A program made the translations under genes and the position numbers. DNA of 64,000 nucleotides from contig NZ_FPJE01000006.1 in NCBI RefSeq assembly GCF_900119185.1, forward strand, positions 124,001 to 188,000, given 5' to 3'. The notes beneath the pieces are model-generated. The model made no database searches. It was not told where the DNA came from and saw only the letters and a list, made by a program, of their open reading frames with translations. Position 1 is the first letter of the stretch, and every line of letters begins with the position of its first letter. Shown piece by piece: positions 1 through 64,000 of this stretch. This DNA is from Sinomicrobium oceani. GTDB taxonomy: Bacteria; Bacteroidota; Bacteroidia; Flavobacteriales; Flavobacteriaceae.

Positions 1-1
1 A

Positions 2-3000
2 GAACAGAATGGAGAGATCACGTTTACCGTAGATGATAAGGACGGTATTCACGAAAACAATATTCGCTGGGAATTGCTGGATAATAGTGATAATGTAGTA
101 CAGGACAGCGGAGGTCCTGTAGCCTATACTCCTCCTATGGATGTACAGGTAAACGGATTGGCTCCGGGAGAGTATTACCTGGTGGTAACCCAGGTTGATG
201 CCGTTGGAGCAGATGTCTGTTACGGAGCAAGTCGTAATGTACTGATAAGGCAATCGCGTCCTATAACTATTACCGGTACGGATGTACAAAATATAAGCTG
301 TAACACACCGGGTTTTGTACAGGTGTCCGGAACTACAGGTGGATGGGGAGGTTATACATACACCTTATCCGGAACCAATCTCACAGAAGATATCGTCAGT
401 ACCGAAAATCCGGTCCGGATTACGTACGACAAAGTTGTGAACCCGGCATTACCGGTAGGTGTTACTATAGCCGTTACGGACCAGTACGGCTGCGCGGCAG
501 ATGTAGGTAATGAGGTGCTGAGTGTTTCTCAGGCTCCTGAAATTTCTTCTGTTACGATTGACAATTGTGCTTCCCCTTTTAGCATGGAAGTTGTCGCAAC
601 AGGAGGTTCCGGAATCTATAATTATTCTATAGACGGAGGAGCGAGTTATTCGGCTAACGGAGGAATCTTCGCTAATGTCGTACCGGGAGTTTATGATATC
701 ATGGTTATGGATAGTAACGGTTGTATTGCAGGCCCCGAACGTGTAGAGGTATATCCTTTGTTTGAGGCCGGGGCGGAAATCACCAAATTACTGGATTGTT
801 CATCCGCAGGGCAAGATGCCCAGATTACCATTCATGCCGCGGGAGGTTCCGGAAATTATGAATATGAAGTATCCGGAGAAGTTATTATCCCGAGGGGAAT
901 CATAAGTGCCAATCCGTTTACATTATCCGTAGCTTCTGCCGGTGATTATACCATAACAGTATATGATGCCGTCAGCGGAAATGCGGTATGGACTGCTTCG
1001 GAATGTGAAGTGGTTATACCACTTACTGTCGAAGATCCCGTAACACCGGTTTTTACCGTGAGTTCAACAGCTATAAGCTGTAACGGTGCCCGGGACGGTA
1101 TGATCAGGATGTCTGCTACGGACAACGGAATCAATCCGTTATCCTATACCCTGAACCCGATGCCTGCAGGGGTGTCTTTGATGTCGGATAACAGTGGTTT
1201 CGAAAATGTACCTCCGGGCAACTATACCGTAACAGCCACGGGGACCAACGCATGTACTTCGGTAATAACCGATATTATCATTCAGCAGCCGGCTCCGGTA
1301 TCTGTTCCGGTAGCGGCTGTATCGGTAACACCTTTCGGGTGCAACTCGGGAAACAATCCGGAGGAAGCCTATATCCGTGTAGATGCTTCACTGATCACCG
1401 GAGGTTCCGGAAATTATGTAACCTACGAATTTGTGGATAGTATGACCGGAAATGTTCTTCAGAGCGGTTCCTCTGCCGAATTGGCCTGGTCCGATACGGA
1501 CGGAGGCGACTTTACGGTAAATGTATATGATGACGAAGGGTGTACCGGAAGCCGGTCGGTATCCATAGCGCAACTCGATATGATACTGACTGCGGAGGTC
1601 ACTGCAACAGATGCCACCTGTGTCTCCGGAGCAACAGCATCGGTCAGGGTAACGACAACAACCGGAAATACCAACCGTATACGATGGAGTCTGGACAACG
1701 GAGACGGAGATCCCGATACCAATAACTGGCAACCGTACGGTACGACAATAGCCGACCTCGCTCCGGGATCTTATGTTTTCCTGGTGAGGCACCTGGATAC
1801 GGGATGTATGGTGCCCGTGACACACACTGTAGCCGAGCCGGAAGGTTTTGATATTAGTGTACATATTCTCAATGACGTAATATGTCCCGGAACCGAATCG
1901 GGGGCTGTAACTTTTGAAATGATCAATACACCATACACAGGTATATTTGATTGGGAGATCTTTAATGCGTCGGACAGTACATCTACCGGAAGATTGGGAA
2001 CCCATAACTCGGTCAATGGGGCAATTCCCATGATCAATCTGGGAGGGGGAAGCTATTATGTGGAATTCCGCCAGACAGATATGCCGGGTTGTACCCGCAC
2101 AACAGCGTTTGGAATCGCAGAACCTACAGGCGGTGATATCGAAGATGAAACCGAAGTACATGTAACTCCGATTACCTGCGAGCAGCCGACAGGGAGGATA
2201 TACATACTGGCATCCGGTGGCTGGGGAGATCATACGTATTATGTGGCCCCCATCACCGCTCCGGCCCCGGTAGCAGCTGATTTTACGGACGTAAGGGACA
2301 TTACGGGACTGACACCTAATATATATCAGGTCTGGGTCCGGGATACAGGAGGATGTATGGTGCGATTTGACGATGTTGAGCTCCGGCAACCCGATCCTAT
2401 CAGTGCGGATATTGTTGCTGATCCCGGAACGGATCTGCAATGTATCGGAGATACCAATGTGCAGTTGTCAGCTGAAAATACTGCCGGTGGCTCCGGGAAT
2501 TATGTGTACAGGCTCAATCGCTATGCCACAGACGGTATAACGATAGAAAGTACAACAGATGCCTATAACACTCCTGTTTTTGGCAATCTGGGTAGCGGTA
2601 TATACTCGATTACGGTAGAAGATGACTGGGGGTGTACTTTTACGACTACAACCATAGCGATAACAGCGCCGGACCCTATTGTGCCCACACTGGAGATCGA
2701 AAGTACTATTAGTTGTGAACAAGATGCCGTAATTCGTCTCAGCGCTGCAGGAGGTAACGGTGGGCCGTACACATACAGTGCCGATATCAACGGGCCTTAC
2801 ACCGCAACAGATACATTTACCGTAGGACCGGGAACCTACCGTTTCTATGCCAGGGATGCCAACAACTGCGAACCTGTGCTGAGTAATGAAGTAACCATTA
2901 ATGCCATCGAAGCTATTCATATCGATCTCGACCTTACGGCAGCAAATGTTAATTGTAACGGAGATAACACCGCATCCATTCGGGCTACAGCTACGGGCGG

Positions 3001-5080
3001 GTTAGGCAACTATGTGTATATGCTGTTGGACGAAAACCAGGACCCCATTACCGGAAGACAAAATACGACAGGGGTGTTCGATGGACTACTGGCAGGCGAT
3101 TATTACGTGAGGGTGGAAAGTGACGATTGTGAACAGGTGTCGGATGCTGTACGTGTAACCGAGCCGGACCCTCTGGTCATAAACGCAGATCTCATCAATG
3201 TGCTGTGCTATGGCGGTGCTACAGGAAGAATCAGCCTGAGCGCTTCCGGCGGAACCGGAACAGTAAAATATGCGATCTCTCCCAACCTGAATCAGTTTCA
3301 CGAAGAAGGAGAGTTCGATGGGCTCACCGCAGGAGTTTACGTGATAGTTGCAGAGGATGAAGCAGGATGTTTCGAAAGACTGGAACTGACCATCACCGAA
3401 CCCGATCAGCTTGTGGCCGCTCTTTCCTATACCGGGGAGATCTGTAAAGATGATGCCAATGCATCGATATCAGCGACCATAACAGGTGGAACGGCTCCTT
3501 ATTTTACGAGCTTTAACGGTAGAAATAATTATCAGCAGGGCCAGCTCGATTTTACAGGCCTTGCCGGGGGCGAAACCTATGTCGTCTTTGTCAAGGACAG
3601 TAATGATTGTGAGACTTACCAGACCATAACCATTCCCGAAGGCGTGGATATTGTTCCGGAGGTAGAAATTCTATATGGTTTCTGCCAGGACAGTTCGTTT
3701 GAAAACGAGGTAACCGTTCAGATCGCTGATCCGGATGAAATGACGAGAGTTACCTATGCTCTTGATGGTGGAACCCCGCGTACAAACCGGACTTTCGTAA
3801 ATCTGACCCCAGGTGCACATACTGTAGATGTTATACATACTAACGGATGTACTAAGCGTGTTTCTTTTGTTATTGAAGAAAAAGAACCGCTGGATCGTAT
3901 AGAAATAGCAGCAATAACCGATGTGGACTGTTTCGGAGAAGAAACGGGAGCTATCACTGTGCAGGCCACAGGAGGAGAAGGCATCGTGGAATATGCCATA
4001 CAAGGCGTAGATGTTTTCCAGATTTCCAATGTGTTTTCCGGTCTTCCGGCCGGTCCTTATACCCTTATGGCGCGAGATGAGGCAGGCTGTACGGTCTCTG
4101 TGTCCACAACTATCGGTCAGCCTTCACAACCCCTCAGGGCCGTGGAAACAGACCGGCAGGAGGAAGTTTGTGAAGGAGACCAAGATGCTTATATAGAGAT
4201 CAGTGTTTCCGGCGGAACGGGACCTTACGCTACAAGCCTCAACGGTGAGAACATTTTTGTAACAGGGCGTATGGAATTTTCCGGTCTCGAAGGAGGGAGA
4301 ACCCATACTATTTATGTGAAGGACGCCAAAGGATGCGAGTATGTTATGGATGTTACTTTAGAAGCACCTGTAACCATAAGTCCGGAAGCGGAGATTGTAT
4401 ATGGCTGTGAAGGCGAGTTTGCAACCAATACCGTGACTATCCACGTGCGGGATGAAGTAGCAGCAGACGTGATGTACAGCCTGAACGGAGGAGCCGGACA
4501 AACAGAAAATACTTTCGGAGACCTCGGCCCGGGGATACATAACGTAGAAGTACTGCATGCCAACGGATGTGCCCGAAGTATCTCGTTCACGATCGATGAA
4601 ATAGCACCTCTGGCTCTGAGACTCGAAGTACAAAGGCTGAACCAGATCACGGCGATCGCGACCGGTGGAAGCGGGGGGTATCGTTATTATGTAGACGACA
4701 TCAGTCTCGGAACCAAAAACACCTATGATATCAACCATTCGGCAGTGTATACGGTCCGGGTGGAAGATGCCAACGGATGTGTGGCAACAGCTTCCATAAC
4801 CATGGAGTTTATAGACATCGAAATACCTAATGTATTTACCCCTAACGGTGATGGCTATGAAGATACCTGGAAAATACGTAATTCCGAGTCCTATCCCTAC
4901 ATGACTGTCATTATCTATGACCGTTACGGAAGAGAACTGGCCAAATTGCCACAGGGAATCGGTTGGACGGGTGTCTACAAGGGAAAGTTATTACCTGCGG
5001 GTGATTACTGGTATACCCTGAAGCTCAATGGCGAGAATGATAACAGGGAGTTCGTAGGACATTTTACGCTGTACAGATAA
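2..5080 (+). CDS. Giant SprB-like repeat adhesin, T9SS type B sorting domain (5' partial)
   Basis: The frame is open from the left edge, so the N-terminus lies outside the window; about 1690 residues are visible. The protein is a chain of roughly 80-residue immunoglobulin-like SprB-type repeats with recurrent Cys and patterns such as VNCNGDNTASIRATATGG and GLLAGDYYVRVED. The last ~90 residues (from about base 4815) carry IPNVFTPNGDGYEDTW and a closing FVGHFTLYR, the hallmark of the gliding-motility-associated/type B C-terminal sorting domain used by the type IX secretion system. By family knowledge it would be exported by T9SS and displayed on the surface as a motile adhesin or matrix protein. 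The SprF-like gene 209 bp downstream supports this, since SprF-type proteins serve a cognate SprB-type substrate. It could also be a non-motility T9SS adhesin; only the class is certain. Confidence 0.93.
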   Translation, partial: EQNGEITFTVDDKDGIHENNIRWELLDNSDNVVQDSGGPVAYTPPMDVQVNGLAPGEYYLVVTQVDAVGADVCYGASRNVLIRQSRPITITGTDVQNISCNTPGFVQVSGTTGGWGGYTYTLSGTNLTEDIVSTENPVRITYDKVVNPALPVGVTIAVTDQYGCAADVGNEVLSVSQAPEISSVTIDNCASPFSMEVVATGGSGIYNYSIDGGASYSANGGIFANVVPGVYDIMVMDSNGCIAGPERVEVYPLFEAGAEITKLLDCSSAGQDAQITIHAAGGSGNYEYEVSGEVIIPRGIISANPFTLSVASAGDYTITVYDAVSGNAVWTASECEVVIPLTVEDPVTPVFTVSSTAISCNGARDGMIRMSATDNGINPLSYTLNPMPAGVSLMSDNSGFENVPPGNYTVTATGTNACTSVITDIIIQQPAPVSVPVAAVSVTPFGCNSGNNPEEAYIRVDASLITGGSGNYVTYEFVDSMTGNVLQSGSSAELAWSDTDGGDFTVNVYDDEGCTGSRSVSIAQLDMILTAEVTATDATCVSGATASVRVTTTTGNTNRIRWSLDNGDGDPDTNNWQPYGTTIADLAPGSYVFLVRHLDTGCMVPVTHTVAEPEGFDISVHILNDVICPGTESGAVTFEMINTPYTGIFDWEIFNASDSTSTGRLGTHNSVNGAIPMINLGGGSYYVEFRQTDMPGCTRTTAFGIAEPTGGDIEDETEVHVTPITCEQPTGRIYILASGGWGDHTYYVAPITAPAPVAADFTDVRDITGLTPNIYQVWVRDTGGCMVRFDDVELRQPDPISADIVADPGTDLQCIGDTNVQLSAENTAGGSGNYVYRLNRYATDGITIESTTDAYNTPVFGNLGSGIYSITVEDDWGCTFTTTTIAITAPDPIVPTLEIESTISCEQDAVIRLSAAGGNGGPYTYSADINGPYTATDTFTVGPGTYRFYARDANNCEPVLSNEVTINAIEAIHIDLDLTAANVNCNGDNTASIRATATGGLGNYVYMLLDENQDPITGRQNTTGVFDGLLAGDYYVRVESDDCEQVSDAVRVTEPDPLVINADLINVLCYGGATGRISLSASGGTGTVKYAISPNLNQFHEEGEFDGLTAGVYVIVAEDEAGCFERLELTITEPDQLVAALSYTGEICKDDANASISATITGGTAPYFTSFNGRNNYQQGQLDFTGLAGGETYVVFVKDSNDCETYQTITIPEGVDIVPEVEILYGFCQDSSFENEVTVQIADPDEMTRVTYALDGGTPRTNRTFVNLTPGAHTVDVIHTNGCTKRVSFVIEEKEPLDRIEIAAITDVDCFGEETGAITVQATGGEGIVEYAIQGVDVFQISNVFSGLPAGPYTLMARDEAGCTVSVSTTIGQPSQPLRAVETDRQEEVCEGDQDAYIEISVSGGTGPYATSLNGENIFVTGRMEFSGLEGGRTHTIYVKDAKGCEYVMDVTLEAPVTISPEAEIVYGCEGEFATNTVTIHVRDEVAADVMYSLNGGAGQTENTFGDLGPGIHNVEVLHANGCARSISFTIDEIAPLALRLEVQRLNQITAIATGGSGGYRYYVDDISLGTKNTYDINHSAVYTVRVEDANGCVATASITMEFIDIEIPNVFTPNGDGYEDTWKIRNSESYPYMTVIIYDRYGRELAKLPQGIGWTGVYKGKLLPAGDYWYTLKLNGENDNREFVGHFTLYR

Positions 5081-5100
5081 ACAATGAAGCCACCGTTTGT

Positions 5101-5147
5101 CGGAAATACTCGATCTGTACCCTGTAATGCTACGGTGGGTATTTCCG
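5101..5147 (+). other. Intercistronic inverted repeat between adhesin and sprF-like gene
   Basis: CGGAAATAC (5101-5109) is repeated perfectly in inverse orientation as GTATTTCCG (5139-5147), 21 bases after the adhesin stop codon. No T-run follows, so it is not a classical terminator; it could be an mRNA 3'-end stabiliser or processing site that lets the adhesin and its partner be expressed at different levels. A second, looser pair (CCAGGTT near 5204 and AACCTGG near 5259) lies before the next start. Confidence 0.35.
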
Positions 5148-5289
5148 GACGGATAGTGTTGAAAGAAAACTTATAAAATTCGGAGCTCAATAAAGGTCTT
5201 CTTACCAGGTTTTTCAAAACCCGATACTTCCTGCTCAGATGAGGAATTGTGTTGCGAGAACCTGGGGCGAAGTCTAAAAACAGGAACAA

Positions 5290-6243
5290 ATGAAAAAAAA
5301 ACTATGCATACTGGCTGTACTTTTTGTGGTTAAAGTCTGTGCCCAGGAACTGACCCTGCCGGTATATACCCAGTATCTTGCCGATAGTGAATTTGTGATT
5401 TCCCCTACGTATGCAGGTATAGGCGAATATATACGGATACGTGCCAACGGGGTGACCCAGTGGGTAGGAATAAAGGATTCGCCCAATACACAGTCCGTTG
5501 CGGGAGATGTGCGCCTTGGCATGCGTTCGGGTGTAGGTATAACCTTTTTCAACGATAAAAACGGTTATACCCGTCAGTATGGCGGAAGGTTGTCCTATGC
5601 GCACCATCTGACCATTGACCCCTATGAAAACAATTTCCTTTCTTTCGGACTCTCCTACAATTTCAATCAGTTCAAAATAGATATTTCGGAATTCGATCCG
5701 GGCGATCCCGGGATTACAGGTAACCGTCAGGTAAACAATCACAACTTTGATGTCGGGGTATTATACCGGTACAGAAGATTTTACATCAGTCTTAATGCAG
5801 CTAATCTGCTGAATAAGCCCACGGACGATTTTGCAGTGACCGAGCCCAATATATTGCGTAATTATTATGTATATGCCGGTTACAGGTTCCGCCAGCACAA
5901 GAGAAGCGAGTTTGAGGTAGAGCCTTCCGTATATTTCCAGATTTTCGAGAGTGACGGACGCTCCAGTACCGATTTCAATCTCAAATTCCGGAAATACGAT
6001 CTCGAAGATTATTACTGGGCAGGTATATCCTATCGTTTTCTAAACGACCAGATTCTGGACCCCCTCAATATAGGCCCGATGGCCGGGGTTAAGATCAACA
6101 ACTTTTATGCGGCATATTCGTACCAGGTGGCGCTCAGTTCCATTTTCGGTTACAATAGCGGGACGCATATGATCACCCTCGGAGTGGATATCTTTCAGGG
6201 AATAGGAGAGTGCAAGTGTACCCTCAATACCGGAGGATGGTAG
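5290..6243 (+). CDS. PorP/SprF family type IX secretion membrane protein
   Basis: 317 residues with a cleavable signal peptide (MKKKLCILAVLFVVKVCAQ). The mature start LTLPVYTQYLADSEFVISPTY, followed by alternating aromatic beta-strand segments (SFGLSYNFNQ, YRYRRFYISLNAANLLNKP, YWAGISYRFLNDQ) and a glycine/aromatic-rich C-terminus, is typical of the PorP/SprF outer-membrane family. In Flavobacterium johnsoniae SprF is needed for SprB to reach the surface; its position right behind a giant type B substrate suggests the same dedicated role here. Length is normal for the family. The start is set by the signal peptide and an AAAAACAGGAACAA stretch just upstream. Confidence 0.92.
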   Translation: MKKKLCILAVLFVVKVCAQELTLPVYTQYLADSEFVISPTYAGIGEYIRIRANGVTQWVGIKDSPNTQSVAGDVRLGMRSGVGITFFNDKNGYTRQYGGRLSYAHHLTIDPYENNFLSFGLSYNFNQFKIDISEFDPGDPGITGNRQVNNHNFDVGVLYRYRRFYISLNAANLLNKPTDDFAVTEPNILRNYYVYAGYRFRQHKRSEFEVEPSVYFQIFESDGRSSTDFNLKFRKYDLEDYYWAGISYRFLNDQILDPLNIGPMAGVKINNFYAAYSYQVALSSIFGYNSGTHMITLGVDIFQGIGECKCTLNTGGW

Positions 6244-6307
6244 TTATCCGTATGTCCCGATTTGTATCTTGTTATTTCGATTTTAAAGTCAAACCTATTT
6301 ATCTCAG

Positions 6308-7129
6308 ATGAAGTATATACTCAGTTTTATTTTTATGATGTTTACCCTTTTTGCTTTTGCAGATTGCAGCAGCCTCTATTCGGCGGTGACTTACGCATTC
6401 TCGCATAGCGGAAAATCGCTGAAAGCAAATAATTTTGATCATCAGCGTTATTATGCCAAACGATCTATGGAGGCCATAGAGAAAGCTGAACAGCAATTGG
6501 GAAGCTGTGGATGTGATAAGGCAGGTGATATTATATACGATATTAAGCAGAACCTGGAAAAGGCAATGGACCCCGAAGACTGGGAAGCAGGCAGGTTTTA
6601 TGTGAAAAAAGCCCGTGCTTTCCTGGAAGAACTCATCACGGCCCTCGATATCTGTACAGCCGCCGGAGATCCTGTTCCGGCAGCAGAACCGATGGCATCG
6701 AAAGAAGACTTCAACCAGGAGAAAAAAGTGGAGTACGAAAAAGAAGTGACACTGGCCGAGAAGCAATTGGCCCTGCAGAAAGAGCAGGAAGAACTACTGG
6801 CCAGGCAGAGAGAACTGGAAAAAAAGTTGACGGAACAGCGCTTGCTCGAACAACGCCTGAAGCAAGAACGGCAACTCGAGCTCGATACGCAGAAGGAACT
6901 TATGGTAAAAGCAGAGATCGGGCTGTATCAGATAGAAAGTGCTGCGGTGGATATCATAAAAGCTTTTTCCTGCGGAACTGATTTTGAGGTTGCCGAAAGT
7001 TATAAAAGAGAAGAAAAAGTGCTGGAAAATGAGAGTCTTAAACAGACAAAACATTTTTATAAAGAAAAATTCAGGGAGATTGTCGAAAGAATACGGAAAG
7101 AACTCGATAATTGTCCGGATACTTTATAG
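6308..7129 (+). CDS. Secreted/periplasmic coiled-coil protein of unknown function
   Basis: 273 residues. A signal peptide (first ~18 residues, ending FAFADC) is followed by an alpha-helical Cys-containing domain (to about residue 120: QQLGSCGCDKAGDI, YVKKARAFLEELITALDIC) and then a Glu/Lys/Gln-rich coiled coil at about residues 138-205 (EKQLALQKEQEELLARQREL). The C-terminus is again helical. No enzymatic motif is visible. It is 64 bp behind the SprF-like gene on the same strand and ends at a strong terminator, so it probably belongs to the adhesin/SprF transcription unit. An accessory role in surface display is inference from position only. Confidence 0.8.
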   Translation: MKYILSFIFMMFTLFAFADCSSLYSAVTYAFSHSGKSLKANNFDHQRYYAKRSMEAIEKAEQQLGSCGCDKAGDIIYDIKQNLEKAMDPEDWEAGRFYVKKARAFLEELITALDICTAAGDPVPAAEPMASKEDFNQEKKVEYEKEVTLAEKQLALQKEQEELLARQRELEKKLTEQRLLEQRLKQERQLELDTQKELMVKAEIGLYQIESAAVDIIKAFSCGTDFEVAESYKREEKVLENESLKQTKHFYKEKFREIVERIRKELDNCPDTL

Positions 7130-7163
7130 CACAGAACCGTGCAAGAATACCAAAAAGTTTTTG

Positions 7164-7196
7164 TGCCCCTTTTTCATCCGGAAAAGGGGCTTTTTT
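7164..7196 (+). terminator. Rho-independent terminator of the adhesin/SprF operon
   Basis: GCCCCTTTT pairs with AAAAGGGGC around an 8-9 base loop, followed by six T. It lies 35 bp after the coiled-coil gene and just before the 3' end of the convergent gene. Confidence 0.85.
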
Positions 7197-7199
7197 CAT

Positions 7200-8351
7200 T
7201 TACCATCCCATGTCTTTTTTGATGGAAAATATTCGTTCCTGCACCATATCCTTGGTCATAAAATCAATTTCTTTCATGAGAAAGGCTTTCTCATAAGTCC
7301 GGAGTGCCTTTTTGGTATTCCCGCTTTTTTCGTGGTATTCTGCTTCGAAAAAATACCCGATCATGTGATCCGGAAAATCCTTTTTACCAAGCCTGGCAAG
7401 GTTTTCCATGGTTTCGAGGTCTTCTTTTGCCATTGCAGCGGCGTAAATGGCCATAATATCGTTTAACCGGATCTTTTTGGATATATGATACATTTCCCCG
7501 ATATCCCTGTACTTGTCGTCCAGATATTTATAGACAGGCCCCTTGTCGTACACCAGGATTTCTTTTCTATATTGCTCGGGATCGATGGGGCGATAACGTT
7601 CAAAGAGACTGTACAACGCTCTCGGAATGGCATAACCGGCTACGGTATAGGTGTCGGAATCCGGGATTTCCTGAAAGTTATACCGGAGATTATCATTGGC
7701 TACAGCCCGAAGTGTAGTATGAAGCTCGGATATTCGGGTAGCTGTTTCCGGATTTCGGTTTTTTTGGGCGGCCATCAGGTAATAATAACGAGGCGACACC
7801 AGGGTAGAGAGACGACTTGAAAGATAGCTTTCTACATTGGGAGCGAATGAAGGCTCGATATTGATGTAGGCGTCGAAAAGGGGATGATCCTTAAAGAGGT
7901 AGTAATTGGTGAAATTAGCTGTAAGACCATGTCCTATGATGGTGTTGAAACCGGACAGGTTGTATTTTTTGGCCAGGGAAGATAACAGTTCCATCCCCAC
8001 AAACTCAAAAAAGTTATTGTCCTTGTCTTTCGGAAATCCGGTGTCTTCATTATAGCTGCAATCACTGTTTCGCCGTCCTTCCTGTCGTATACCCACGACG
8101 ATACATTCGGGCATTTCGTCATTATAAACAAAGAAATTTACAGTGGCTGTTACCATATTAAAAAGATAGTCGGCATCCAGGACCAGGATGAGCGGATATT
8201 GTTTTTTGGCATCGTAGTTTTTCGGTATGTGTAAAAGAATATCACGTGCTTCACCCAGTTTTTCAGAAGGGAATACGATTTCTTTGTACTGAGCGGTAAT
8301 ACTGCTCAGGCCCAAGATTATCATCGTAATACATAAAATATATGGCTTCAT
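7200..8351 (-). CDS. Putative esterase-fold (alpha/beta hydrolase) protein lacking the nucleophile
   Basis: 383 residues from the ATG at 8351, chosen because MKPYILCITMIILGLSSITAQ is a clean signal peptide; the longer frame upstream runs into a terminator hairpin. The core resembles the D-like/Fes esterase family (ILLHIPKNYD, YPLILVLDADYLF, FDAYINIEPSFAP). At the nucleophile elbow, where G-H-S-x-G-G is expected, the sequence is IIGHGLTANF: the catalytic Ser is Gly. About 90 C-terminal residues are helical and TPR-like (FFEAEYHEKSGNTKKALRTYEKA). It is therefore likely a non-catalytic secreted binding protein or an enzyme with a different mechanism. The gene sits alone between terminators. Assignment to the fold is fairly safe; function is unknown. 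Confidence 0.8.
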   Translation of the reverse strand: MKPYILCITMIILGLSSITAQYKEIVFPSEKLGEARDILLHIPKNYDAKKQYPLILVLDADYLFNMVTATVNFFVYNDEMPECIVVGIRQEGRRNSDCSYNEDTGFPKDKDNNFFEFVGMELLSSLAKKYNLSGFNTIIGHGLTANFTNYYLFKDHPLFDAYINIEPSFAPNVESYLSSRLSTLVSPRYYYLMAAQKNRNPETATRISELHTTLRAVANDNLRYNFQEIPDSDTYTVAGYAIPRALYSLFERYRPIDPEQYRKEILVYDKGPVYKYLDDKYRDIGEMYHISKKIRLNDIMAIYAAAMAKEDLETMENLARLGKKDFPDHMIGYFFEAEYHEKSGNTKKALRTYEKAFLMKEIDFMTKDMVQERIFSIKKDMGW

Positions 8352-8390
8352 TCGAAAAATTTTTAGTTGTTTATTGAAATGCGGATAAAA

Positions 8391-8467
8391 GAAAAACCCG
8401 GGATACATCATACGGGCCTGATATTTAATAGGCCGTTGAATGATGTATTCCGGTGAATCCGGGTTTT
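8391..8467 (-). terminator. Large three-part hairpin terminator (minus strand)
   Basis: Three nested arm pairs are visible: AAAACCCGG (8393-8401) with CCGGGTTTT (8459-8467), GATACATCAT (8402-8411) with ATGATGTATT (8440-8449), and GGCCT with AGGCC near the tip. Read on the minus strand it follows the SPOR-like gene and ends in CCGGGTTTTTC, so it should end transcription of the 10.4-8.5 kb gene group. It is much longer than a usual terminator. Confidence 0.7.
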
Positions 8468-8505
8468 AAAGGAGGCTTAAAAGTACCGGAACGCGAAGCT
8501 CCGTT

Positions 8506-9120
8506 TCAGTCTTCGATAATTCTGTTGCGTTTCCCGTCTTTATAGAGGGCTACAAAAACATCGTCAAATCCCATACCTACCAGTTCCTTTTTCAGGATGC
8601 GGGCTTCGTCGGGCGACTCGAATATACCGATACAAAAAGCATAAAAAAGGTTGGGGTTTTGCGTATAGATAAAGTTTGTGTTGGATTGAAGCGGGATCTG
8701 ATCCCGTTCAAAAGCTTTCACCTGAACGGTATAGACCGAGTCCTTGGAAACCGGAGATGGGGAGGTGCTCAGATTGTCGAGGTCTTTCCGTAGCCTGTTC
8801 TTTTCGGTTTCCAGACTGAATATTTTTGACTTGAGCAGCGCGGTACTGTCCGCACTTTTCAGGAGTAACGAATTTTTCTTGTAACACGATGCGTACGAAT
8901 CTTCCATTGCAGAGAGTTCCGTGTTGAAATAATATCCGAAACCTATAATAGCAAGACACAGTACAGAGGTGACGATCCATGCCGCATTCCGTGTCTTTAA
9001 ACTCTGGTCATAATTCTCGTTTTTTGCCTGGATCTGGTCCAGCAATTTCTGGTTGGAGTCCTGTTCTCTTTCGATTTTTTTATGAAGAGCTATCAGGTCG
9101 TCTTCTTCTATGTAAGGCAT
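8506..9120 (-). CDS. Membrane-anchored coiled-coil protein with SPOR-like C-terminus
   Basis: 204 residues. The N-terminal ~45 residues are a cytoplasmic helical region, followed by one membrane span at about residues 47-66 (AAWIVTSVLCLAIIGFGYYF), a coiled coil (about 70-120) and a C-terminal domain whose pattern (YTVQVKAFE, FYAFCIGIFESPDEARILKKELVGMGFDDVFVAL) matches SPOR-type domains that bind denuded peptidoglycan. This suggests an envelope or division-site protein. It is 18 bp downstream of the ECF sigma factor and in the same orientation, so it is likely co-transcribed with it and may be an output or modulator of that sigma factor; it does not look like a classical anti-sigma factor. Confidence 0.75.
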   Translation of the reverse strand: MPYIEEDDLIALHKKIEREQDSNQKLLDQIQAKNENYDQSLKTRNAAWIVTSVLCLAIIGFGYYFNTELSAMEDSYASCYKKNSLLLKSADSTALLKSKIFSLETEKNRLRKDLDNLSTSPSPVSKDSVYTVQVKAFERDQIPLQSNTNFIYTQNPNLFYAFCIGIFESPDEARILKKELVGMGFDDVFVALYKDGKRNRIIED

Positions 9121-9138
9121 GTGTTTGGTGATGTTTGG

Positions 9139-9690
9139 TTAAATTGAAATGTTATTTCTTTTCGCAATTTTTCTCAGATTGGTCAGGGCATAACGCATTC
9201 TTCCGAGAGACGTGTTGATGTTGACACCCATTTCTTCGGATATTTCCTTAAAAGTCATATCTCTGTAAATCCGCATGATGATAACATCCTGCTGATCGGG
9301 CGGGAGTTCTTCGATAAGTCGTTTTACCCGGTTTTCGGTTTGTTGTCGGATGAGGTGTTTTTCCGCATCAGGAGATCCGTCTTCAATACCCGATAAAAAA
9401 CTGAAATCCTCGAAATTCCGGAAAATACGTTTTCGCTGTGTCTGCCGGAAATGATCTATAACCAGGTTATGAGCTATTCGCATAACCCAGGACAAAAATT
9501 TGCCTTCCTCACTGTATTCCCCTTTTTTAAGGGTTTTGACCATTTTTATAAAAGTTTCCTGAAAGATGTCTTCTGTAATATTCTTGTCCAGTACTTTGGA
9601 AAAAATAAAGTTGTATATCTTCTGGGAATGCCGGGTAATAAATACTTCAATAATCTTGTCGTTTTCGGGTATTACACTTTTTACTTCCAT
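9139..9690 (-). CDS. ECF RNA polymerase sigma-70 factor
   Basis: Sigma region 2 (FSKVLDKNITEDIFQETFIKM, GKFLSWVMRIAHNLVIDHFR) and region 4 (LPPDQQDVIIMRIYRDMTF, KEISEEMGVNINTSLGRMRYAL) are both complete. The ATG at 9690 (MEVKSVIPEND...) is preferred because flavobacterial relatives typically begin MEVK; an upstream TTG at 9720 would add ten residues. This is the housekeeping-like flavobacterial ECF type that is not paired with an obvious anti-sigma factor. It starts 37 bp after the S24-type repressor gene on the same strand, so the repressor, sigma factor and SPOR-like protein probably form one transcription unit. Confidence 0.92.
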   Translation of the reverse strand: MEVKSVIPENDKIIEVFITRHSQKIYNFIFSKVLDKNITEDIFQETFIKMVKTLKKGEYSEEGKFLSWVMRIAHNLVIDHFRQTQRKRIFRNFEDFSFLSGIEDGSPDAEKHLIRQQTENRVKRLIEELPPDQQDVIIMRIYRDMTFKEISEEMGVNINTSLGRMRYALTNLRKIAKRNNISI

Positions 9691-9727
9691 GCTGGGGCAA
9701 TTTTCTGTCTCGATATCCAATTACTAA

Positions 9728-10438
9728 TTAACAGTCCTTTTTCACCTGTTCCAGCGACAATGTGCTGGTTACCTGCCATGCCTCGGTGATTTCTTCGATA
9801 GGCATTACAATGTTGTTGGGGAAATTACTGTTGTCGTTCATCAGGTTGAGGATATAAGGATTATTGGAATCTTTCATCACCCTGTTGATATGGATGCCTC
9901 GCAGTTTACTGACAAGAACACAAACCGAGCTGTCTTCGATTTTGTTGCGGTCGGTGATCTTTTCTCCTATGACATATGTTCCTTCACGCAATGTAGGGGA
10001 CATGGATACCCCTGCCATTTGAAATGCCCTGGTCTCCGGGTTCGAAAAAGCAAAAGGAAGACTGCATTTAGGCATTTTGTCCAGAAAATCATCTTTCTGA
10101 TAGTTCGATACATACTGGTAGTGGGCTTCAATAGGTATAGCCAGTATACTGTTTGCGGTGCGATTTCTCGTATATTCGTTCGAGAAAAGGGTGTTGAGGT
10201 CAATGTCGAGCATATTACAGATCGAGATAATAAGCTCGTAATCCAGGCTGTTTCTCCTTTTCCAGGTAGAAATGGTGTTGGGCTTCACATCGAGCACGCG
10301 CGACAGTTCGATGTTGGTGTGAATGCCAAGGTGGCTTTTCAATTTTTTCAGTAGAAGAGTGACGTCTACATTGTAATCCCTTTTTAGGGTGATGTCGGGA
10401 TTACATTCATTGGTTGTTTCGATAGTATTATATTTCAT
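9728..10438 (-). CDS. Phage-repressor-like regulator: HTH plus S24 peptidase-like domain
   Basis: 236 residues. Residues ~25-85 form a CI-type HTH (LLLKKLKSHLGIHTNIELSR, LDVKPNTISTWKRRNSLDYE). The C-terminal domain carries the S24/LexA signature MAGVSMSPTLREGTYVIGE with the nucleophile Ser. Where the catalytic Lys is expected, in the strand after a LVSKLRG segment, I read IHINRVMK, with Asn in the Lys position. Autocleavage may therefore be lost and the domain may only dimerise or sense a ligand. No other phage genes are nearby. It lies just upstream of the ECF sigma gene, which it could control. Other choices of the Lys position cannot be excluded without an alignment. Confidence 0.85.
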   Translation of the reverse strand: MKYNTIETTNECNPDITLKRDYNVDVTLLLKKLKSHLGIHTNIELSRVLDVKPNTISTWKRRNSLDYELIISICNMLDIDLNTLFSNEYTRNRTANSILAIPIEAHYQYVSNYQKDDFLDKMPKCSLPFAFSNPETRAFQMAGVSMSPTLREGTYVIGEKITDRNKIEDSSVCVLVSKLRGIHINRVMKDSNNPYILNLMNDNSNFPNNIVMPIEEITEAWQVTSTLSLEQVKKDC

Positions 10439-10485
10439 AACAAAGAATTATTAGTATTCTCAATAGGTTATTTATGTTCATTGTT

Positions 10486-10625
10486 AAGTTCTGAAACCAC
10501 GCTGTTGGCAAAATGAGAGTGATCCGCCGGGAAATACCCGAAATGTTACTACCGTAGCGGACAACTTGAAACGGGCAGTGCATAAAACCGGATAGCGTGG
10601 TTTTAATGGTTCAGAACTTTTTTGG
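10486..10625. other. Long-range inverted repeat, candidate structured RNA
   Basis: AAGTTCTGAA..CCACGC (10486-10502) is mirrored by GCGTGGTTT..TTCAGAACTT (10595-10619) and a T-run follows on the plus strand. Between the arms TCCGC and GCGGA can pair around CGGGAAATACCCG. The shape is that of a small multi-helix RNA ending in a terminator. The segment lies in the 465-bp gap between the repressor gene and the response-regulator gene; strand and function are not known. Confidence 0.4.
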
Positions 10626-10790
10626 TTTGGGGGAGATATATCGTGTAATCCCTTATGCCCAAAAATATGGAGGAAGCTTGTCTTTTGGGCTTTAAGGTCT
10701 ATAGTACTTGTTCGGCACCGATGTAGAACTTGTTCTAATGCCGGATAAGAATTGACAGGCAGGCGGTAATGTGGAAAGTCTCGTTATATG

Positions 10791-10833
10791 AAAAAATGGC
10801 GCATAGAGAGCAGAAATGCATCAATATGCGCCA
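10791..10833 (-). terminator. Terminator of the LuxR-type response regulator gene
   Basis: TGGCGCATA (10797-10805) pairs with TATGCGCCA (10825-10833). On the minus strand the hairpin is followed by six T, about 70 bases after the response-regulator stop codon. A second small hairpin (CGTTAT/ATAACG, 10840-10855) lies just before it. Confidence 0.8.
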
Positions 10834-10903
10834 AAGGGTCGTTATGGCAATAACGAATGTGATAAAATAGCCTGAATTAATTTCTGGTCTGCCCGGTCTT
10901 TTG

Positions 10904-11587
10904 TCAGATTGCAAAAACAGGAGCATCGTAGTAATTGAAGATCTCTATGAGCTCTGTCACATTGCTGATATCCAGTTTTTTGAATATACGCATTTTGTGT
11001 GTGCTCACGGTAGATTTCTTCAGGTCCAGGATGTTCACGATCTCAAGATTACCATTTCCTTTTGCGATAAGCCTGGCAATTTCGAGTTCGCGATTAGACA
11101 GGCTGTTCAGCGGATTCTTTACAGGTTTACCCTGTTGTAGTGAGGATTCCTGTAAAAAATGTTTTGTGACCGACCTGCTTACATAGGTGTCTCCGTTGAT
11201 AACTTCCGTGATGGCTTCTTCGATTTCTTCTTTAGAACTGTGTTTGTGAAGATATCCGTTTGCACCCGCATGGATGAATCGCATAGCATATCTCTTTTCA
11301 CTCAGTGCAGAAAACATCAGAATTTTAACGTCCGGTGAAATGGAGCGTATGACACTGATCATTTCCGTGCCGATACCGTTAGGGATGTCAATATCGAGAA
11401 TGATCAGTTCAAAATATTCCTTTTTCAGAATAGTAATGGTCTGCGAGAAATCTTCAATAGAAGTGATCTTAGCTCCTGGAAGAAAATCTTCGATAATTCG
11501 GGAGATAGCAAATTGTATGACAATGTGGTCGTCAACTAGTAGAATGGGGTATTTTTCTCTCATGGATACATCGTTTTGATTTAACAT
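10904..11587 (-). CDS. Orphan LuxR/NarL-type response regulator
   Basis: 227 residues. The receiver domain has the acidic pair DD at 19-20 (ILLVDDHIV), the phospho-acceptor D65 (LIILDIDIPNG) and the conserved Lys (YLHKHSS, ~115). The output domain from ~157 is a LuxR HTH (LSNRELEIARLIAKGNG, KKSTVSTHKMRIFKKLDISN). No histidine kinase lies next to it, so its partner is elsewhere or it is controlled differently. An internal ATG at 11566 (MREKYPILL) is an equally plausible start. It is divergent from the gldN gene across a 384-bp gap and has its own terminator. Confidence 0.92.
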   Translation of the reverse strand: MLNQNDVSMREKYPILLVDDHIVIQFAISRIIEDFLPGAKITSIEDFSQTITILKKEYFELIILDIDIPNGIGTEMISVIRSISPDVKILMFSALSEKRYAMRFIHAGANGYLHKHSSKEEIEEAITEVINGDTYVSRSVTKHFLQESSLQQGKPVKNPLNSLSNRELEIARLIAKGNGNLEIVNILDLKKSTVSTHKMRIFKKLDISNVTELIEIFNYYDAPVFAI

Positions 11588-11971
11588 TATGGGGTTATCT
11601 GTCTATACTTTACGAGGGGTGATCCACTATTTCCAATGCCAATATAGTAATTTTTTAATTATAGCCCGATCTGCCGGTAGGAATTGAGAAAATAAGGAAG
11701 ATATGACGCTGTAATGTCTTTTTGAGATTATTTTTACATTCTTTATCCTGTGAAATGAAATTTTATTGAGGTAAAAGATTTATTTTGCACAATAATATGC
11801 TTTTTGTGGAGTTAATGTTCGTAAATGGTGTATGACTTTTTTCGAGGTGAGATTACTTCGTTCAGGTTGGTTTAGGTTCTAATCACCTGTTTGTTAGTTT
11901 TTTGAGGCTAAATGTTAAAGTTTTAAATTACAGGACTACGGGTCTTGTACTAAATTAAAAAGATAAGAAAT
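11588..11971. other. Divergent intergenic region (response regulator / gldN)
   Basis: 384 bp, AT-rich, with no open frame of note. It must hold the promoters of both flanking genes. A near-match to the Bacteroidota -7 box (TATTTTG, one T short) occurs around 11780, and the gldN start is preceded by AAATTAAAAAGATAAGAAAT. No convincing operator or terminator was found. Confidence 0.4.
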
Positions 11972-12871
11972 ATGGTTTGTAGGGGGATTTTAGCTGTTGT
12001 TATACTGCTCATGACCTGGAATATCAGTGGACAGACAAATATTCTCAATGCCAAGAGGCCGGAAGATATCGGTAAAAAAACTCAGGCTCAGGAAAATGCC
12101 GGGCCGGATGTGCCTTTGGAATATGGCTATGTAGAGGAGCGGGATATCCTGTGGTCCAAAATGGTCTGGGAAGTTATAGATCTTAACGAAAGGGTTAATT
12201 TTCCTTTGTATTATCCCGTAAACGGCTCAGGAGGAAGCACGGGCAGGCAGTCGCTTTACGATGTGATGGTAACCAATATCAAAAACGGAAAGATCAAGGA
12301 TATATATTCTGATTCTTATTTTTCCGAAAAACGAAATTTCGGAGAGCTGGAAGCTACGCTGTCCAAAGTAGACACGACCGATCTCGGATACGAACAGATA
12401 AACGCCGGAGAGCAGGTCTCGGAAATGTATATCGACCGTCGTGATCTGTCGTCTGCAGATATCGTGGAATACCATATTAAAGGACTCTGGTATTTCGATA
12501 AGCGGCAGGGAGAGTTGAAGTATCGTTTGCTGGGGATAGCTCCAGTGGCACCGGATGTGAATTTTATGGATGCAGGTATAGATGACGGTTCTAACCTCGT
12601 GGAGCTTTTCTGGGTATGGTACCCGAGTTCGAGGCAGGTTTTTCATGAGGCTAAGGCATTTAATGTTTCCAATTCCGGAATTCCAATCTCTTTTGATCAC
12701 CTGTTGAATGCAAGGAGATTCAATGCGGTAATCTATAAGGAAGAGAACGTTTATGGAGACCGGGAGATCCGGGATTACATTCCGGATAATGCGATGTTTC
12801 AGCTCATGGAGGCGCAGCGTATAGAAGAGGAGATCCGTAATTTCGAACAGGACGTATGGAAAAACGAATGA
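11972..12871 (+). CDS. gldN: GldN-type gliding motility / T9SS protein
   Basis: 299 residues with an N-terminal signal peptide (VILLMTWNISGQ). The body matches the GldN family: DVPLEYGYVEERDILWSKMV, WEVIDLNERVNFPLYYPVN, LYDVMVTNIKNGKI, GLWYFDKRQGELKYRLLGIAP and a closing DVWKNE. GldN is a periplasmic component that, with the GldK lipoprotein, forms the ring structure of the type IX secretion machine. Normally it ends a gldKLMN operon; here no gldL or gldM precedes it, only a 384-bp gap and a divergent regulator. The FAD oxidoreductase that follows gldN in many flavobacteria is still present. It could be a relocated gldN or a gldO-like paralogue. A terminator follows directly. Confidence 0.9.
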   Translation: MVCRGILAVVILLMTWNISGQTNILNAKRPEDIGKKTQAQENAGPDVPLEYGYVEERDILWSKMVWEVIDLNERVNFPLYYPVNGSGGSTGRQSLYDVMVTNIKNGKIKDIYSDSYFSEKRNFGELEATLSKVDTTDLGYEQINAGEQVSEMYIDRRDLSSADIVEYHIKGLWYFDKRQGELKYRLLGIAPVAPDVNFMDAGIDDGSNLVELFWVWYPSSRQVFHEAKAFNVSNSGIPISFDHLLNARRFNAVIYKEENVYGDREIRDYIPDNAMFQLMEAQRIEEEIRNFEQDVWKNE

Positions 12872-12904
12872 TACTGTTCTAAAATATATTCTAAAATCTC
12901 AAAG

Positions 12905-12931
12905 AAACGCCCGTACTGTTCGGGCGTTTTA
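12905..12931 (+). terminator. Terminator after gldN
   Basis: AAACGCCCG pairs with CGGGCGTTT around a 7-base loop, running into TTTATATTTTTG, 33 bp after the gldN stop codon. Confidence 0.85.
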
Positions 12932-12939
12932 TATTTTTG
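12932..12939 (+). promoter_or_regulatory. TAnnTTTG -7 box before FAD oxidoreductase
   Basis: TATTTTTG ends four bases before the ATG at 12944. Such a short distance implies a nearly leaderless mRNA. It directly follows the gldN terminator, so this gene is probably transcribed independently. Confidence 0.5.
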
Positions 12940-12943
12940 TGCG

Positions 12944-13999
12944 ATGACAACAGACTATATTATAGTAGGTCTCGGATTAGCCGGTATTGCCTTTTGCGAG
13001 CAGCTTCGGGATCACGGTAAGGAATTTATGGTGTTTGACGGAGGTTCGCAGCAATCTTCTACCGTAGCAGGCGGGGTCTATAATCCCATTGTTCTGAAAC
13101 GTTTTACGGCAGCGTGGAAAGCTGCGGAACAGTTGCCGAAAGCCATATCGCTTTACGGAAAACTTGAAAAAAGGTTCTCCGGGCAGTTGGTATATCCCAT
13201 GCCGGTTTACCGGAAATTTGCCTCTGTAGAAGAACAGAACCTCTGGTTCGAGGCGGCTGATAAACCAGTGCTGTCCGATTTTTTATCAGTCAGAATGATC
13301 CATAACGATAATCCTCATGTCAGGGCTCCGCATGGTTTCGGAGAAGTACAGCATACCGGGCGGATTGCAGTAAAGACCCTGCAGGATAACTATACCCGGG
13401 AACTGCTCGCGGCAGGGAAACTCCGGCAGGAAACTTTGGTCTACAACGCTTTGGAATTTCAGGACGATAAGGTGCGATACCAGGATGTCGAAGCAGCGCA
13501 TATCGTTTTTGCCGAAGGCTTCGGCATGCTGTCCAATCCCTTTTTCGATTACCTGCCTTTGCAGGGGGCAAAGGGTGAATTGCTAACCATCGAAGCCCCT
13601 GGATTGGGAATAGATTTTATCCTGAAATCGTCTGTATTTCTTATTCCCGTCGGTGGAGATGTATATAAAGTAGGTGCTACCTATAACTGGCAGGATAAAA
13701 CCAATGAGACCACCGAAAGAGCAAAAGAAGAACTACTCGGTAAACTAAAGCCGCTTTTGGACTGCTCGTACCGACTGATAGGACAGGAGGCCGGCATCAG
13801 ACCTACGGTATCCGACAGAAGGCCGCTTGCGGGCAGGCATCCAAAGTATGAGCATATGTACGTGCTCAACGGGCTCGGAACCCGTGGTACACTCACAGGA
13901 CCTTACATGGCCGAACAATTATTTCGCCTTATCGAAGCAGGAATACCTTTAGAGGAGGAAATTAATATCGATCGGTTTCGTGCCCGTTACAGTGGGTGA
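12944..13999 (+). CDS. NAD(P)/FAD-dependent oxidoreductase (DAO superfamily)
   Basis: 351 residues. The N-terminus is a Rossmann FAD fold (YIIVGLGLAGIAFCEQL, GxGxxG-like) with VAGGVYNPIVLKRF resembling the substrate side of glycine/D-amino-acid oxidase relatives. The C-terminal part has the second flavin contact (YVLNGLGTRGTLTGPYMAEQL) and GIRPTVSDRRPLAGRHP, typical of DAO-superfamily enzymes. Substrate is unknown. It is commonly found right behind gldN in flavobacteria, a conserved neighbourhood without a proven functional link. It converges with the DUF983 gene, 8 bp apart. Confidence 0.88.
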   Translation: MTTDYIIVGLGLAGIAFCEQLRDHGKEFMVFDGGSQQSSTVAGGVYNPIVLKRFTAAWKAAEQLPKAISLYGKLEKRFSGQLVYPMPVYRKFASVEEQNLWFEAADKPVLSDFLSVRMIHNDNPHVRAPHGFGEVQHTGRIAVKTLQDNYTRELLAAGKLRQETLVYNALEFQDDKVRYQDVEAAHIVFAEGFGMLSNPFFDYLPLQGAKGELLTIEAPGLGIDFILKSSVFLIPVGGDVYKVGATYNWQDKTNETTERAKEELLGKLKPLLDCSYRLIGQEAGIRPTVSDRRPLAGRHPKYEHMYVLNGLGTRGTLTGPYMAEQLFRLIEAGIPLEEEINIDRFRARYSG

Positions 14000-14007
14000 C
14001 CCCGCGA

Positions 14008-14412
14008 TCAGGATATTTTTGGATCTTTTGTGTTTTTTCCTGCGTCCGGATCGTATTTAATAAAGAAATTGATCCAGATGTTTCGGGATAGCCTCATGAT
14101 TACGGGCATAAATACGATAAGGGTTCCCATAATGGCAAAAAAAGCTGTCTTTAGTCCGGTGCCTATAAACAGGAAAGAGATGACAAAGGCCGCCACTGCA
14201 AAAGCTGTCCCTACCCCATAGCTCACGTACATTGCCCCGTAGAAAAACGAAGGTTCTATTTTGTATCTTGTGCCGCAATGCGAACACTTTTCGTTCATTT
14301 TTAAAGTCTTGGAAGGGGGGTATGGATTTTTGTACGAATACATGCTTTCCTGCTGACATTTCGGGCAGGTGCCTGTCAGAATGCTATATAAGCGTGTTCC
14401 TTTTTTTAACAT
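14008..14412 (-). CDS. DUF983 membrane protein with two CxxC zinc-ribbon pairs
   Basis: 134 residues. Two Cys pairs (CPKC at ~16 and CSHCG at ~43) form a zinc-ribbon-like N-terminal region, followed by two transmembrane segments (VGTAFAVAAFVISFLFIGTG and AFFAIMGTLIVFMPVIM). This layout is that of the DUF983 family, common in Bacteroidota and Alphaproteobacteria, sometimes near cytochrome oxidase genes as here. Molecular function is not established. Confidence 0.88.
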   Translation of the reverse strand: MLKKGTRLYSILTGTCPKCQQESMYSYKNPYPPSKTLKMNEKCSHCGTRYKIEPSFFYGAMYVSYGVGTAFAVAAFVISFLFIGTGLKTAFFAIMGTLIVFMPVIMRLSRNIWINFFIKYDPDAGKNTKDPKIS

Positions 14413-14650
14413 GTGGGGATGGGATTTACTGAAAACTGCATCAAAATTACAAAATATAAGATTATTAATAAACCCTTGGGACGGGCGTAGCTTCGCAGGC
14501 CCGAAAAAAATACGTTTCTTTGCAGCGATTTTTAGATAAAGTAAGTTCAGGTCGTGTGTTTTATAGCTTTTACGCTACGATTGTCTTTGGGGTATTTTTT
14601 TATTCTGAGGAGATTATCCTGGACGAAAATAGAAAAGGAAATAACAGGTC

Positions 14651-16558
14651 ATGCTCAATATTCATAATTTATCGGTTTCCTTCGGGGGAGAATTTCTTTT
14701 TGAAGAGGTGTCGTTTCGCCTCAATCCTGGAGACAGGGTAGGACTTATCGGGAAAAACGGTGCCGGGAAATCAACCATGTTGAAACTGCTTTCCTCCGAG
14801 ATGCGTCCGGATACAGGTGTCATTGCATTTGATAAAGATGTACGTGTGGGGTTTCTGAAGCAGGATATAGATTTTATTCAGGGACGTACCGTACTCGAAG
14901 AGGCTTATCAGGCTTTCGAAGAGATTAAGGCTCTGGAATTACAGCTCGATGACATCAACCGTAAGCTCGCCGAGCGGACCGATTACGAAAGTGAAGGCTA
15001 TCATCAATTAATGGTAGACCTGAGCGACATTACTCATCATTACGAGATCCTTGGAGGGTATAATTACCAGGGAGATACCGAAAAGGTGCTTCAGGGACTC
15101 GGTTTTAAAAGAGAAGATTTTGATAAACTCACCGATACGTTTTCCGGTGGATGGCGTATGCGGATAGAGCTTGCCAAGTTGTTGCTTCAGAGCAATGATG
15201 TGCTGTTGCTCGATGAGCCTACGAACCACCTGGATATCGAGTCTATAATCTGGCTCGAACAGTTTTTACAGCGGTATTCCGGAGCGGTGGTTATTGTGTC
15301 TCACGATAAAATGTTCCTCGATAATGTGACTAACCGTACCATAGAGATTTCCCTCGGTAAAATATACGATTATAACAAACCGTATTCGGAATATCTCGTG
15401 TTGCGTAACGAGATACGTGAACAACAGATGAATGCCAGGAAAAACCAGGACAAACAAATACAGCAGGCAGAGCGGCTGATCGAGAAGTTCCGGGCAAAGG
15501 CTACCAAAGCTTCCATGGCACAATCGCTCATGAAAAAGCTCGATAAGATCGAACGGGTGGAGGTTGACGAAGAGGACAGCAGTGTGATGCATGTAAAGTT
15601 CCCGGTGTCCGTACAGCCCGGAAAAGTGGTTATCGAAGCCGAAGAAGTTGCCAAGCATTATGGGGAGAAAAAAGTACTCGAAAATATAGATCTTCTGGTG
15701 GAAAGAGGTAGTAAAATAGCTTTCGTCGGGCAAAACGGACAGGGCAAAACTACGTTGGCCAAGATCATCGTCGGGGAGTTGAGCCATAAAGGGAATGTAA
15801 AACTCGGACACAATGTGCAACTGGGATATTTTGCACAGAACCAGGCCGAGTACCTGGACGGGGAAAAGACCGTGCTTGGACTTATGGAAGATTCGGCAAA
15901 CGATACCAACAGGAGTAAGGTCAGGGATATGCTCGGTGCATTTTTGTTCCGAGGAGACGATGTGGACAAAAAGATAAAGGTGCTTTCCGGTGGAGAGCGA
16001 AATCGGCTTGCGTTATGCAAAATGTTACTCGATCCGTTTAATGTGCTGGTCATGGATGAGCCAACGAACCACCTGGATATCAAATCGAAAAATGTCTTGA
16101 AACAAGCCTTGCAGAATTTTGAAGGGACATTGTTGTTAGTCTCTCACGACAGGGATTTTCTCCAGGGACTGACCGATTCTGTTTTCGAATTCAAAGAAGG
16201 AGCGATCAAGGAGTACCTCGGGGATATTAACTTCTTTCTGGAGCAACGTAATGTGTCCGATTTCAGAGCTGTGGAAAAGGCTGCTGCAGAGAAAATACAG
16301 AAAGAAGACGATAAAGATACCAGGCGTTCTTATGAAGATCAGAAAAAGCGGAAGGCTCTCAAAAACAGGTTGAGTAAGGTAGAATCCAGGATCACCGGCC
16401 TGGAGAAAGAGATTAAGGCTGCCGATGCCAAACTGGCGGCCGACTATGACAGGCTTGTAAATGACACTTCCTTTTTCGGCGATTACGAACGGAAAAAAAA
16501 GGAACTGAAAGCGCTTACAGCGGAATGGGAAGAATTGATGATGACGCTGGATGAATAG
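14651..16558 (+). CDS. ABC-F family ATP-binding protein
   Basis: 635 residues with two complete nucleotide-binding domains and no membrane spans. Domain 1: Walker A GKNGAGKST (34-42), signature FSGGWRMR, Walker B VLLLDEPTNHLD. Domain 2: GQNGQGKTT, LSGGERNRLALCKML, VLVMDEPTNHLD. Between them lies the charged ABC-F linker (about 245-305, MNARKNQDKQIQQAERLIEK), and a C-terminal coiled coil (about 555-635) suggests the Uup-like subgroup. ABC-F proteins act on ribosomes rather than in transport; target and subclass cannot be fixed by eye. The start is the ATG at 14651 shortly after GGAAATAACAGGTC. Confidence 0.93.
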   Translation: MLNIHNLSVSFGGEFLFEEVSFRLNPGDRVGLIGKNGAGKSTMLKLLSSEMRPDTGVIAFDKDVRVGFLKQDIDFIQGRTVLEEAYQAFEEIKALELQLDDINRKLAERTDYESEGYHQLMVDLSDITHHYEILGGYNYQGDTEKVLQGLGFKREDFDKLTDTFSGGWRMRIELAKLLLQSNDVLLLDEPTNHLDIESIIWLEQFLQRYSGAVVIVSHDKMFLDNVTNRTIEISLGKIYDYNKPYSEYLVLRNEIREQQMNARKNQDKQIQQAERLIEKFRAKATKASMAQSLMKKLDKIERVEVDEEDSSVMHVKFPVSVQPGKVVIEAEEVAKHYGEKKVLENIDLLVERGSKIAFVGQNGQGKTTLAKIIVGELSHKGNVKLGHNVQLGYFAQNQAEYLDGEKTVLGLMEDSANDTNRSKVRDMLGAFLFRGDDVDKKIKVLSGGERNRLALCKMLLDPFNVLVMDEPTNHLDIKSKNVLKQALQNFEGTLLLVSHDRDFLQGLTDSVFEFKEGAIKEYLGDINFFLEQRNVSDFRAVEKAAAEKIQKEDDKDTRRSYEDQKKRKALKNRLSKVESRITGLEKEIKAADAKLAADYDRLVNDTSFFGDYERKKKELKALTAEWEELMMTLDE

Positions 16559-16667
16559 ACTCGGTTCTGCCGGAAAACAGCTGCCGAATATTAAATTTTA
16601 ACGTTTTACAGAGATGAGGGTCTCCAAAATATCTATGGTCAAAATTCCTCGTTTATAATTTAAACGG

Positions 16668-16675
16668 TATCTTTG
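16668..16675 (+). promoter_or_regulatory. TAnnTTTG -7 box for the oxidase cluster
   Basis: TATCTTTG lies 19 bases before the ctaB start codon. I see no clear -33 TTTG at the right distance, so only the -7 element is claimed. Confidence 0.5.
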
Positions 16676-16694
16676 CACCCGATTATCCGAAAAG

Positions 16695-17606
16695 ATGAAG
16701 ACGGCTATACGAACTACGACAAAAACAGGAACGTTTGCACAGGCTCTGGAAGATTTTAAACAACTCACCAAAGTAGGCCTTGCGGTCAGTGTGGTCTTTT
16801 CTTCTGTTGCAGGATATTTTCTTGGTGCGGAAGCCATAGAGTACAAGGCGCTTTTGTTGTTGATGATCGGTGGATATTTTATGGTAGGAGCATCTAATGC
16901 TTATAACCAGATTATCGAACGCGATCTGGATGCCCTGATGAAACGTACGATGAACAGGCCAATCCCTTCCGGGAGAATGTCTGTGAATACGGCCTTTATT
17001 ATCGCTACCGTATGTGCAGTGCTGGGTATTGTGATTTTGTATATGGTCAATCCCAAGACGGCCATGTTCGGAGCTATTTCGATCTTTCTGTATACCAGTG
17101 TGTACACTCCGCTAAAAACCAAAACCCCGCTTTCCGTATTTGTAGGAGCATTTCCCGGAGCCATTCCTTTCATGCTGGGATGGGTAGCAGCTACCAATAA
17201 ATTCGGTATAGAACCCGGAACCCTTTTTATGATACAGTTTTTCTGGCAGTTTCCTCATTTCTGGGCGATAGGCTGGTTGTTGTATGACGATTATAAAAAG
17301 GCGGGATATTATATGTTGCCTACAGGAAAAAAGGACAATGCTACGGCATTGCAAGTGATTATGTATACCATTTGGATGATCGTTGTGTCTGTGTTTCCGG
17401 TAACAGGATTAACAGGAAGTCTGCATTTGTCCGTAGCAGGAGCAGTAATTGTAGCTGTTCTGGGAGTGGGGATGCTGTATTTTGCCATTCGTCTGTATCA
17501 CGAAAAAGACAATGCGGCTGCCAAGAAGCTTATGCTGGCCAGTGTGTCCTATATTACCCTGGTGCAGATGGTGTATGTGGCAGATAAATTTATAGGCGGA
17601 TATTAA
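16695..17606 (+). CDS. ctaB: Protoheme IX farnesyltransferase
   Basis: 303 residues, about eight or nine membrane helices. The UbiA-family prenyl-diphosphate site is visible at 67-79 (SNAYNQIIERDLD) followed by RTMNRPIPSG, and a second polar motif appears as YTPLKTKTP plus DYKKAGYYMLP. The enzyme adds a farnesyl group to heme b to make heme O for heme-copper oxidases. It leads a run of oxidase genes on the same strand (two subunit III genes, subunit IV, SCO), which fits its role in oxidase assembly. Confidence 0.95.
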   Translation: MKTAIRTTTKTGTFAQALEDFKQLTKVGLAVSVVFSSVAGYFLGAEAIEYKALLLLMIGGYFMVGASNAYNQIIERDLDALMKRTMNRPIPSGRMSVNTAFIIATVCAVLGIVILYMVNPKTAMFGAISIFLYTSVYTPLKTKTPLSVFVGAFPGAIPFMLGWVAATNKFGIEPGTLFMIQFFWQFPHFWAIGWLLYDDYKKAGYYMLPTGKKDNATALQVIMYTIWMIVVSVFPVTGLTGSLHLSVAGAVIVAVLGVGMLYFAIRLYHEKDNAAAKKLMLASVSYITLVQMVYVADKFIGGY

Positions 17607-17659
17607 TGGGGTAACAAACAACCGGTTTTTCCGGGATAGCTAACAGCGAAGGATTATAT

Positions 17660-18241
17660 ATGGATTTGACACAGGGAACTTTTGAGGAAAAGAGCGCCAG
17701 GGCGAAGAAAATGATGCTCTGGTTCGGTATGGTAAGTATACTGATGACCTTTGCAGGCCTTACCAGTGCCTATGTGGTAAGTAAAACCCGTCCGGATTGG
17801 TTACAGGATTTCCGTTTGCCCTCTGCATTTTATGTAAGTACGGTATGTATTATCGTCAGCAGTATGACCTTTCATCTGGCGAAAAAGGCAATTTCCGGCT
17901 CGCGTCGCGGTGCGGGTACTGTATTTCTGGTTGCGACCCTGTTGCTCGGTGTGGCATTTGTGGTATCTCAGTTTTTTGGTTTTGCGCAGATTATTGAAGA
18001 AGGATATTACTTTACAGGAAGTGAGAGTACGATTACAACTTCCTTTTTATATGCTATTACGGTTGCACACATAGCCCACGTTGTAGCCGGTATAATAGTG
18101 CTTTTGGTTATAATTTATAATCATTTTAAAGAAAAGTATGGGCCGGGGCAAACCCTTGGTTTAGAATTGGGTGTAACCTTTTGGCATTTCCTGGATATTC
18201 TGTGGGTTTACCTCATTTTATTTTTCTATTTCTTTAGATAA
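17660..18241 (+). CDS. Cytochrome c oxidase subunit III family protein (short form)
   Basis: 193 residues with five membrane helices and the subunit III pattern: MMLWFGMVSILMTFAGLTSAYVV near the start, VAHIAHVVAGIIVLLVII in the middle, and FWHFLDILWVYLILFFYFF at the end. It is the shorter of two adjacent subunit III homologues, an arrangement usual in Bacteroidota. It lies 53 bp after ctaB. Subunit III helps stabilise the catalytic subunit; subunits I and II are not in this window. Confidence 0.92.
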   Translation: MDLTQGTFEEKSARAKKMMLWFGMVSILMTFAGLTSAYVVSKTRPDWLQDFRLPSAFYVSTVCIIVSSMTFHLAKKAISGSRRGAGTVFLVATLLLGVAFVVSQFFGFAQIIEEGYYFTGSESTITTSFLYAITVAHIAHVVAGIIVLLVIIYNHFKEKYGPGQTLGLELGVTFWHFLDILWVYLILFFYFFR

Positions 18242-18251
18242 GAAAAAAACG

Positions 18252-18259
18252 TAAATTTG
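18252..18259 (+). promoter_or_regulatory. TAnnTTTG box between the two subunit III genes
   Basis: TAAATTTG, 31 bases before the next start codon, could provide an internal promoter within the oxidase cluster. Confidence 0.35.
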
Positions 18260-18290
18260 GGCAGTTTTAAAAAGATATATGTATTAGTGT

Positions 18291-19262
18291 ATGGAAGCTA
18301 CTGTTACAACAGCTACAGAAGGCAAAGTTTGGGGGGGAGGCAATGAACCGCTGAAAGCCAGTTATGGCAAGATGATGATGTGGTTCTTTATCGTGTCCGA
18401 TGCCCTGACATTCTCCGGATTTTTGGCCGCATACGGCTTTTCGAGATTTAAATTTATCGAATCCTGGCCGATTGCGGACGAGGTGTTTACCCACTTCCCG
18501 TTTCTTCACGGTGTAGACGCTCCGATGTATTATGTGGCGTTGATGACCTTTATCCTTATTTTTTCTTCCGTAACTATGGTACTTGCCGTAGATGCCGGAC
18601 ATCACCTGAAAAGAACCAAAGTAGCATGGTATATGTTACTGACCATTATCGGAGGTGTCATATTCCTCGGTTCTCAGGCCTGGGAATGGAAAAATTTTAT
18701 TGCTGGAGAATATGGAGCTCTGGAAACCCAGGGAGGAAGAATTCTGCAATTTGTAGACGGAAATACCGGTAAGCGTGTTGCGCTTCACGATTTTGCCACG
18801 GCAACAGGAGAAGCAGAGAACAGCATGAATGCCAACGGACTTTCCGCCAATGCAGAAGTCACACACATATATACTTTACAGGATATCGTTGATGGTTTTA
18901 AAGCGAATTCGAATATCCTGATAAGAACAGAGATGCTAAACGAAGAAGGGCACAAGACGTTACTCACCAGGGAAGAGTCCGCCGAAAAGATAAAGAGTGC
19001 TGTTCTCGTTGTCGAAGGGGCAAACCTCGAAAGGAACGAGTATGGAAACAGGCTGTTTGCCGATTTCTTTTTCTTTATTACCGGGTTCCACGGATTTCAC
19101 GTGTTTTCCGGTGTAGTGATCAACGTTATTATTTTCTTTAACGTGATCCTCGGTACATACGAAAAGAGAAAAAGTTACGAAATGGTAGAGAAAGTCGGAT
19201 TGTACTGGCACTTTGTAGACCTTGTCTGGGTGTTCGTATTTACATTCTTCTATCTGGTATAA
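18291..19262 (+). CDS. Cytochrome c oxidase subunit III (long form with inserted domain)
   Basis: 323 residues. The ends match subunit III (MMMWFFIVSDALTFSGFLAA, YVALMTFILIFSSVTMVLAV, FFFFITGFHGFHVFSGVVIN, GLYWHFVDLVWVFVFTFFYLV). Between about residues 140 and 245, after QAWEWKNFI, there is a soluble insertion of roughly 100 residues (for example HIYTLQDIVDGFKANSNI) with no membrane segment, facing one side of the membrane. Such an enlarged loop is characteristic of some Bacteroidota oxidases. It is 49 bp after the short subunit III gene. Confidence 0.93.
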   Translation: MEATVTTATEGKVWGGGNEPLKASYGKMMMWFFIVSDALTFSGFLAAYGFSRFKFIESWPIADEVFTHFPFLHGVDAPMYYVALMTFILIFSSVTMVLAVDAGHHLKRTKVAWYMLLTIIGGVIFLGSQAWEWKNFIAGEYGALETQGGRILQFVDGNTGKRVALHDFATATGEAENSMNANGLSANAEVTHIYTLQDIVDGFKANSNILIRTEMLNEEGHKTLLTREESAEKIKSAVLVVEGANLERNEYGNRLFADFFFFITGFHGFHVFSGVVINVIIFFNVILGTYEKRKSYEMVEKVGLYWHFVDLVWVFVFTFFYLV

Positions 19263-19315
19263 AACAATAAGACAATAAGTACATTCCTGTCGGAATTCAG
19301 ATAATATAAATTAAA

Positions 19316-19666
19316 ATGGCAGCACACGCACACGAATCTAACGTAAAGAGAATATGGACTGTATTTGTAATACTGTCCGTAGTAACGATAGTAGAAGTAG
19401 CTTTGGGTATCGTAAGACCCGAATGGTCTATGGCACATATTATCGGGATGAAGATCCTCAACTGGATATTCATCATTCTCACCATTGTTAAGGCTTATTA
19501 TATTGCCTGGGCTTTTATGCACCTCGAAGGAGAAAAAGGAGCCTTCCGATGGTCTATAGTTTTGCCGCTAATTATTTTAATCCCTTACCTGGCATTTATT
19601 CTGCTCACAGAAGGAAGTTATGTACATGATGTGTTGAGTAATGGCTTTGTAAGCTGGGATTTCTAA
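19316..19666 (+). CDS. Cytochrome c oxidase subunit IV (prokaryotic type)
   Basis: 116 residues with three membrane helices (VFVILSVVTIVEVALGI, WIFIILTIVKAYYIAWAFM, VLPLIILIPYLAFILL). The KAYYIAWAFMHLEGEK stretch is typical of the small prokaryotic COX4/CyoD-like family. It follows the long subunit III and ends at a terminator, closing the structural part of the oxidase cluster. Confidence 0.9.
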   Translation: MAAHAHESNVKRIWTVFVILSVVTIVEVALGIVRPEWSMAHIIGMKILNWIFIILTIVKAYYIAWAFMHLEGEKGAFRWSIVLPLIILIPYLAFILLTEGSYVHDVLSNGFVSWDF

Positions 19667-19686
19667 GGTATATTTAACAGTATTAA

Positions 19687-19712
19687 GAAGGCGGTTTTGA
19701 ACCGTCTTTTTT
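19687..19712 (+). terminator. Terminator after oxidase subunit IV
   Basis: AAGGCGGTT pairs with AACCGTCTT (one G-T) around a TTG loop and is followed by TTTTT. A TATTTTTG box (19712-19719) directly behind it may start the next transcript. Confidence 0.75.
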
Positions 19713-19791
19713 ATTTTTGTACCACCTTTGCATCTGTGTTGTGCATCCGTTGAAAACAAGGTGTAAAAGGGTTCTTTAAAGTGTGTTGCTG

Positions 19792-20469
19792 ATGAAAAAG
19801 TATTTGATTCTCGGAGTGTTGTTTATACTTCCTATTATAGCCTATTTGTTTTTTGCTTCGGGAGTAAATAACTTCGTTAAATTACCGGTGCTGACAGAGA
19901 ATGTGAAAGAGATAACGGCTTTTCATGCTCTGGATGGGGATGAGATTCGTCTGCACGATAAGATTACGGTACTTGGCTTTCTCGGTATGCATCCCGAAAA
20001 GATGAAGGGCAATGCATTTAATATCAATCAGAAGATATATAAGCGGTTTTATCAATTTTCCGATTTCCAGTTTGTCATGGTCCTTCCCGAAGGTAAAGAA
20101 GAAGAGGCCCGTGCACTGAAAGATGAGCTTTCCCCTTTTACCGATATGGCCAAATGGGAGTTTGTTTTCGGGAAAGAAAAGGATATTGCCGACCTTTTCC
20201 GTAGTTTGCAGAGCAATGTTTCGCTCGATGAAAGCCTGAGTACCCCTTTGGTTTTTATCGTGGATCGTGAGCGCAAGCTTAGGGGGAGAAGAAAAGATGA
20301 AGATTCCGGAAATCCGTTGTACGGTTTCGATGCTACCTCCGTGGCGGAGTTGAACGATAAAATGGTAGATGATGTAAAAGTGTTGCTGGCTGAATACCGT
20401 TTGGCTCTGAAAAAGAACAATACGACAAGCAAGCGCGATTCTTACCTCAAAAAGCTGAATAAGAACTGA
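19792..20469 (+). CDS. Membrane-anchored thioredoxin-fold-like protein in oxidase assembly cluster
   Basis: 225 residues from the ATG at 19792; GTG/TTG/CTG codons just upstream are not needed as starts. One N-terminal membrane anchor (KKYLILGVLFILPIIAYLFF) is followed by a periplasmic domain with SCO-like layout (ITAFHALDGDEIRLHDKITVLGFLG, FQFVMVLPEGKEEEARALKDEL, TPLVFIVDRERKLRGR). No CxxxC metal or redox motif is present, unlike the SCO gene that follows. It may be a degenerate SCO/AhpC-TSA relative acting as an assembly factor. Position between subunit IV and SCO is the main functional clue. Confidence 0.75.
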   Translation: MKKYLILGVLFILPIIAYLFFASGVNNFVKLPVLTENVKEITAFHALDGDEIRLHDKITVLGFLGMHPEKMKGNAFNINQKIYKRFYQFSDFQFVMVLPEGKEEEARALKDELSPFTDMAKWEFVFGKEKDIADLFRSLQSNVSLDESLSTPLVFIVDRERKLRGRRKDEDSGNPLYGFDATSVAELNDKMVDDVKVLLAEYRLALKKNNTTSKRDSYLKKLNKN

Positions 20470-20527
20470 GTTTAGTGGTGTACGGTGCGTAGAAACATAC
20501 GGTCTAAGGAAGCGTAAAACAAGTATT

Positions 20528-21217
20528 ATGAAAGGCAATTATACATACGTTTGGGTATCTCTGGTCATTCTGGTATTCGGTATAATCTTTATACCGAAAA
20601 TTATAGACCGGGTGAAAGACGGGAAGGTCGTGGATGGCGACCGTCACAAGATCGGCGAACAGCACAAAGATATCGGTAAGGAAGAACTGGTAGCCATAGG
20701 AGAAGTTCCGCAGTTTTCTTTTACAGATCAGAATAATCAAAAGATCTCTAACAAAGATTATAAGGGCAAAGTGTATCTCGTAGAGTTTTTCTTTACTACC
20801 TGTCCCACCATTTGCCCGGTGATGAACCAGAATATGGTGAAGATCCAGGAAGCTTTTAAAGATAATTCGGATTTTGGTATAGCATCGATAAGCATTAATC
20901 CGGAAAATGATACTCCCGAAGTTTTAAAGGCTTACGCCGAAAAACATGGTGCAACACATCCGAACTGGCATTTCCTCACCGGAGATCAGGACGCGATATA
21001 CCGTTTGGCCAATAACGGGTTCAATATGTACGCCGGGGTCAATCCCGAAGTAAAAGGCGGGTTTGAGCATTCCGGAATGTTTGCTTTGGTAGATCAGGAC
21101 GGAAACATACGTTCCAGGCTTGACACGTTCGGGAATCCGTTGGTGTATTACGATGGGTTGGAGCAACAGGGTATAGATATGCTTAAGGAAGATATTGCTA
21201 TTTTGCTGGGTATTTAA
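20528..21217 (+). CDS. SCO1/SenC family copper chaperone
   Basis: 229 residues. An N-terminal anchor (YVWVSLVILVFGIIFIPKII) precedes a thioredoxin fold with the copper-binding motif CPTICPV (FFFTTCPTICPVMNQNM) and the distal His in GGFEHSGMF. SCO proteins deliver copper or reduce cysteines for the CuA site of cytochrome c oxidase subunit II. The gene lies inside the oxidase cluster, 10 bp before the DUF420 gene, supporting the role. Confidence 0.95.
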   Translation: MKGNYTYVWVSLVILVFGIIFIPKIIDRVKDGKVVDGDRHKIGEQHKDIGKEELVAIGEVPQFSFTDQNNQKISNKDYKGKVYLVEFFFTTCPTICPVMNQNMVKIQEAFKDNSDFGIASISINPENDTPEVLKAYAEKHGATHPNWHFLTGDQDAIYRLANNGFNMYAGVNPEVKGGFEHSGMFALVDQDGNIRSRLDTFGNPLVYYDGLEQQGIDMLKEDIAILLGI

Positions 21218-21227
21218 TTCGGGACTT

Positions 21228-21758
21228 ATGACAACAACTACGGAAGAAAAAAAGTATAACAAGCTTATTCTGGCTTTATCCATTATTATACCTCTGGCGG
21301 TAGCAGTACTCTTTGGGGTGAAGATCCCCAACGTAGAGCCATTGTCTTTTTTACCCCCGATCTACGCCACCATAAACGGGCTTACTGCAGTTTTACTGTT
21401 TACAGCGGTCTGGGCCGTTAAAAACGGTAAAAGAACACTGCATGAAAAACTTATGAAAGTATGTATAGGTTTATCGGCGGCATTTCTCGTGATGTACGTG
21501 GCTTACCATATGACGTCCGATTCTACGGTTTACGGAGGAGAAGGTGTTGTGAGGTATGTATATTATTTTATTCTGATATCCCATATCCTGCTCTCGATAA
21601 TTATTATACCTTTAGTACTGATCTCTTTTGTAAGAGCCCTTGCAGGCCGTTTTGACCGACACCGGAAAATAGCCCGCATAACCTATCCTATCTGGCTCTA
21701 TGTAGCTGTTACCGGAGTAGTAGTGTACCTGATGATTTCTCCGTACTACGCGACTTAG
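21228..21758 (+). CDS. DUF420 membrane protein
   Basis: 176 residues from the ATG at 21228 (MTTTTEEKKYNKL); the longer frame overlaps the SCO gene. Five membrane helices, with the conserved His-containing segments TLHEKLMKVCIGLSAAFL, VMYVAYHMTSDST and ILISHILLSIIIIPLVLISF. DUF420 resembles CtaM-like heme-copper oxidase assembly factors and is regularly found with SCO in Bacteroidota. An oxidase-maturation role is likely. Confidence 0.9.
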   Translation: MTTTTEEKKYNKLILALSIIIPLAVAVLFGVKIPNVEPLSFLPPIYATINGLTAVLLFTAVWAVKNGKRTLHEKLMKVCIGLSAAFLVMYVAYHMTSDSTVYGGEGVVRYVYYFILISHILLSIIIIPLVLISFVRALAGRFDRHRKIARITYPIWLYVAVTGVVVYLMISPYYAT

Positions 21759-21804
21759 GGCAGAGGGTTTCACTGATTTGAAAAACTGTAATACACATTG
21801 AGAT

Positions 21805-22026
21805 ATGGCTGTTAAGACCAGGTTTTACCTATCTGTACTTGTATTGTTGTGGGCAGTAGTCCCCGCCGAAGCACAGTGTGCAATGTGCAGGGCTGTCCTG
21901 GAAAGCGGGGAAGGGCAGGAAGCGGCCCGGGGAATTAATAACGGTATTATTTACCTGATGGCTGTGCCCTATATCCTTATGGGTATACTCGGATATTTTG
22001 TTTACCGCAGGTTTCGCAGCAAATAA
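21805..22026 (+). CDS. Small membrane protein with CAMC motif
   Basis: 73 residues: a signal peptide (to PAEAQ), a short loop with CAMCRAVLESGEG, and one C-terminal helix (IIYLMAVPYILMGILGYFVYR). Small proteins of this layout follow DUF420 genes in many Bacteroidota. The two Cys may bind a metal. It ends the oxidase cluster 3 bp before the stop codon of the converging TolC gene. Confidence 0.82.
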   Translation: MAVKTRFYLSVLVLLWAVVPAEAQCAMCRAVLESGEGQEAARGINNGIIYLMAVPYILMGILGYFVYRRFRSK

Positions 22027-22028
22027 TT

Positions 22029-23366
22029 TTAGGGAAGTTTCCCTGTAAATATCCCGAGATCCAGTACAGAAAGGTTATAATTCAGTCTGGCAGCATAAGC
22101 CTGTTGTGCTGCTTTTTCCAGTGCTACTTTGGTTTCGAGAAGCTCTTTCCGGGTAATCAGCCCGGCCTCAAGTCCGTTTTCTTTAATACGATATTCTTCT
22201 TCCCGGAATAAATAAGCCTGTTCTGCGGTGGATAGCAGTTTTTCCGCCTGCCGTGCATTCCGGTATGCTTTTGCGATGTTATTGCGTATTTCATTCCTGG
22301 TATTTTCCGCATATAAAGAAGCCTGTAACGCTTTGGAACGGCTTTGTTCCAGTTCGGATCTCCGCTTTCCGAAGTCCAGAAAGTTCCAGGTGAGATTAGC
22401 GCCGATAAAATAATTGGTCTCCGGGAGCTCTTTAATGATGCCCTGGTAGGTGACGCCTCCGGTAACTCCCAGATCGGGAAGGTAAGCATTTTTGGATGCG
22501 GCCACTCCGTGTGTGGCCTTGTCCTGCTGATATCGGGCAGCGCGTATATCGGGGTTGTGTTGCATACCGTATTCCAGGTATTCCTGTTCCGGAAGCAGTA
22601 GGTAGCCGTTTTCCGGTAGCGGGGCCAGTTCCAGGGCCACCGTATCGCCTATAGAAAGTGCGTGACGGAGATCTGCCATATAGTTGTCCCGATCCGTTTC
22701 GGCTTGCAGAAGATTGTGTTCTTTACTTGCCTTTTCGGCTTTCAGGCCGAGTATGCTTACCTCCTGGGTTTCTCCCGCCATAAAAGCGCTTTCCGCGTCG
22801 TACAGCTCCATGTCTGCCAGCGCCACGGCTGCCCGGGCTTCTGCGATTTTTTTATCTTGTATTTTTATGGCATAGAACAGTTTTTCCACGCCGGCCTGTA
22901 CTTCGAGCACAGCCTTTTGTGTTTTACTGTTTTCCATCTCGTACGCCGCTTCCATGGCCTTGATGCCGTGATGAACACGAAATAGCTGTGTAATGGGCTG
23001 GTAGGCTAACACACCAGCCGTAAAGATATCCCGTTCGCCCCGATAGAGTGTAAAATCGTTCCACGGAATGGGAATGTTAAGAAAGTCACCGATTCCTCCC
23101 CTCGGGATCACAAAATTGTTATTCTGAAAAGAGTGCAGGTAGTTTCCGCTGGCATAGAGCATGGGTTTGCCCTTTGCAGAGATGCTTCGTATTTGGTAAT
23201 AGCTTTCGTTGGCTTTTTCCTGTTGAATACGTAATAACCTGTTCCCGGTTAGTGCTGCTTCCCTGGCCTCTTCGATAGTGAGAACACGTCTTTCCTGCGC
23301 CATAACACCAGCGGGAAACAAGGGTAATGATAACAGCAGGATGATATAAATACGCGGTATATTCAT
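22029..23366 (-). CDS. TolC family outer-membrane efflux protein
   Basis: 445 residues with a signal peptide (to GVMAQ). The two long coiled-coil repeats of the TolC/OEP family are visible (EAREAALTGNRLLRIQQEKA, AEARAAVALADMELYDAESA; RNEIRNNIAKAYRNARQAEK, GLITRKELLETKVALEKAAQ). It would form the outer-membrane exit duct of the RND pump encoded just upstream on the same strand (3 bp gap). Confidence 0.93.
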   Translation of the reverse strand: MNIPRIYIILLLSLPLFPAGVMAQERRVLTIEEAREAALTGNRLLRIQQEKANESYYQIRSISAKGKPMLYASGNYLHSFQNNNFVIPRGGIGDFLNIPIPWNDFTLYRGERDIFTAGVLAYQPITQLFRVHHGIKAMEAAYEMENSKTQKAVLEVQAGVEKLFYAIKIQDKKIAEARAAVALADMELYDAESAFMAGETQEVSILGLKAEKASKEHNLLQAETDRDNYMADLRHALSIGDTVALELAPLPENGYLLLPEQEYLEYGMQHNPDIRAARYQQDKATHGVAASKNAYLPDLGVTGGVTYQGIIKELPETNYFIGANLTWNFLDFGKRRSELEQSRSKALQASLYAENTRNEIRNNIAKAYRNARQAEKLLSTAEQAYLFREEEYRIKENGLEAGLITRKELLETKVALEKAAQQAYAARLNYNLSVLDLGIFTGKLP

Positions 23367-23369
23367 AAC

Positions 23370-26300
23370 TTATGATTCACTTGAAATAAGGTGTTTGATG
23401 TCTTTCGGTTTTATCAGCAAGGCATAAAGCACAGGAATAGTGAGCAAGGCCATGATCATCGACCATACAACCCCTACGGCCAGAACACTGGCCAATGGGC
23501 TCCACATGGGCGAGCCCGACAGTATCATGGGTAATACTCCGAAAGCAGCGGCCATGGCTGTCAGGAAAATGGGGCGTAATCTCCTTTTTCCGGCTTCAAT
23601 GGCAGCCTCCGGTATACGGTCTCCTTTGCGGAGGAGTTCGTTGGTGTAATCAATCAGTATGATGGCATTGCGCACCACAACCCCGGACAGGCTGATCAGT
23701 CCTACAAATGCAGTAAAACCAAAGTTGTTACCGGTAATTAAAAGCCCGAGAAAAGCACCGAAGAGACTAAGTGGAATGGTAAGCATAACCAGCATGGTCT
23801 CCTTGAGATTTTTAAACTGGAACAGAAGGATAAGGAAGATCAGGATGATGCTTATGCCGAGAGCGATGATCATCTGGCTGAAAGTCTCCTCTTTATTCTC
23901 ATATTCTCCCCCGTAAGTAATCCGATATCCCGAAGGTAAGTCTATCAGATCTATATCTTTCCGGGCACGGTCGAGTATCTGTTGTGGCAGAAATCCCTTT
24001 TGATATTCGCTCAGTACGGAAAGGGTGCGTACACCGTTGCGCCGGACGATATGTCCGGTATGCCATTGTGGGGTAAGTGTGGCTATCTGCCGCAGAGGAA
24101 CGGAACTTCCGGTAACGGGAGAAGGCAGGTACGTATCTTCGAGCTGATTAAAATTTTTCCTGCTTTTTTCATCGAGCCGAAGGACCAGGTCTACCGGGGT
24201 ACTGCCTTCGTACATAGTGCTTACCGGGGCCCCCGAGAAACCTACATATAGCGTCTTGGCCACGCTCTCCGTAGTAAAGCCCAGTCGGCTTGCTTCCGGC
24301 TTTAGTTGTATGCCGACCCCGTAATAATCTTCATGAAAATTATCCCTGACGTCTGCACTTCCCGGAGTGTCCTGTAAAATACGGGCTACCTGTTCGCCGA
24401 TATGTTTTATTGTTGGTATGTCATCTCCCGACACCCGGATTTCTACCGGGGCCAGGTACGGAGTACCCTGCTGCATCAATCGGACCAGGGCACGCCCTCC
24501 TGGTGCAAGACGCCCTGCTTTTGCATTGAGTTCTTCCGAGAGTTCCACTGCCGTATCATCGTCTGTAGTATTTACCAGGATCTGGGCAAAGTTTGTCGCG
24601 GGGACTTCGGGGGCGAAGTTATAGTAAAAACGTGGTGCGCTGCTCCCGGTAAAAACCGCATGCGAAAGAACCCGTTTATCATCCGAAATTTCGCCTGCAA
24701 TACGCTGAATGACTTCCTCGGTCTTTTCGAGTTTGGTTCCCGTTGGCATCCAAAGGTCAATGACAAACTGGTTGCGTTCTGCAGCAGGGAAGAACTTCTG
24801 GGGGATAAAGAAGTACAACGCAATGCCGATAAAGATCATGAGCAGGCTTCCGTAAATGGTTACCCGGTGATGTGCCATACACCAGTCCAGCGTACGGTCG
24901 TAAGCCTTTTGCAACCGGTCCAGCATGGAGGGCTTTTTGTCGTGCTGATCTTCCTGATGCAGGCCTTTTTTGATAAAAGCATGGCATAAAATCGGCGTAA
25001 AGACCATGGCGACGAGAAAAGATGATCCCAGCGCTATGGTAACAGTGAGAGGTAACGCCCGGATAAACTCACCCACCGAGCCGGTAAGGATGATCATCGG
25101 TAAAAAGGCAGCTATAATGGTGATCGTTGCGGTGAGCACAGGAATGACCAGGTCCGTTGCACTGCGCCAGGCCGCTGTGGAGGGAGACATGCCTTCGTCC
25201 AGTAGCTCCACATAATTATCCGCTATGACAATGGCATCATCCACAACCATACCCAGCACTACGATAAGTGCTGCGAGTGATACCTGGTGCAGTTCTATGC
25301 CAAAGGCGTGGAGCATGGCAAATGTCATGGCTATGGTCATCGGTATCGCCATAGCGGCCACAAGGGCAATCCGGAACGGAAGCAGGACCAGGATAACGAT
25401 AACCACGGCAACAATGGCAATGAAAAATTCACGGATAAAATGACTGACGTTATGATCCACCAGGGTAGGCTGGTCGATAATCTTTATAATATCGACATCG
25501 GAAGGGAGTTGCTCCCTGACCCCGGTGATGATATCATTGACTTCCGCTCCGAAATCCACAATATTATTGCCTTCCTGCATTTGCAGGGACAGCAGTATGG
25601 CCGATGAACCGTTTATGGCTGTATAGGAATCGGCTTCTTCATACCTGCGTTCTATGCGGGCGACATCGCCGATACGGATAACATCTCCGTTGGTAGCGGT
25701 ACCGACGACCTGTTGTGCAATCTCCTCTTCCGTATTGTAATACCCTGTGGTGTAAAAAGGAACCTGGTTGTCATCGGTTTTCAGGTGACCGCTGGGGTAA
25801 ATGTTGTTCTGGGAACGGAGAATATCTATAACATCGCTGAATTTTACACCGTATTGCGCCAGTTTTTCCGAGTTGGAAGTGATGACAATCTCCTGTTGCT
25901 GCTCTCCGATACGTTTCATTTTGGACACAGCCCTGATATTCCGCAGGCGGTCTTCGATCTTCCGGGTATATTCTTTGAGCTGCCTGGAGTCCGTGTCTTT
26001 GGCGGTAATCCCCAGGACGACAGCTTCCGTATCCCCGAAATCGGAATTGGTCATCGGGCCGATAGTGCCCGGCGGCAATGCCGTCTGTTTGGTCACCTGA
26101 AGGGCAATACTCAGTTTATTCCAGAATACATCCGGGTCCTCGACCCATTCTTCCAGTTCCACCTGTATGATCATAAGTTCGTCCCGTGAAGTGGAAAAGG
26201 TCTTTCCCTTCCGTACTTCCGAAAACTGAAACAGGGTCTCCTCGACTTTGCGGGTCAGCTGGTCTTCTACCTGCAGAGAATTAGCTCCGGGAAACAAAGC

Positions 26301-26444
26301 CAGTACCAGTCCCTGTCTTACGGTAATCTTCGGGTCTTCCCGTCTTGGCATCGTCAGCAAGGAATAAATTCCTGCGATAAACACGATAACCAGTACGGAG
26401 ATGGTCACCTGCGGATATTTCAGGGAAGATCGTACGAAATTCAT
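23370..26444 (-). CDS. RND efflux transporter permease (AcrB/MexB-like)
   Basis: 1024 residues, normal for the HAE family. N-terminal helix, then two large periplasmic loops between helices 1-2 and 7-8. The proton-relay Asp pair is present in MVVDDAIVIADN, and the second half has the matching SLSGVVVRNAIILIDYTNEL. It exports small molecules using the proton gradient, together with the adaptor upstream (overlapping by 4 bp) and TolC downstream. Substrate range cannot be read from sequence; the PRREDPKI start resembles members that pump diverse organic compounds rather than the metal-export branch. Confidence 0.95.
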   Translation of the reverse strand: MNFVRSSLKYPQVTISVLVIVFIAGIYSLLTMPRREDPKITVRQGLVLALFPGANSLQVEDQLTRKVEETLFQFSEVRKGKTFSTSRDELMIIQVELEEWVEDPDVFWNKLSIALQVTKQTALPPGTIGPMTNSDFGDTEAVVLGITAKDTDSRQLKEYTRKIEDRLRNIRAVSKMKRIGEQQQEIVITSNSEKLAQYGVKFSDVIDILRSQNNIYPSGHLKTDDNQVPFYTTGYYNTEEEIAQQVVGTATNGDVIRIGDVARIERRYEEADSYTAINGSSAILLSLQMQEGNNIVDFGAEVNDIITGVREQLPSDVDIIKIIDQPTLVDHNVSHFIREFFIAIVAVVIVILVLLPFRIALVAAMAIPMTIAMTFAMLHAFGIELHQVSLAALIVVLGMVVDDAIVIADNYVELLDEGMSPSTAAWRSATDLVIPVLTATITIIAAFLPMIILTGSVGEFIRALPLTVTIALGSSFLVAMVFTPILCHAFIKKGLHQEDQHDKKPSMLDRLQKAYDRTLDWCMAHHRVTIYGSLLMIFIGIALYFFIPQKFFPAAERNQFVIDLWMPTGTKLEKTEEVIQRIAGEISDDKRVLSHAVFTGSSAPRFYYNFAPEVPATNFAQILVNTTDDDTAVELSEELNAKAGRLAPGGRALVRLMQQGTPYLAPVEIRVSGDDIPTIKHIGEQVARILQDTPGSADVRDNFHEDYYGVGIQLKPEASRLGFTTESVAKTLYVGFSGAPVSTMYEGSTPVDLVLRLDEKSRKNFNQLEDTYLPSPVTGSSVPLRQIATLTPQWHTGHIVRRNGVRTLSVLSEYQKGFLPQQILDRARKDIDLIDLPSGYRITYGGEYENKEETFSQMIIALGISIILIFLILLFQFKNLKETMLVMLTIPLSLFGAFLGLLITGNNFGFTAFVGLISLSGVVVRNAIILIDYTNELLRKGDRIPEAAIEAGKRRLRPIFLTAMAAAFGVLPMILSGSPMWSPLASVLAVGVVWSMIMALLTIPVLYALLIKPKDIKHLISSES

Positions 26445-27496
26445 GGTAGTGCATTTAGGGTTACCGGGGTCCCGTCGTAAAGTTTTTGCTGTCCTTCCGT
26501 TACGATTTGTTCCCCTTCGCGTAACCCTGAGGTTACTTCCATTTGTTCCCCGAAGAGTTTGCCGACCGAGATATTCCGTCGGAATACACGTTTTTTATCC
26601 CCGTCGAGCACATATACAAAGGTTGTGTTGTCAGCGCCTCTCTGTACGGCGCTTCCTGGGATGGTCAGTGCTTTTTCCTTTTGTGGAGTGTTTATCCGTA
26701 TTTCGGCGATCATACCGGGAAGGATACGGTGCCTTGGATTTTGCAGGGTTATCTTCGCGTTATAAGTACGTGTCGTAGCTTCTGCTGCCAGCCCTACTTC
26801 GGTTACTTTGCCCGTGTACACCGTGTCCAGGGCCGGAATGTTGACCTTTGCTTCCTGGTCCATCCGGATCTGGTTGATGTTGTTTTCCGGAACCGCCGCA
26901 TTGACTTTGACTTCATCGATATCTGCCAGTCCGAAAACAGGCATACCCTTATCGATAACCTCCCCTTCCGACACCCCTTTCTTGAGTAGAACGCCCGATA
27001 TGGGGGCGTACAGGCGGGTGTCGTTAACATTTTTGAGTCGTAATTTTTGTTGTGCCCTCGCTTGTTGTAGCCCTGCTTTGACCTGTACAAAATCCGCTTC
27101 GCTCAGGCTATTGCGGTCATACATCATTTTCAGCCGGTTGTATTTGTCCTCTACTTCCAGCAATTTACCTTCGGCGGCTTCGAGACCAATGCGATAATCC
27201 GAATCGTCCAGGCTTGCCAGTAGTGCCCCTTTTTGTATGCTTTGTCCCTCTTCAACAGCAATGTGGCTTACTCTTCCGGCTACCATAAAACCAAGGCGGA
27301 GGGTTTGCATGCCTTCTACATTACCACTCAGTGATACGGATGCCGATACGGTGTCGTACCGTACGGTACGTACTGCTACCTGTTGAGCTTCCGGAAGTTT
27401 ATCTTTTTTCTTTTCTGAGGAACACCCCCCTGCAATGCATAGGGCAAACAGGGGGAAAAGAAGTCGACAGGCAGTAGTTGAGCGATTCGACAGCAT
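26441..27496 (-). CDS. RND efflux periplasmic adaptor lipoprotein (MFP)
   Basis: 351 residues. A lipobox (ALCIAGGCSS) anchors it to the inner membrane. Then the adaptor order: beta-barrel start, lipoyl half-motifs (AGRVSHIAVEEGQSIQKGALLASLD and APISGVLLKKGVSEGEVIDKG), an alpha hairpin between them, and a membrane-proximal domain with PGMIAEIRI. First gene of the three-gene pump operon. No regulator gene is adjacent. Confidence 0.94.
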   Translation of the reverse strand: MLSNRSTTACRLLFPLFALCIAGGCSSEKKKDKLPEAQQVAVRTVRYDTVSASVSLSGNVEGMQTLRLGFMVAGRVSHIAVEEGQSIQKGALLASLDDSDYRIGLEAAEGKLLEVEDKYNRLKMMYDRNSLSEADFVQVKAGLQQARAQQKLRLKNVNDTRLYAPISGVLLKKGVSEGEVIDKGMPVFGLADIDEVKVNAAVPENNINQIRMDQEAKVNIPALDTVYTGKVTEVGLAAEATTRTYNAKITLQNPRHRILPGMIAEIRINTPQKEKALTIPGSAVQRGADNTTFVYVLDGDKKRVFRRNISVGKLFGEQMEVTSGLREGEQIVTEGQQKLYDGTPVTLNALP

Positions 27497-27674
27497 TTTA
27501 ATAAGATTTTGTTTACACTACCAAAATACGGTTTTTACGGCATTAAAAAAAGGAGAACTACACAATTTGTGAAAGGATATCCGTAACAGTGGAGCGCATT
27601 GTTGGATAACATCTGTGAGCAAGGGCAAGGAAAATGTTCAGGGATACCATTCCCGGTTCCTATGGAACAGAGTA

Positions 27675-27713
27675 TAAAAAAATGCCTGGAAAACAGTAGC
27701 TTTCCAGGCATTT
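27675..27713 (-). terminator. Terminator after bacilliredoxin gene
   Basis: AAATGCCTGGAAA pairs with TTTCCAGGCATTT around an 8-base loop. On the minus strand it ends in a run of seven T, about 30 bases after the stop codon. Confidence 0.85.
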
Positions 27714-27743
27714 GATATGGTTTTACACCGGAGTGCGAAATGC

Positions 27744-28154
27744 TTAGCAATATTCGTTATAAGCTTCCACCAGGTTGTCTGCGATCATTTCCGCAGGACG
27801 TCCTTCAATGTGATGACGCTCCAGCATGTGTACCAGTTCGCCGTCTTTGAACAGTGCCATGCTCGGTGAAGAAGGAGGGAAGGGGACCATACGGCTTCTT
27901 GCCCTGTCCGTAGCTTCGCGATCCACACCTGCAAAAACGGTAACGATGTGATCTGGTTTCTTGGCGTTGTCCAGAGACATTTTGGCTCCAGGTCTGGCGT
28001 TGGCCGCAGCACATCCGCATACCGAGTTTACCACCACAAGCGTAGTGCCTGGCTTGGCCAGCGCTGCATCGACTTCTTCCGACGTATGTAATTCTTCAAA
28101 CCCGACTTTAGTCAGGTCTTCTTTCATTGGTTTTACTAATTCTTCCGGGTACAT
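27744..28154 (-). CDS. BrxA/BrxB family bacilliredoxin-like protein
   Basis: 136 residues. The thioredoxin-like fold carries the family CGC redox motif (VVNSVCGCAAANARPG) and the typical end SPSMALFKDGELVHMLERHHIEGR. The family reduces mixed disulfides with low-molecular-weight thiols in Firmicutes; in Bacteroidota the thiol partner is not well defined. It stands alone between the efflux operon and a divergent HupE-like gene. Confidence 0.93.
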   Translation of the reverse strand: MYPEELVKPMKEDLTKVGFEELHTSEEVDAALAKPGTTLVVVNSVCGCAAANARPGAKMSLDNAKKPDHIVTVFAGVDREATDRARSRMVPFPPSSPSMALFKDGELVHMLERHHIEGRPAEMIADNLVEAYNEYC

Positions 28155-28179
28155 AATTCTACTTTTTTTGACTTCACAA

Positions 28180-28187
28180 CAAAATTA
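28180..28187 (-). promoter_or_regulatory. TAnnTTTG box for bacilliredoxin gene
   Basis: TAATTTTG on the minus strand, 25 bases upstream of the start codon at 28154. Confidence 0.45.
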
Positions 28188-28345
28188 CGAATTATTTTGC
28201 GTAGATACTATGCTTTAACTATTTGTTTGGGTTTTGCAGATGATCAGGTAAGCCTGTGATCTGCCCCGGGATAGGACGAAACAACCTTTGGCAGAGATAA
28301 TCCGTTTATTTACCGAACAGCTATCCAATTTTTATAAATTAATCG

Positions 28346-28353
28346 TAAGTTTG
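28346..28353 (+). promoter_or_regulatory. TAnnTTTG box for HupE-like gene
   Basis: TAAGTTTG, 23 bases before the ATG at 28377. Confidence 0.45.
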
Positions 28354-28376
28354 GGCAACCTCAAAAAAATATCGAT

Positions 28377-28958
28377 ATGTCACAGTTTTGGCTGTATTTT
28401 CAACTGGGGCTTAATCATGTCCTGGATATCCATGCCTATGATCATATTCTTTTTCTCATTGCGTTGACGGTGCCTTACACCTTTAATCACTGGAAGAAGA
28501 TATTATGGCTGGTTACGGTGTTTACCATAGGGCATACGCTGTCGCTTATCATGTCTACCTACGGCCTTATCAAGGTGAGTTCGACGCTGGTAGAATTCAT
28601 GATCCCGGTGACTATTTTTATCACGGCACTGTTCAATATATTTACGGCGAAGCGTGCGGGAATAGAAAAATTCGGGCCGGCATTTTTTGTGACGCTGTTT
28701 TTCGGAATTATACATGGTCTCGGTTTTTCAACGTATTTCAAAGGAATTATTGCCGGTGAAGAAAATAAGCTGTTGCCCCTGCTGGAATTTGCCCTGGGTA
28801 TAGAAACTGCACAGGTGATCGTTGTTCTTGTCGTGCTTATCCTGGGCTTTATTCTGTCTACGGTTTTCAGGTTTAACCGCAGGGACTGGATACTGGTTAT
28901 ATCGGCGATGGTACTGGGTATTATACTCCCCATGCTTATCGAAAACTATCCGTATTAA
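28377..28958 (+). CDS. HupE/UreJ family membrane protein
   Basis: 193 residues, about six helices. The His-rich membrane motifs of the family are present: YFQLGLNHVLDIHAYDHILF, FTIGHTLSLIM, and FFGIIHGLGFSTYFKG. HupE/UreJ proteins are linked to nickel (or cobalt) uptake; many Bacteroidota copies, as here, have no hydrogenase or urease genes beside them. It is followed after 1 bp by the dCMP deaminase gene, suggesting co-transcription without an obvious functional tie. Confidence 0.88.
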   Translation: MSQFWLYFQLGLNHVLDIHAYDHILFLIALTVPYTFNHWKKILWLVTVFTIGHTLSLIMSTYGLIKVSSTLVEFMIPVTIFITALFNIFTAKRAGIEKFGPAFFVTLFFGIIHGLGFSTYFKGIIAGEENKLLPLLEFALGIETAQVIVVLVVLILGFILSTVFRFNRRDWILVISAMVLGIILPMLIENYPY

Positions 28959-28959
28959 T

Positions 28960-29400
28960 ATGTCAGAAAAGAAACAGAAAAAATATGACCGGGCCTATCT
29001 CAGGATGGCCATGGAATGGAGTAAGCTTTCCTATTGTAAAAGAAGACAGGTGGGGGCGATCATCGTTAAGGACCGTATGATTATTTCGGACGGGTATAAC
29101 GGAACGCCTACGGGGTTTGAGAATATTTGCGAAGACGATGAGGGTTATACCAAGTGGTATGTGCTTCATGCCGAAGCCAATGCTATTCTGAAGGTCGCTT
29201 CTTCTGCACAGTCCTGTAACGGGGCAACTTTGTATATCACCTTGTCTCCCTGCAAAGAATGTAGTAAATTAGTCCATCAGGCCGGAATTGTAAGAGTGGT
29301 GTATCACCAGGCTTATAAAGATGATTCCGGGTTACAATTTCTCGCCAAAGCCGGCGTTGAATTAGTACATATGCCAAACCTGGAAGAATATGAAGAATGA
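28960..29400 (+). CDS. Deoxycytidylate deaminase (ComEB-like)
   Basis: 146 residues from the ATG at 28960, one base after the previous stop. Zinc site: HAEANAIL and SPCKECSKLV. The segment DGYNGTPTGFENICEDDEG is typical of dCMP/ComEB deaminases, which convert dCMP to dUMP for thymidylate synthesis. It overlaps the next gene by 11 bp (start codon at 29390 inside its 3' end), so the two are translationally coupled. Confidence 0.93.
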   Translation: MSEKKQKKYDRAYLRMAMEWSKLSYCKRRQVGAIIVKDRMIISDGYNGTPTGFENICEDDEGYTKWYVLHAEANAILKVASSAQSCNGATLYITLSPCKECSKLVHQAGIVRVVYHQAYKDDSGLQFLAKAGVELVHMPNLEEYEE

Positions 29401-31009
29401 AAGGAAAATATGGCTGCCGCTGCTCATCGCTTTTGCGCTGGCCGCCGGTGTGCTTATCGGGGGGAAGATCAATTTCCGGGAGGCTCCCCAGAAACTCTTT
29501 TCATCCAATTCCAAAAAAGAAAAACTCAACAGGCTTATCGATTATATCGACTATGAGTATGTCGATGATATCAATACCGATAGTATTGTAGATGTCACTG
29601 TTAATGAGATCCTCGAAAAGCTCGATCCGCATTCCGTATATATTCCCCGTGAAGACCGCCAGCGGGTAGCAGAGAATATGCAGGGAGATTTTGTGGGTAT
29701 AGGTGTGAGTTTTTATATGTACAAAGATACCCTTGCCGTCATTCGTACCATAGAGGGAGGCCCGAGTATGGAAGTCGGCATAGTACCCGGCGACCGTATT
29801 CTGTATGTGGATAACGATACCCTTTACGGCAAGGATATCCGCAGCAATGATCTGGTCAAAAAACTAAGAGGTACCTCCGGGACTCCCGTAGCGGTAAAAG
29901 TGTACCGGAAAAGTATCGATTCGCTGCTTACTTTTACGATAGAACGGAGCAAAATTCCGATCCGAAGCGTCGATGCCTTCTATATGCTCACCGATACGCT
30001 GGGCTATGTAAAGATCAATCGTTTTGCAGAAAGTACCTATAAGGAGTTCAAGGAAGCACTCCATGTGCTGAAGCGGCATGGAGCAAAGGAACTGGTGCTC
30101 GATCTTCGTGATAATCCCGGCGGATATATGGGGGTTGCCGAAGAGATTGTGGATGAATTCCTGGAAGAAGATAAGCTAATTCTTTTCACCAAAAATAAAA
30201 AAGGGGAGATCCGAAAGACTTTTGCAACTTCCAGAGGAGATTTCGAAGACGGGAAAGTCTATGTGCTCATCAATGAAAAATCGGCCTCAGCCAGTGAGAT
30301 CATTGCGGGAGCGCTGCAGGATAATGACAAGGGCGTGATTGTGGGGAGGCGTTCTTTCGGGAAAGGTCTCGTACAGCGCGAAATGGCTCTCGGAGATGGT
30401 TCTTCGGTGCGGCTTACCGTGTCTAGGTACTATACGCCCACGGGAAGATCTATACAGCGGTCCTATGATAAGGGGATAGACGATTATTACCACAGTTTTT
30501 ACGAGCGTTATTACAACGGAGAGCTGACCTCGGCTGACAGTATTCATGTCGAGGATTCGCTGAAATTTACCACACCCAAAGGGAAGGTTGTCTATGGAGG
30601 CGGGGGCATTATCCCCGACGTCTTTATTCCGTTAGGTTCGGATCTCGAAGAAGAAGCCCTGAATTATATTCTTCAGAACGGATTTCTGTCGTATTTTGTG
30701 TTCGAATATCTGGACAAAGACCGGGATTTGTATGAGGAATACGATGAGGAACGTTTTTTACGTGAGGTGACCATAGGGGATGACCTGATCGAGGCTTTCG
30801 TGAATTACGGTATGCGTAACAGGGGATTGATAGGGGTGGATTTCTCCAGGATTGATTTTTCCAAATATAAGGACAATCTCAAGAAGCATATCAAAGCAAC
30901 TATAGCCGAGCAGCTTTACGGCAGTGCAGCCCATGTGCGTATCCTCAACAGCGGGGATCATGCCATTACCAAAGTGGTGGAGATAAGTCGTTCCGAAGAG
31001 GAAGAATAA
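29390..31009 (+). CDS. C-terminal processing peptidase (S41 family)
   Basis: 539 residues. Membrane anchor or signal at 6-23 (IWLPLLIAFALAAGVLIGGK), a PDZ domain (GIGVSFYMYKDTLAVIRTIEGGP to GTPVAVKVYRK, about 100-185), then the protease core with the Ser in INEKSASASEIIAGALQ and Lys in RRSFGKGLVQ, giving the Ser-Lys dyad. RSIQRSYDKGIDDYY and a ~150-residue C-terminal extension are as in Bacteroidota CtpA-like enzymes. It would trim or degrade periplasmic proteins. Confidence 0.95.
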   Translation: MKNERKIWLPLLIAFALAAGVLIGGKINFREAPQKLFSSNSKKEKLNRLIDYIDYEYVDDINTDSIVDVTVNEILEKLDPHSVYIPREDRQRVAENMQGDFVGIGVSFYMYKDTLAVIRTIEGGPSMEVGIVPGDRILYVDNDTLYGKDIRSNDLVKKLRGTSGTPVAVKVYRKSIDSLLTFTIERSKIPIRSVDAFYMLTDTLGYVKINRFAESTYKEFKEALHVLKRHGAKELVLDLRDNPGGYMGVAEEIVDEFLEEDKLILFTKNKKGEIRKTFATSRGDFEDGKVYVLINEKSASASEIIAGALQDNDKGVIVGRRSFGKGLVQREMALGDGSSVRLTVSRYYTPTGRSIQRSYDKGIDDYYHSFYERYYNGELTSADSIHVEDSLKFTTPKGKVVYGGGGIIPDVFIPLGSDLEEEALNYILQNGFLSYFVFEYLDKDRDLYEEYDEERFLREVTIGDDLIEAFVNYGMRNRGLIGVDFSRIDFSKYKDNLKKHIKATIAEQLYGSAAHVRILNSGDHAITKVVEISRSEEEE

Positions 31010-31066
31010 TAACTTTCTCAAAACAGACCAAAGATACATGCCTGATAAAAACAGGTAGTCCGGGCT

Positions 31067-31669
31067 TTATATCTTGTCGTGTACCTTGCTGTCCTTACCG
31101 TTATTCCATAACGTAAGAATGTCGGTGGCAACCTGTGCGCCGCTTCCGGCAGCTATAGCAAACTGGCTGCGCCATCCGGCAAGCGTTCCCGCTACGTATA
31201 TTCCCTCTTTAACAAGGTGATTGGTATTCCGGAGTTCTTTGCGGTTTTTCTCCGCCGGTGACATTCGGTGTGGTATAAGATATTCGTTCAGGCCGTCGAT
31301 GTTAAAAAGATCGGTGTATCCCAGTGCAACGACAATAATCCTGGCTTTATATGAGTTTTTGTTGGTCGTTACCGTAAAATCTCCGGCTTCTCCCGTGACG
31401 GATTTTACTTTCTCTTTTGCGATCTGCGTTATATCGGGATAGGTAGAGGCGAGGTGCTCCTGCCCTTGCTTTAGGATGTCCATCCCCGTGGTTCCGGGAG
31501 GTATTCCCAGGGCGTTGTTCAGCAAGGCACTTTGCAGGTGCGATGCTTTCTGGTGTATGATAATCCCTGTTTTTTTGTCACCGGCGTAAGCGGTTTTCCG
31601 TGCAGATCCGAGAATAAGTGCACATTGCATCCCGGCTGCTCCTCCGCCTATGATAAGAGCATCAAACAT
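31067..31669 (-). CDS. Short thioredoxin-reductase-like FAD protein
   Basis: 200 residues. FAD-binding motif at the start (ALIIGGGAAGMQCALILG) and the second FAD contact near the end (VKEGIYVAGTLAGWRSQFAIAAGSGAQVA). The NADPH-binding domain normally inserted in the middle and the CxxC redox pair are both missing, so the protein is about two thirds the usual length without any frameshift sign. Its start codon overlaps the stop of the small membrane gene upstream (TAATG). Reductant and substrate unknown. Confidence 0.82.
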   Translation of the reverse strand: MFDALIIGGGAAGMQCALILGSARKTAYAGDKKTGIIIHQKASHLQSALLNNALGIPPGTTGMDILKQGQEHLASTYPDITQIAKEKVKSVTGEAGDFTVTTNKNSYKARIIVVALGYTDLFNIDGLNEYLIPHRMSPAEKNRKELRNTNHLVKEGIYVAGTLAGWRSQFAIAAGSGAQVATDILTLWNNGKDSKVHDKI

Positions 31670-31872
31670 TAGCCTTTGTCTTTGATTTTGTCCTGTATCT
31701 TTTTGGAAACCGAGAAAATAACAAGAAGAAGTATCGCGCAGAGCGCAGATACGATACCGATAAGGGCTATCGTGCTGTCCCCCTCCAGCGGTGCACTGAA
31801 GTCTACAAGAGTTACGTTATAAGCAATAAGCCCTATGGCTGCAAGGATAAGTACAAGAATGAAATATTTCAT
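31669..31872 (-). CDS. Small two-helix membrane protein
   Basis: 67 residues: two hydrophobic helices (KYFILVLILAAIGLIAYNV and IALIGIVSALCAILLLVIFSV) and a basic C-terminal tail (KKIQDKIKDKG). No family recognised. It is translationally coupled with the FAD protein downstream and might anchor it to the membrane, which is inference from the overlap only. Confidence 0.75.
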   Translation of the reverse strand: MKYFILVLILAAIGLIAYNVTLVDFSAPLEGDSTIALIGIVSALCAILLLVIFSVSKKIQDKIKDKG

Positions 31873-31895
31873 GAAAACTCATTTTTTTGTCATCG

Positions 31896-31903
31896 CAAAG
31901 GTA
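31896..31903 (-). promoter_or_regulatory. TAnnTTTG box for small membrane / FAD gene pair
   Basis: TACCTTTG on the minus strand, 23 bases upstream of the start at 31872; a TTTG lies shortly upstream of it. Confidence 0.45.
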
Positions 31904-31971
31904 CAAAGAATTCGATAACCCCGGATCTAATCCGGGGGGAGTATCTGAAATATCCGAAAAGACGTACCTTT

Positions 31972-32544
31972 CTAAAAGAGGTTGGCTACGTTGCTGGCAA
32001 AGAGCTTTACGGCAATAGCCAGAAGAACGACCCCGAATATCTTCCGGATGATACCCAGTCCTGATTTTCCGAGCATGCGTTCTATCTTTTTGGAAGATTT
32101 GAGAACGATATATACAAAGAGGATATTGATGATAATGGCCAGGATAATATTTTCCACATGATACTCTGCCCGTAACGATAAGATAGAGGTCATGGTCCCT
32201 GCCCCTGCGATCAGCGGAAATGCAAGTGGCACTACGGAGGCCGTTTCCGGCGCATCATCGTTATACAGTGTAATACCCAGGATCATCTCTATGGCGAGGA
32301 AGAAAATAATAAACGATCCGGCTACGGCAAACGAATACACATCGATACCTATAAGACTCAGTATTTTTTCACCGACGAACAAAAAGGCGATCATAATGAT
32401 ACCGGCTACGACCGAAGCCTTTTCCGATTGTATATGTCCGACCTTTTCCCGCAGCCCGATGATAATCGGAATACTTCCTATAATGTCAATAACGGCAAAT
32501 AATACCATTGTGGCTGTCGCGATTTCCTTAACGTCAAATTCCAT
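31972..32544 (-). CDS. MarC family integral membrane protein
   Basis: 190 residues with six helices. The MarC pattern is clear: LFAVIDIIGSIPIIIGL at the start, VPLAFPLIAGAGTMTSI after helix 3, and SGLGIIRKIFGVVLLAIAVK at the end. The molecular function of the family is unknown despite its historical link to antibiotic resistance. Monocistronic, with its own promoter-like box. Confidence 0.93.
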   Translation of the reverse strand: MEFDVKEIATATMVLFAVIDIIGSIPIIIGLREKVGHIQSEKASVVAGIIMIAFLFVGEKILSLIGIDVYSFAVAGSFIIFFLAIEMILGITLYNDDAPETASVVPLAFPLIAGAGTMTSILSLRAEYHVENIILAIIINILFVYIVLKSSKKIERMLGKSGLGIIRKIFGVVLLAIAVKLFASNVANLF

Positions 32545-32571
32545 AATAGCACCAATTTAAAAAAATGATGG

Positions 32572-32579
32572 CAAAAGTA
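32572..32579 (-). promoter_or_regulatory. TAnnTTTG box for marC-like gene
   Basis: TACTTTTG on the minus strand, 27 bases upstream of the start codon at 32544. Confidence 0.45.
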
Positions 32580-32681
32580 GTTATATCCCCCGGATAAAAA
32601 AGGACTGGAATGTAAAAAAATCGATAAGAAATACCCGGTGCTGCTGTGGGTGGTATGTTTTTGATATACCGTACTTTAAGT

Positions 32682-33470
32682 TTACTTTTGTTTTATAATG
32701 TCCAGGAGCAGTTCCGGTTCGTTTGTAGTGATAAAGTCCGCGCCTTGCTCCAGGAGCCACTTCATGTCTTCCGGTTTGTTAACGGTCCATGCATTGATGG
32801 TGAGTCCCAGTGCTTTGGCTTCTTTTATCCATCCCGGATGTTTCTTTAGTACTTGCAGGTGATAGTCGAGACCGAAAAAGCCGTCTTTTTTCAGTGCTTC
32901 CGGAGAGAGGTCGCCATTAAGGTAGGCGACGTTGGCTTTGGGGTCGAGGGCCATTACTTTTTTGCAGATATCATAATCGAAACTGATGTAGTCCACCCAT
33001 TCCCGGGCCTGGATCCGGTGTACCAGGGCAACGGATTTTTCTGCCAACTCCAGTCCGAGGGCTTTGTCTTTGGAGGGCTTGATCTCAAAAATCAGTTTGG
33101 TGCCGTGTTGTTTCATACCTTCCAAAAGATAAGCTTCGGCCGTTGGGATATTCTCGCCGTTGGGATGCATCTTCTGTAGCAACTCTTCATAAGTGGAATC
33201 TTCGATGTGCATGCCTTCGAAGTCTGCATCATGGTTAACTACCAATATACCGTCTTTGGTCATCCAAACGTCGAATTCCGATCCTTCACAGCCCAGTTTT
33301 ACGGCTTGCTGCAAGGAGGCCAGAGAGTTTTCCGGGTATCCGTTTTTCTTGAATGCGCCACGGTGGGCGATGACCTTATTGCTGTGAAAGTCTTGTCCTT
33401 CCTGGGCATAGACTTCGGCAGAACCGTTGTACATCATAGTAATGATAAAAATAAGGCAAAATTTTTTCAT
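32682..33470 (-). CDS. Glycerophosphodiester phosphodiesterase
   Basis: 262 residues with a signal peptide (to AEVYAQ), so it is periplasmic or exported. Catalytic signatures: VIAHRGAFKKNGYPENS (His-Arg and Glu), GSEFDVWMTKDGILVVNHD (Glu-x-Asp and second His), and KLIFEIKPS. The family cleaves glycerophosphodiesters to glycerol 3-phosphate and an alcohol. NAWTVNKPEDMKWLLEQGAD is the usual C-terminal motif. Stands alone. Confidence 0.94.
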   Translation of the reverse strand: MKKFCLIFIITMMYNGSAEVYAQEGQDFHSNKVIAHRGAFKKNGYPENSLASLQQAVKLGCEGSEFDVWMTKDGILVVNHDADFEGMHIEDSTYEELLQKMHPNGENIPTAEAYLLEGMKQHGTKLIFEIKPSKDKALGLELAEKSVALVHRIQAREWVDYISFDYDICKKVMALDPKANVAYLNGDLSPEALKKDGFFGLDYHLQVLKKHPGWIKEAKALGLTINAWTVNKPEDMKWLLEQGADFITTNEPELLLDIIKQK

Positions 33471-33503
33471 GACGCTCTTAAGTAAGGAACCGGGCTAATT
33501 TAG

Positions 33504-33511
33504 CAAAATTA
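33504..33511 (-). promoter_or_regulatory. TAnnTTTG box for phosphodiesterase gene
   Basis: TAATTTTG on the minus strand, 33 bases upstream of the start codon at 33470. Confidence 0.45.
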
Positions 33512-33646
33512 TCGGTGATAGATGGCCCGGATGTACTAATTTAAGGTTACGGTAGTGTTAAGCAGGGAATACATGTCTTTTGACGGATATAAGTACCGGA
33601 ATATCCAACTCCTCAAATATTGTCTGTGGCTAATGTCAAATAATTC

Positions 33647-33654
33647 TATCTTTG
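33647..33654 (+). promoter_or_regulatory. TAnnTTTG box for DUF3109 gene
   Basis: TATCTTTG ends only four bases before the ATG at 33659, implying a nearly leaderless transcript. Confidence 0.5.
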
Positions 33655-33658
33655 TGCC

Positions 33659-34228
33659 ATGTTTCAGTTAGGAAAAACCATAGTATCCGAAGAGATCCTC
33701 GAAGAAGATTTCGTTTGTAACCTGTCGGCCTGTAAAGGGGCCTGTTGTGTAGACGGCGATGCCGGAGCCCCTCTCGATAAAGAGGAAACGGCCATTCTCG
33801 ATGATATTTACGAAGATGTCAAGCCCTTTTTGAGAAAGGAAGGCGTAGCTGCCATAGAAGCGCAAGGAACCTTTGTAAAAGGAGAAGATGGCGACTGGGA
33901 AACGCCCCTGGTCAATGAAAGCGAATGCGCATACGTGATATTTGACGGGAAAGGAACGGCGCTTTGTGGTATAGAAGAAGCCTACAACCAAAAAAAGGTT
34001 TCGTGGAAAAAACCGGTTTCCTGTCATTTATACCCTGTCCGGATCAAGGACTATTCCCAGTTTTCTGCGGTCAACTATCACAAATGGCATATTTGTGACG
34101 ATGCCTGTACCCTTGGCAAAGAATTGCAGGTACCTGTGTACAAGTTTGTAAAAGATGCTCTGATCCGCAAATTCGGAGAAGACTGGTACCGGGAGCTCGA
34201 AGAAGTGGCCCGCGGACTGGAAGCGTAA
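33659..34228 (+). CDS. DUF3109 family cysteine-rich protein
   Basis: 189 residues. The N-terminal CNLSACKGACCVDGDAGAPL and later Cys at NESECAYVIF, ALCGIEEA, SCHLYPVR and ICDDACTLG match the DUF3109/YkgJ-like group, thought to bind a metal cluster. No catalytic function is established. Common single-copy gene in Bacteroidota. Confidence 0.9.
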   Translation: MFQLGKTIVSEEILEEDFVCNLSACKGACCVDGDAGAPLDKEETAILDDIYEDVKPFLRKEGVAAIEAQGTFVKGEDGDWETPLVNESECAYVIFDGKGTALCGIEEAYNQKKVSWKKPVSCHLYPVRIKDYSQFSAVNYHKWHICDDACTLGKELQVPVYKFVKDALIRKFGEDWYRELEEVARGLEA

Positions 34229-34600
34229 AAGTTTCTGGGCAAAAGTCAGTGCGACCGGGGTCTCCGGTCCGGATTTTACATAAAAATATAGAAGAATTGT
34301 CGTTGTCCTTACAGCGTTATTTTGTAAAGGACAGTATCTTTCTTTTGCTTTAAAAGTAAGGAATTATTTAGAATATATTTAAAAATTGAAAGGAAAATAA
34401 GGTGTTGTAATATGTTGTTAGTTAGTATTTTGTGAGGATGATAAAAAGCTGTGCCCGAAAAACATTTCAACAGTCACTGTTAAAAACTTTTGCCGGAAAG
34501 CACGGTTTTCACCTTTCATTTCTAACGACATTTTGCAATCTTTGTTAGTCCCAGCTACCCCGATTTAACGAAATATTAACTCCCTTAAAACGAGAAGACA
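34229..34600 (+). other. Long leader region upstream of nrdB
   Basis: 372 bp without a gene. Two small hairpins are visible (GACCGG/CCGGTC near 34252; GTCCTTACA/TGTAAAGGAC near 34306-34331). A near-promoter AATCTTTG occurs around 34535, about 60 bases before the start codon. I recognise no cobalamin riboswitch or clear pair of NrdR boxes. Confidence 0.4.
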
Positions 34601-35587
34601 ATGTCAGTTACTACAGAGCCGATTTTACAAGAGAACAAAGACAGGTTTGTCATTTTTCCGATCCAGCACCACGATATCTGGGACTGGTACAAGAAACAGG
34701 AAGCTTGTTTCTGGACCGCGGAAGAAATAGATCTTCACCAGGATCTGAATGACTGGAACAATAAGCTGAACGATGACGAGCGTTATTTTATAAAACATAT
34801 CCTGGCGTTTTTTGCGGCTTCTGATGGTATTGTCAACGAAAATCTCGCTGAAAATTTTGTTAACGAGGTGCAGTATTCCGAAGCAAAATTTTTCTATGGT
34901 TTCCAGATTATGATGGAAAACATTCATTCCGAGACGTACTCGCTACTTATCGATACGTATGTTAAGGAAGAAGGGGAGAAGAATAACCTGTTTAAAGCTA
35001 TCGAGGTTTTTCCTGCAATTAAGAAAAAAGCGGAATGGGCATTGCGTTGGATAGAGTCCGATTCTTTTGCCGAAAGGCTTATTGCTTTTGCTGCCGTTGA
35101 AGGTATTTTCTTCTCCGGGGCATTCTGCTCTATCTTCTGGCTGAAAAAGCGTGGTCTTATGCCGGGACTGACTTTTTCCAATGAGCTGATCTCAAGAGAC
35201 GAAGGAATGCACTGCGATTTTGCCGTGCACCTGCATAACAATCACCTGGTAAACAAGGTTTCGAAATCGCGTATCAAGGATATCATCGTGGACGCTCTGA
35301 ATATAGAAAGGGAGTTTATCACAGAGTCCCTTCCGGTGAGTCTTATCGGGATGAACTCGAAGTTGATGACGCAATACCTCGAGTTTGTTACCGATCGTCT
35401 GCTCGTAGAGCTCGAATGTGAAAAAGTGTACAATTCCACCAACCCGTTCGACTTTATGGACATGATTTCCCTCCAGGGAAAAACGAACTTCTTCGAAAAA
35501 AGAGTATCCGAGTACCAGAAGGCGGGTGTACTCAACAAAGATAAAGACAATGATTCCCAGAAGATCAGCTTCGATGCGGACTTCTAA
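34601..35587 (+). CDS. nrdB: Class Ia ribonucleotide reductase small subunit
   Basis: 328 residues. All metal ligands and the radical Tyr can be placed: Asp in [12 protein letters not shown], Glu-x-x-His-x-x-x-Tyr in [13 protein letters not shown] (the Tyr carries the radical in the class Ia family), Glu in [12 protein letters not shown], and Glu/His in [12 protein letters not shown]. It makes the diiron-tyrosyl cofactor and passes the radical to NrdA, encoded 100 bp downstream. The order nrdB-nrdA is usual in Bacteroidota. Confidence 0.96.
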
Positions 35588-35615
35588 GCATTAACCATAC
35601 GGAATGTATAAAACA

Positions 35616-35646
35616 GGCATCCCGGATTGTAGCGGTCCGGAATGCC
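35616..35646 (+). other. Intercistronic hairpin between nrdB and nrdA
   Basis: GGCATCCCGGA pairs with TCCGGAATGCC (one mismatch) around a 9-base loop. No T-run follows, so it is more likely an mRNA stabilising or processing element than a terminator. Confidence 0.5.
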
Positions 35647-35687
35647 GGATCATTATGTAGAATATTCAATTAAAAAACAGTAGCGGT

Positions 35688-38135
35688 ATGTATGTAATTA
35701 AAAGAGACGGTAGAAAAGAGCCTGTGATGTTCGACAAGATCACTGCGCGGGTACGAAAATTGTGTTACGGGCTTAACCCTTTGGTGGATCCTGTAAAGGT
35801 TGCGATGCGGGTCATCGAAGGATTGTATGATGGGGTTACCACTTCGGAACTCGATAATCTCGCTGCGGAAATAGCAGCCACGATGACTACCACCCACCCG
35901 GATTACGCCAAGCTTGCCGCAAGGATATCGGTTTCCAACCTGCATAAAAATACCAAGAAGTCCTTCTCGGAGACAATGGCCGATCTCTATAATTATGTCA
36001 ATCCCCGTACCGGAAAAAAAGCACCGCTGTTGTCCGATGAGGTGTATAAGGTAGTTCAGGAACATGCAGATACTTTGGACTCTACCATTATATACAACCG
36101 CGATTTCGGCTATGATTATTTCGGGTTCAAGACCCTGGAGCGTTCCTACCTGCTCAAACTCAACGGTAAGATTGCCGAGCGTCCGCAACACATGCTTATG
36201 CGGGTTGCGGTGGGTATCCATCTCCATGACATGGAAAGCGTCGTAGAAACCTATGAGCTCATGTCCAAAAAATATTTTACACACGCTACGCCGACCCTTT
36301 TTAATTCCGGTACCCCTAAACCGCAAATGTCTTCGTGCTTTTTGCTGGCCATGAAAGACGATAGTATCGACGGAATTTACGATACCTTAAAACAAACCGC
36401 CAAGATTTCACAATCTGCAGGAGGCATCGGTCTTTCCATACATAACGTGCGTGCTACCGGGAGCTATATTGCCGGTACCAATGGTACGTCCAATGGTATA
36501 GTGCCTATGCTCCGGGTATATAACGACACGGCCCGTTACGTAGATCAGGGTGGTGGTAAGCGCAAAGGAAGTTTTGCCATTTACGTAGAACCGTGGCATG
36601 CCGATATCATGGATTTTCTCGATCTGAAGAAAAACCACGGAAAAGAAGAAATGCGTGCCAGAGACCTTTTTTATGCCATGTGGATCCCGGACCTGTTTAT
36701 GAAGAGAGTGGAGCAAAACGGCGACTGGACCCTGATGTGCCCGAACGAATGCCCGGGGCTTTTTAATAGCTATGGCGAAGAGTTCGAAGCAAAATACGAG
36801 AAATACGAAGCCGAAGGAAAGGGCAGAAAGACCATTAAGGCCAGAGACCTGTGGGAGAAAATACTGGAGTCACAGATAGAGACCGGGACACCGTATATGC
36901 TTTACAAAGATGCCGCTAACCGTAAGTCCAACCAGAAGAATCTGGGGGTTATCCGCTCTTCCAACCTGTGCACCGAGATTATGGAATATACCTCTCCCGA
37001 GGAGGTTGCCGTATGTAACCTGGCTTCCATAGCGTTGCCGATGTTTATAAAAGGCGAAGAATTCGATCATAAAGAACTTTTCAAGGTTACCAAGCGGGTT
37101 ACCCGTAACCTCAACAGGGTGATAGACCGCAACTATTACCCGGTGAAGGAAGCGGAGAATTCCAACTTCCGCCATCGCCCTATCGGGCTCGGGGTACAGG
37201 GACTTGCCGATACGTTTATTCGGTTGAGAATGCCTTTTACCTCCGATGAGGCCAAGACCTTAAACCAGGAGATCTTCGAGACCATCTATTTTGCCGCCGT
37301 AACCGCTTCTATGGAAATGGCCAAAGAAGAAGGAGCATACCAGACTTACGAAGGTTCCCCGATATCTAAAGGAGAATTCCAGTTTAACCTGTGGGGGATA
37401 AAAGATGAAGAACTCAGCGGAAGGTGGAACTGGGCAAAGCTGCGAAAAGATGTGCTGAAACACGGTGTGCGCAACTCGCTTCTGGTAGCACCTATGCCTA
37501 CCGCTTCGACCTCGCAGATACTGGGTAACAACGAGTGTTTCGAACCCTACACCTCTAATATCTACACCCGGAGGGTATTGTCCGGCGAGTTTATCGTTGT
37601 AAACAAGCACCTGCTGGAAGACCTGGTAAATCTCGGCTTGTGGACCGAAGAGCTCAAGCAGGAGCTTATGCGTGCCAACGGGTCTGTACAGCATATCGAC
37701 GGAATACCACAGGATATCAAAGACCTTTACAAGACCGTTTGGGAGTTGAGTATGAAAGATATTATCGACATGTCCCGTCAGCGCGGTTATTTTATAGACC
37801 AGTCGCAATCGCTTAACCTGTTTATGGAGAATGCCAATTTTGCCAAACTTACCTCCATGCATTTCTATGCCTGGAAGAGCGGATTAAAGACCGGAATGTA
37901 TTATCTGAGAACCAAGTCGGCAGTAGATGCGATTAAATTTACACTGGATAACAGCAAGAAAGCTGCTCCGCAACCCAAAGATGCCGAAGTACCTGTCGAG
38001 GCGGCCACAATAACACAGCAGGCCCCGCAAATCCAGCCGGTGGCCGTAGAGCCGCTTACCCCGGAGGAGTTACGCGAAATGTTGTCTAAGTCCCGGGAGA
38101 ACGAAGACGATGACTGTCTGATGTGCGGGTCATAA
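35688..38135 (+). CDS. nrdA: Class I ribonucleotide reductase large subunit
   Basis: 815 residues. N-terminal ATP-cone (about 1-90, [20 protein letters not shown]) gives allosteric activity control. Catalytic residues: Cys in [12 protein letters not shown], the Asn-Cys-Glu motif in [11 protein letters not shown], Cys in [13 protein letters not shown], the Tyr pair in TGMYYLRT, and the shuttle Cys pair at the very end (DDDCLMCGS). It reduces ribonucleoside diphosphates to dNDPs with NrdB. A spacer of ~60 residues rich in Pro/Gln/Val ([20 protein letters not shown]) precedes the C-terminal Cys tail. A terminator follows. Confidence 0.97.
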
Positions 38136-38161
38136 CAACGGTATTATAAAAGTGAATATAC

Positions 38162-38202
38162 AACCCCGAAGCGGCTTTGTCCAAAGGCGTTTCGGGGTTT
38201 TG
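38162..38202 (+). terminator. Terminator after nrdA
   Basis: AACCCCGAAGCG pairs with CGTTTCGGGGTT around a ~14-base loop and is followed by TT; 26 bases after the stop codon. Confidence 0.8.
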
Positions 38203-38242
38203 AAATACCGGTTGATCCCGGTATGATGACATAAACCAAATC

Positions 38243-38752
38243 ATGCAAAGAAAATACCATTACCCGTCCGAAAAGGCTTATGCCTCCAAGGGCAAACGTC
38301 TGGCCAATCTGGTTGTAGACCGTATTATCATTTATATAGTGACTTTTTTGCTCGGTATCTTCGCATACATAATTTCCGAATTTCTCGGCATACATGATTT
38401 TCTTGTCTTTATAGAACAGATGAATGCATTTGAAGAACTGCTGTTCAGCATTTTGCTTACCCTGTTGTATTATACGGTTATGGAGGCCACTACAGGAAGG
38501 ACTATTGGCAAACTTGTAACGAATACTACGGTGATTAATGAAGATGAGCAAAAGATAGATTTCGGGCAGGCTTTTTTAAGAAGTTTATGTCGTCTTATAC
38601 CATTCGAGGCCTTCTCTTTTCTCGGTAGCGAGGGCCGGGGCTGGCACGATTCCATACCCAAGACGTTTGTAGTGGATATCAAGAAATACGAAGAAGAAAA
38701 ACAAATACAGCAAGGGCTCGACCAACTGGGCACAAATACACAGGAACTATGA
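38243..38752 (+). CDS. RDD family membrane protein
   Basis: 169 residues. The N-terminal ASKGKRLANLVVDRIIIYIV contains the R-x-x-x-x-x-x-D pattern of RDD proteins, followed by hydrophobic helices and TTGRTIGKLVTNTTV. The family includes small transport- or osmoprotection-related membrane proteins, but no specific function is known here. Its stop overlaps the dGTPase start (ATGA), implying coupled translation. Confidence 0.88.
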   Translation: MQRKYHYPSEKAYASKGKRLANLVVDRIIIYIVTFLLGIFAYIISEFLGIHDFLVFIEQMNAFEELLFSILLTLLYYTVMEATTGRTIGKLVTNTTVINEDEQKIDFGQAFLRSLCRLIPFEAFSFLGSEGRGWHDSIPKTFVVDIKKYEEEKQIQQGLDQLGTNTQEL

Positions 38753-40098
38753 TGCAATGGGAAGAACTTTTATCCCTGAGACGACAGGGAGACCGCAATA
38801 AGAGGTTGCGTAAAGAACAGGAAGAAATCCGCCTGGGGTTTGAAGTCGATTATGACCGAATCATATTTTCTTCCTCTTTCCGAAGTCTGCAAGACAAAAC
38901 ACAGGTTATCCCCCTGTCCAAAACCGATTTTGTCCACACCCGGCTTACTCATAGTATGGAAGTCTCTGTGGTAGGGCGTAGCCTGGGGCGTATAGTGGGG
39001 ATGAAAGTACTGGAAAAACATCCGTATCTCAAGGAAGTGCACGGATACCGTTTTAACGATTTCGGAGCTATAGTCGCCGCCGCCGCACTGGCACACGACA
39101 TCGGTAATCCGCCTTTCGGGCACAGTGGGGAAAAAGCCATAGGCTCGTTCTTTAAAAGCGGTAGAGGTGCTGCATACCGGGAGTTGCTTACGGCCGAAGA
39201 ATACCAGGATCTTATAGACTTCGAAGGTAATGCCAACGGTTTCAAGATCCTTACCGAAAGCCGCGAAGGTGTACAGGGTGGATTACGGTTGAGTTACGCT
39301 ACACTGGGAGCTTTTACCAAATACCCCAAAGGGGCGCTCCCCAAGAAGCCTACATCACACATTGCCGATAAAAAGTTTGGTTTTTTCCAGTCCGAAAAGG
39401 CATTTTTCGAGGAGGTGGCTACCGAACTCAACCTTAAAGTTACCCGTAGCGGCGAAGCGGTTTCCTATGCCCGTCATCCCCTTGCATTTCTCGTGGAAGC
39501 GGCTGATGATATCTGTTATACCATCATCGATTTCGAAGACGGTATTAACCTGGGGCTTATCGATGAGGAATATGCACTGGAATACCTGATAAAACTCGTA
39601 AAAGACCGTATCAATACCGGAAAATACGGCGAACTGAAAACCAAGGAAGACCGTATCAGTTATCTCAGGGCGTTGGCTATACATACCCTTATCGAAGAAG
39701 CGGCCAGAGTGTTTATCGAAAATGAAGATGCGATATTGCGAGGCGAATTTTCCGTGTCGTTACTGGACCGTTCCATCTATAAGGCACAGGTTAATGATAT
39801 TATAAAACTCAGTGTCGAAAAAATATATAAATCCGAGGAGGTTACCGAAAAGGAAATCGCAGGTTATGCTATCGTGGAGAAACTGTTGGATGTGTTTTGT
39901 AAAGCTGCCCTGCACAAGTTGCAGGGCGAAGAAACACATTATGATAAGCTGGTACTGCAACTTATCCCGGAAAAATACCGTCACGGCTTTACTTCGGAAT
40001 ACTGTTGCCTGCTCGGGGTCAGTTGTTTTGTGGCCAGCCTTACCGATGGCAGGGTAGTGGGGATTTACAACAAGATCGGTGGGGGACAGATCAATTAA
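38749..40098 (+). CDS. dgt: Deoxyguanosinetriphosphate triphosphohydrolase (dGTPase)
   Basis: 449 residues. HD-domain residues: His in FVHTRLTHSMEVSVVGRSLG, HD in ALAHDIGNPPFGHSGEKAI, and Asp in VEAADDICYTIIDFEDGI. The N-terminal FEVDYDRIIFSSSFRSLQDKT is characteristic of type I dGTPases, which split dGTP into deoxyguanosine and triphosphate. It lies downstream of the ribonucleotide reductase genes, so enzymes that make and that remove dNTPs are neighbours. Two ATG codons in tandem mark the start. Confidence 0.93.
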   Translation: MMQWEELLSLRRQGDRNKRLRKEQEEIRLGFEVDYDRIIFSSSFRSLQDKTQVIPLSKTDFVHTRLTHSMEVSVVGRSLGRIVGMKVLEKHPYLKEVHGYRFNDFGAIVAAAALAHDIGNPPFGHSGEKAIGSFFKSGRGAAYRELLTAEEYQDLIDFEGNANGFKILTESREGVQGGLRLSYATLGAFTKYPKGALPKKPTSHIADKKFGFFQSEKAFFEEVATELNLKVTRSGEAVSYARHPLAFLVEAADDICYTIIDFEDGINLGLIDEEYALEYLIKLVKDRINTGKYGELKTKEDRISYLRALAIHTLIEEAARVFIENEDAILRGEFSVSLLDRSIYKAQVNDIIKLSVEKIYKSEEVTEKEIAGYAIVEKLLDVFCKAALHKLQGEETHYDKLVLQLIPEKYRHGFTSEYCCLLGVSCFVASLTDGRVVGIYNKIGGGQIN

Positions 40099-40112
40099 GT
40101 GTTCCCGGATCG

Positions 40113-40158
40113 TATAAAAAAGGCATATATCTTGAATTGAAAAGATATATGCCTTTTT
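40113..40158. terminator. Bidirectional terminator between dgt and sialate esterase
   Basis: AAAAAAGGCATATATCTT pairs with AAGATATATGCCTTTTTT. With A- and T-runs on both sides it can serve the two converging genes. Confidence 0.85.
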
Positions 40159-40183
40159 TGCATCGCAAATGAATGATCCGCAA

Positions 40184-42169
40184 TTACTTCCGGAGTTCGA
40201 AAGGACTGGCCGGAAGTCCGTCTTCGGAATACAGGTTGGCGGTAGCCGGATTATTGGCCCAGGCATACCGTACGGCCACAGGATACTTAACACGGTTATT
40301 CCATACCCTAACCGTATTTTTCCCGGTGATCTCCGCTTTGGCCCAGACAAACGTCTTTCCGTCTTCGGAGAGGGCAAAATATTGGGGTGTGTTTCCGTCT
40401 CGCGTGGTTAATCCTCTTCCGGCAGCATCAAAGGTTACGGATACCTGGTCTCTCTTAAAAGCGGCTTTGGTGGCTATAGGCCCGGACGCTGTTAATCCTT
40501 TTTCCTTATAGGCGATCTTCCGGGCGAGCAATGCCAGCCGGTAGCCTACATCTTTCTTGTTTAACGGGTGTATGTCGTTCCACTCCCCGATGTCTGTAAT
40601 GATGGCCATACCGGTTTCGGGGAGCGACAGGGCCTGTAGTTGTGCCTGTCGCAGCACAGCCCAGTTGCTTTCTACCGGGGTGTCGGTCTCTTCCATAAAG
40701 TTGGCCAGTTGTACATAGAGAAAAGGAAAATCCCCCTGTTTCCATGCCTTGCGCCAGCTTTTTATCATGGCCGGGAATGTCCTGGCGTATTTACCCGGAT
40801 CGCCGGTGTTAGACTCCCCCTGGTACCAGATTATCCCTCTTATGGTGTAGGGGAGTAAGGGGGCGATCATTTTGTTGTAGAGCCCTCCCGGTTTCCAGCG
40901 TACAAAAGTTTGTCCCGGCATAGGAGACATAGCAACGCCGGGCTTGTATTTCCATAAACCTTTAAGGTCTATGGTATCGCCGTCTATAGCCAGGAAATAA
41001 GGTTTGTCTTTGACAAAACCACCTTTTCCGCCGTTGTTAATCACCCGTATGGTAATGACATTACGTCCTTCTTTTAATATCCCCGGTGCTACGGTATATT
41101 TTCGCGGAGGATACTGGTAGCCTGTAGTGCCCACCTGTTGGCCGTTTACATACGTATAATCCTGGTCTACGATACGCCCCATCCACAAACTTGCAGGTTT
41201 ACCTGCTTTATCTGCTGTGAGGTCTATGGTTTTACGAAACCAGACTACCCCGTTTTGTGTATGCCCGGGCTGAAACACTTCATGCCCTTCTTCATTCCTG
41301 CGGAATTGTTCCTTATTGGCCCAAAACCCCGGGATCTCCATGCTGTCCCAATCTTTGTCCGGTACATCGGTTTCACTCCAGGGGATAGGAGCCGTAAATC
41401 CCCGGTCCTTTTTGTTAAGAGTGTCGTGCCAGGCAGCCGCCCGTTCCCGGTCTTCGGTTTCGATTTTTCGGATCAGGGCATCATCCTTAAACTTTTGGAG
41501 TTCGGCATACGAGTCCGGGAAGTCCTTTAATGCTTCTTCAGACATCCATGCTTCTACGGGAGATCCCCCGAGAGCTGCATTGATAAGCCCTATGGGAACC
41601 TGGTATTTTGCATACAGCTCCAGGGCAAAAAAGTAAGCAACGGCCGAAAAACCGGAGATATTATCCGGAGAGGCACTTTCCCAGTATCCTTCTTCCAGGT
41701 CCTTGTTTTCTTTTTTAAAGTCGAATTGATCCGGAACCAGAAACTGTCTTATGTCCGGCATATCGGCCTGTTGTACGACATCTGCATAGTTGTCGCGTAC
41801 CCGGGCCATGGTGAGTTCCATATTCGATTGTCCGGAACACACCCAGACTTCGCCGAATACCACATTCTTCAGTACAATCCTGTTTTGTCCTTCGAGGGTT
41901 ATCGTATACGGACCGCCTGCTTTCATGGCGGGGAGGAGCATTTCCCATGCTCCGTCTTCATCGGTTTTGGTATGCACGGTTTTCCCATCGAGGGTCAGCT
42001 TTACCGATTCTCCGGGAGATGCCCAGCCCCATACCCGTACGTTCTGGTCGCGTTGCAGCACCATACCATCGCTGATGAGTCGTGGAAGCCGGATCTGTCC
42101 GAAAGAAACTGCTGTGAATAAACACGAAACGATCAGGCAAAGCGCGCTTCTGTAATGTTTGTAAGTCAT
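40184..42169 (-). CDS. Sialate O-acetylesterase family protein
   Basis: 661 residues with a signal peptide (to AVSFGQ). SGNH-type hydrolase blocks: VWVCSGQSNMELTMAR (nucleophile Ser), WYQGESNTGDPGKYA, and DIGEWNDIHPLNKKDVG (Asp/His). A jelly-roll carbohydrate-binding insertion (VVWFRKTIDLTADKAG ... TYVNGQQVGTTG) splits the catalytic domain, as is usual in Bacteroidota members. It removes O-acetyl groups from sialic acids or other acetylated glycans in the periplasm. No sialidase, SusC/D or nan genes are nearby, so the natural glycan is not indicated. Confidence 0.93.
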   Translation of the reverse strand: MTYKHYRSALCLIVSCLFTAVSFGQIRLPRLISDGMVLQRDQNVRVWGWASPGESVKLTLDGKTVHTKTDEDGAWEMLLPAMKAGGPYTITLEGQNRIVLKNVVFGEVWVCSGQSNMELTMARVRDNYADVVQQADMPDIRQFLVPDQFDFKKENKDLEEGYWESASPDNISGFSAVAYFFALELYAKYQVPIGLINAALGGSPVEAWMSEEALKDFPDSYAELQKFKDDALIRKIETEDRERAAAWHDTLNKKDRGFTAPIPWSETDVPDKDWDSMEIPGFWANKEQFRRNEEGHEVFQPGHTQNGVVWFRKTIDLTADKAGKPASLWMGRIVDQDYTYVNGQQVGTTGYQYPPRKYTVAPGILKEGRNVITIRVINNGGKGGFVKDKPYFLAIDGDTIDLKGLWKYKPGVAMSPMPGQTFVRWKPGGLYNKMIAPLLPYTIRGIIWYQGESNTGDPGKYARTFPAMIKSWRKAWKQGDFPFLYVQLANFMEETDTPVESNWAVLRQAQLQALSLPETGMAIITDIGEWNDIHPLNKKDVGYRLALLARKIAYKEKGLTASGPIATKAAFKRDQVSVTFDAAGRGLTTRDGNTPQYFALSEDGKTFVWAKAEITGKNTVRVWNNRVKYPVAVRYAWANNPATANLYSEDGLPASPFELRK

Positions 42170-42407
42170 TGGTCATGTTTTAGTTGGAGAACCCAAGAGA
42201 AATAGCCCCCTTTTCAGGTGAATGCTTCCTATGAGTTCATTACATATAAAAAGCATATAGTCTTATTGACTACCAATGTACGGATTTTTACGTAAGCTCG
42301 GAATCTTTTTGGCGGTAGTTTTTTACAATTTCACAAAAACAGCATGTTGATTCTGTATTTTTAAAGCATTTATGAGCTTATATTTGCGGTTCATCAAAGG
42401 TACTGTT

Positions 42408-43115
42408 ATGTTATCCGAAACCTTGGCTCCGTTAGACAACCCGGTCTGGTATGCACTTCAGGAGCACCAGCGCCATTTTCGTATGCCTTATCAATCCATG
42501 GCATTTTTTACTCCTGATGTTTGTCCTTTTGGCGGATTTTTGAATACGTGCTCCCCGGCCGAAATAACAGATTATGCCCGGCAGACGTCTCATTTTTTTG
42601 TTGTGGGAGACCGTCCCTGTTTTGAGGATACCGTTATCCTGCACAACGAATTGGTCTGTGACCAGATGGTGCTTCAGCATCCGGTTCCGGTAACTATTAC
42701 AGAACCGATTATAATGCTCGAAGAAGCACATAGAGACGACCTGATCCGTCTGGTCAACCTTGTACAACCGGGATATTTTAAGGAAAATACTTTTTCTATG
42801 GGCACGTATTACGGGATATACAGGGATAACCGCCTTGTGGCTGTGACCGGCGAACGTATGAAGATGAACGCCTTTACCGAAATAAGTGCCGTAATTACGC
42901 ACCCCGAACATACGGGCAGGGGCTACGCGGGGCAACTGGTCTCACACACCTGTAGCCGTATCCTCGCCGAAGGGAAAACACCATATCTTCACGTAGCTTC
43001 ATCGAATGAGCGGGCTATAAAGTTATACGAACGGCTGGGATTTGCATATCGCCGGAAGATGAGTTTCTGGAACCTCATCGGTACTACGGCAACACAGGCA
43101 AATGCAGTGCGATGA
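42408..43115 (+). CDS. GNAT family N-acetyltransferase (FR47-like)
   Basis: 235 residues from the ATG at 42408; an ATG at 42372 would add twelve residues. The acetyl-CoA region is clear: FTEISAVITHPEHTGRGYAG (Q/R-x-x-G-x-G/A variant), then LVSHTCSRILAEGKTPYLHV and NERAIKLYERLGFAYRRKM. The N-terminal half fits the FR47-like group. Substrate unknown. Single gene. Confidence 0.88.
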   Translation: MLSETLAPLDNPVWYALQEHQRHFRMPYQSMAFFTPDVCPFGGFLNTCSPAEITDYARQTSHFFVVGDRPCFEDTVILHNELVCDQMVLQHPVPVTITEPIIMLEEAHRDDLIRLVNLVQPGYFKENTFSMGTYYGIYRDNRLVAVTGERMKMNAFTEISAVITHPEHTGRGYAGQLVSHTCSRILAEGKTPYLHVASSNERAIKLYERLGFAYRRKMSFWNLIGTTATQANAVR

Positions 43116-43120
43116 CGGGC

Positions 43121-43158
43121 AAAAAAAATGAGGGCTCCGGTATGTTCATGAGCCCTCA
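43121..43158 (-). terminator. Terminator of the lipocalin-like lipoprotein gene
   Basis: TGAGGGCTC (43129-43137) pairs perfectly with GAGCCCTCA (43150-43158); eight T follow on the minus strand. Confidence 0.8.
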
Positions 43159-43205
43159 ACTATAATGTAATAGATGTTTATAAGCGTTGCCGGTTGTGTG
43201 GCTGG

Positions 43206-43664
43206 TTACTCCGATGAGATCTCATAGAAGAGCCCGGGGCCATCGCATTCCTGCCAGTTACTCACAAGGATACCTTCTTCGGTATTCAGCCGGAGGAATT
43301 CTTTGTCATCCGTGGCACATGTACCGATGATGGAATTGTCATTATCTTCAAAAGTAAGAGACACGCCAGACTGGGTATCCTCCAGTATCAGTACATACGT
43401 TCCGCTTCCGGTTAAGGTTTCATCTGCTGTTACCCTTGTTTTTACAAAAGTATCATCATCGTTGAGCACATAGGTTTCCTGCCATTCCATATCCTCACCT
43501 GTAGTTACGGAATCCTGTTCGCCGGTGCTCATCCGGATTAACTTCCAGGTCTGGGGATAGGAATTGTTGAGTAGCGGATTGTCTACATCCGGGTTGTTGT
43601 CATCATCGGAACACGACATGACCAGTACAGCCAGTACGAAAAAAGACAGGATACGTAAGTTCAT
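43206..43664 (-). CDS. Lipocalin-like lipoprotein
   Basis: 152 residues. Lipobox LAVLVMSCSDDDNN with acidic residues after the Cys, as in surface-exported Bacteroidota lipoproteins. The mature part has the lipocalin-like layout WKLIRMSTGEQDSV, TFVKTRVTADETLTGSGTYV, GVSLTFEDNDN and closing LFYEISSE. Function unknown. Related in style to the lipoprotein at 44946-45398 but not obviously a duplicate. Confidence 0.82.
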   Translation of the reverse strand: MNLRILSFFVLAVLVMSCSDDDNNPDVDNPLLNNSYPQTWKLIRMSTGEQDSVTTGEDMEWQETYVLNDDDTFVKTRVTADETLTGSGTYVLILEDTQSGVSLTFEDNDNSIIGTCATDDKEFLRLNTEEGILVSNWQECDGPGLFYEISSE

Positions 43665-43910
43665 AGTTTATGAGTTTATCGGTTTGTGGTAATGACGCAT
43701 ACTCATGTGAGAAGTTGCGTCCTTTTAACAAATATCGGATTTTTTTGTCTTTTAGTATGGAAAATGCTTCTGAATATGATTTTACCTGTACGAATTGTAC
43801 GTTATTTGTATAATTCTTTTAGCCCGATAAAGGATAATGGCTATCCCGGATGCCAAAAAGACGATGCTTAATGTGTACTTCCCCGAATGGGCATCGCGGG
43901 GAATTTGTAT

Positions 43911-44903
43911 ATGATAACTATGACTTTTCCTGTAATGACCTCTACGGTTTCTGCAGATGCCCTGTGTAAGCTGGTCTGCAAAACCTATGCTTTTGAAGAA
44001 GATACGACCTGTACACTGCTCCGTACCGGTATGAACCATAGCTACCTCGTGTGCCATGGTAATACACGATACATCTTCCGTGTGTATTGTTACCAATGGC
44101 GTACCCGGGAGGAAATCACCGAAGAACTCCGTTTGTTGCTACTGCTCAAAGAAAGAGGGATCGGGGTGTCTTATCCTGTTGCGGACAGAAAAGGAAACTT
44201 TTTGCAGGAAATCCACGCTCCGGAAGGAATGCGTCTGGCGGTGCTTTTTTCCTATGCCAGCGGAGCAAAAGTCAGGTTTATGAACGACGAAACCTACACG
44301 GCTATCGGTTCCTGCATGGGAAAAATGCATACCATTACGGAACATCTGGATATAGCACGTGTTACATACCGTACCGAAACTCTTGTAACTACCGCTTATG
44401 AGCGTATCCGTACGTTTTTTCCCGATACACTTGCGGAGATACAGTTTATAAAGAAAGCAGGGTGGCAGCTTTCCGAAAGATTGCAAAAGAATCACTGGGA
44501 AGATTGGCCTCGTGGAGTTGTTCATCTCGATATGTGGTATGATAACATGAGTGTCGGCAAGGATAATACCATCACCCTTTTTGATTTTGACTTTTGTGGT
44601 AACGGTCCGTTGCTGCTCGATATAGCCTATTGCTGTAAACAGCTGTTTCATATCGAAGCAGACAAGCGGGCATACAAGCAAAAAGAGCAACTTATTTTAG
44701 ACGGGTATCGCAGTGTCCGGCCCTTATCGGAAGAAGAATTAAAGCATATCCCCGAAGCCGCTGTACTCATCTGGATCTTCTATCTCGGTGTGCAGGTGCA
44801 GCGTTTCGATTGGTCTAATATATTTCTTTCCGAAAATTATCTGAAAATGTATGTCGGGCGTATCAAAAGCTGGATCGATTATTATAATGTACCTTTAACC
44901 TGA
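43911..44903 (+). CDS. Aminoglycoside-phosphotransferase-like kinase
   Basis: 330 residues from the ATG at 43911; ATGs at 43887 and 43920 are alternatives. The kinase-like fold is shown by the catalytic loop GVVHLDMWYDNMSV (His-x-Asp-x4-Asn) and the metal-binding TLFDFDFCGNGPLLLDIAY. The family phosphorylates small molecules such as homoserine, choline, thiamine or aminoglycosides; the substrate cannot be told from sequence. No linked pathway genes. Confidence 0.88.
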   Translation: MITMTFPVMTSTVSADALCKLVCKTYAFEEDTTCTLLRTGMNHSYLVCHGNTRYIFRVYCYQWRTREEITEELRLLLLLKERGIGVSYPVADRKGNFLQEIHAPEGMRLAVLFSYASGAKVRFMNDETYTAIGSCMGKMHTITEHLDIARVTYRTETLVTTAYERIRTFFPDTLAEIQFIKKAGWQLSERLQKNHWEDWPRGVVHLDMWYDNMSVGKDNTITLFDFDFCGNGPLLLDIAYCCKQLFHIEADKRAYKQKEQLILDGYRSVRPLSEEELKHIPEAAVLIWIFYLGVQVQRFDWSNIFLSENYLKMYVGRIKSWIDYYNVPLT

Positions 44904-44945
44904 ACAGCATGTTATATTCTATAATACTGACCAAAACCGTTTGAT

Positions 44946-45398
44946 ATGAAAACAATATATTTCTACATCGCCATCGTATGTATGGTATTACAAGCCTGTA
45001 GTGGAAGTGGAGCCGGAGAAAAGTCGTCCCTGCAGGGAACCTGGAAACTGCTGTCCGGTACCACCATACAAGGAAAAGATACGGTACATACCGACTATAC
45101 CCAAGGGCAGGAGATGATAAAAATAATCAACGACACCCATTTTGCCTTTCTGCGGCACGACCTCGGTCATGGCAAAGACAGTAGTGCGGTCTTTGTTGCC
45201 GGCGGGGGTAGTTATACGGTGAAGGGAAACCAATATACCGAGCATCTCGAGTATTTTAATGTCCGGGAATGGGAGGGTAACGACTTTACCCTGCAATACG
45301 AGATCAGAGACGATACCCTAATCACCAGGGGTATCGAAGCCGTGGAGGCCCTGGGCGTAAACCATATCAACATAGAAAAATATGTCCGGTTGCCGTAA
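44946..45398 (+). CDS. Small lipoprotein, lipocalin-like
   Basis: 150 residues. Lipobox CMVLQACSGSG gives a mature protein beginning CSGSGAGEKSS. Motifs LQGTWKLLSGTTIQ, GGGSYTVKGNQYTEHLEYF and FTLQYEIRDDTLI suggest a lipocalin-like beta-barrel (DUF4488-like). Ligand unknown. It follows the kinase-like gene by 42 bp on the same strand. Confidence 0.83.
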   Translation: MKTIYFYIAIVCMVLQACSGSGAGEKSSLQGTWKLLSGTTIQGKDTVHTDYTQGQEMIKIINDTHFAFLRHDLGHGKDSSAVFVAGGGSYTVKGNQYTEHLEYFNVREWEGNDFTLQYEIRDDTLITRGIEAVEALGVNHINIEKYVRLP

Positions 45399-45466
45399 CT
45401 GCCAGGGATGTAATGTTTGCAGGGTTCAGGCATGCTAAAAAATCGGATAGTACAAAATTAAATCCC

Positions 45467-45474
45467 TAACTTTG
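45467..45474 (+). promoter_or_regulatory. TAnnTTTG box for DUF2461 gene
   Basis: TAACTTTG, 20 bases before the ATG at 45495. Confidence 0.45.
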
Positions 45475-45494
45475 ATTACACAAAAGCACTTAGT

Positions 45495-46160
45495 ATGATT
45501 TCTGTAGAAACTCTTGATTTTCTCAAAGACCTGAAAGCCAATAATAATCGTGACTGGTTCAACGACAATAAAAAGAGGTTTCAGGCGGCACAGGCAGAGG
45601 TGAAAAAAGTAGCCGACATGCTATACGATCTGCTCAAAACGCATGATGCCGTTGACGATTTCAAGATTTTCCGGATATACCGCGACGTCAGGTTTTCTGC
45701 CAATAAACAACCGTACAAGACACACTTCGGTATTTCTTTTCACCGTCAGAAACCCGAATATCGTGGCGGGTATTACCTGCATATAGAGCCCGGAGGTTCG
45801 TTTTTAGCCACAGGTTTCTGGAATCCGGAGAAAGGCGATCTGAAGCGTATTCGCAAAGAATTCGAGACCGATGCTTCCGAAATGAGGGAAATTATGAACA
45901 GTAAGGCCTTTCAAGCCATCTGGGGTCACATCCAGGGCGATGAGGTAAAATCGGCACCTAAAGGGTTTAGTAAAGAGCACCCTGCTATAGACCTGATCCG
46001 GAAGAAACAGTATTTTTTTACCAGGAACTTCACCGACAAGCAGGTTCTGGACCCGAAATTTCCCGAAGAAGCCGATAAGTCATTCCGGGCCATACGCCCT
46101 TATTTCAACTATATGAGCGATGTCCTTACTACCGATCTCAACGGGGTTTCCTTGCTGTAA
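45495..46160 (+). CDS. DUF2461 (TIGR02453) family protein
   Basis: 221 residues. The family pattern is continuous: FLKDLKANNNRDWFNDNKKR, FKIFRIYRDVRFSANKQPYK, YYLHIEPGGSFLATGFWNPE and FTRNFTDKQVL. Function is unproven. Length is typical. Confidence 0.93.
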   Translation: MISVETLDFLKDLKANNNRDWFNDNKKRFQAAQAEVKKVADMLYDLLKTHDAVDDFKIFRIYRDVRFSANKQPYKTHFGISFHRQKPEYRGGYYLHIEPGGSFLATGFWNPEKGDLKRIRKEFETDASEMREIMNSKAFQAIWGHIQGDEVKSAPKGFSKEHPAIDLIRKKQYFFTRNFTDKQVLDPKFPEEADKSFRAIRPYFNYMSDVLTTDLNGVSLL

Positions 46161-46198
46161 CCGATGTATTTTTACGTTGGGCTAATTGACACAAGAAG

Positions 46199-46759
46199 TC
46201 AGCGCTTCGTGTATTGCAGGTGTTCCATGCTTTTTCCGGCCAGGATTTTTTCTCCGGAGACGGTAAATCCTGTTTTCAGGTATAGTTTCCGGGCATTCGG
46301 GTTTTCCCGGTCTACGAGCAATCCCAGTACCTCACCCTGTCTGGTTACATATTCTGCCACCAGGAACCGCAGGAGGGCAGAACCTATACCTTTTCCCTGC
46401 ATGGCAGGGTTAACCGCGATACAGTCTATATAGAATTCCCCTGCCTGGGTCTCTTTTTCCAGCGTAAAGCTGCGGTTATACCTCTGGCGGATGCTTTCGG
46501 CAACAGGACGACGAAGTTCATCCAGCAACGCCCCGTCATAGACCAATGCCATTCCGGCAATTTCCCCCGAGACTTCTGCAACCCAGCAATGGGCATAAGT
46601 ATATTGGTTATCTTCCCGGCGTACCAGATCTTCCAGGAATGCCGTGACTTCGTGGGGGTCATGTCTCCCGGTCATTTCGTATGCGATATCCTCCATGGCC
46701 AGCATAATATACCTGGCAATAATGCCGGAGTCTTCTTTTGTCGCTTTTCGGATCACCAT
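46199..46759 (-). CDS. GNAT family N-acetyltransferase
   Basis: 186 residues from the ATG at 46759 (MVIRKATKEDSG). The longer frame would start inside a TAnnTTTG promoter box, so the shorter start is favoured. Acetyl-CoA site: IDCIAVNPAMQGKGIGSALLRF (Q-x-x-G-x-G), followed by NARKLYLKTGFTV. Substrate unknown. Confidence 0.9.
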   Translation of the reverse strand: MVIRKATKEDSGIIARYIMLAMEDIAYEMTGRHDPHEVTAFLEDLVRREDNQYTYAHCWVAEVSGEIAGMALVYDGALLDELRRPVAESIRQRYNRSFTLEKETQAGEFYIDCIAVNPAMQGKGIGSALLRFLVAEYVTRQGEVLGLLVDRENPNARKLYLKTGFTVSGEKILAGKSMEHLQYTKR

Positions 46760-46783
46760 ATACCTACAGGGTTTGATGTTGTG

Positions 46784-46791
46784 CAAAGGTA
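46784..46791 (-). promoter_or_regulatory. TAnnTTTG box for GNAT gene
   Basis: TACCTTTG on the minus strand, 24 bases before the ATG at 46759; it overlaps the alternative start at 46786 and so argues against it. Confidence 0.5.
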
Positions 46792-46995
46792 AGTATGTTT
46801 TGCCGATGCAGGGTTACGGGATGTAAGAATCGGGGTGATGGTCCATGCTTCTGTTATAGGGGATAGTAGTAAAAAAGGAAATTATAATAATCTGATATTT
46901 TATAAACCTTGATGAGGCTTAACAAGTATAGAGAAAAATATTTGAAAAATAGATATGATGATCTTATCTTGTAAGAATATTAATATCGGGTAAAG

Positions 46996-47418
46996 ATGAA
47001 AACACCTTTTGTATTAATCCTTGTCATCCTCTTTTTTTCCTTCTCCGAAGATCAACCGGAGTGTGGGGAAAGGTCACTTCCATATTGGTATAACGGAATA
47101 AACAGTAGGGTGGAAGGAGAAAATATAACCATCCGGAGGGCATTCGCAGAACTTCAGGAGTATACAAATAATATTTACCCTGTGGACGGTTTTATAACCT
47201 TGCGCTTACATATTTCCAAAACCGGAAAACTCTGTGATATGGAAGTTTTTGAAATAGATAAAGATTATCAGAAAACCAGTTTTAACCAAGGTGAGCTGGC
47301 TCGGGAGCTCCAAATGATAGCTATAGAACTTAAAGACTGGAAGCGGGATAAGGAATTAAAAACGTACAACCTTATTCGTTTTAAAATAAAAGATGGGAAA
47401 ATTGAAGAGATATTTTAA
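46996..47418 (+). CDS. Secreted protein with TonB-C-terminal-like domain
   Basis: 140 residues. Short signal peptide (FVLILVILFFSFS), then a domain whose pattern resembles the TonB C-terminal fold found in many Bacteroidota exported proteins: DGFITLRLHISKTGKLCDME, a helix ARELQMIAIELKDWKRDKE, and a last strand YNLIRFKIKDGKI. The family link is tentative. Codon usage is AT-richer than the neighbours. It overlaps the next gene by 26 bp in a different frame. Confidence 0.72.
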   Translation: MKTPFVLILVILFFSFSEDQPECGERSLPYWYNGINSRVEGENITIRRAFAELQEYTNNIYPVDGFITLRLHISKTGKLCDMEVFEIDKDYQKTSFNQGELARELQMIAIELKDWKRDKELKTYNLIRFKIKDGKIEEIF

Positions 47419-48175
47419 GTACATTATTATAGTTTTTATCCCGTTAATACTGCTCATAGGAACAGGTGTGTTATGGTGGAGCAGTAGAGGAGATAGTGAA
47501 AAATCGGATTTGTTAGTGCAAATCGGTACTTATGAAGCAGCTTTGCAATACAATCAGGAAAATAGTAAGGCATTGATGGAACGCTCCGTAGCCTTTAATA
47601 AAGCAGGAGATTTTCAGACAGGATTTCAATATCTCGATAGAGCAGTGGATTTAAATCCCCGCGAATACCTTGGATATCGGGGTTGGATACGGTTGCGTAA
47701 GATGCGGGATTATGAGAAGGCTCTTTCCGATTTTAACAGGCTCGATAGTTTAACACCCAATTTTGTGGATGCTCCATGGGGAGAGGATATTGATTTTCTT
47801 AGAGGAGAATGCTATTTTGGGAAGAAAGATTATACCCACGCCATCAAGCTTTTTGAACGGAGCATAGAAAATCAGGGAGAAGATTGGGCAGATGTACAAA
47901 CCTTTGTCTACCTCGGCCTATGTCATTACGAACTGAGAAACCATGAGAAATCGATAAAAGAATTTCAAAGAGCGCTCAAACAATCCGACAAAATATGCGA
48001 AGCCTATTTCGGGTTGGCAAAGGTCCATCTTCGCCTTGGAGAGAAAGAAAAAGCCAAAAATTTTATAGAAAAGGCAGCACATACTATCTCACATAAAAGG
48101 GATGATGTGTATAATGAATACCTGAATGAAATTTATCTTTCGGAGATTTTGGCATTCAAAAAATCGCTCAATTAA
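47393..48175 (+). CDS. Membrane-anchored tetratricopeptide-repeat protein
   Basis: 260 residues. One N-terminal helix (YIIIVFIPLILLIGTGVLWW) and then four to six TPR units (ALMERSVAFNKAGDFQTGFQ, FLRGECYFGKKDYTHAIKLF, YLGLCHYELRNHEKSIKEFQ, YFGLAKVHLRLGEKEKAKNF). TPRs mediate protein contacts; partner unknown. The start lies inside the preceding gene, so both are translationally coupled and may form a pair. AT-rich like its partner. Confidence 0.82.
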   Translation: MGKLKRYFKYIIIVFIPLILLIGTGVLWWSSRGDSEKSDLLVQIGTYEAALQYNQENSKALMERSVAFNKAGDFQTGFQYLDRAVDLNPREYLGYRGWIRLRKMRDYEKALSDFNRLDSLTPNFVDAPWGEDIDFLRGECYFGKKDYTHAIKLFERSIENQGEDWADVQTFVYLGLCHYELRNHEKSIKEFQRALKQSDKICEAYFGLAKVHLRLGEKEKAKNFIEKAAHTISHKRDDVYNEYLNEIYLSEILAFKKSLN

Positions 48176-48208
48176 ACCCGTTATGCATATGAATAAAAAT
48201 CATTGTTT

Positions 48209-48281
48209 ACGTCATGTTGAGCCTGTCGAAACATCTTCTTCTATCAGTAAAGATCCTTCGACAGGGCTATTAGGATGACGT
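48209..48281. repeat. REP-like inverted repeat
   Basis: ACGTCATGTTGAGCCTGTCG (48209-48228) is mirrored by CGACAGGGCTATTAGGATGACGT (48259-48281, imperfect) around the loop ATCTTCTTCTATCAGTAAAGATC. Inverted sequences with GTCAT..GAGC and TCGA ends of this kind are common between genes in Bacteroidota and behave like REP elements. The surrounding 374-bp gap (48176-48549) holds no gene. Confidence 0.6.
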
Positions 48282-48549
48282 CTTTCAAACTATAATGCAC
48301 AACGGGTTCAGTTAAATCTTTAGTTTGTGTCTGGTTGATATTGGAAAAATGCTGCAAGCAGTAAGATAATAGAATATAAGAATCGGGGCGGAGTAGCCAC
48401 CATTTCTGCTATGGATTGTGCAGACACATTTGTATGCAAATCTATAAAGCAGTACATTGTAGTAGTCATACAGACATTTTTCTTCCGGATGCATATTCCG
48501 GGGCAAACAGTGCAGCGGATATAACAGCAACTTAAAAAAGCATTCCCTA

Positions 48550-48921
48550 ATGGCAAAAAACATTACGATACGAAGGATAGTCCCTAACATTTATTCCGAT
48601 AATATGGCACGGAGCAAGGAGTTTTATATAGACTTTCTGGGCATGGAGCTGGCGATGGACATGGGGTGGATACTCACTTTTACCTCGGAGGAAAACCGCA
48701 CAGCTCAGGTATCTGTTTTCGAAAATACCCGAAAGGAGCCGCCCGATAATACGGCCATATTCCTGTCTGTAGAAGTTTCTGACGTAGAGGCCCTATATCA
48801 GAAAGCGAAAAAACAGGTATGGGAAATCGTTTATCCGCTCACTGACGAACCCTGGGGCGTACGCCGTTTTTTTGTGAAAGACCCCAACGGAGTAACGATT
48901 AATATACTGATGCATTTGTAG
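48550..48921 (+). CDS. VOC (glyoxalase/bleomycin-resistance fold) protein
   Basis: 123 residues with the two beta-alpha-beta-beta-beta units of the VOC fold: RIVPNIYSDNMARSKEFYID, FLGMELAMDMGWILTF, then IFLSVEVSDVEALYQKAKKQ and RRFFVKDPNGVTINIL. The closing FVKDPNG motif is typical. Substrate unknown; could be a lactoylglutathione-lyase relative or a resistance-like binding protein. Confidence 0.88.
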   Translation: MAKNITIRRIVPNIYSDNMARSKEFYIDFLGMELAMDMGWILTFTSEENRTAQVSVFENTRKEPPDNTAIFLSVEVSDVEALYQKAKKQVWEIVYPLTDEPWGVRRFFVKDPNGVTINILMHL

Positions 48922-49061
48922 CTTTATTACCGTATCGGAAGACGCAAAATGAAAGTGTTCCGGATCTAAGCGATAGTAGTAACCAGTAAAATCACTGCAC
49001 ATCCCGTTTGTTTTACCCTATGGCTGTTTCTACACCTATTATATTCTTCTTTCCTGCCCGG

Positions 49062-49895
49062 TTAGTAGTCGGTTGATTTTGTGAGGTTTTCCCATTCTAC
49101 ATAACCGGAGGTGAGTGCATCCATTTTGTGCATTGCCCGGGTATAGGCATCGCTGCCTAAAAGAAGATGTACAGGTGGTTCGGGCATTTCGGCTAAGTGC
49201 ATCATAACGTCTGCCGCTTTTACAGGATCTCCGGCCTGGCGGCCACTCATTTCGGAAAACCGTTTCAAAGCGGTATGAAGAGGTGCATAAGCATCGATCT
49301 TTTTTGCAGCCATTACCAGTGCATCCGGATTGTTAAAGTTGGTACGGAAAGCCCCTGGGGCAATGAGTGTAACTTTAATGCCGAATGCTTTAACATCCTC
49401 TGCCAGTACTTCTGTCAGGCCTATCACCGCGTGTTTTGTGGCGCTGTACACCGACCAGCCGGTACCGGGAGCAATGCCCGCAATAGAAGAGATATTCATG
49501 ATGTGCCCCTTTCCCTGTTTCCGCAGCACAGGCAAGGCGTGCCGGATGACATTGATAGTGCCGAAAACATTAATATCAAAGTTATCCCGGACTTCCTTAT
49601 CAGTCAGTTCCTCCATAGTACCTCCAATACCATAACCGGCATTATTAACTACGACATCCAGCCTGCCGAATTTTTCATAGGCTTGTCGTATGGCCCTTCC
49701 AACATTTTCATCATCGTTCAATGGTACCTGTAACGGTAAAAATGCCGTTCCGTCATATCCGATGGCGCTTCTAAGTTTTTTTATATCGCGGGACGTTGCC
49801 GCCACCCGATGCCCAGAGGCCAATAGTTTTGTAGCCAATGCAAGTCCAAGTCCGTTCGAAGCTCCCGTAACCAACCATACTTTTCTGTTTTCCAT
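49062..49895 (-). CDS. Short-chain dehydrogenase/reductase
   Basis: 277 residues. NAD(P) site VTGASNGLGLALATKLLASG (T-G-x3-G-x-G), NNAGYGIGG, catalytic Ser in HIMNISSIAG and YSATK (Tyr-x3-Lys). The tail is of the classical SDR type active on small carbonyls. The AraC-type gene 78 bp upstream on the same strand is the likely regulator. Substrate unknown. Confidence 0.93.
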   Translation of the reverse strand: MENRKVWLVTGASNGLGLALATKLLASGHRVAATSRDIKKLRSAIGYDGTAFLPLQVPLNDDENVGRAIRQAYEKFGRLDVVVNNAGYGIGGTMEELTDKEVRDNFDINVFGTINVIRHALPVLRKQGKGHIMNISSIAGIAPGTGWSVYSATKHAVIGLTEVLAEDVKAFGIKVTLIAPGAFRTNFNNPDALVMAAKKIDAYAPLHTALKRFSEMSGRQAGDPVKAADVMMHLAEMPEPPVHLLLGSDAYTRAMHKMDALTSGYVEWENLTKSTDY

Positions 49896-49913
49896 GTCTT
49901 TTATTTTTTATAA

Positions 49914-49921
49914 CAAAAGTA
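49914..49921 (-). promoter_or_regulatory. TAnnTTTG box for SDR gene
   Basis: TACTTTTG on the minus strand, 18 bases upstream of the start codon at 49895, so the SDR gene can be transcribed apart from the AraC gene. Confidence 0.45.
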
Positions 49922-49973
49922 TGGCCGGACATCCGGTGACCGATAACCCGAAACAAACAGATACTATCAAAAT

Positions 49974-50870
49974 TCAAACAAGACGGATAGCTGTAGGGGT
50001 AACACCGGTGTGTTTCCTGAAGAAATGCGAAAAATGCGAAGGTTGTGCAAAGCCCAGACTGTAACCGATTTCGGCAATATTCCAGTTGGTATGTTTCAAC
50101 AATGCTATGGCTTCTGCTATAAGGCGTTCCGTGATATGTGTTGTGGTAGTTTTGCCTGTAGTAAGACGCACAGCACGATTGAGATGGTTAACATGTACAG
50201 AAAGCTTATTGGCAAAATCTCCGGCCGTCCTTAGGTATATACAATCTTCGGGAGACGTTATCGGGAACTGTCGTTGCAGCAATTCTGTAAATATGGAGGT
50301 AATTCGGGCATTGGTATCGGGGTGTGGGTATATATTTTCGCTGGGTTCCATTTTCATGGCATAATGCATCAGTTCCGATATCTGATTGCGCAGCACATCG
50401 TATTTAAAACGATAATCCGAAACGGCTTCGGCATGTATTTTTTCAAATAGGGCCGCTGCTTCCGCATCCTGTACCTCGTTGAGGTTATATACAGATGTAC
50501 CTCCGGGTACAAACACGGGCAGATCATGAATACTTTGTCTGTGGCTTTCGGTGAAAAAAGCTGCTTTAAAAAGGCAAAAAGATCCGGTAGCATCCTTGTC
50601 CAAACGCTCAAACCGGTAAGGGACAGACGGATTAAAGAACAGGAGCGTACTACCCTGTAGGGAGATGCTTTTATCTGCATAATGGCAACGATGACGTCCC
50701 CGGATAAGCATAATCTTAAAAAAGTCATAGCGTGCATAAGGAGCCGGAGGTGCGCCCGCACTATCCGATACGCGGAAAACATTAAAATCTCCTGCACCTA
50801 CCGGTGGCAACAGTGGTGTCTTGTCGAACTTATGCGAATAAAACGCTTCAAGGCTTTTAGTAACAGGCAT
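49974..50870 (-). CDS. AraC family transcriptional regulator
   Basis: 298 residues. An N-terminal cupin-like sensor (FNVFRVSDSAGAPPAPYARY, GSTLLFFNPSVPYRFE) and a C-terminal AraC HTH (SVHVNHLNRAVRLTTGKTTT, AIALLKHTNWNIAEIGYSLG, FAQPSHFSHFFRKHTGVTPT). It probably controls the SDR gene directly downstream. Confidence 0.94.
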   Translation of the reverse strand: MPVTKSLEAFYSHKFDKTPLLPPVGAGDFNVFRVSDSAGAPPAPYARYDFFKIMLIRGRHRCHYADKSISLQGSTLLFFNPSVPYRFERLDKDATGSFCLFKAAFFTESHRQSIHDLPVFVPGGTSVYNLNEVQDAEAAALFEKIHAEAVSDYRFKYDVLRNQISELMHYAMKMEPSENIYPHPDTNARITSIFTELLQRQFPITSPEDCIYLRTAGDFANKLSVHVNHLNRAVRLTTGKTTTTHITERLIAEAIALLKHTNWNIAEIGYSLGFAQPSHFSHFFRKHTGVTPTAIRLV

Positions 50871-50874
50871 AGTA

Positions 50875-50882
50875 CAAATTTA
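50875..50882 (-). promoter_or_regulatory. TAnnTTTG box for AraC gene
   Basis: TAAATTTG on the minus strand, four bases upstream of the ATG at 50870; implies a nearly leaderless transcript. Confidence 0.45.
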
Positions 50883-50993
50883 AGGTATTCTCTTCATGTA
50901 GTACTGTTTTGGTTTTCCCCTGTGTCTGCATGTCGGCAGATATGGTGACGGGCCGTAAAGATTACCATCAGAAACAGGAACAACATCCTGTTT

Positions 50994-51434
50994 TTATACG
51001 GGGATATACAGGTTGATATACACTGTGATTAAAAAACAGGCACTTATAATACTAATGTTAACCAAAGCGCGCAGGCCCCACTTTTGTTTTGCAAAATTAT
51101 GGTTCAGGTATCTTGTGCCAAGAACTGCCAGGCCCATAACCAGGAACCAGATCGTAAAGAACAGGGATACTCCACCGCGAAATAGCATGGTAACCCCATC
51201 ATGTATAAGGCCACAGCCTGTAAACGTAAGCACTAATGCCACGGGGACCGGAAAAATCCGTTTCAGGGGTTTAAAGAGATAATGCCCCAGGTAGTACCCG
51301 AAGATAGGATTCCAGTAATTCCAGAATGTAGAAAAGTTCCTGGCGCCCAGCGAGCGGTACAGATTATTCCGCAATGACATCGGGCTTCCCACAGATACGC
51401 CGTTCCTTTTCTTTATATAAGCCGTTAAGGTCAT
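50994..51434 (-). CDS. MBOAT-like C-terminal membrane protein
   Basis: 146 residues from the ATG at 51434; a TATATTTG box 22 bases upstream of this ATG, inside the longer frame, supports it. FSTFWNYWNPIFGYYLGHYL and VLTFTGCGLIHDGVTMLFRG, with the His in GLIHD, resemble the C-terminal part of MBOAT O-acyltransferases; three or four helices follow. A full MBOAT has ~400 residues, so this is a stand-alone fragment-like family or a short relative. No catalytic activity can be claimed. Confidence 0.7.
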   Translation of the reverse strand: MTLTAYIKKRNGVSVGSPMSLRNNLYRSLGARNFSTFWNYWNPIFGYYLGHYLFKPLKRIFPVPVALVLTFTGCGLIHDGVTMLFRGGVSLFFTIWFLVMGLAVLGTRYLNHNFAKQKWGLRALVNISIISACFLITVYINLYIPV

Positions 51435-51456
51435 TGTTCTCTTTTTGTACGATACA

Positions 51457-51464
51457 CAAATATA
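51457..51464 (-). promoter_or_regulatory. TAnnTTTG box for MBOAT-like gene
   Basis: TATATTTG on the minus strand, 22 bases upstream of the start codon chosen at 51434. Confidence 0.4.
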
Positions 51465-51572
51465 CATGATACAGGGTAGCCGGAGAAACCCTGCTTTATA
51501 CACGGTTACAAGGCCTGTGGCAAAAGATAAGGTATTACAAACAAAAGAAGTTTTCCGTACGGATTTGGAGTA

Positions 51573-51938
51573 CTATGTACTTCGTAGGATTTTTTCCATC
51601 TTTTTACCCTTTGCCAGTTCATCAACAAGTTTGTCGAGATAACGGATCTTGCGGGTCAACGGGTTTTCGATCTCTTCTATCCGGTAACCACAGATTACCC
51701 CGGTAATCAGGTGTGCATTCGGGTTTAAGGTTGCTTTACCAAAAAATGTATCGAAGGTGGCGTGTTCATCGATTAACCTTTTGAGCTCGTCATGGTCAAA
51801 ACCTGTCAGCCAGTAAATAACGCGGTGCAGCTCTTCCTTGGTTCTTCCTTTGCGTTCTATTTTGGTTACATAGTGCGGATATACCGAGGCAAAGGTCATC
51901 TTTGCCATGCGTTGGTGATGCTCAGGAGTTGCTTTCAT
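51573..51938 (-). CDS. DUF2200 family protein
   Basis: 121 residues. The DUF2200 pattern is complete: MTFASVYPHYVTKIERKGRT, KEELHRVIYWLTGFDHDELK, NPNAHLITGVICGYRIEEIE and NPLTRKIRYLDKLVDELAKG. Function is not known. Monocistronic. Confidence 0.92.
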   Translation of the reverse strand: MKATPEHHQRMAKMTFASVYPHYVTKIERKGRTKEELHRVIYWLTGFDHDELKRLIDEHATFDTFFGKATLNPNAHLITGVICGYRIEEIENPLTRKIRYLDKLVDELAKGKKMEKILRST

Positions 51939-52052
51939 ATCCTTTCATTTGCAGTAGACAGACTCTTTGTCTTACCGACTTAAATATACGAAATCTTTAA
52001 TTACAGATCGTCAGCCATAGTACACGCTGTACTCTGGGGGGCAAATAACTAA

Positions 52053-52181
52053 CCGGGGCTTCGGTACACTGTTCACTGCATTCCGGCACTCAACCCGCTT
52101 TGTTGAGTTCTTGTAGGTTAAATAACAGCGACAGAGCAAAGGCGGCTGCGTGTTTCGGCTTGCCGTAATGTACCGAAGCCC
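52053..52181. repeat. Composite inverted-repeat-bounded element, copy A (short form)
   Basis: It begins CCGGGGCTTCGGTACA and ends TGTACCGAAGCCC, an inverted terminal pair. Inside is module 2 (TTCACTGCATTCCGGCACTC ... GGCTGCGTGTTTCGGCT). It lacks the ~110-bp module 1 of the other copies. It ends four bases from the stop codon of the minus-strand gene at 52185. Confidence 0.85.
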
Positions 52182-52184
52182 TCC

Positions 52185-52397
52185 TTATTCCACAGCGCTA
52201 TTATGCCCAACCAACAGGTAGGCCGTAGCTCCGAAAAAAGGAAACAGTAAGATGATGATAGTCCAGATTATTTTCCTGTCCGATGGCAAGGCCGACTTAC
52301 TTAACTTAAAAAGACTTAGGAACATAAGTCCCGGAATAAGTATAACAAGCAGTAATAATATAATTTGCCATGCACCAATTGAACTCATTATTTCCAT
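52185..52397 (-). CDS. PLDc_N-type two-helix membrane protein
   Basis: 70 residues: two helices (AWQIILLLLVILIPGLMFLSL and KIIWTIIILLFPFFGATAYLL) with GATAYLLVGHNS at the end, the signature of the phospholipase D-nuclease N-terminal (PLDc_N) small proteins. No enzymatic part is attached. Often seen as isolated genes in Bacteroidota. Internal ATG (fourth codon) is an alternative start. Confidence 0.82.
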   Translation of the reverse strand: MEIMSSIGAWQIILLLLVILIPGLMFLSLFKLSKSALPSDRKIIWTIIILLFPFFGATAYLLVGHNSAVE

Positions 52398-52559
52398 ATC
52401 ATAAAATTTTGTTGGTCGATACTATTTTGCGACTACCCACAAAGTAAGTATTATAAAACAAAGAATACAAGATTTGATGCGGAAATCCTTCAAATCTATC
52501 TTAGAAAGTTTGCGGGTAGTGCTATATCCGTAATGGTGGTAGGGGAGCTGATTACAACA

Positions 52560-52814
52560 CGGGGCTTGCTTCGGTACACCCGTCCTATACTTTGATGCAT
52601 CAAAATATAGGACAGGCACTCAGCCACCGCTGTGTCGTTGTTGTAATACAGCGTGTCTATACCCAAGACGGGGTAAAGGCGGCCGGGCTTCGATACACCG
52701 TTCACTGCGTTCCGGCACTCAGCCCGCTTTGTTGAGTTCTTGTAAGTTAAATAACAGCGACAGAGCAAAGGCGGCTGCGTGTTTCGGCTACGTTGGAATG
52801 TACCGAAGCCCCGG
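52560..52814. repeat. Composite inverted-repeat-bounded element, copy B (full form)
   Basis: CGGGGCTTGCTTCGGTACA to TGTACCGAAGCCCCG. Module 1 contains the near-perfect palindrome centred on TTTGATGCATCAAA flanked by CCTATA/TATAGG, then CAGCCACCGCTGTGTCGTTG. Module 2 is almost identical to copy A. It ends 39 bases from the stop codon of the minus-strand gene at 52854. The rest of the 52398-52853 gap shows no gene. Confidence 0.88.
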
Positions 52815-52853
52815 GTGTTATAAAAATAAGATTAAGGATATGCTACAAGCACT

Positions 52854-53738
52854 TTATATTTTGTCCAGTATTCGGTTCAATTTTTCTTCCAGTTTTTCTA
52901 TTCTGGTGTTTTCTTTTTCCAATCTCTGAATTTTTTTATCCTGTGCTATGATATACAAGGTAAGCTCTTCTATTTTCTGAAGTAGTTTTGCATTGATATC
53001 TCCCAATAGGATGCCATTTTCTCTAACCTCCTGAACATTAGGGATATCCTTTAAATGTCCTTTTGTCTTGATGTGTTGTTCTACTTCTTTTAAAGTGGGT
53101 AGCGGATATCCTTCCTCAAACACAAAATCACTCCAGCCTGTTAGGTCAACCTTAACTTCTTTACTGTGAATTATACCATTTACTGCTAATTTGGCATCGG
53201 GAGTGGTAGTGCCTATACCCAAATTTCCATGTTCAATAAAATGATTCCCAGACCCTGTTAGCTGTAACTTTCCCGATGAGGCCACATTGCTTCTGGAATC
53301 GAGGATAGTTCGCCAATTATGAAAGCCTCCGGTTACTTGGTTTTCCGAATTACCACTACGCCAGGTACTGGTTCGGAAATACATTCGCTTAGTCTCGGCT
53401 CCCACAAAAATATCAGTTTGCCAATGACTTGGTCTTCCGTAAATAGCTAATAATGTTCCATATCTATTATTATCTGGTGTATCCCCTCCGGGACGGACGG
53501 TATGATAATCGTCAAACAGTTGCATACTCATAGCTGATAATTGTGTTCTTGGTGCTAAAGAAAAATCATACTGAACAAGCGGAAAGGCATAAGAATCAGC
53601 TTTTACCTGGCCTATGACATCCAGTTTTTTTTCTGGTGTAGTTGTTCCGATCCCTACATTGCCGGAAGCAGGAAATACATTGGTTTGTGAGCTGAGGGCC
53701 ATCGGAATTGTGCAAAAAAGAAGTAATAGTCTTTTCAT
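52854..53738 (-). CDS. Secreted tail-fibre-like protein with coiled-coil C-terminus
   Basis: 294 residues. Signal peptide (LLLLFCTIPMALSSQ), then two copies of a motif typical of Bacteroidota fibre-like proteins (GNVGIGTTTPEKKLDVIGQV and GNLGIGTTTPDAKLAVNGII) framing a middle domain with Trp/Arg-rich strands (YFRTSTWRSGNSENQ). The C-terminus (LPTLKEVEQHIKTKGHLKDI, then a 45-residue coiled coil) resembles the peptidase/chaperone-like ends of phage tail fibres. It is likely a surface or extracellular fibre. No phage genes are nearby. No T9SS sorting domain is seen. Confidence 0.82.
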   Translation of the reverse strand: MKRLLLLFCTIPMALSSQTNVFPASGNVGIGTTTPEKKLDVIGQVKADSYAFPLVQYDFSLAPRTQLSAMSMQLFDDYHTVRPGGDTPDNNRYGTLLAIYGRPSHWQTDIFVGAETKRMYFRTSTWRSGNSENQVTGGFHNWRTILDSRSNVASSGKLQLTGSGNHFIEHGNLGIGTTTPDAKLAVNGIIHSKEVKVDLTGWSDFVFEEGYPLPTLKEVEQHIKTKGHLKDIPNVQEVRENGILLGDINAKLLQKIEELTLYIIAQDKKIQRLEKENTRIEKLEEKLNRILDKI

Positions 53739-53899
53739 AGTATCAAGAGTTTATATTTTCTGTTTTAATAGGGGTGTTGCTTCAGGATCAGGTATAAATG
53801 TCTTTGCTTCAAGAGGTCGAACTTAAGAAAAAATTACTAAAGAGTCTTACGGTTTTCTGTATCTTACAAGAAAAAGTGTAAATCTGAGTATTTCTTCAA

Positions 53900-54079
53900 C
53901 CGGGGCTGCGATACACCTGTCCTATACTTTGATGCATCAAAATATAGGACAGGCACTCAGCCACCGCTGTGTCGTTGTTGTAATACAGCGTGTCTGTACC
54001 CAAGACGGGGTAAAGGCGGCCGGGCTTCGGTACACCGTTCACTGCGTTCCGACGATGCCGAAATGTACCAAAGCCCCGG
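53900..54079. repeat. Composite inverted-repeat-bounded element, copy C (module 2 deleted)
   Basis: CCGGGGCTGCGATACA to TGTACCAAAGCCCCGG. Module 1 with the TGATGCATCA palindrome is intact; module 2 is cut short after CACTGCGTTCCG. It ends seven bases from the stop codon of the sigma-like gene at 54087. The remaining bases of the 53739-54086 gap hold no gene. Confidence 0.85.
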
Positions 54080-54086
54080 TTTTGCA

Positions 54087-54383
54087 CTAAGGCAACTCCC
54101 CCGTACCCCGTGTACGGTCTCTCAAATGCTGCATAGCCGTTTCCCGGGCCATGGCAAAAACCTCTTTGACAAACGTACCGTGTACGATGTTGCACCGTTT
54201 TAGCCATATCTTTTCAAAGACGTTCTGCACAATGTCCTGCGCGTCATCGTCATTGCAGGTATATGGCCTTACAAAAACCATAAGACGCGGGCGGAGTAGG
54301 GTAAAGACACTGTCGAAAACCGCAGCATCACCTGCCCGCAGGCTATTGATCTGGCGATAACTAATGTGGTGTTCCTTGCTCAT
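54087..54383 (-). CDS. Region-2-only ECF sigma-like small protein (second of pair)
   Basis: 98 residues. The sequence follows ECF sigma region 2: SLRAGDAAVFDSVFTLLRPR, then DDAQDIVQNVFEKIWLKR, then VKEVFAMARETAMQHLRDR, where the -10-reading and core-binding helices lie. It stops just where a linker and region 4 would follow; the DNA downstream is the repeat copy C, so region 4 may have been lost by insertion or never existed. Its start overlaps the stop of the similar gene upstream by 4 bp (ATGA). Confidence 0.7.
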   Translation of the reverse strand: MSKEHHISYRQINSLRAGDAAVFDSVFTLLRPRLMVFVRPYTCNDDDAQDIVQNVFEKIWLKRCNIVHGTFVKEVFAMARETAMQHLRDRTRGTGELP

Positions 54384-54676
54384 CGCAGGGCATCTTCCGG
54401 GTTTTCAAAAAACTGTAGGGTAACCTTGTAGGTCACCGCATGTATAGTATTTTCGAAGGTGTCGTATTCGAGGTGTTGGCGGTTCATCCACAGGCGTATA
54501 AAGATTTCCTGTATAATTCTGGTGGTTTCCTCCTCGTCGGTGCTATGGGCCGTTACATACCAGTCTATCTTTTGGGCCAGTAGTTTCAGGGCATCGTGGA
54601 ATCCTTCCAGTTGTTCGGCCTTAAACAACTGGTATAGTTTACGGTTGAGTATATGTCTCTGCATCGGGTTGTACAT
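54380..54676 (-). CDS. Region-2-only ECF sigma-like small protein (first of pair)
   Basis: 98 residues (or 94 from the ATG five codons in). It is a second region-2-like protein: KLYQLFKAEQLEGFHDALKL, EEETTRIIQEIFIRLWMNRQ, FENTIHAVTYKVTLQFF. As in its downstream neighbour there is no region 4. The two differ strongly in sequence, so they are not a recent duplication. Coupled translation suggests they act together; function unknown. Confidence 0.68.
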   Translation of the reverse strand: MYNPMQRHILNRKLYQLFKAEQLEGFHDALKLLAQKIDWYVTAHSTDEEETTRIIQEIFIRLWMNRQHLEYDTFENTIHAVTYKVTLQFFENPEDALR

Positions 54677-54776
54677 TGTTTTTGGTGTTTTTAAAGTTTC
54701 TAAAGGGTACTACATACAGGCCGGTAAGCCTGTACAAACACCTGCACACCAGGGCGGTGGCAGTCTGCCTTTCTGT

Positions 54777-54811
54777 TTACCGTTATGCCGTGGTCAAAGG
54801 CATAACGGTAA
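54777..54811. promoter_or_regulatory. Perfect 13-bp inverted repeat upstream of the sigma-like pair
   Basis: TTACCGTTATGCC (54777-54789) and GGCATAACGGTAA (54799-54811) flank a 9-base spacer. It lies about 100 bp upstream of the minus-strand start at 54676 and its right end merges with the first base of RNA-like repeat copy 1. No T-run follows on either strand, so an operator or part of a folded RNA is more likely than a terminator. Confidence 0.5.
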
Positions 54812-55072
54812 CAAAAAGGGCCTTGTCAGTGCAAGACTTCTATAAAGCATACTATTTACTTAAAAACAGGAAGAGTTACCGGAAACAAAATAGGCGTGGA
54901 ACTCGACTTACCGATTTGAGGTACTGGCATACCTTACCATGATAAGTGAGCCCACGCCCGGGTCGTGAGCTATAATCACTTATGTCTCATGGTAACGAAA
55001 AGTGCCAGTTTTCAAATCGAGACTTTAAGCGAATAGCTTCTAATATTTTCTTTTAGAAGAGTCGCAAATATA
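54808..55072 (+). ncRNA. Structured direct repeat, copy 1 (candidate ncRNA or mobile-end structure)
   Basis: Copy 1 of a ~265-nt direct repeat. Nested helices: ACTGGCA (54923-54929) with TGCCAGT (55003-55009); TTACCATGATAAGTGA (54934-54949) with TCACTTAT (54976-54983) plus TCATGGTAA (54987-54995), a long helix with a 3-nt bulge. GGCGTGG (54893-54899) can pair with CCACGCC in the apical loop (54952-54958), giving a pseudoknot. CTTCTAA/TTAGAAG (55036-55058) makes a last hairpin. A small XRE gene follows 149 bp later. Strand is inferred from that gene. Confidence 0.6.
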
Positions 55073-55220
55073 TTTTATTTGAATGATATAAAATAACTTG
55101 TTTAGTTGGATAGCTAAAATTTAGGTTATAAAACATCAATACATATCAAATGTACTTCTATTTTCTTTAAAACACAAATATGTGTCTGTTTATTTTTTGT
55201 AAATAGGGCATATTTATGAT

Positions 55221-55445
55221 ATGGAGGATAATGAAGGAATAACAATTTTAAGAATTATAGGCAAGAAGGTTAAGACTTTCAGAGAAATGAAAAATATGTC
55301 TCAACATGATTTATCCGTAGAAGCCGATATTCCCAAAAATCAAGTAGGACGAATCGAAAGGGCGGAAATAAATACATCTATTCTAACACTTTTTAAGATA
55401 GCTAAGGCATTAGAAGTTGATATAAATAAAATTATAGGGGAGTAA
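55221..55445 (+). CDS. Small XRE-type HTH regulator 1
   Basis: 74 residues, nearly all HTH_3 domain: IIGKKVKTFREMKNMSQHDL, SVEADIPKNQVGRIERAEIN, TSILTLFKIAKALEVDINKI. Very AT-rich compared with the genes outside 55-56.5 kb. No toxin, antitoxin partner or phage gene adjoins. Its stop codon TAA (55443-55445) is the first element of structured repeat copy 2, so gene and repeat abut exactly. Confidence 0.88.
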   Translation: MEDNEGITILRIIGKKVKTFREMKNMSQHDLSVEADIPKNQVGRIERAEINTSILTLFKIAKALEVDINKIIGE

Positions 55446-55712
55446 CCAAAAAGGGCCTTGTCAGTACAAGACTTCTATAAAGCACACTACTTACTTAAAA
55501 AACAGGAAGAGTTACCGGAAACAAAATAGGCGTGGAACTCGACTTACCACATAAGAGGTGCTGGCATACCGTGCAATGATAAGTGAGCCCACGCCCGGGT
55601 CGTGAGCTATAATCACTTATAATCTCATTGCTGTGAAAAGTGCCAGTTTTCAAATCGAGATTTTAAGCGAATAGCTTCTAATATTTTCTTTTAGAAGAGT
55701 CGCGAATATATT
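55443..55712 (+). ncRNA. Structured direct repeat, copy 2 (candidate ncRNA or mobile-end structure)
   Basis: Copy 2 of the same ~265-nt repeat, about 90% identical by eye. The long helix is kept by compensatory change: GCAATGATAAGTGA (55573-55586) pairs with TCACTTAT (55613-55620) and TCATTGC (55625-55631), where copy 1 has TTACCATGA/TCATGGTAA. GCTGGCA pairs with TGCCAGT using one G-T. GGCGTGG and CCACGCC of the pseudoknot are unchanged. XRE gene 2 starts 118 bp later. Confidence 0.6.
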
Positions 55713-55829
55713 GAATTTATGCTTTTGGGCATAAAAGCATTCAAATATAGAAATAAAATCTAAATGTTATAAGATCTTGTAATATTTTATTCGTTAATAA
55801 TTAGTGTTTTTGTATAAAGTCTTTTTATT

Positions 55830-56072
55830 ATGAAAGAACAAATGAAGAGAAACTTAATAATCTTTGGACAGTTTGTTCGTAAACTTAGGAAACAATCCAA
55901 GTTAAGTCAAGATGATGTTGTTAGTAATAGCAATAAGTTAACAAAAGCTACTATTAGTGATATCGAAAATGGGAAAAGGAATCTCTCTTTCACTACTTTG
56001 TTAGATTTAGCCAAAGGAATGAAGAAACAACCTAAGGATCTGTTAGATACTTATTTTGATTTAAATGGGTAA
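55830..56072 (+). CDS. Small XRE-type HTH regulator 2
   Basis: 80 residues, HTH_3 domain: IIFGQFVRKLRKQSKLSQDD, NKLTKATISDIENGKRNLSF, TTLLDLAKGMKKQPKDLLDT. It differs clearly from regulator 1, although the RNA-like repeat before it is nearly the same as that before regulator 1. AT-rich. No partner gene. Confidence 0.87.
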   Translation: MKEQMKRNLIIFGQFVRKLRKQSKLSQDDVVSNSNKLTKATISDIENGKRNLSFTTLLDLAKGMKKQPKDLLDTYFDLNG

Positions 56073-56150
56073 TCTATTTTTTGTTACACCCATCTTTATT
56101 TATTTCAATTAGTTGTATCTGTTATTTACACAAATATAATAAATTAAATA

Positions 56151-56164
56151 CGGGAATATTTCCG
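56151..56164. promoter_or_regulatory. Palindrome upstream of third HTH gene
   Basis: CGGGAATATTTCCG (one G-T) lies 35 bases before the start codon at 56200. Position and symmetry fit an operator for one of the small HTH proteins; no second copy was found. Confidence 0.3.
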
Positions 56165-56199
56165 CATACATTTATTCAGCTTTCACTTTATTTGTTTTA

Positions 56200-56448
56200 A
56201 TGGAATATAAAGCTGCAATATACGCCTATATAGAAAAGTTATGGAAGGAGTCTAAAATGTCTAAAAGACAATTTGCCTTAAAGTATAATATTGATGAGAG
56301 AACGTTAAGAGACATCCTTAATAACAATAGTACTTATCAAATTTCTTTACCAACGATCTATCGTATTTGTGAAGTTAGGAATATTATGGTTTCGGAGTTT
56401 TTTTCTGCTGTAGAGGATGAATTTCCTGAGGTAAAGATGAAGAAATAA
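56200..56448 (+). CDS. Small HTH protein 3
   Basis: 82 residues. AIYAYIEKLWKESKMSKRQF, ALKYNIDERTLRDILNNNST and SLPTIYRICEVRNIMVSEFF form a HTH of XRE-like layout, followed by an acidic/basic tail. It resembles transcription regulators found beside mobile elements in Bacteroidota. AT-rich like its two neighbours, but not preceded by the structured repeat. Confidence 0.82.
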   Translation: MEYKAAIYAYIEKLWKESKMSKRQFALKYNIDERTLRDILNNNSTYQISLPTIYRICEVRNIMVSEFFSAVEDEFPEVKMKK

Positions 56449-56480
56449 ACCGGGTTTAACGGTTCTGTTAATGTATCGGC

Positions 56481-56731
56481 CCGGGGCTTCGGTACACCTG
56501 TCTTATATTTTGATGCATCAAAATATAGGACAGGCACTCAGCCACCGCTGTGTCGTTGTTGTAATAAAGCTTGTCTATACCCAAGACGGGGCAAAGGCGG
56601 CCGGGCTTCGGTACACCATTCACTGCGTTCCGGAACTCAGCCCGCTTTGTTGAGTTCTTTTAAGTTAAATGACAACGACGGGGTAAAGGTGGCTGCGTGT
56701 TTCGGCTACGTTGGAATGTACCGAAGCCCCG
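56481..56731. repeat. Composite inverted-repeat-bounded element, copy D (full form)
   Basis: CCGGGGCTTCGGTACA to TGTACCGAAGCCCCG. Both modules are present, more diverged than in copy B. It begins 32 bases after the stop codon of HTH gene 3 and is followed by GAGGTTTTTT. Apart from it the 56449-56961 gap shows no gene. Confidence 0.88.
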
Positions 56732-56961
56732 AGGTTTTTTAAGATTTTTTTAATACTACACCGTATAATTTTTTTATATATTGTACTCAGGTTTAGTTGT
56801 TTATATGGCACAAAAACACACAAACCGCCTGATCCTTACATGAACGTTATATGCGGTAATCTCCCTTTCGGAGATACCCCAAGGCACATCTTCATGACAC
56901 GATGTAGTACCGTCCTCATAACTTCCGGACGGGTATCCGTTTAACTTTAAATTTTTCAATT

Positions 56962-57699
56962 ATGAAATCGACCTATGAAACCGGCCACGCCAAAAACGTG
57001 GCCAATCTGAGTAAGCTTATCACGCAGATCGAGCTTTACGACAAGTACGATCCGCCTGTAGAAGCATTGACCGTAGAGAACCTCACTACACTCCGCGACG
57101 AAGCGCGGCAGCGCATAGAAGAGGTCGAGGCCCGAAGAGCAGAAAACAAGAATGCCATTCATCGCCGGCAGGATCTGTACCGCGAGCTCAATCCGCTTTG
57201 TACCCGGGTGGTCAACCACCTCGATATTCTGGGGCTGAGCAGTGGTGCACAAGACCGTGCCCGTGCGCTCAACAAGCGTATACAGGGTAGTGCAACCGCC
57301 AAAAAAGTGGTTATGGAAGACGGCGAAGACGGTATGGAAGAAACTACCGTAGGGATATCCACTTCCCGCCAGTCGTTTACGCAGCGAGCAGAACATTTTT
57401 CGCAATTGCTCACGCTTATTCGTACCGTAGACAACTATGAGCCCAACGAGGACGACCTCAAGATGGAGAACCTCGATAACCTCCTGGCGGAGATGAACAA
57501 TGCTACTGCCGCAGTAGACCAGACCGAAGCAGCGCTAAACAAAGCCCTGCGTCTCCGCAACGAAGTACTTTATGCCAGAAACACCGGGGTGTACGACAGG
57601 GCAATGCATGTTAAAAAATACGTGCGCTCGGTCTATGGCAGTACTTCCGACCAGCATTCCCGCGTATCGGGGATACTTTTTACCATGATAAGCAAGTAG
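56962..57699 (+). CDS. Two-fold duplicated helical protein of unknown function
   Basis: 245 residues without signal peptide or membrane span. The protein is two copies of one ~100-residue unit offset by about 130 residues: NLSKLITQIELYDKYDPPVE (15-34) matches HFSQLLTLIRTVDNYEPNED (145-164), TVENLTTL matches KMENLDNL, and the later helices also align. Between them lies a linker with EDGEDGMEETT. Helical with heptad-like Leu spacing. I do not recognise a named family. Codon use returns to the genomic norm. Confidence 0.8.
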   Translation: MKSTYETGHAKNVANLSKLITQIELYDKYDPPVEALTVENLTTLRDEARQRIEEVEARRAENKNAIHRRQDLYRELNPLCTRVVNHLDILGLSSGAQDRARALNKRIQGSATAKKVVMEDGEDGMEETTVGISTSRQSFTQRAEHFSQLLTLIRTVDNYEPNEDDLKMENLDNLLAEMNNATAAVDQTEAALNKALRLRNEVLYARNTGVYDRAMHVKKYVRSVYGSTSDQHSRVSGILFTMISK

Positions 57700-57850
57700 G
57701 CTTTATGGTAGGGTGCTATCGTACCGGTAGTACCGTATGTTTACTTTCCCGCTAACAACCCAACCAGAATATTGTTTTTTGTACTCCCGGCCTTAGGTAA
57801 GGAACAGGAGCTAAAGGTTTGTACCTGTACACTACACGGGTTACTACCGT

Positions 57851-58273
57851 ATGCTCCGTATGCCATACCTGCAGGCCGGGAGTTTTGTACATCTACTCCC
57901 ATACCTTATATCCGTAGCCATTTTCATGGCTTTTCTTTCTTTAGATCATAGTTTCGTGCCTGGTTCCGATATTCTTGCTCCTGTGCGGAATATTGTAGGG
58001 CCTGCGTCCGATATTCTTGCTCCTGCGTGGAATATTGTAGGGGCTGCGTCCAATATTCTTGCTCCTGCGTGGAATATTGTAGGGCCTGTGTCCGATATTC
58101 TTGCTCCTGCGTGGAATATTGTAGGGGCTGCGTCCGATATTCTTGCTCCTGTGTGGAATATTGTAGGGGCTGCGTCCGATATTCTTGCTCCTGTGTGGAG
58201 TATTGTAGGGCCTGTGTGCACTATGCTTGTGCCTGTAGCGGTGCGGACACCATTTTTACAGGTTTCCGGATAA
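57851..58273 (+). CDS. Doubtful frame through the 42-bp minisatellite
   Basis: 140 residues. After a hydrophobic N-terminal stretch (LLPYLISVAIFMAFLSL) come six 14-residue units of the type SDILAPVWNIVGAA. The frame could encode a repetitive membrane or surface peptide, but two other frames across the repeat are also open simply because the unit is a multiple of three. No ribosome-binding or promoter signal was seen. Treat as low-confidence. Confidence 0.25.
   Translation: MLRMPYLQAGSFVHLLPYLISVAIFMAFLSLDHSFVPGSDILAPVRNIVGPASDILAPAWNIVGAASNILAPAWNIVGPVSDILAPAWNIVGAASDILAPVWNIVGAASDILAPVWSIVGPVCTMLVPVAVRTPFLQVSG
57965..58216. repeat. Tandem minisatellite, six units of 42 bp
   Basis: Units start at 57965, 58007, 58049, 58091, 58133 and 58175; each begins TCCGATATTCTTGCTCCTG or a one- to three-base variant, followed by TGGAATATTGTAGGG. 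A degenerate seventh unit follows to about 58240. The 57700-58303 gap contains little else. Confidence 0.95.
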
Positions 58274-58303
58274 TATGCCCTGGCATTGCGGCGATCAGGG
58301 GCG

Positions 58304-58729
58304 TCAAAACATACGTTCCATAATTACAAAATCGTGCCCGTCTTTAGAAAAGGTGATATCGGTTTTGGTAAAACCGTATCTGGAGTAGAACGCCGAAGCG
58401 CTTATACGGGCATTGCACCAAAGGCGGGTAGCATTTCTGCACCTGCAGAGATCGATAATATAGGTAAGCAGGGCAGTGCCATACCCTTTGCCCTGTTCTG
58501 CACTTTCCGTAGCAAACTTGCGAAACTGATAGTGGCCGTTTTCGCCTTCAAAGAGCGAAATTACAGCGATGAGACGGTCATCGGGCAGGAAAAGGCCAAA
58601 GTGTATACCTTCCCGGTCCTGCGGTAAGATGACGCTTTCCGGCGACATCTCCGGATACATCACCCGGTGGCGGATGGGCCAGGTACGCGATCCGGATATT
58701 TTTCTGATATAAAAGTTGGGTGTGTCCAT
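58304..58729 (-). CDS. GNAT family N-acetyltransferase
   Basis: 141 residues from the ATG at 58729. The frame extends five codons further, but a TATCTTTG promoter box covers that alternative start. Acetyl-CoA motif: RKFATESAEQGKGYGTALLT (Q-x-x-G-x-G), then NARISASAFYSRYGFTKTD. Substrate unknown. Single gene. Confidence 0.9.
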   Translation of the reverse strand: MDTPNFYIRKISGSRTWPIRHRVMYPEMSPESVILPQDREGIHFGLFLPDDRLIAVISLFEGENGHYQFRKFATESAEQGKGYGTALLTYIIDLCRCRNATRLWCNARISASAFYSRYGFTKTDITFSKDGHDFVIMERMF

Positions 58730-58741
58730 TACAAGTCGCTG

Positions 58742-58749
58742 CAAAGATA
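58742..58749 (-). promoter_or_regulatory. TAnnTTTG box for GNAT gene at 58.3 kb
   Basis: TATCTTTG on the minus strand, 12 bases upstream of the ATG at 58729. Confidence 0.5.
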
Positions 58750-58889
58750 ATAAGGATATACCTTGATGTTATGAACTTTCCGGCCGGTAGGGCACAGAAA
58801 ACCAAACAAAGATATATCCTTATCCCGTATAAAACCCCATATTATTCTATGCCTTACCGGCTCCCGGTAGCCACAGGTGGGGAAAATGG

Positions 58890-59936
58890 CTAAAAAGCGT
58901 AGTTAATTCCCACCCCGAGAATCTGTTTGAGCTGCAAACGAGGGCCATAAGCCAATGTCTCGTTTTCGTTGATCTGCAGTTCGCGGGTTTTTACATCGTT
59001 ATCATAGATAATATGCGCCCCTATATTGGCCTTAACATATTCGTTTACCACAAGGTTAAGCATAAGTTCCCAGTTGACATCTACATTACCAAAATCGTTA
59101 AGATAGTCTGTATATAGGGTTACTCTGTTCATCATCGTGATATTCTTGTAGATATCCGTTTCCCACTGGCTGTTAATGAGAAAACCGAGCTCCGTACGGG
59201 TTTGTTTCCCTTCGCGGATAATGTTTCCGGCACTGTCATACAAGGCCTTTTGCACCCCGAATGCCCCGGTATTGGCCAGGTCCTGGTCCATTACGTACGT
59301 AGCTTTTTGTGTTAAAGGCGAGAAATATGCCGTTAGTTTTTTGTCCGTAGGCGAATATTCCGCACCGACCCCCAGGAATAAGTAACCCGGTGCCATGAAT
59401 TTGGAGATAGGGTTGTCCCTGTCCGGATATTTATAACCGTTGGTAAACTGGGTCTTAAAGGTAAATTTGGCCGAGTAGTACCAGTCCGATTTTGGCCGTG
59501 TCCGGTAACCGAAAGTACTGTTGAGTTCTATCGCATCGTCCGATTTTCGCAGTTTCTGATCTTCCTGGGCGTTGAGTCCGTACCGTAAGATCAATTCGTT
59601 GTTCCAGCTTACATTGCCTCTTTTATACCAGCGAACAAAGTTGGCCGATGATATCCCGGAGATCGCATTGTTACCCCCGGCATTCCAGTTAGAGAAAGCC
59701 ACCTGGCTGAGTATCACCCCCATTTCGTTTTTCTTGCTCCAATAGGTCACAGGAGCAGGGGGCGGTGGCACAATACTCTTTAACCTTCGTATTCTGGCCC
59801 TGGAAGAATCCTTGGGGATGTAAGTAGGCAGGGAATGCACACCATAAGACGAAGGGTTAATGGGTGTGAGGAATTCCTGTGCCTCAAGAGAATACATACA
59901 AAAAACAGCTGCAATTAAGACGATGATCTTTCTCAT
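58890..59936 (-). CDS. DUF3078 family outer-membrane-type protein
   Basis: 348 residues from the ATG at 59936, chosen for its signal peptide (MRKIIVLIAAVFCMYSLEAQ); the longer frame adds 47 unlikely residues. WSKKNEMGVILSQVAFSNWN and AGGNNAISGISSANFVRWYK are hallmarks of DUF3078. The rest alternates aromatic beta strands (DWYYSAKFTFKTQFTNGYKY, KQILGVGINYAF ending in Phe), as in outer-membrane barrels. Function unknown. Confidence 0.92.
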   Translation of the reverse strand: MRKIIVLIAAVFCMYSLEAQEFLTPINPSSYGVHSLPTYIPKDSSRARIRRLKSIVPPPPAPVTYWSKKNEMGVILSQVAFSNWNAGGNNAISGISSANFVRWYKRGNVSWNNELILRYGLNAQEDQKLRKSDDAIELNSTFGYRTRPKSDWYYSAKFTFKTQFTNGYKYPDRDNPISKFMAPGYLFLGVGAEYSPTDKKLTAYFSPLTQKATYVMDQDLANTGAFGVQKALYDSAGNIIREGKQTRTELGFLINSQWETDIYKNITMMNRVTLYTDYLNDFGNVDVNWELMLNLVVNEYVKANIGAHIIYDNDVKTRELQINENETLAYGPRLQLKQILGVGINYAF

Positions 59937-60224
59937 TGTTAAAACAAGGTTTATATTTAGATTAGTATTCCCGGTACCATTAAACAACGATAGAAAATAC
60001 CACATGCAATATCCAGGTGCATAACGGTGGCTGCACCCTCTATATTGCGGGCAGATGTCTGCGTATTGCGACACCACTTTCCGCTGTGTAATGAAAAACC
60101 GGCCCGGTTAGTTTTATTTATATGATAATATAATGACATTATAATGCTTGCTCGTTCTCGTATCGGGGAGTTTTCCGTATGGTTTTCCCTTTTTACAAAC
60201 GGCTAATATATAAAATTCAATGCT

Positions 60225-62006
60225 TTACAATAATTCCGTAATCGTACGGGCGATGCTTTCGGGGCTTATATGAGCCAGTTCCTGCAACTCCGCTACCTTG
60301 CCTTGTGCTGCAAAACTGTCGGGTATGCCAAGGCACGTTATCTTGTTTTTGTACCCGTTTGCCGCCGCAAATTCCAGCACCGCACTACCGAAGCCCCCGG
60401 CAATGCATCCGTCTTCCACGGTAATTAACGTGCTAAACCGCCCTAATATTTTATGGAGCAGCAATTCGTCCAGCGGTTTTACAAATTGCATGTCGTAATG
60501 CGCTACTTTATCTTTCTGATCCTCAGTGAGTAAATCTATGGCCGGTGCCATGTTCCGGGCAATACTTCCTATCGTTAAAACCGCTATATCCTGTCCGTCC
60601 CGGACCATTTTTCCTTTTCCTATGGGTACGTTGGCAAAAGGCAATTGCCAGTTGGGGGTAATGCCCCGGCCTCTCGGATAACGTATGGCTATAGGGTGGG
60701 GCAGGCCGAGCTGTGCCGTGTACATTATATTTCTCAGGTCGGTTTCGCTGGCCGGAGCGTAGATAATAAGATTGGGAATGCAGCGCAGGTAAGCCAGATC
60801 AAAAACCCCGTGGTGTGTGGCGCCGTCTTCGCCGACCAGGCCCGCACGATCGAGACAGAAAATAACCGGGAGGTCCTGTAGGGCCACATCGTGTATCACC
60901 TGGTCATAGGCCCGTTGCAGAAATGTAGAATATATGGTACAGAAAGGTACCAGTCCCTGTGTAGCCATACCCGCTGCCAGGGTTACCGCATGCTGTTCGG
61001 CAATACCCACATCAAAAGCCCTGTCCGGGATGGCATCCATCATAAATTTTAATGAACTTCCCGTGGGCATGGCCGGGGTAATCCCTACGATATGAGGATT
61101 TTTCCGGGCCAGTTCTACCAGCGTATGGCCAAAAACGTCCTGGTATTTGGGTGGTTCTTTGTCTTTTACGGGCTTTACCAGGATTTCTCCCGTAATTTTG
61201 TCGAATTTTCCCGGGGCGTGGTAGCGCACCTGGTCTTCCTCTGCTTTTTGCAGGCCTTTGCCCTTGGTGGTAATAATATGTAGAAACTTTGGTCCTTTCA
61301 TGGCCTTCAGGCGAGAGAGTTCCCGGAGCAGGGCCCGAAAATCATGGCCGTCTACAGGACCTGTATAATCGAAGTTGAGCGCCCTGATAATATTGTTGCG
61401 TGCCAGCTTGCGGTTTTTCTTTACCTGCGTCAGGTATTCCTTAACAGCGCCCACGCTCGGGTCTATGCCTATGGCATTATCATTAAGTACGATGAGCAGG
61501 TTGGCATCCGTGACCCCTGCATGGTTAAGGGCCTCAAAAGCCATACCGCTGGCTATAGAAGCATCGCCGATAACGGCAATGTGCTGTTTTTCCGTATCCC
61601 CTTGCAGCCCCGAAGCAATGGCCATACCCAGGGCTGCAGAGATGGAGGTAGACGAATGGCCCGTACCGAAGGTGTCATAAACACTTTCTTCCCGTTTCGG
61701 GAAGCCGCTTATACCGCCCAGTTGCCTGTTGGTATGAAAAATTTCTTTTCTACCCGTGAGTATTTTATGTCCGTAAGCCTGGTGTCCTACATCCCATACC
61801 AGCTGGTCGTGCGGTGTGTTAAAGATGTAATGCAGGGCAATGGTCAATTCTACCACACCGAGACTTGCACCCAGGTGCCCTTCTTTTACAGAAACAATAT
61901 CTATAATAAAATCGCGGAGCTCCGCCGCCAGTTGGGGCAGTTCTTCCGGCGCCAGGCGGCGGAGGTCTTCGGGGTAGGTAATATGGTCTAACAGTTTTTT
62001 TGCCAT
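60225..62006 (-). CDS. dxs: 1-deoxy-D-xylulose-5-phosphate synthase
   Basis: 593 residues. Thiamine diphosphate site VIGDASIASGMAFEALNHAG to NDNAIGID (GD-x-N pattern), HLGASLGVVELTIALHYIFN at the start, VGIAEQHAVTLAAGMATQGL with the catalytic Glu, and a transketolase C-terminal domain (AVLTIGSIARNMAPAIDLL). It condenses pyruvate and glyceraldehyde 3-phosphate, the first step of the MEP isoprenoid pathway. Slightly short versus the ~620-residue average, without missing motifs. Divergent from tadA. Confidence 0.95.
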   Translation of the reverse strand: MAKKLLDHITYPEDLRRLAPEELPQLAAELRDFIIDIVSVKEGHLGASLGVVELTIALHYIFNTPHDQLVWDVGHQAYGHKILTGRKEIFHTNRQLGGISGFPKREESVYDTFGTGHSSTSISAALGMAIASGLQGDTEKQHIAVIGDASIASGMAFEALNHAGVTDANLLIVLNDNAIGIDPSVGAVKEYLTQVKKNRKLARNNIIRALNFDYTGPVDGHDFRALLRELSRLKAMKGPKFLHIITTKGKGLQKAEEDQVRYHAPGKFDKITGEILVKPVKDKEPPKYQDVFGHTLVELARKNPHIVGITPAMPTGSSLKFMMDAIPDRAFDVGIAEQHAVTLAAGMATQGLVPFCTIYSTFLQRAYDQVIHDVALQDLPVIFCLDRAGLVGEDGATHHGVFDLAYLRCIPNLIIYAPASETDLRNIMYTAQLGLPHPIAIRYPRGRGITPNWQLPFANVPIGKGKMVRDGQDIAVLTIGSIARNMAPAIDLLTEDQKDKVAHYDMQFVKPLDELLLHKILGRFSTLITVEDGCIAGGFGSAVLEFAAANGYKNKITCLGIPDSFAAQGKVAELQELAHISPESIARTITELL

Positions 62007-62013
62007 AACGACA

Positions 62014-62021
62014 CAAAAGTA
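62014..62021 (-). promoter_or_regulatory. TAnnTTTG box for dxs
   Basis: TACTTTTG on the minus strand, seven bases upstream of the dxs start codon at 62006. Confidence 0.5.
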
Positions 62022-62034
62022 CGAGATGCGTTTG

Positions 62035-62042
62035 TATTTTTG
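62035..62042 (+). promoter_or_regulatory. TAnnTTTG box for tadA
   Basis: TATTTTTG ends five bases before the tadA start codon at 62048. With the dxs box it forms a compact divergent promoter pair in only 41 bp. Confidence 0.5.
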
Positions 62043-62047
62043 CGGAT

Positions 62048-62491
62048 ATGACAGCTACTTTTGACGATGTTTATTTTATGAAAAAAGCACTTCTGGAAGC
62101 AGAAGCCGCTTATGAGAAAGGCGAAGTTCCGGTAGGTGCCGTAATTGTTGTAGACAACCGCACCATAGCCAAAGGGCACAACCTCACCGAGACCCTTACC
62201 GATGTCACAGCGCATGCCGAGATGCAGGCCATTACTGCGGCATCCGGTTTTCTGGGAGGAAAATATCTCAAAGGATGTACCCTGTATGTTACCCTGGAAC
62301 CCTGCCAGATGTGTGCCGGGGCGCTCTACTGGAGCCAGATATCGCGTGTGGTCTTTGCTGCTCCCGACCTGCACCGGGGATATCGTGCCATGGGGGCTTC
62401 CCTGCATCCCAAAACCGAGGTGGTTAGGGGAATTATGGAGGAAGAAGCTGCAACTCTGCTGAAACTTTTTTTTAAAGCAAAAAGGAGTTGA
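62048..62491 (+). CDS. tadA: tRNA-specific adenosine deaminase
   Basis: 147 residues. Zinc-dependent deaminase motifs TAHAEMQAI (His-Ala-Glu) and EPCQMCAGALYWSQISRVV (Pro-Cys-x-x-Cys). Together with VPVGAVIVVDNRTIAKGHN they match TadA, which makes inosine at the wobble position of tRNA-Arg(ACG). Length is normal. Confidence 0.93.
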   Translation: MTATFDDVYFMKKALLEAEAAYEKGEVPVGAVIVVDNRTIAKGHNLTETLTDVTAHAEMQAITAASGFLGGKYLKGCTLYVTLEPCQMCAGALYWSQISRVVFAAPDLHRGYRAMGASLHPKTEVVRGIMEEEAATLLKLFFKAKRS

Positions 62492-62534
62492 TACCTTTTA
62501 TATACGGTAATAGCCTGTACTTCGGAGAGCTTTT

Positions 62535-64000
62535 TTAAGATATGGTCTCCTCATCACGTAACCGTAAGTTTTTTTGATCGGCTGTTTTCAACAGTACGGC
62601 CAGCATCTCGGTAGGGACAAATGGTTTGTTGAGAATGTCATAGATACCCATGTCGGCCAGGCGTTGGCGTACATCTTTCATAATGTCTGCCGTAAAAATA
62701 ACGATATGGATATCCGGATGCTCTTTTTTGATGATTGCCGAAAGCGCGTACCCGTCTATATCCGGCATATGAAGGTCTATCAGTGCGATGTCGTATGTTC
62801 GGGTGCGGAGAAATTCCAGGGCTTCACTGCCATGACAGGCATAATCGGAGTGTATACCAAAATATTCCAGCTGTTTTCTTGCTACCATGGCATTGACCTT
62901 GTTATCCTCTACAAAAAGCAGACGTATATACGAAAGCTTATTGGCATATCGGGATAACTCTTTCGGCGTTATTTTTGCCGGAGTTTTATCCGAGGGGAGC
63001 TCCAGCATGAGGTCAAAGGAGAAACGTGTGCCTTTGCCTGGCTGGCTCTGTACGAAGATCTCGCTGTTGTGCAGTGCCAAAAGCTTTTTGGTAATGGTAA
63101 GCCCCAGTCCCGTACCCGAGTGTTTGCGGTAGGCTTCCTGTTGTATCTGCCGGAAGCTTTCGAAAATAGTCTGTTCCATTTTTTTAGGAATGCCCAGCCC
63201 CGTGTCTTTGATCGAAAAATGTATGATAACATGTGTCGGCGTGGCCGACAGCATACGCAGGGTAACCGATACCCGGCCCTTATCTGTAAACTTTATGGCA
63301 TTGCTGACCAGGTTATTTAAGATCTGGCTTATGCGTATGGAGTCGCCCAGTATCCTGTGCGGGATATTGCGGTCTATACGCGATAACAGTTTTATGCCCT
63401 TGGCATCTGCCAGCGACTGAAACTGGTTTTTGATATGTGCAATGAGTTCCGGGAGGTCCATCTCCGATTGTACCAGTTCCAGCTTATCGCTCTCGATCTT
63501 GTTGAGGTCGAGAATATCATTGATGAGCTGTAACAGATGGTCTGCCGAGAACATCAGGTTATCTATAAACTCCTTTTGCTCCGGCGTATGATTGAGTTTG
63601 AGCAGATTGGTAATCCCGATAATGCCGTTTAGCGGCGTACGTATTTCATGGCTCATGACCGACAGAAAATCGTTCTGTGCCCGGGCTGCTTTTTCTGCGA
63701 TTTCCTTGGCTGCCGTGAGGGCCAGTTCGTTCTCTTTTTTGCGGGTAATGTCCATAATAGCCCCCCGAAGCATATATACCTTATTGTCCTTTAGCACTGG
63801 AAACCCGATAGACCGTACCCATTTTTGTTTCCCGGAAACGGTCCGGATACGAAAGACGATGTTCCTCATGGCTTTTTTGCGGATCATTTCCTTGAAAGCA
63901 TTTTTCACATAGGCCTGGTCCTCTTCTATAATATACCGGAAAAGATCCCGGTGAGACATTTTGTCGATGTCTTTCTTGGGGATTTCCAGGATCTCGTGGT
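62535..64000 (-). CDS. Hybrid sensor kinase: PAS, HisKA, HATPase, receiver (5' partial)
   Basis: The frame is open to the right edge, so the sensor N-terminus is missing; about 488 residues are visible. Order: PAS/PAC region (FRIRTVSGKQKWVRSIGFPV), short coiled linker, dimerisation box with His (FLSVMSHEIRTPLNGIIG), ATPase with the Asn box and DTGLGIPKKMEQTIFESF and GTGLGLTI, then a receiver (LLFVEDNKVNAMVARKQLEY, phospho-acceptor Asp in IALIDLHMPDIDGYA, Lys in ILNKPFVP). A phosphorelay kinase of unknown signal. No histidine phosphotransfer protein is nearby. Confidence 0.94.
   Translation of the reverse strand, partial: HEILEIPKKDIDKMSHRDLFRYIIEEDQAYVKNAFKEMIRKKAMRNIVFRIRTVSGKQKWVRSIGFPVLKDNKVYMLRGAIMDITRKKENELALTAAKEIAEKAARAQNDFLSVMSHEIRTPLNGIIGITNLLKLNHTPEQKEFIDNLMFSADHLLQLINDILDLNKIESDKLELVQSEMDLPELIAHIKNQFQSLADAKGIKLLSRIDRNIPHRILGDSIRISQILNNLVSNAIKFTDKGRVSVTLRMLSATPTHVIIHFSIKDTGLGIPKKMEQTIFESFRQIQQEAYRKHSGTGLGLTITKKLLALHNSEIFVQSQPGKGTRFSFDLMLELPSDKTPAKITPKELSRYANKLSYIRLLFVEDNKVNAMVARKQLEYFGIHSDYACHGSEALEFLRTRTYDIALIDLHMPDIDGYALSAIIKKEHPDIHIVIFTADIMKDVRQRLADMGIYDILNKPFVPTEMLAVLLKTADQKNLRLRDEETIS

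Follow-up and report, generated by a model that had tools for sequence, protein, structure and literature searches.

The repeated element that accompanies small XRE-type genes in Sinomicrobium oceani represents a real RNA family, which lies on the strand opposite to that of the first reading and is strongly and unexpectedly tied to RNA-guided transcription; the mechanism laid out further below is a proposal. The interest of this family lies in the combination of strong covariation with a consistent gene context in an RNA that no Rfam 15 model matched. The evidence comes from two copies located in the window, i.e., the whole stretch of 64,000 nucleotides that was analyzed, and from their relatives in other genomes.

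A direct-repeat search of the window recovered two units of ~265 nt each, located at 54812–55075 (copy 1) and 55447–55712 (copy 2), which are 92% identical with a spacing of 635–638 and are both placed on the minus strand, for copy 1 from the G·U/A·C asymmetry presented below. This confirms the pair of direct copies 635 bp apart that the first-pass annotation had described, as well as its placement of the start of copy 2 at the stop codon of the first HTH gene, since copy 2 begins 2 nt past the stop of XRE gene 1. With three further copies elsewhere, the genome holds five in total. The nested helices and the GGCGTGG/CCACGCC pseudoknot claimed earlier are likewise present. In the plus-strand letters of copy 1, ACTGGCA (54923–54929) faces TGCCAGT (55003–55009) and TTACCATGA (54934–54942) faces TCATGGTAA (54987–54995), and GCAATGA/TCATTGC is present in copy 2; the P2 helix, formed by 54912–54919 with 55012–55019 in copy 1, is disrupted in the second copy. 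Read on the minus strand of copy 1, the pseudoknot 5′ strand GGCGTGG occupies 54952–54958 and the 3′ strand CCACGCC 54893–54899, the latter followed by TATTTTGTTT at 54883–54892, and an apical hairpin, GCTCACG..CGTGGGC (54964–54970 with 54950–54956), overlaps the pseudoknot 5′ strand. Folding of copy 1 gave z = −4.75 for 208 nt of the plus strand, with 0/200 shuffles as stable, and z = −3.43 for 106 nt of the minus strand; the same minus-strand folding of two relatives gave z = −5.98 and z = −1.33, the latter with 21/200 shuffles as stable.

Scanning the window against Rfam 15, a check that had been advised with Bacteroidota motifs in mind, returned no family match, and at E ≤ 5 on 1071 nt a sub-threshold snoRNA model was the sole hit, with nothing relevant. 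An integron attC site was considered at first and dropped. A search model built from six copies (R1) gave 50 matches in 85 sources, and a genome pattern scan produced at least 115 stretches; R1 matched 59 of the 115 stretches listed (44/80 and 15/35), and many of the pattern stretches without an R1 match belong to high-GC genera and look like chance. Within the family of the window's host, R1 detected the element in 70 of 397 genomes, with 123 matches in all (E ≤ 0.001) and several copies in some genomes, so that the proposed model search of other flavobacteria did find the element there. Across a phylum sample it was detected in 38 of 395 genomes (E ≤ 1e-6), the two samples having a few genomes in common. 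The analyses below use 86 loci, composed of 80 regions chosen from the 123 matches, the five copies of the genome itself and one plasmid copy; as the regions L160 and L173 overlap, 88 matches are shown for these 86 loci. The plasmid copy (L009) is the one distant match obtained among plasmids, in Rhizosphaericola mali; no XRE gene was annotated or called downstream of it, and its neighbors are iteron-like repeats and a gene for replication initiation (L009:6000-6700). A literature search, which did not reach the dCas12f-sigmaE papers, found no account of this RNA among the entries listed. An sRNA of Flavobacterium psychrophilum that PMC9723704 names Rfp18 might be the same RNA.

For the covariation analysis, a minus-strand alignment of 70 sequences was obtained from the 86 loci after the exclusion of 14 with undetected ends, the merging of one duplicate and the omission of L220. 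The structure including the pseudoknot pairs 90.3% of the cells in this alignment, with both-sided changes at 20 of 34 pairs and a double change in 204 cells, counts that kinship among the 70 sequences inflates and in which cells are not independent events. The two pseudoknot strands covary as well. None of 500 shuffles reached any of the covariation measures, and pairing fell to 30–42% when the columns were slid by 1–3. P2 was the weakest helix, with 74.6% of its cells paired, partly through MAFFT misplacement. The earlier argument, drawn from compensating changes between the two copies, that the paired form is kept is thus upheld by covariation across 70 homologues that none of the 500 shuffles equaled, and further homologues with covariation, the lack of which had been named as evidence against the structure, were found. 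Together, these patterns of change indicate that the repeat encodes a conserved, pseudoknotted, folded RNA.

The strand of this RNA was called from the pseudoknot and the apical hairpin, with P2 set aside. Departures from Watson–Crick pairing in the pseudoknot comprised 40 G·U versus 1 A·C when read on the minus strand (46:3 in another count), and in the apical hairpin 64 G·U versus 3 A·C (72:0 in another count). For P2 the counts conflict, one giving 28:17 in favor of the minus strand and the MAFFT columns giving 29 G·U to 52 A·C with 87 other. As the changed pairs that read A·C on the plus strand are G·U on the minus strand, the RNA runs on the minus strand, and it is consequently divergent from the XRE gene at its right. 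The ends of the element point in the same direction. The motif TAnnTTTGC, directed inward on the minus strand, was found in 76 of 86 loci within a 105-nt window at the right end of the element, versus 0 of 86 control windows; TAnnTTTG is the −7 box of Bacteroidota according to PMC7366714. In copy 1 this sigma-ABfr-type box, TATATTTGC, lies at 55064–55072 on the minus strand, at the 5′ end of the RNA, and copy 2 carries it with one mismatch (TATATTCGC, 55702–55710, minus strand). At the opposite end, 65 of 80 loci have a TTTT run no more than 9 nt past the last pseudoknot strand, versus 3 of 80 in a control stretch 26–34 nt further on, a count that covers 80 of the 86 loci and misses six. All three lines of evidence, read from sequence, point to a minus-strand RNA that has a −7 box at its 5′ end and a T-run directly after its final pseudoknot strand.

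This orientation reverses the first-pass annotation, in which the RNA led into the XRE gene. A plus-strand RNA that serves the XRE gene as leader or regulator would account for the near-fixed spacing to the XRE-side ORF, whose start lies at a median of 89 nt from the element and within 80–125 nt in 73 of 83 loci; it is contradicted by the wobble asymmetry, the −7 box and the T-run, all of which belong to the minus strand, and we find it hardly credible. The suggestion of a cis-acting leader for that gene falls with it, given that the RNA points in the other direction (40:1, 64:3). The same asymmetry bears on whether the inverted repeats are DNA features, such as an operator, a recombination site or a cruciform site, whose RNA-like appearance is incidental. 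That the core of the element is matched by dCas12f guides (see below), and that similar hairpins in opposite orientation were seen by eye at both ends, would suit such a site, but a strand-specific wobble asymmetry is not expected from double-stranded DNA and the covarying pseudoknot strands also speak against it, leaving this explanation improbable.

On the side of the −7 box, each copy in the window is followed by a different regulator. XRE gene 1 (55221–55445, plus strand, 74 aa; PF01381 HTH_3, E 2.6e-12) is divergent from RNA copy 1, and XRE gene 2 (55830–56072, plus strand, 80 aa; PF12844 HTH_19, E 2e-10) is divergent from RNA copy 2. A third XRE-type gene (56200–56448, plus strand, 82 aa; PF13443 HTH_26, E 5.8e-7) has no RNA copy before it and is possibly the remnant of an older cassette. 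The three copies elsewhere in the genome are each followed by a different small ORF, of which one matches HTH_3 below the cut-off (L004), one has a weak, unrelated Pfam match (L005) and one has no Pfam match (L003). Among the 86 loci, 83 have a plus-strand ORF whose start is no more than 320 nt from the element, the exceptions being L009, L223, and L230. At E ≤ 0.01, 54 of these 83 proteins match HTH_3 and 48 match HTH_26, and some, including the first, have no Pfam match. Within-genome means in six genomes gave an identity of 0.81–0.83 for the elements versus 0.33–0.38 for the XRE proteins; in G094, two loci with identical elements have XRE proteins that are 0.98 alike. A further 20 loci, taken from other genomes as a second set, included 17 with an ORF similar to the XRE proteins. 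By these comparisons, the XRE-type gene varies but keeps a nearly constant distance from the element, and the recurrence of that gene in both sets agrees with the earlier view of RNA plus regulator as a modular cassette.

The exchange of regulators invites the question of mobility. The alignment of loci L006 and L007, at 95%, extends 34 nt beyond the element and is then interrupted by an XRE gene that differs between the two, after which it resumes. This swap with preserved flanks, the several copies in some genomes, the hairpin-like inverted ends seen by eye and the genes past some XRE genes that look integrase-, relaxase- or transposase-like (by eye, among those listed) would all suit the end of a transposon or of a cassette-type mobile element, the structured mobile-element end of the first-pass annotation. 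The flanks are, however, non-random, with an XRE-type gene on one side and mostly SusC or sigma on the other; gene types recur on both flanks, and insertion into unrelated flanks was not encountered. Moreover, 50,697 phage records contained no match, and of seven viral contigs with the 20-mer pattern none was an element by the model. We therefore consider a mobile-element end very unlikely. Past the XRE gene, loci L065, L068, L084, L089, L214, L225, and L233 carry genes that look by eye like anti-phage defense, which we take to be of the methylase, Shedu-like, CBASS-like nucleotidyltransferase, Qat-like operon and Dnd-like types.

Among ORFs of ≥100 aa, the one closest to the RNA on its 3′ side has the same direction as the RNA in 83 of 86 loci, versus a ratio of 51:33 past the XRE gene, which places the operon of these 83 loci downstream of the RNA and on its strand. 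The remaining three loci are the two copies in the window and L220, where a plus-strand ORF was called first; in the window this is a spurious-looking 128-aa ORF that overlaps sigma-like ORFs. Copy 1 is then followed by two minus-strand ORFs of 98 aa each. The first (54380–54676) is weakly sigma-like, with NCBIfam sigma models at E 0.0006–0.001, far below the cut-offs, no Pfam match and a 17-residue match to the sigma of L158; the second (54087–54383) resembles sigma-70 region 2 alone, with PF04542 at E 6.9e-5, just below the cut-off, and TIGR02985 at E 1e-8, also below the cut-off. Copy 2 has the antisense XRE gene 1 instead of an operon on its 3′ side. Sorted by class, the 3′ sides of the 86 loci hold SusC in 44, mostly with SusD; dCas12f in 17, with a sigma ORF called in 16; a 110-aa family in 11; F29 or F13 in seven (with a HEPN match in the one tested); a sigma-FecR-SusC type in three; and others in four, including the two copies in the window. 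In the second set of 20, the first gene on the 3′ side was SusC in 12, sigma plus dCas12f in two and sigma-FecR-SusC in one (15 in total). By these gene calls, the RNA of the relatives is co-directional with the operon. Two of the small families had no Pfam or NCBIfam match in the members tested, namely F6 (79–122 aa as called, 11 loci; L174:9378-9713) and F29 (103–144 aa as called, three loci; L163:4495-4809).

The relation of the RNA to this operon depends on how its transcript ends. Under a strict scan that reached 160 nt from the pseudoknot strand, just 5 of 85 loci showed a conventional terminator hairpin, so that termination would need the pseudoknot plus the T-run, an unusual terminator. 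With a looser scan, terminator-like hairpins appeared at the 3′ ends of both window copies, followed by CCTTTTTGTT in copy 1 (54820–54837, minus strand) and by CCTTTTTGGT in copy 2 (55455–55472, minus strand); this region holds four such sites versus a shuffled mean of 0.7, and the stricter scan recovered the 3′ hairpin of neither copy. These ordinary terminators of the window fit a free RNA as well as they fit a leader. A free-standing, trans-acting small RNA with its own promoter and terminator, next to a co-directional gene with a promoter of its own, is accordingly an alternative to which we assign an appreciable, though minority, probability. It would be in keeping with the hairpins of the window copies and of three of seven F13-class loci, which have a terminator-like hairpin at the 3′ end of the element, with element-to-SusC gaps of 180 to 1336 nt that leave room for a separate promoter, and with the lack of an operon on the 3′ side of copy 2. 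On such a model, however, one would not expect the neighboring gene to be co-directional in 83 of 86 loci, and 80 of the 85 loci scanned strictly have no ordinary terminator.

One class of 3′ neighbors connects the element to RNA-guided transcription. The F5 proteins correspond to the "Nuclease-deactivated Cas12f" of PDB 9n9c/9n9q (E 3.1e-194), and F4, the neighbor of dCas12f, corresponds to the RpoE chain of PDB 9n9q (E 2.9e-108); the system of PDB 9n9c, 9n9m, 9n9o, and 9n9q is reportedly presented under the title "Exapted CRISPR-Cas12f homologs drive RNA-guided transcription". The gRNA scaffold, GGGTGCTTGTACACCC..CATATACAAC, lies directly 3′ of dCas12f in 17 of 17 loci examined and is a different RNA from the element; the idea that the element is dCas12f's own guide RNA was dropped, as the true guide RNA sits 3′ of dCas12f. 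Three loci (L214, L198, and L199) have two or more tandem dCas12f guide RNAs with different guides behind one dCas12f gene, and some of these guides have no match to the element. A 16-nt scaffold pattern occurred in 18 of 397 genomes, all of which carry dCas12f, and was absent from the genome of the window. dCas12f itself was detected in 19 of the 397 family genomes (E ≤ 1e-30), and the element is present in 18 of these 19 versus 70 of 397 overall (Fisher p 6e-14, with kinship ignored).

The guides of these relatives match the element itself. The dCas12f TAM is a 5′ G, and the commonest guide, GCGTGGGCTCTCTTAT, equals the core of the element on the minus strand with a G before it, matching 59 of 70 elements at 14 or more of 16 positions. 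In the window this core, GCGTGGGCTCACTTAT preceded by G, lies at 54942–54957 in copy 1, and the same core lies at 55579–55594 in copy 2, both on the minus strand; the genome of the window has it solely in the five elements. A comparison of guides over 2.5–85 kb per genome, covering 17 genomes with a readable guide, gave the element as best match, at 14–16 of 16 nt, in 10 of them (G063, G094, G125, G134, G162, G254, G257, G266, G322, and G370), versus mostly 10–13 of 16 for best matches elsewhere. No guide clearly best-matched the element within the 2.5–85 kb searched in each of six genomes (G031, G100, G144, G309, G329, and G380), and the seventh, G378, had no element among the sequences compared; G094 and G257 each carry, besides the matching guide, one without such a match. 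The dCas12f guides of relatives thus match the element core next to a 5′ G, and the core would be a natural address for RNA-guided transcription in those genomes. The element is also common without the protein, dCas12f being absent from 52 of 70 element-bearing family genomes and from 30 of 34 other element genomes tested, so the RNA-guided part cannot be the general function. In the genome of the window no dCas12f homolog was found at E ≤ 0.1, and the RNA there accordingly has another role. This distribution indicates that the element predates its use as a dCas12f address or extends beyond it. Viewed from the side of the guides, their targets in many native genomes would be a conserved site in a structured RNA gene that exists independently of dCas12f.

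The function that we place just on the probable side for the ~200–250-nt minus-strand RNA is that of an XRE-controlled leader or attenuator reading into the operon on the other side. The local XRE protein would control the shared promoter region, each copy having its own XRE regulator. A full-length transcript would close GGCGUGG with CCACGCC-UUUU and would then undergo attenuation or yield a short free RNA; alternatively, GGCGUGG could pair in the apical hairpin, which would create a switch between read-through and attenuation. The operons entered would be SusCD, sigmaE-dCas12f, sigma-FecR-SusC, small unknown families and, for copy 1, the sigma-like mini-ORFs. Copy 2 runs antisense towards XRE gene 1 and is not directly accommodated by the leader reading. 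Initiation by dCas12f-sigmaE would begin downstream of its target. Since the distance from the core to GGTATACC is 24–27 nt in 77 of 82 loci, RNA-guided initiation could start past GGCGUGG, giving a transcript without this strand that would escape attenuation, and where dCas12f-sigmaE is present one guide could address several elements. The full scenario, in which a module found throughout Bacteroidota places a rapidly swapped local XRE gene and a pseudoknot attenuator before surface-uptake or sigma operons and a single dCas12f-sigmaE guide evolved against the core, the most conserved part of the RNA gene, is more speculative, and we regard it as rather doubtful. If it held, a single guide could turn on several operons, with transcription starting inside the leader and past the attenuation strand. 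The family makes it possible to test how one promoter region before SusCD could serve divergent XRE regulators together with an attenuator and an RNA-guided activator.

Compared with known systems, the element resembles several in part. It shares with dCas12f-sigmaE the position before dCas12f in the 17 loci above (16 with a sigma ORF called) and the guide matches beside a 5′ G, but it is neither guide RNA nor effector, it adds a fold and an XRE partner of its own, and it occurs in many genomes without dCas12f, including that of the window, which contains no dCas12f-sigma pair. It likewise differs from type V guide RNAs and omega RNAs in having no dCas12f gRNA scaffold. Like attenuators and riboswitch-type leaders, which are structured 5′ RNAs that precede an operon, contain alternative pairings that exclude each other and have T's after the terminal strand, it would combine all of these features; unlike them, its terminal pairing is a long-range pseudoknot and it is accompanied by a divergent, highly variable XRE gene, and we know of no ligand for this RNA. 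The DonS-type small RNAs of PULs in Bacteroides also lie beside susC-like genes and are cis-encoded and antisense to susC, whereas in the SusC loci the element RNA and SusC share a strand. Small XRE regulators also head variable gene sets as C proteins of R–M systems and in CBASS-type control, whereas here they are coupled to a conserved divergent RNA.

The surroundings of this region contain further repeats. GC-rich intergenic repeats with GGGCTTCGGTACACC and the inverted TGTACCGAAGCCC occur at 54000–54051, 56481–56498, 56581–56632, and 56677–56731, flanking the XRE/RNA region on both sides, and the ORFs called across them look spurious. A 42-bp tandem repeat of 6.1 copies with 93% matches lies at 57958–58214.
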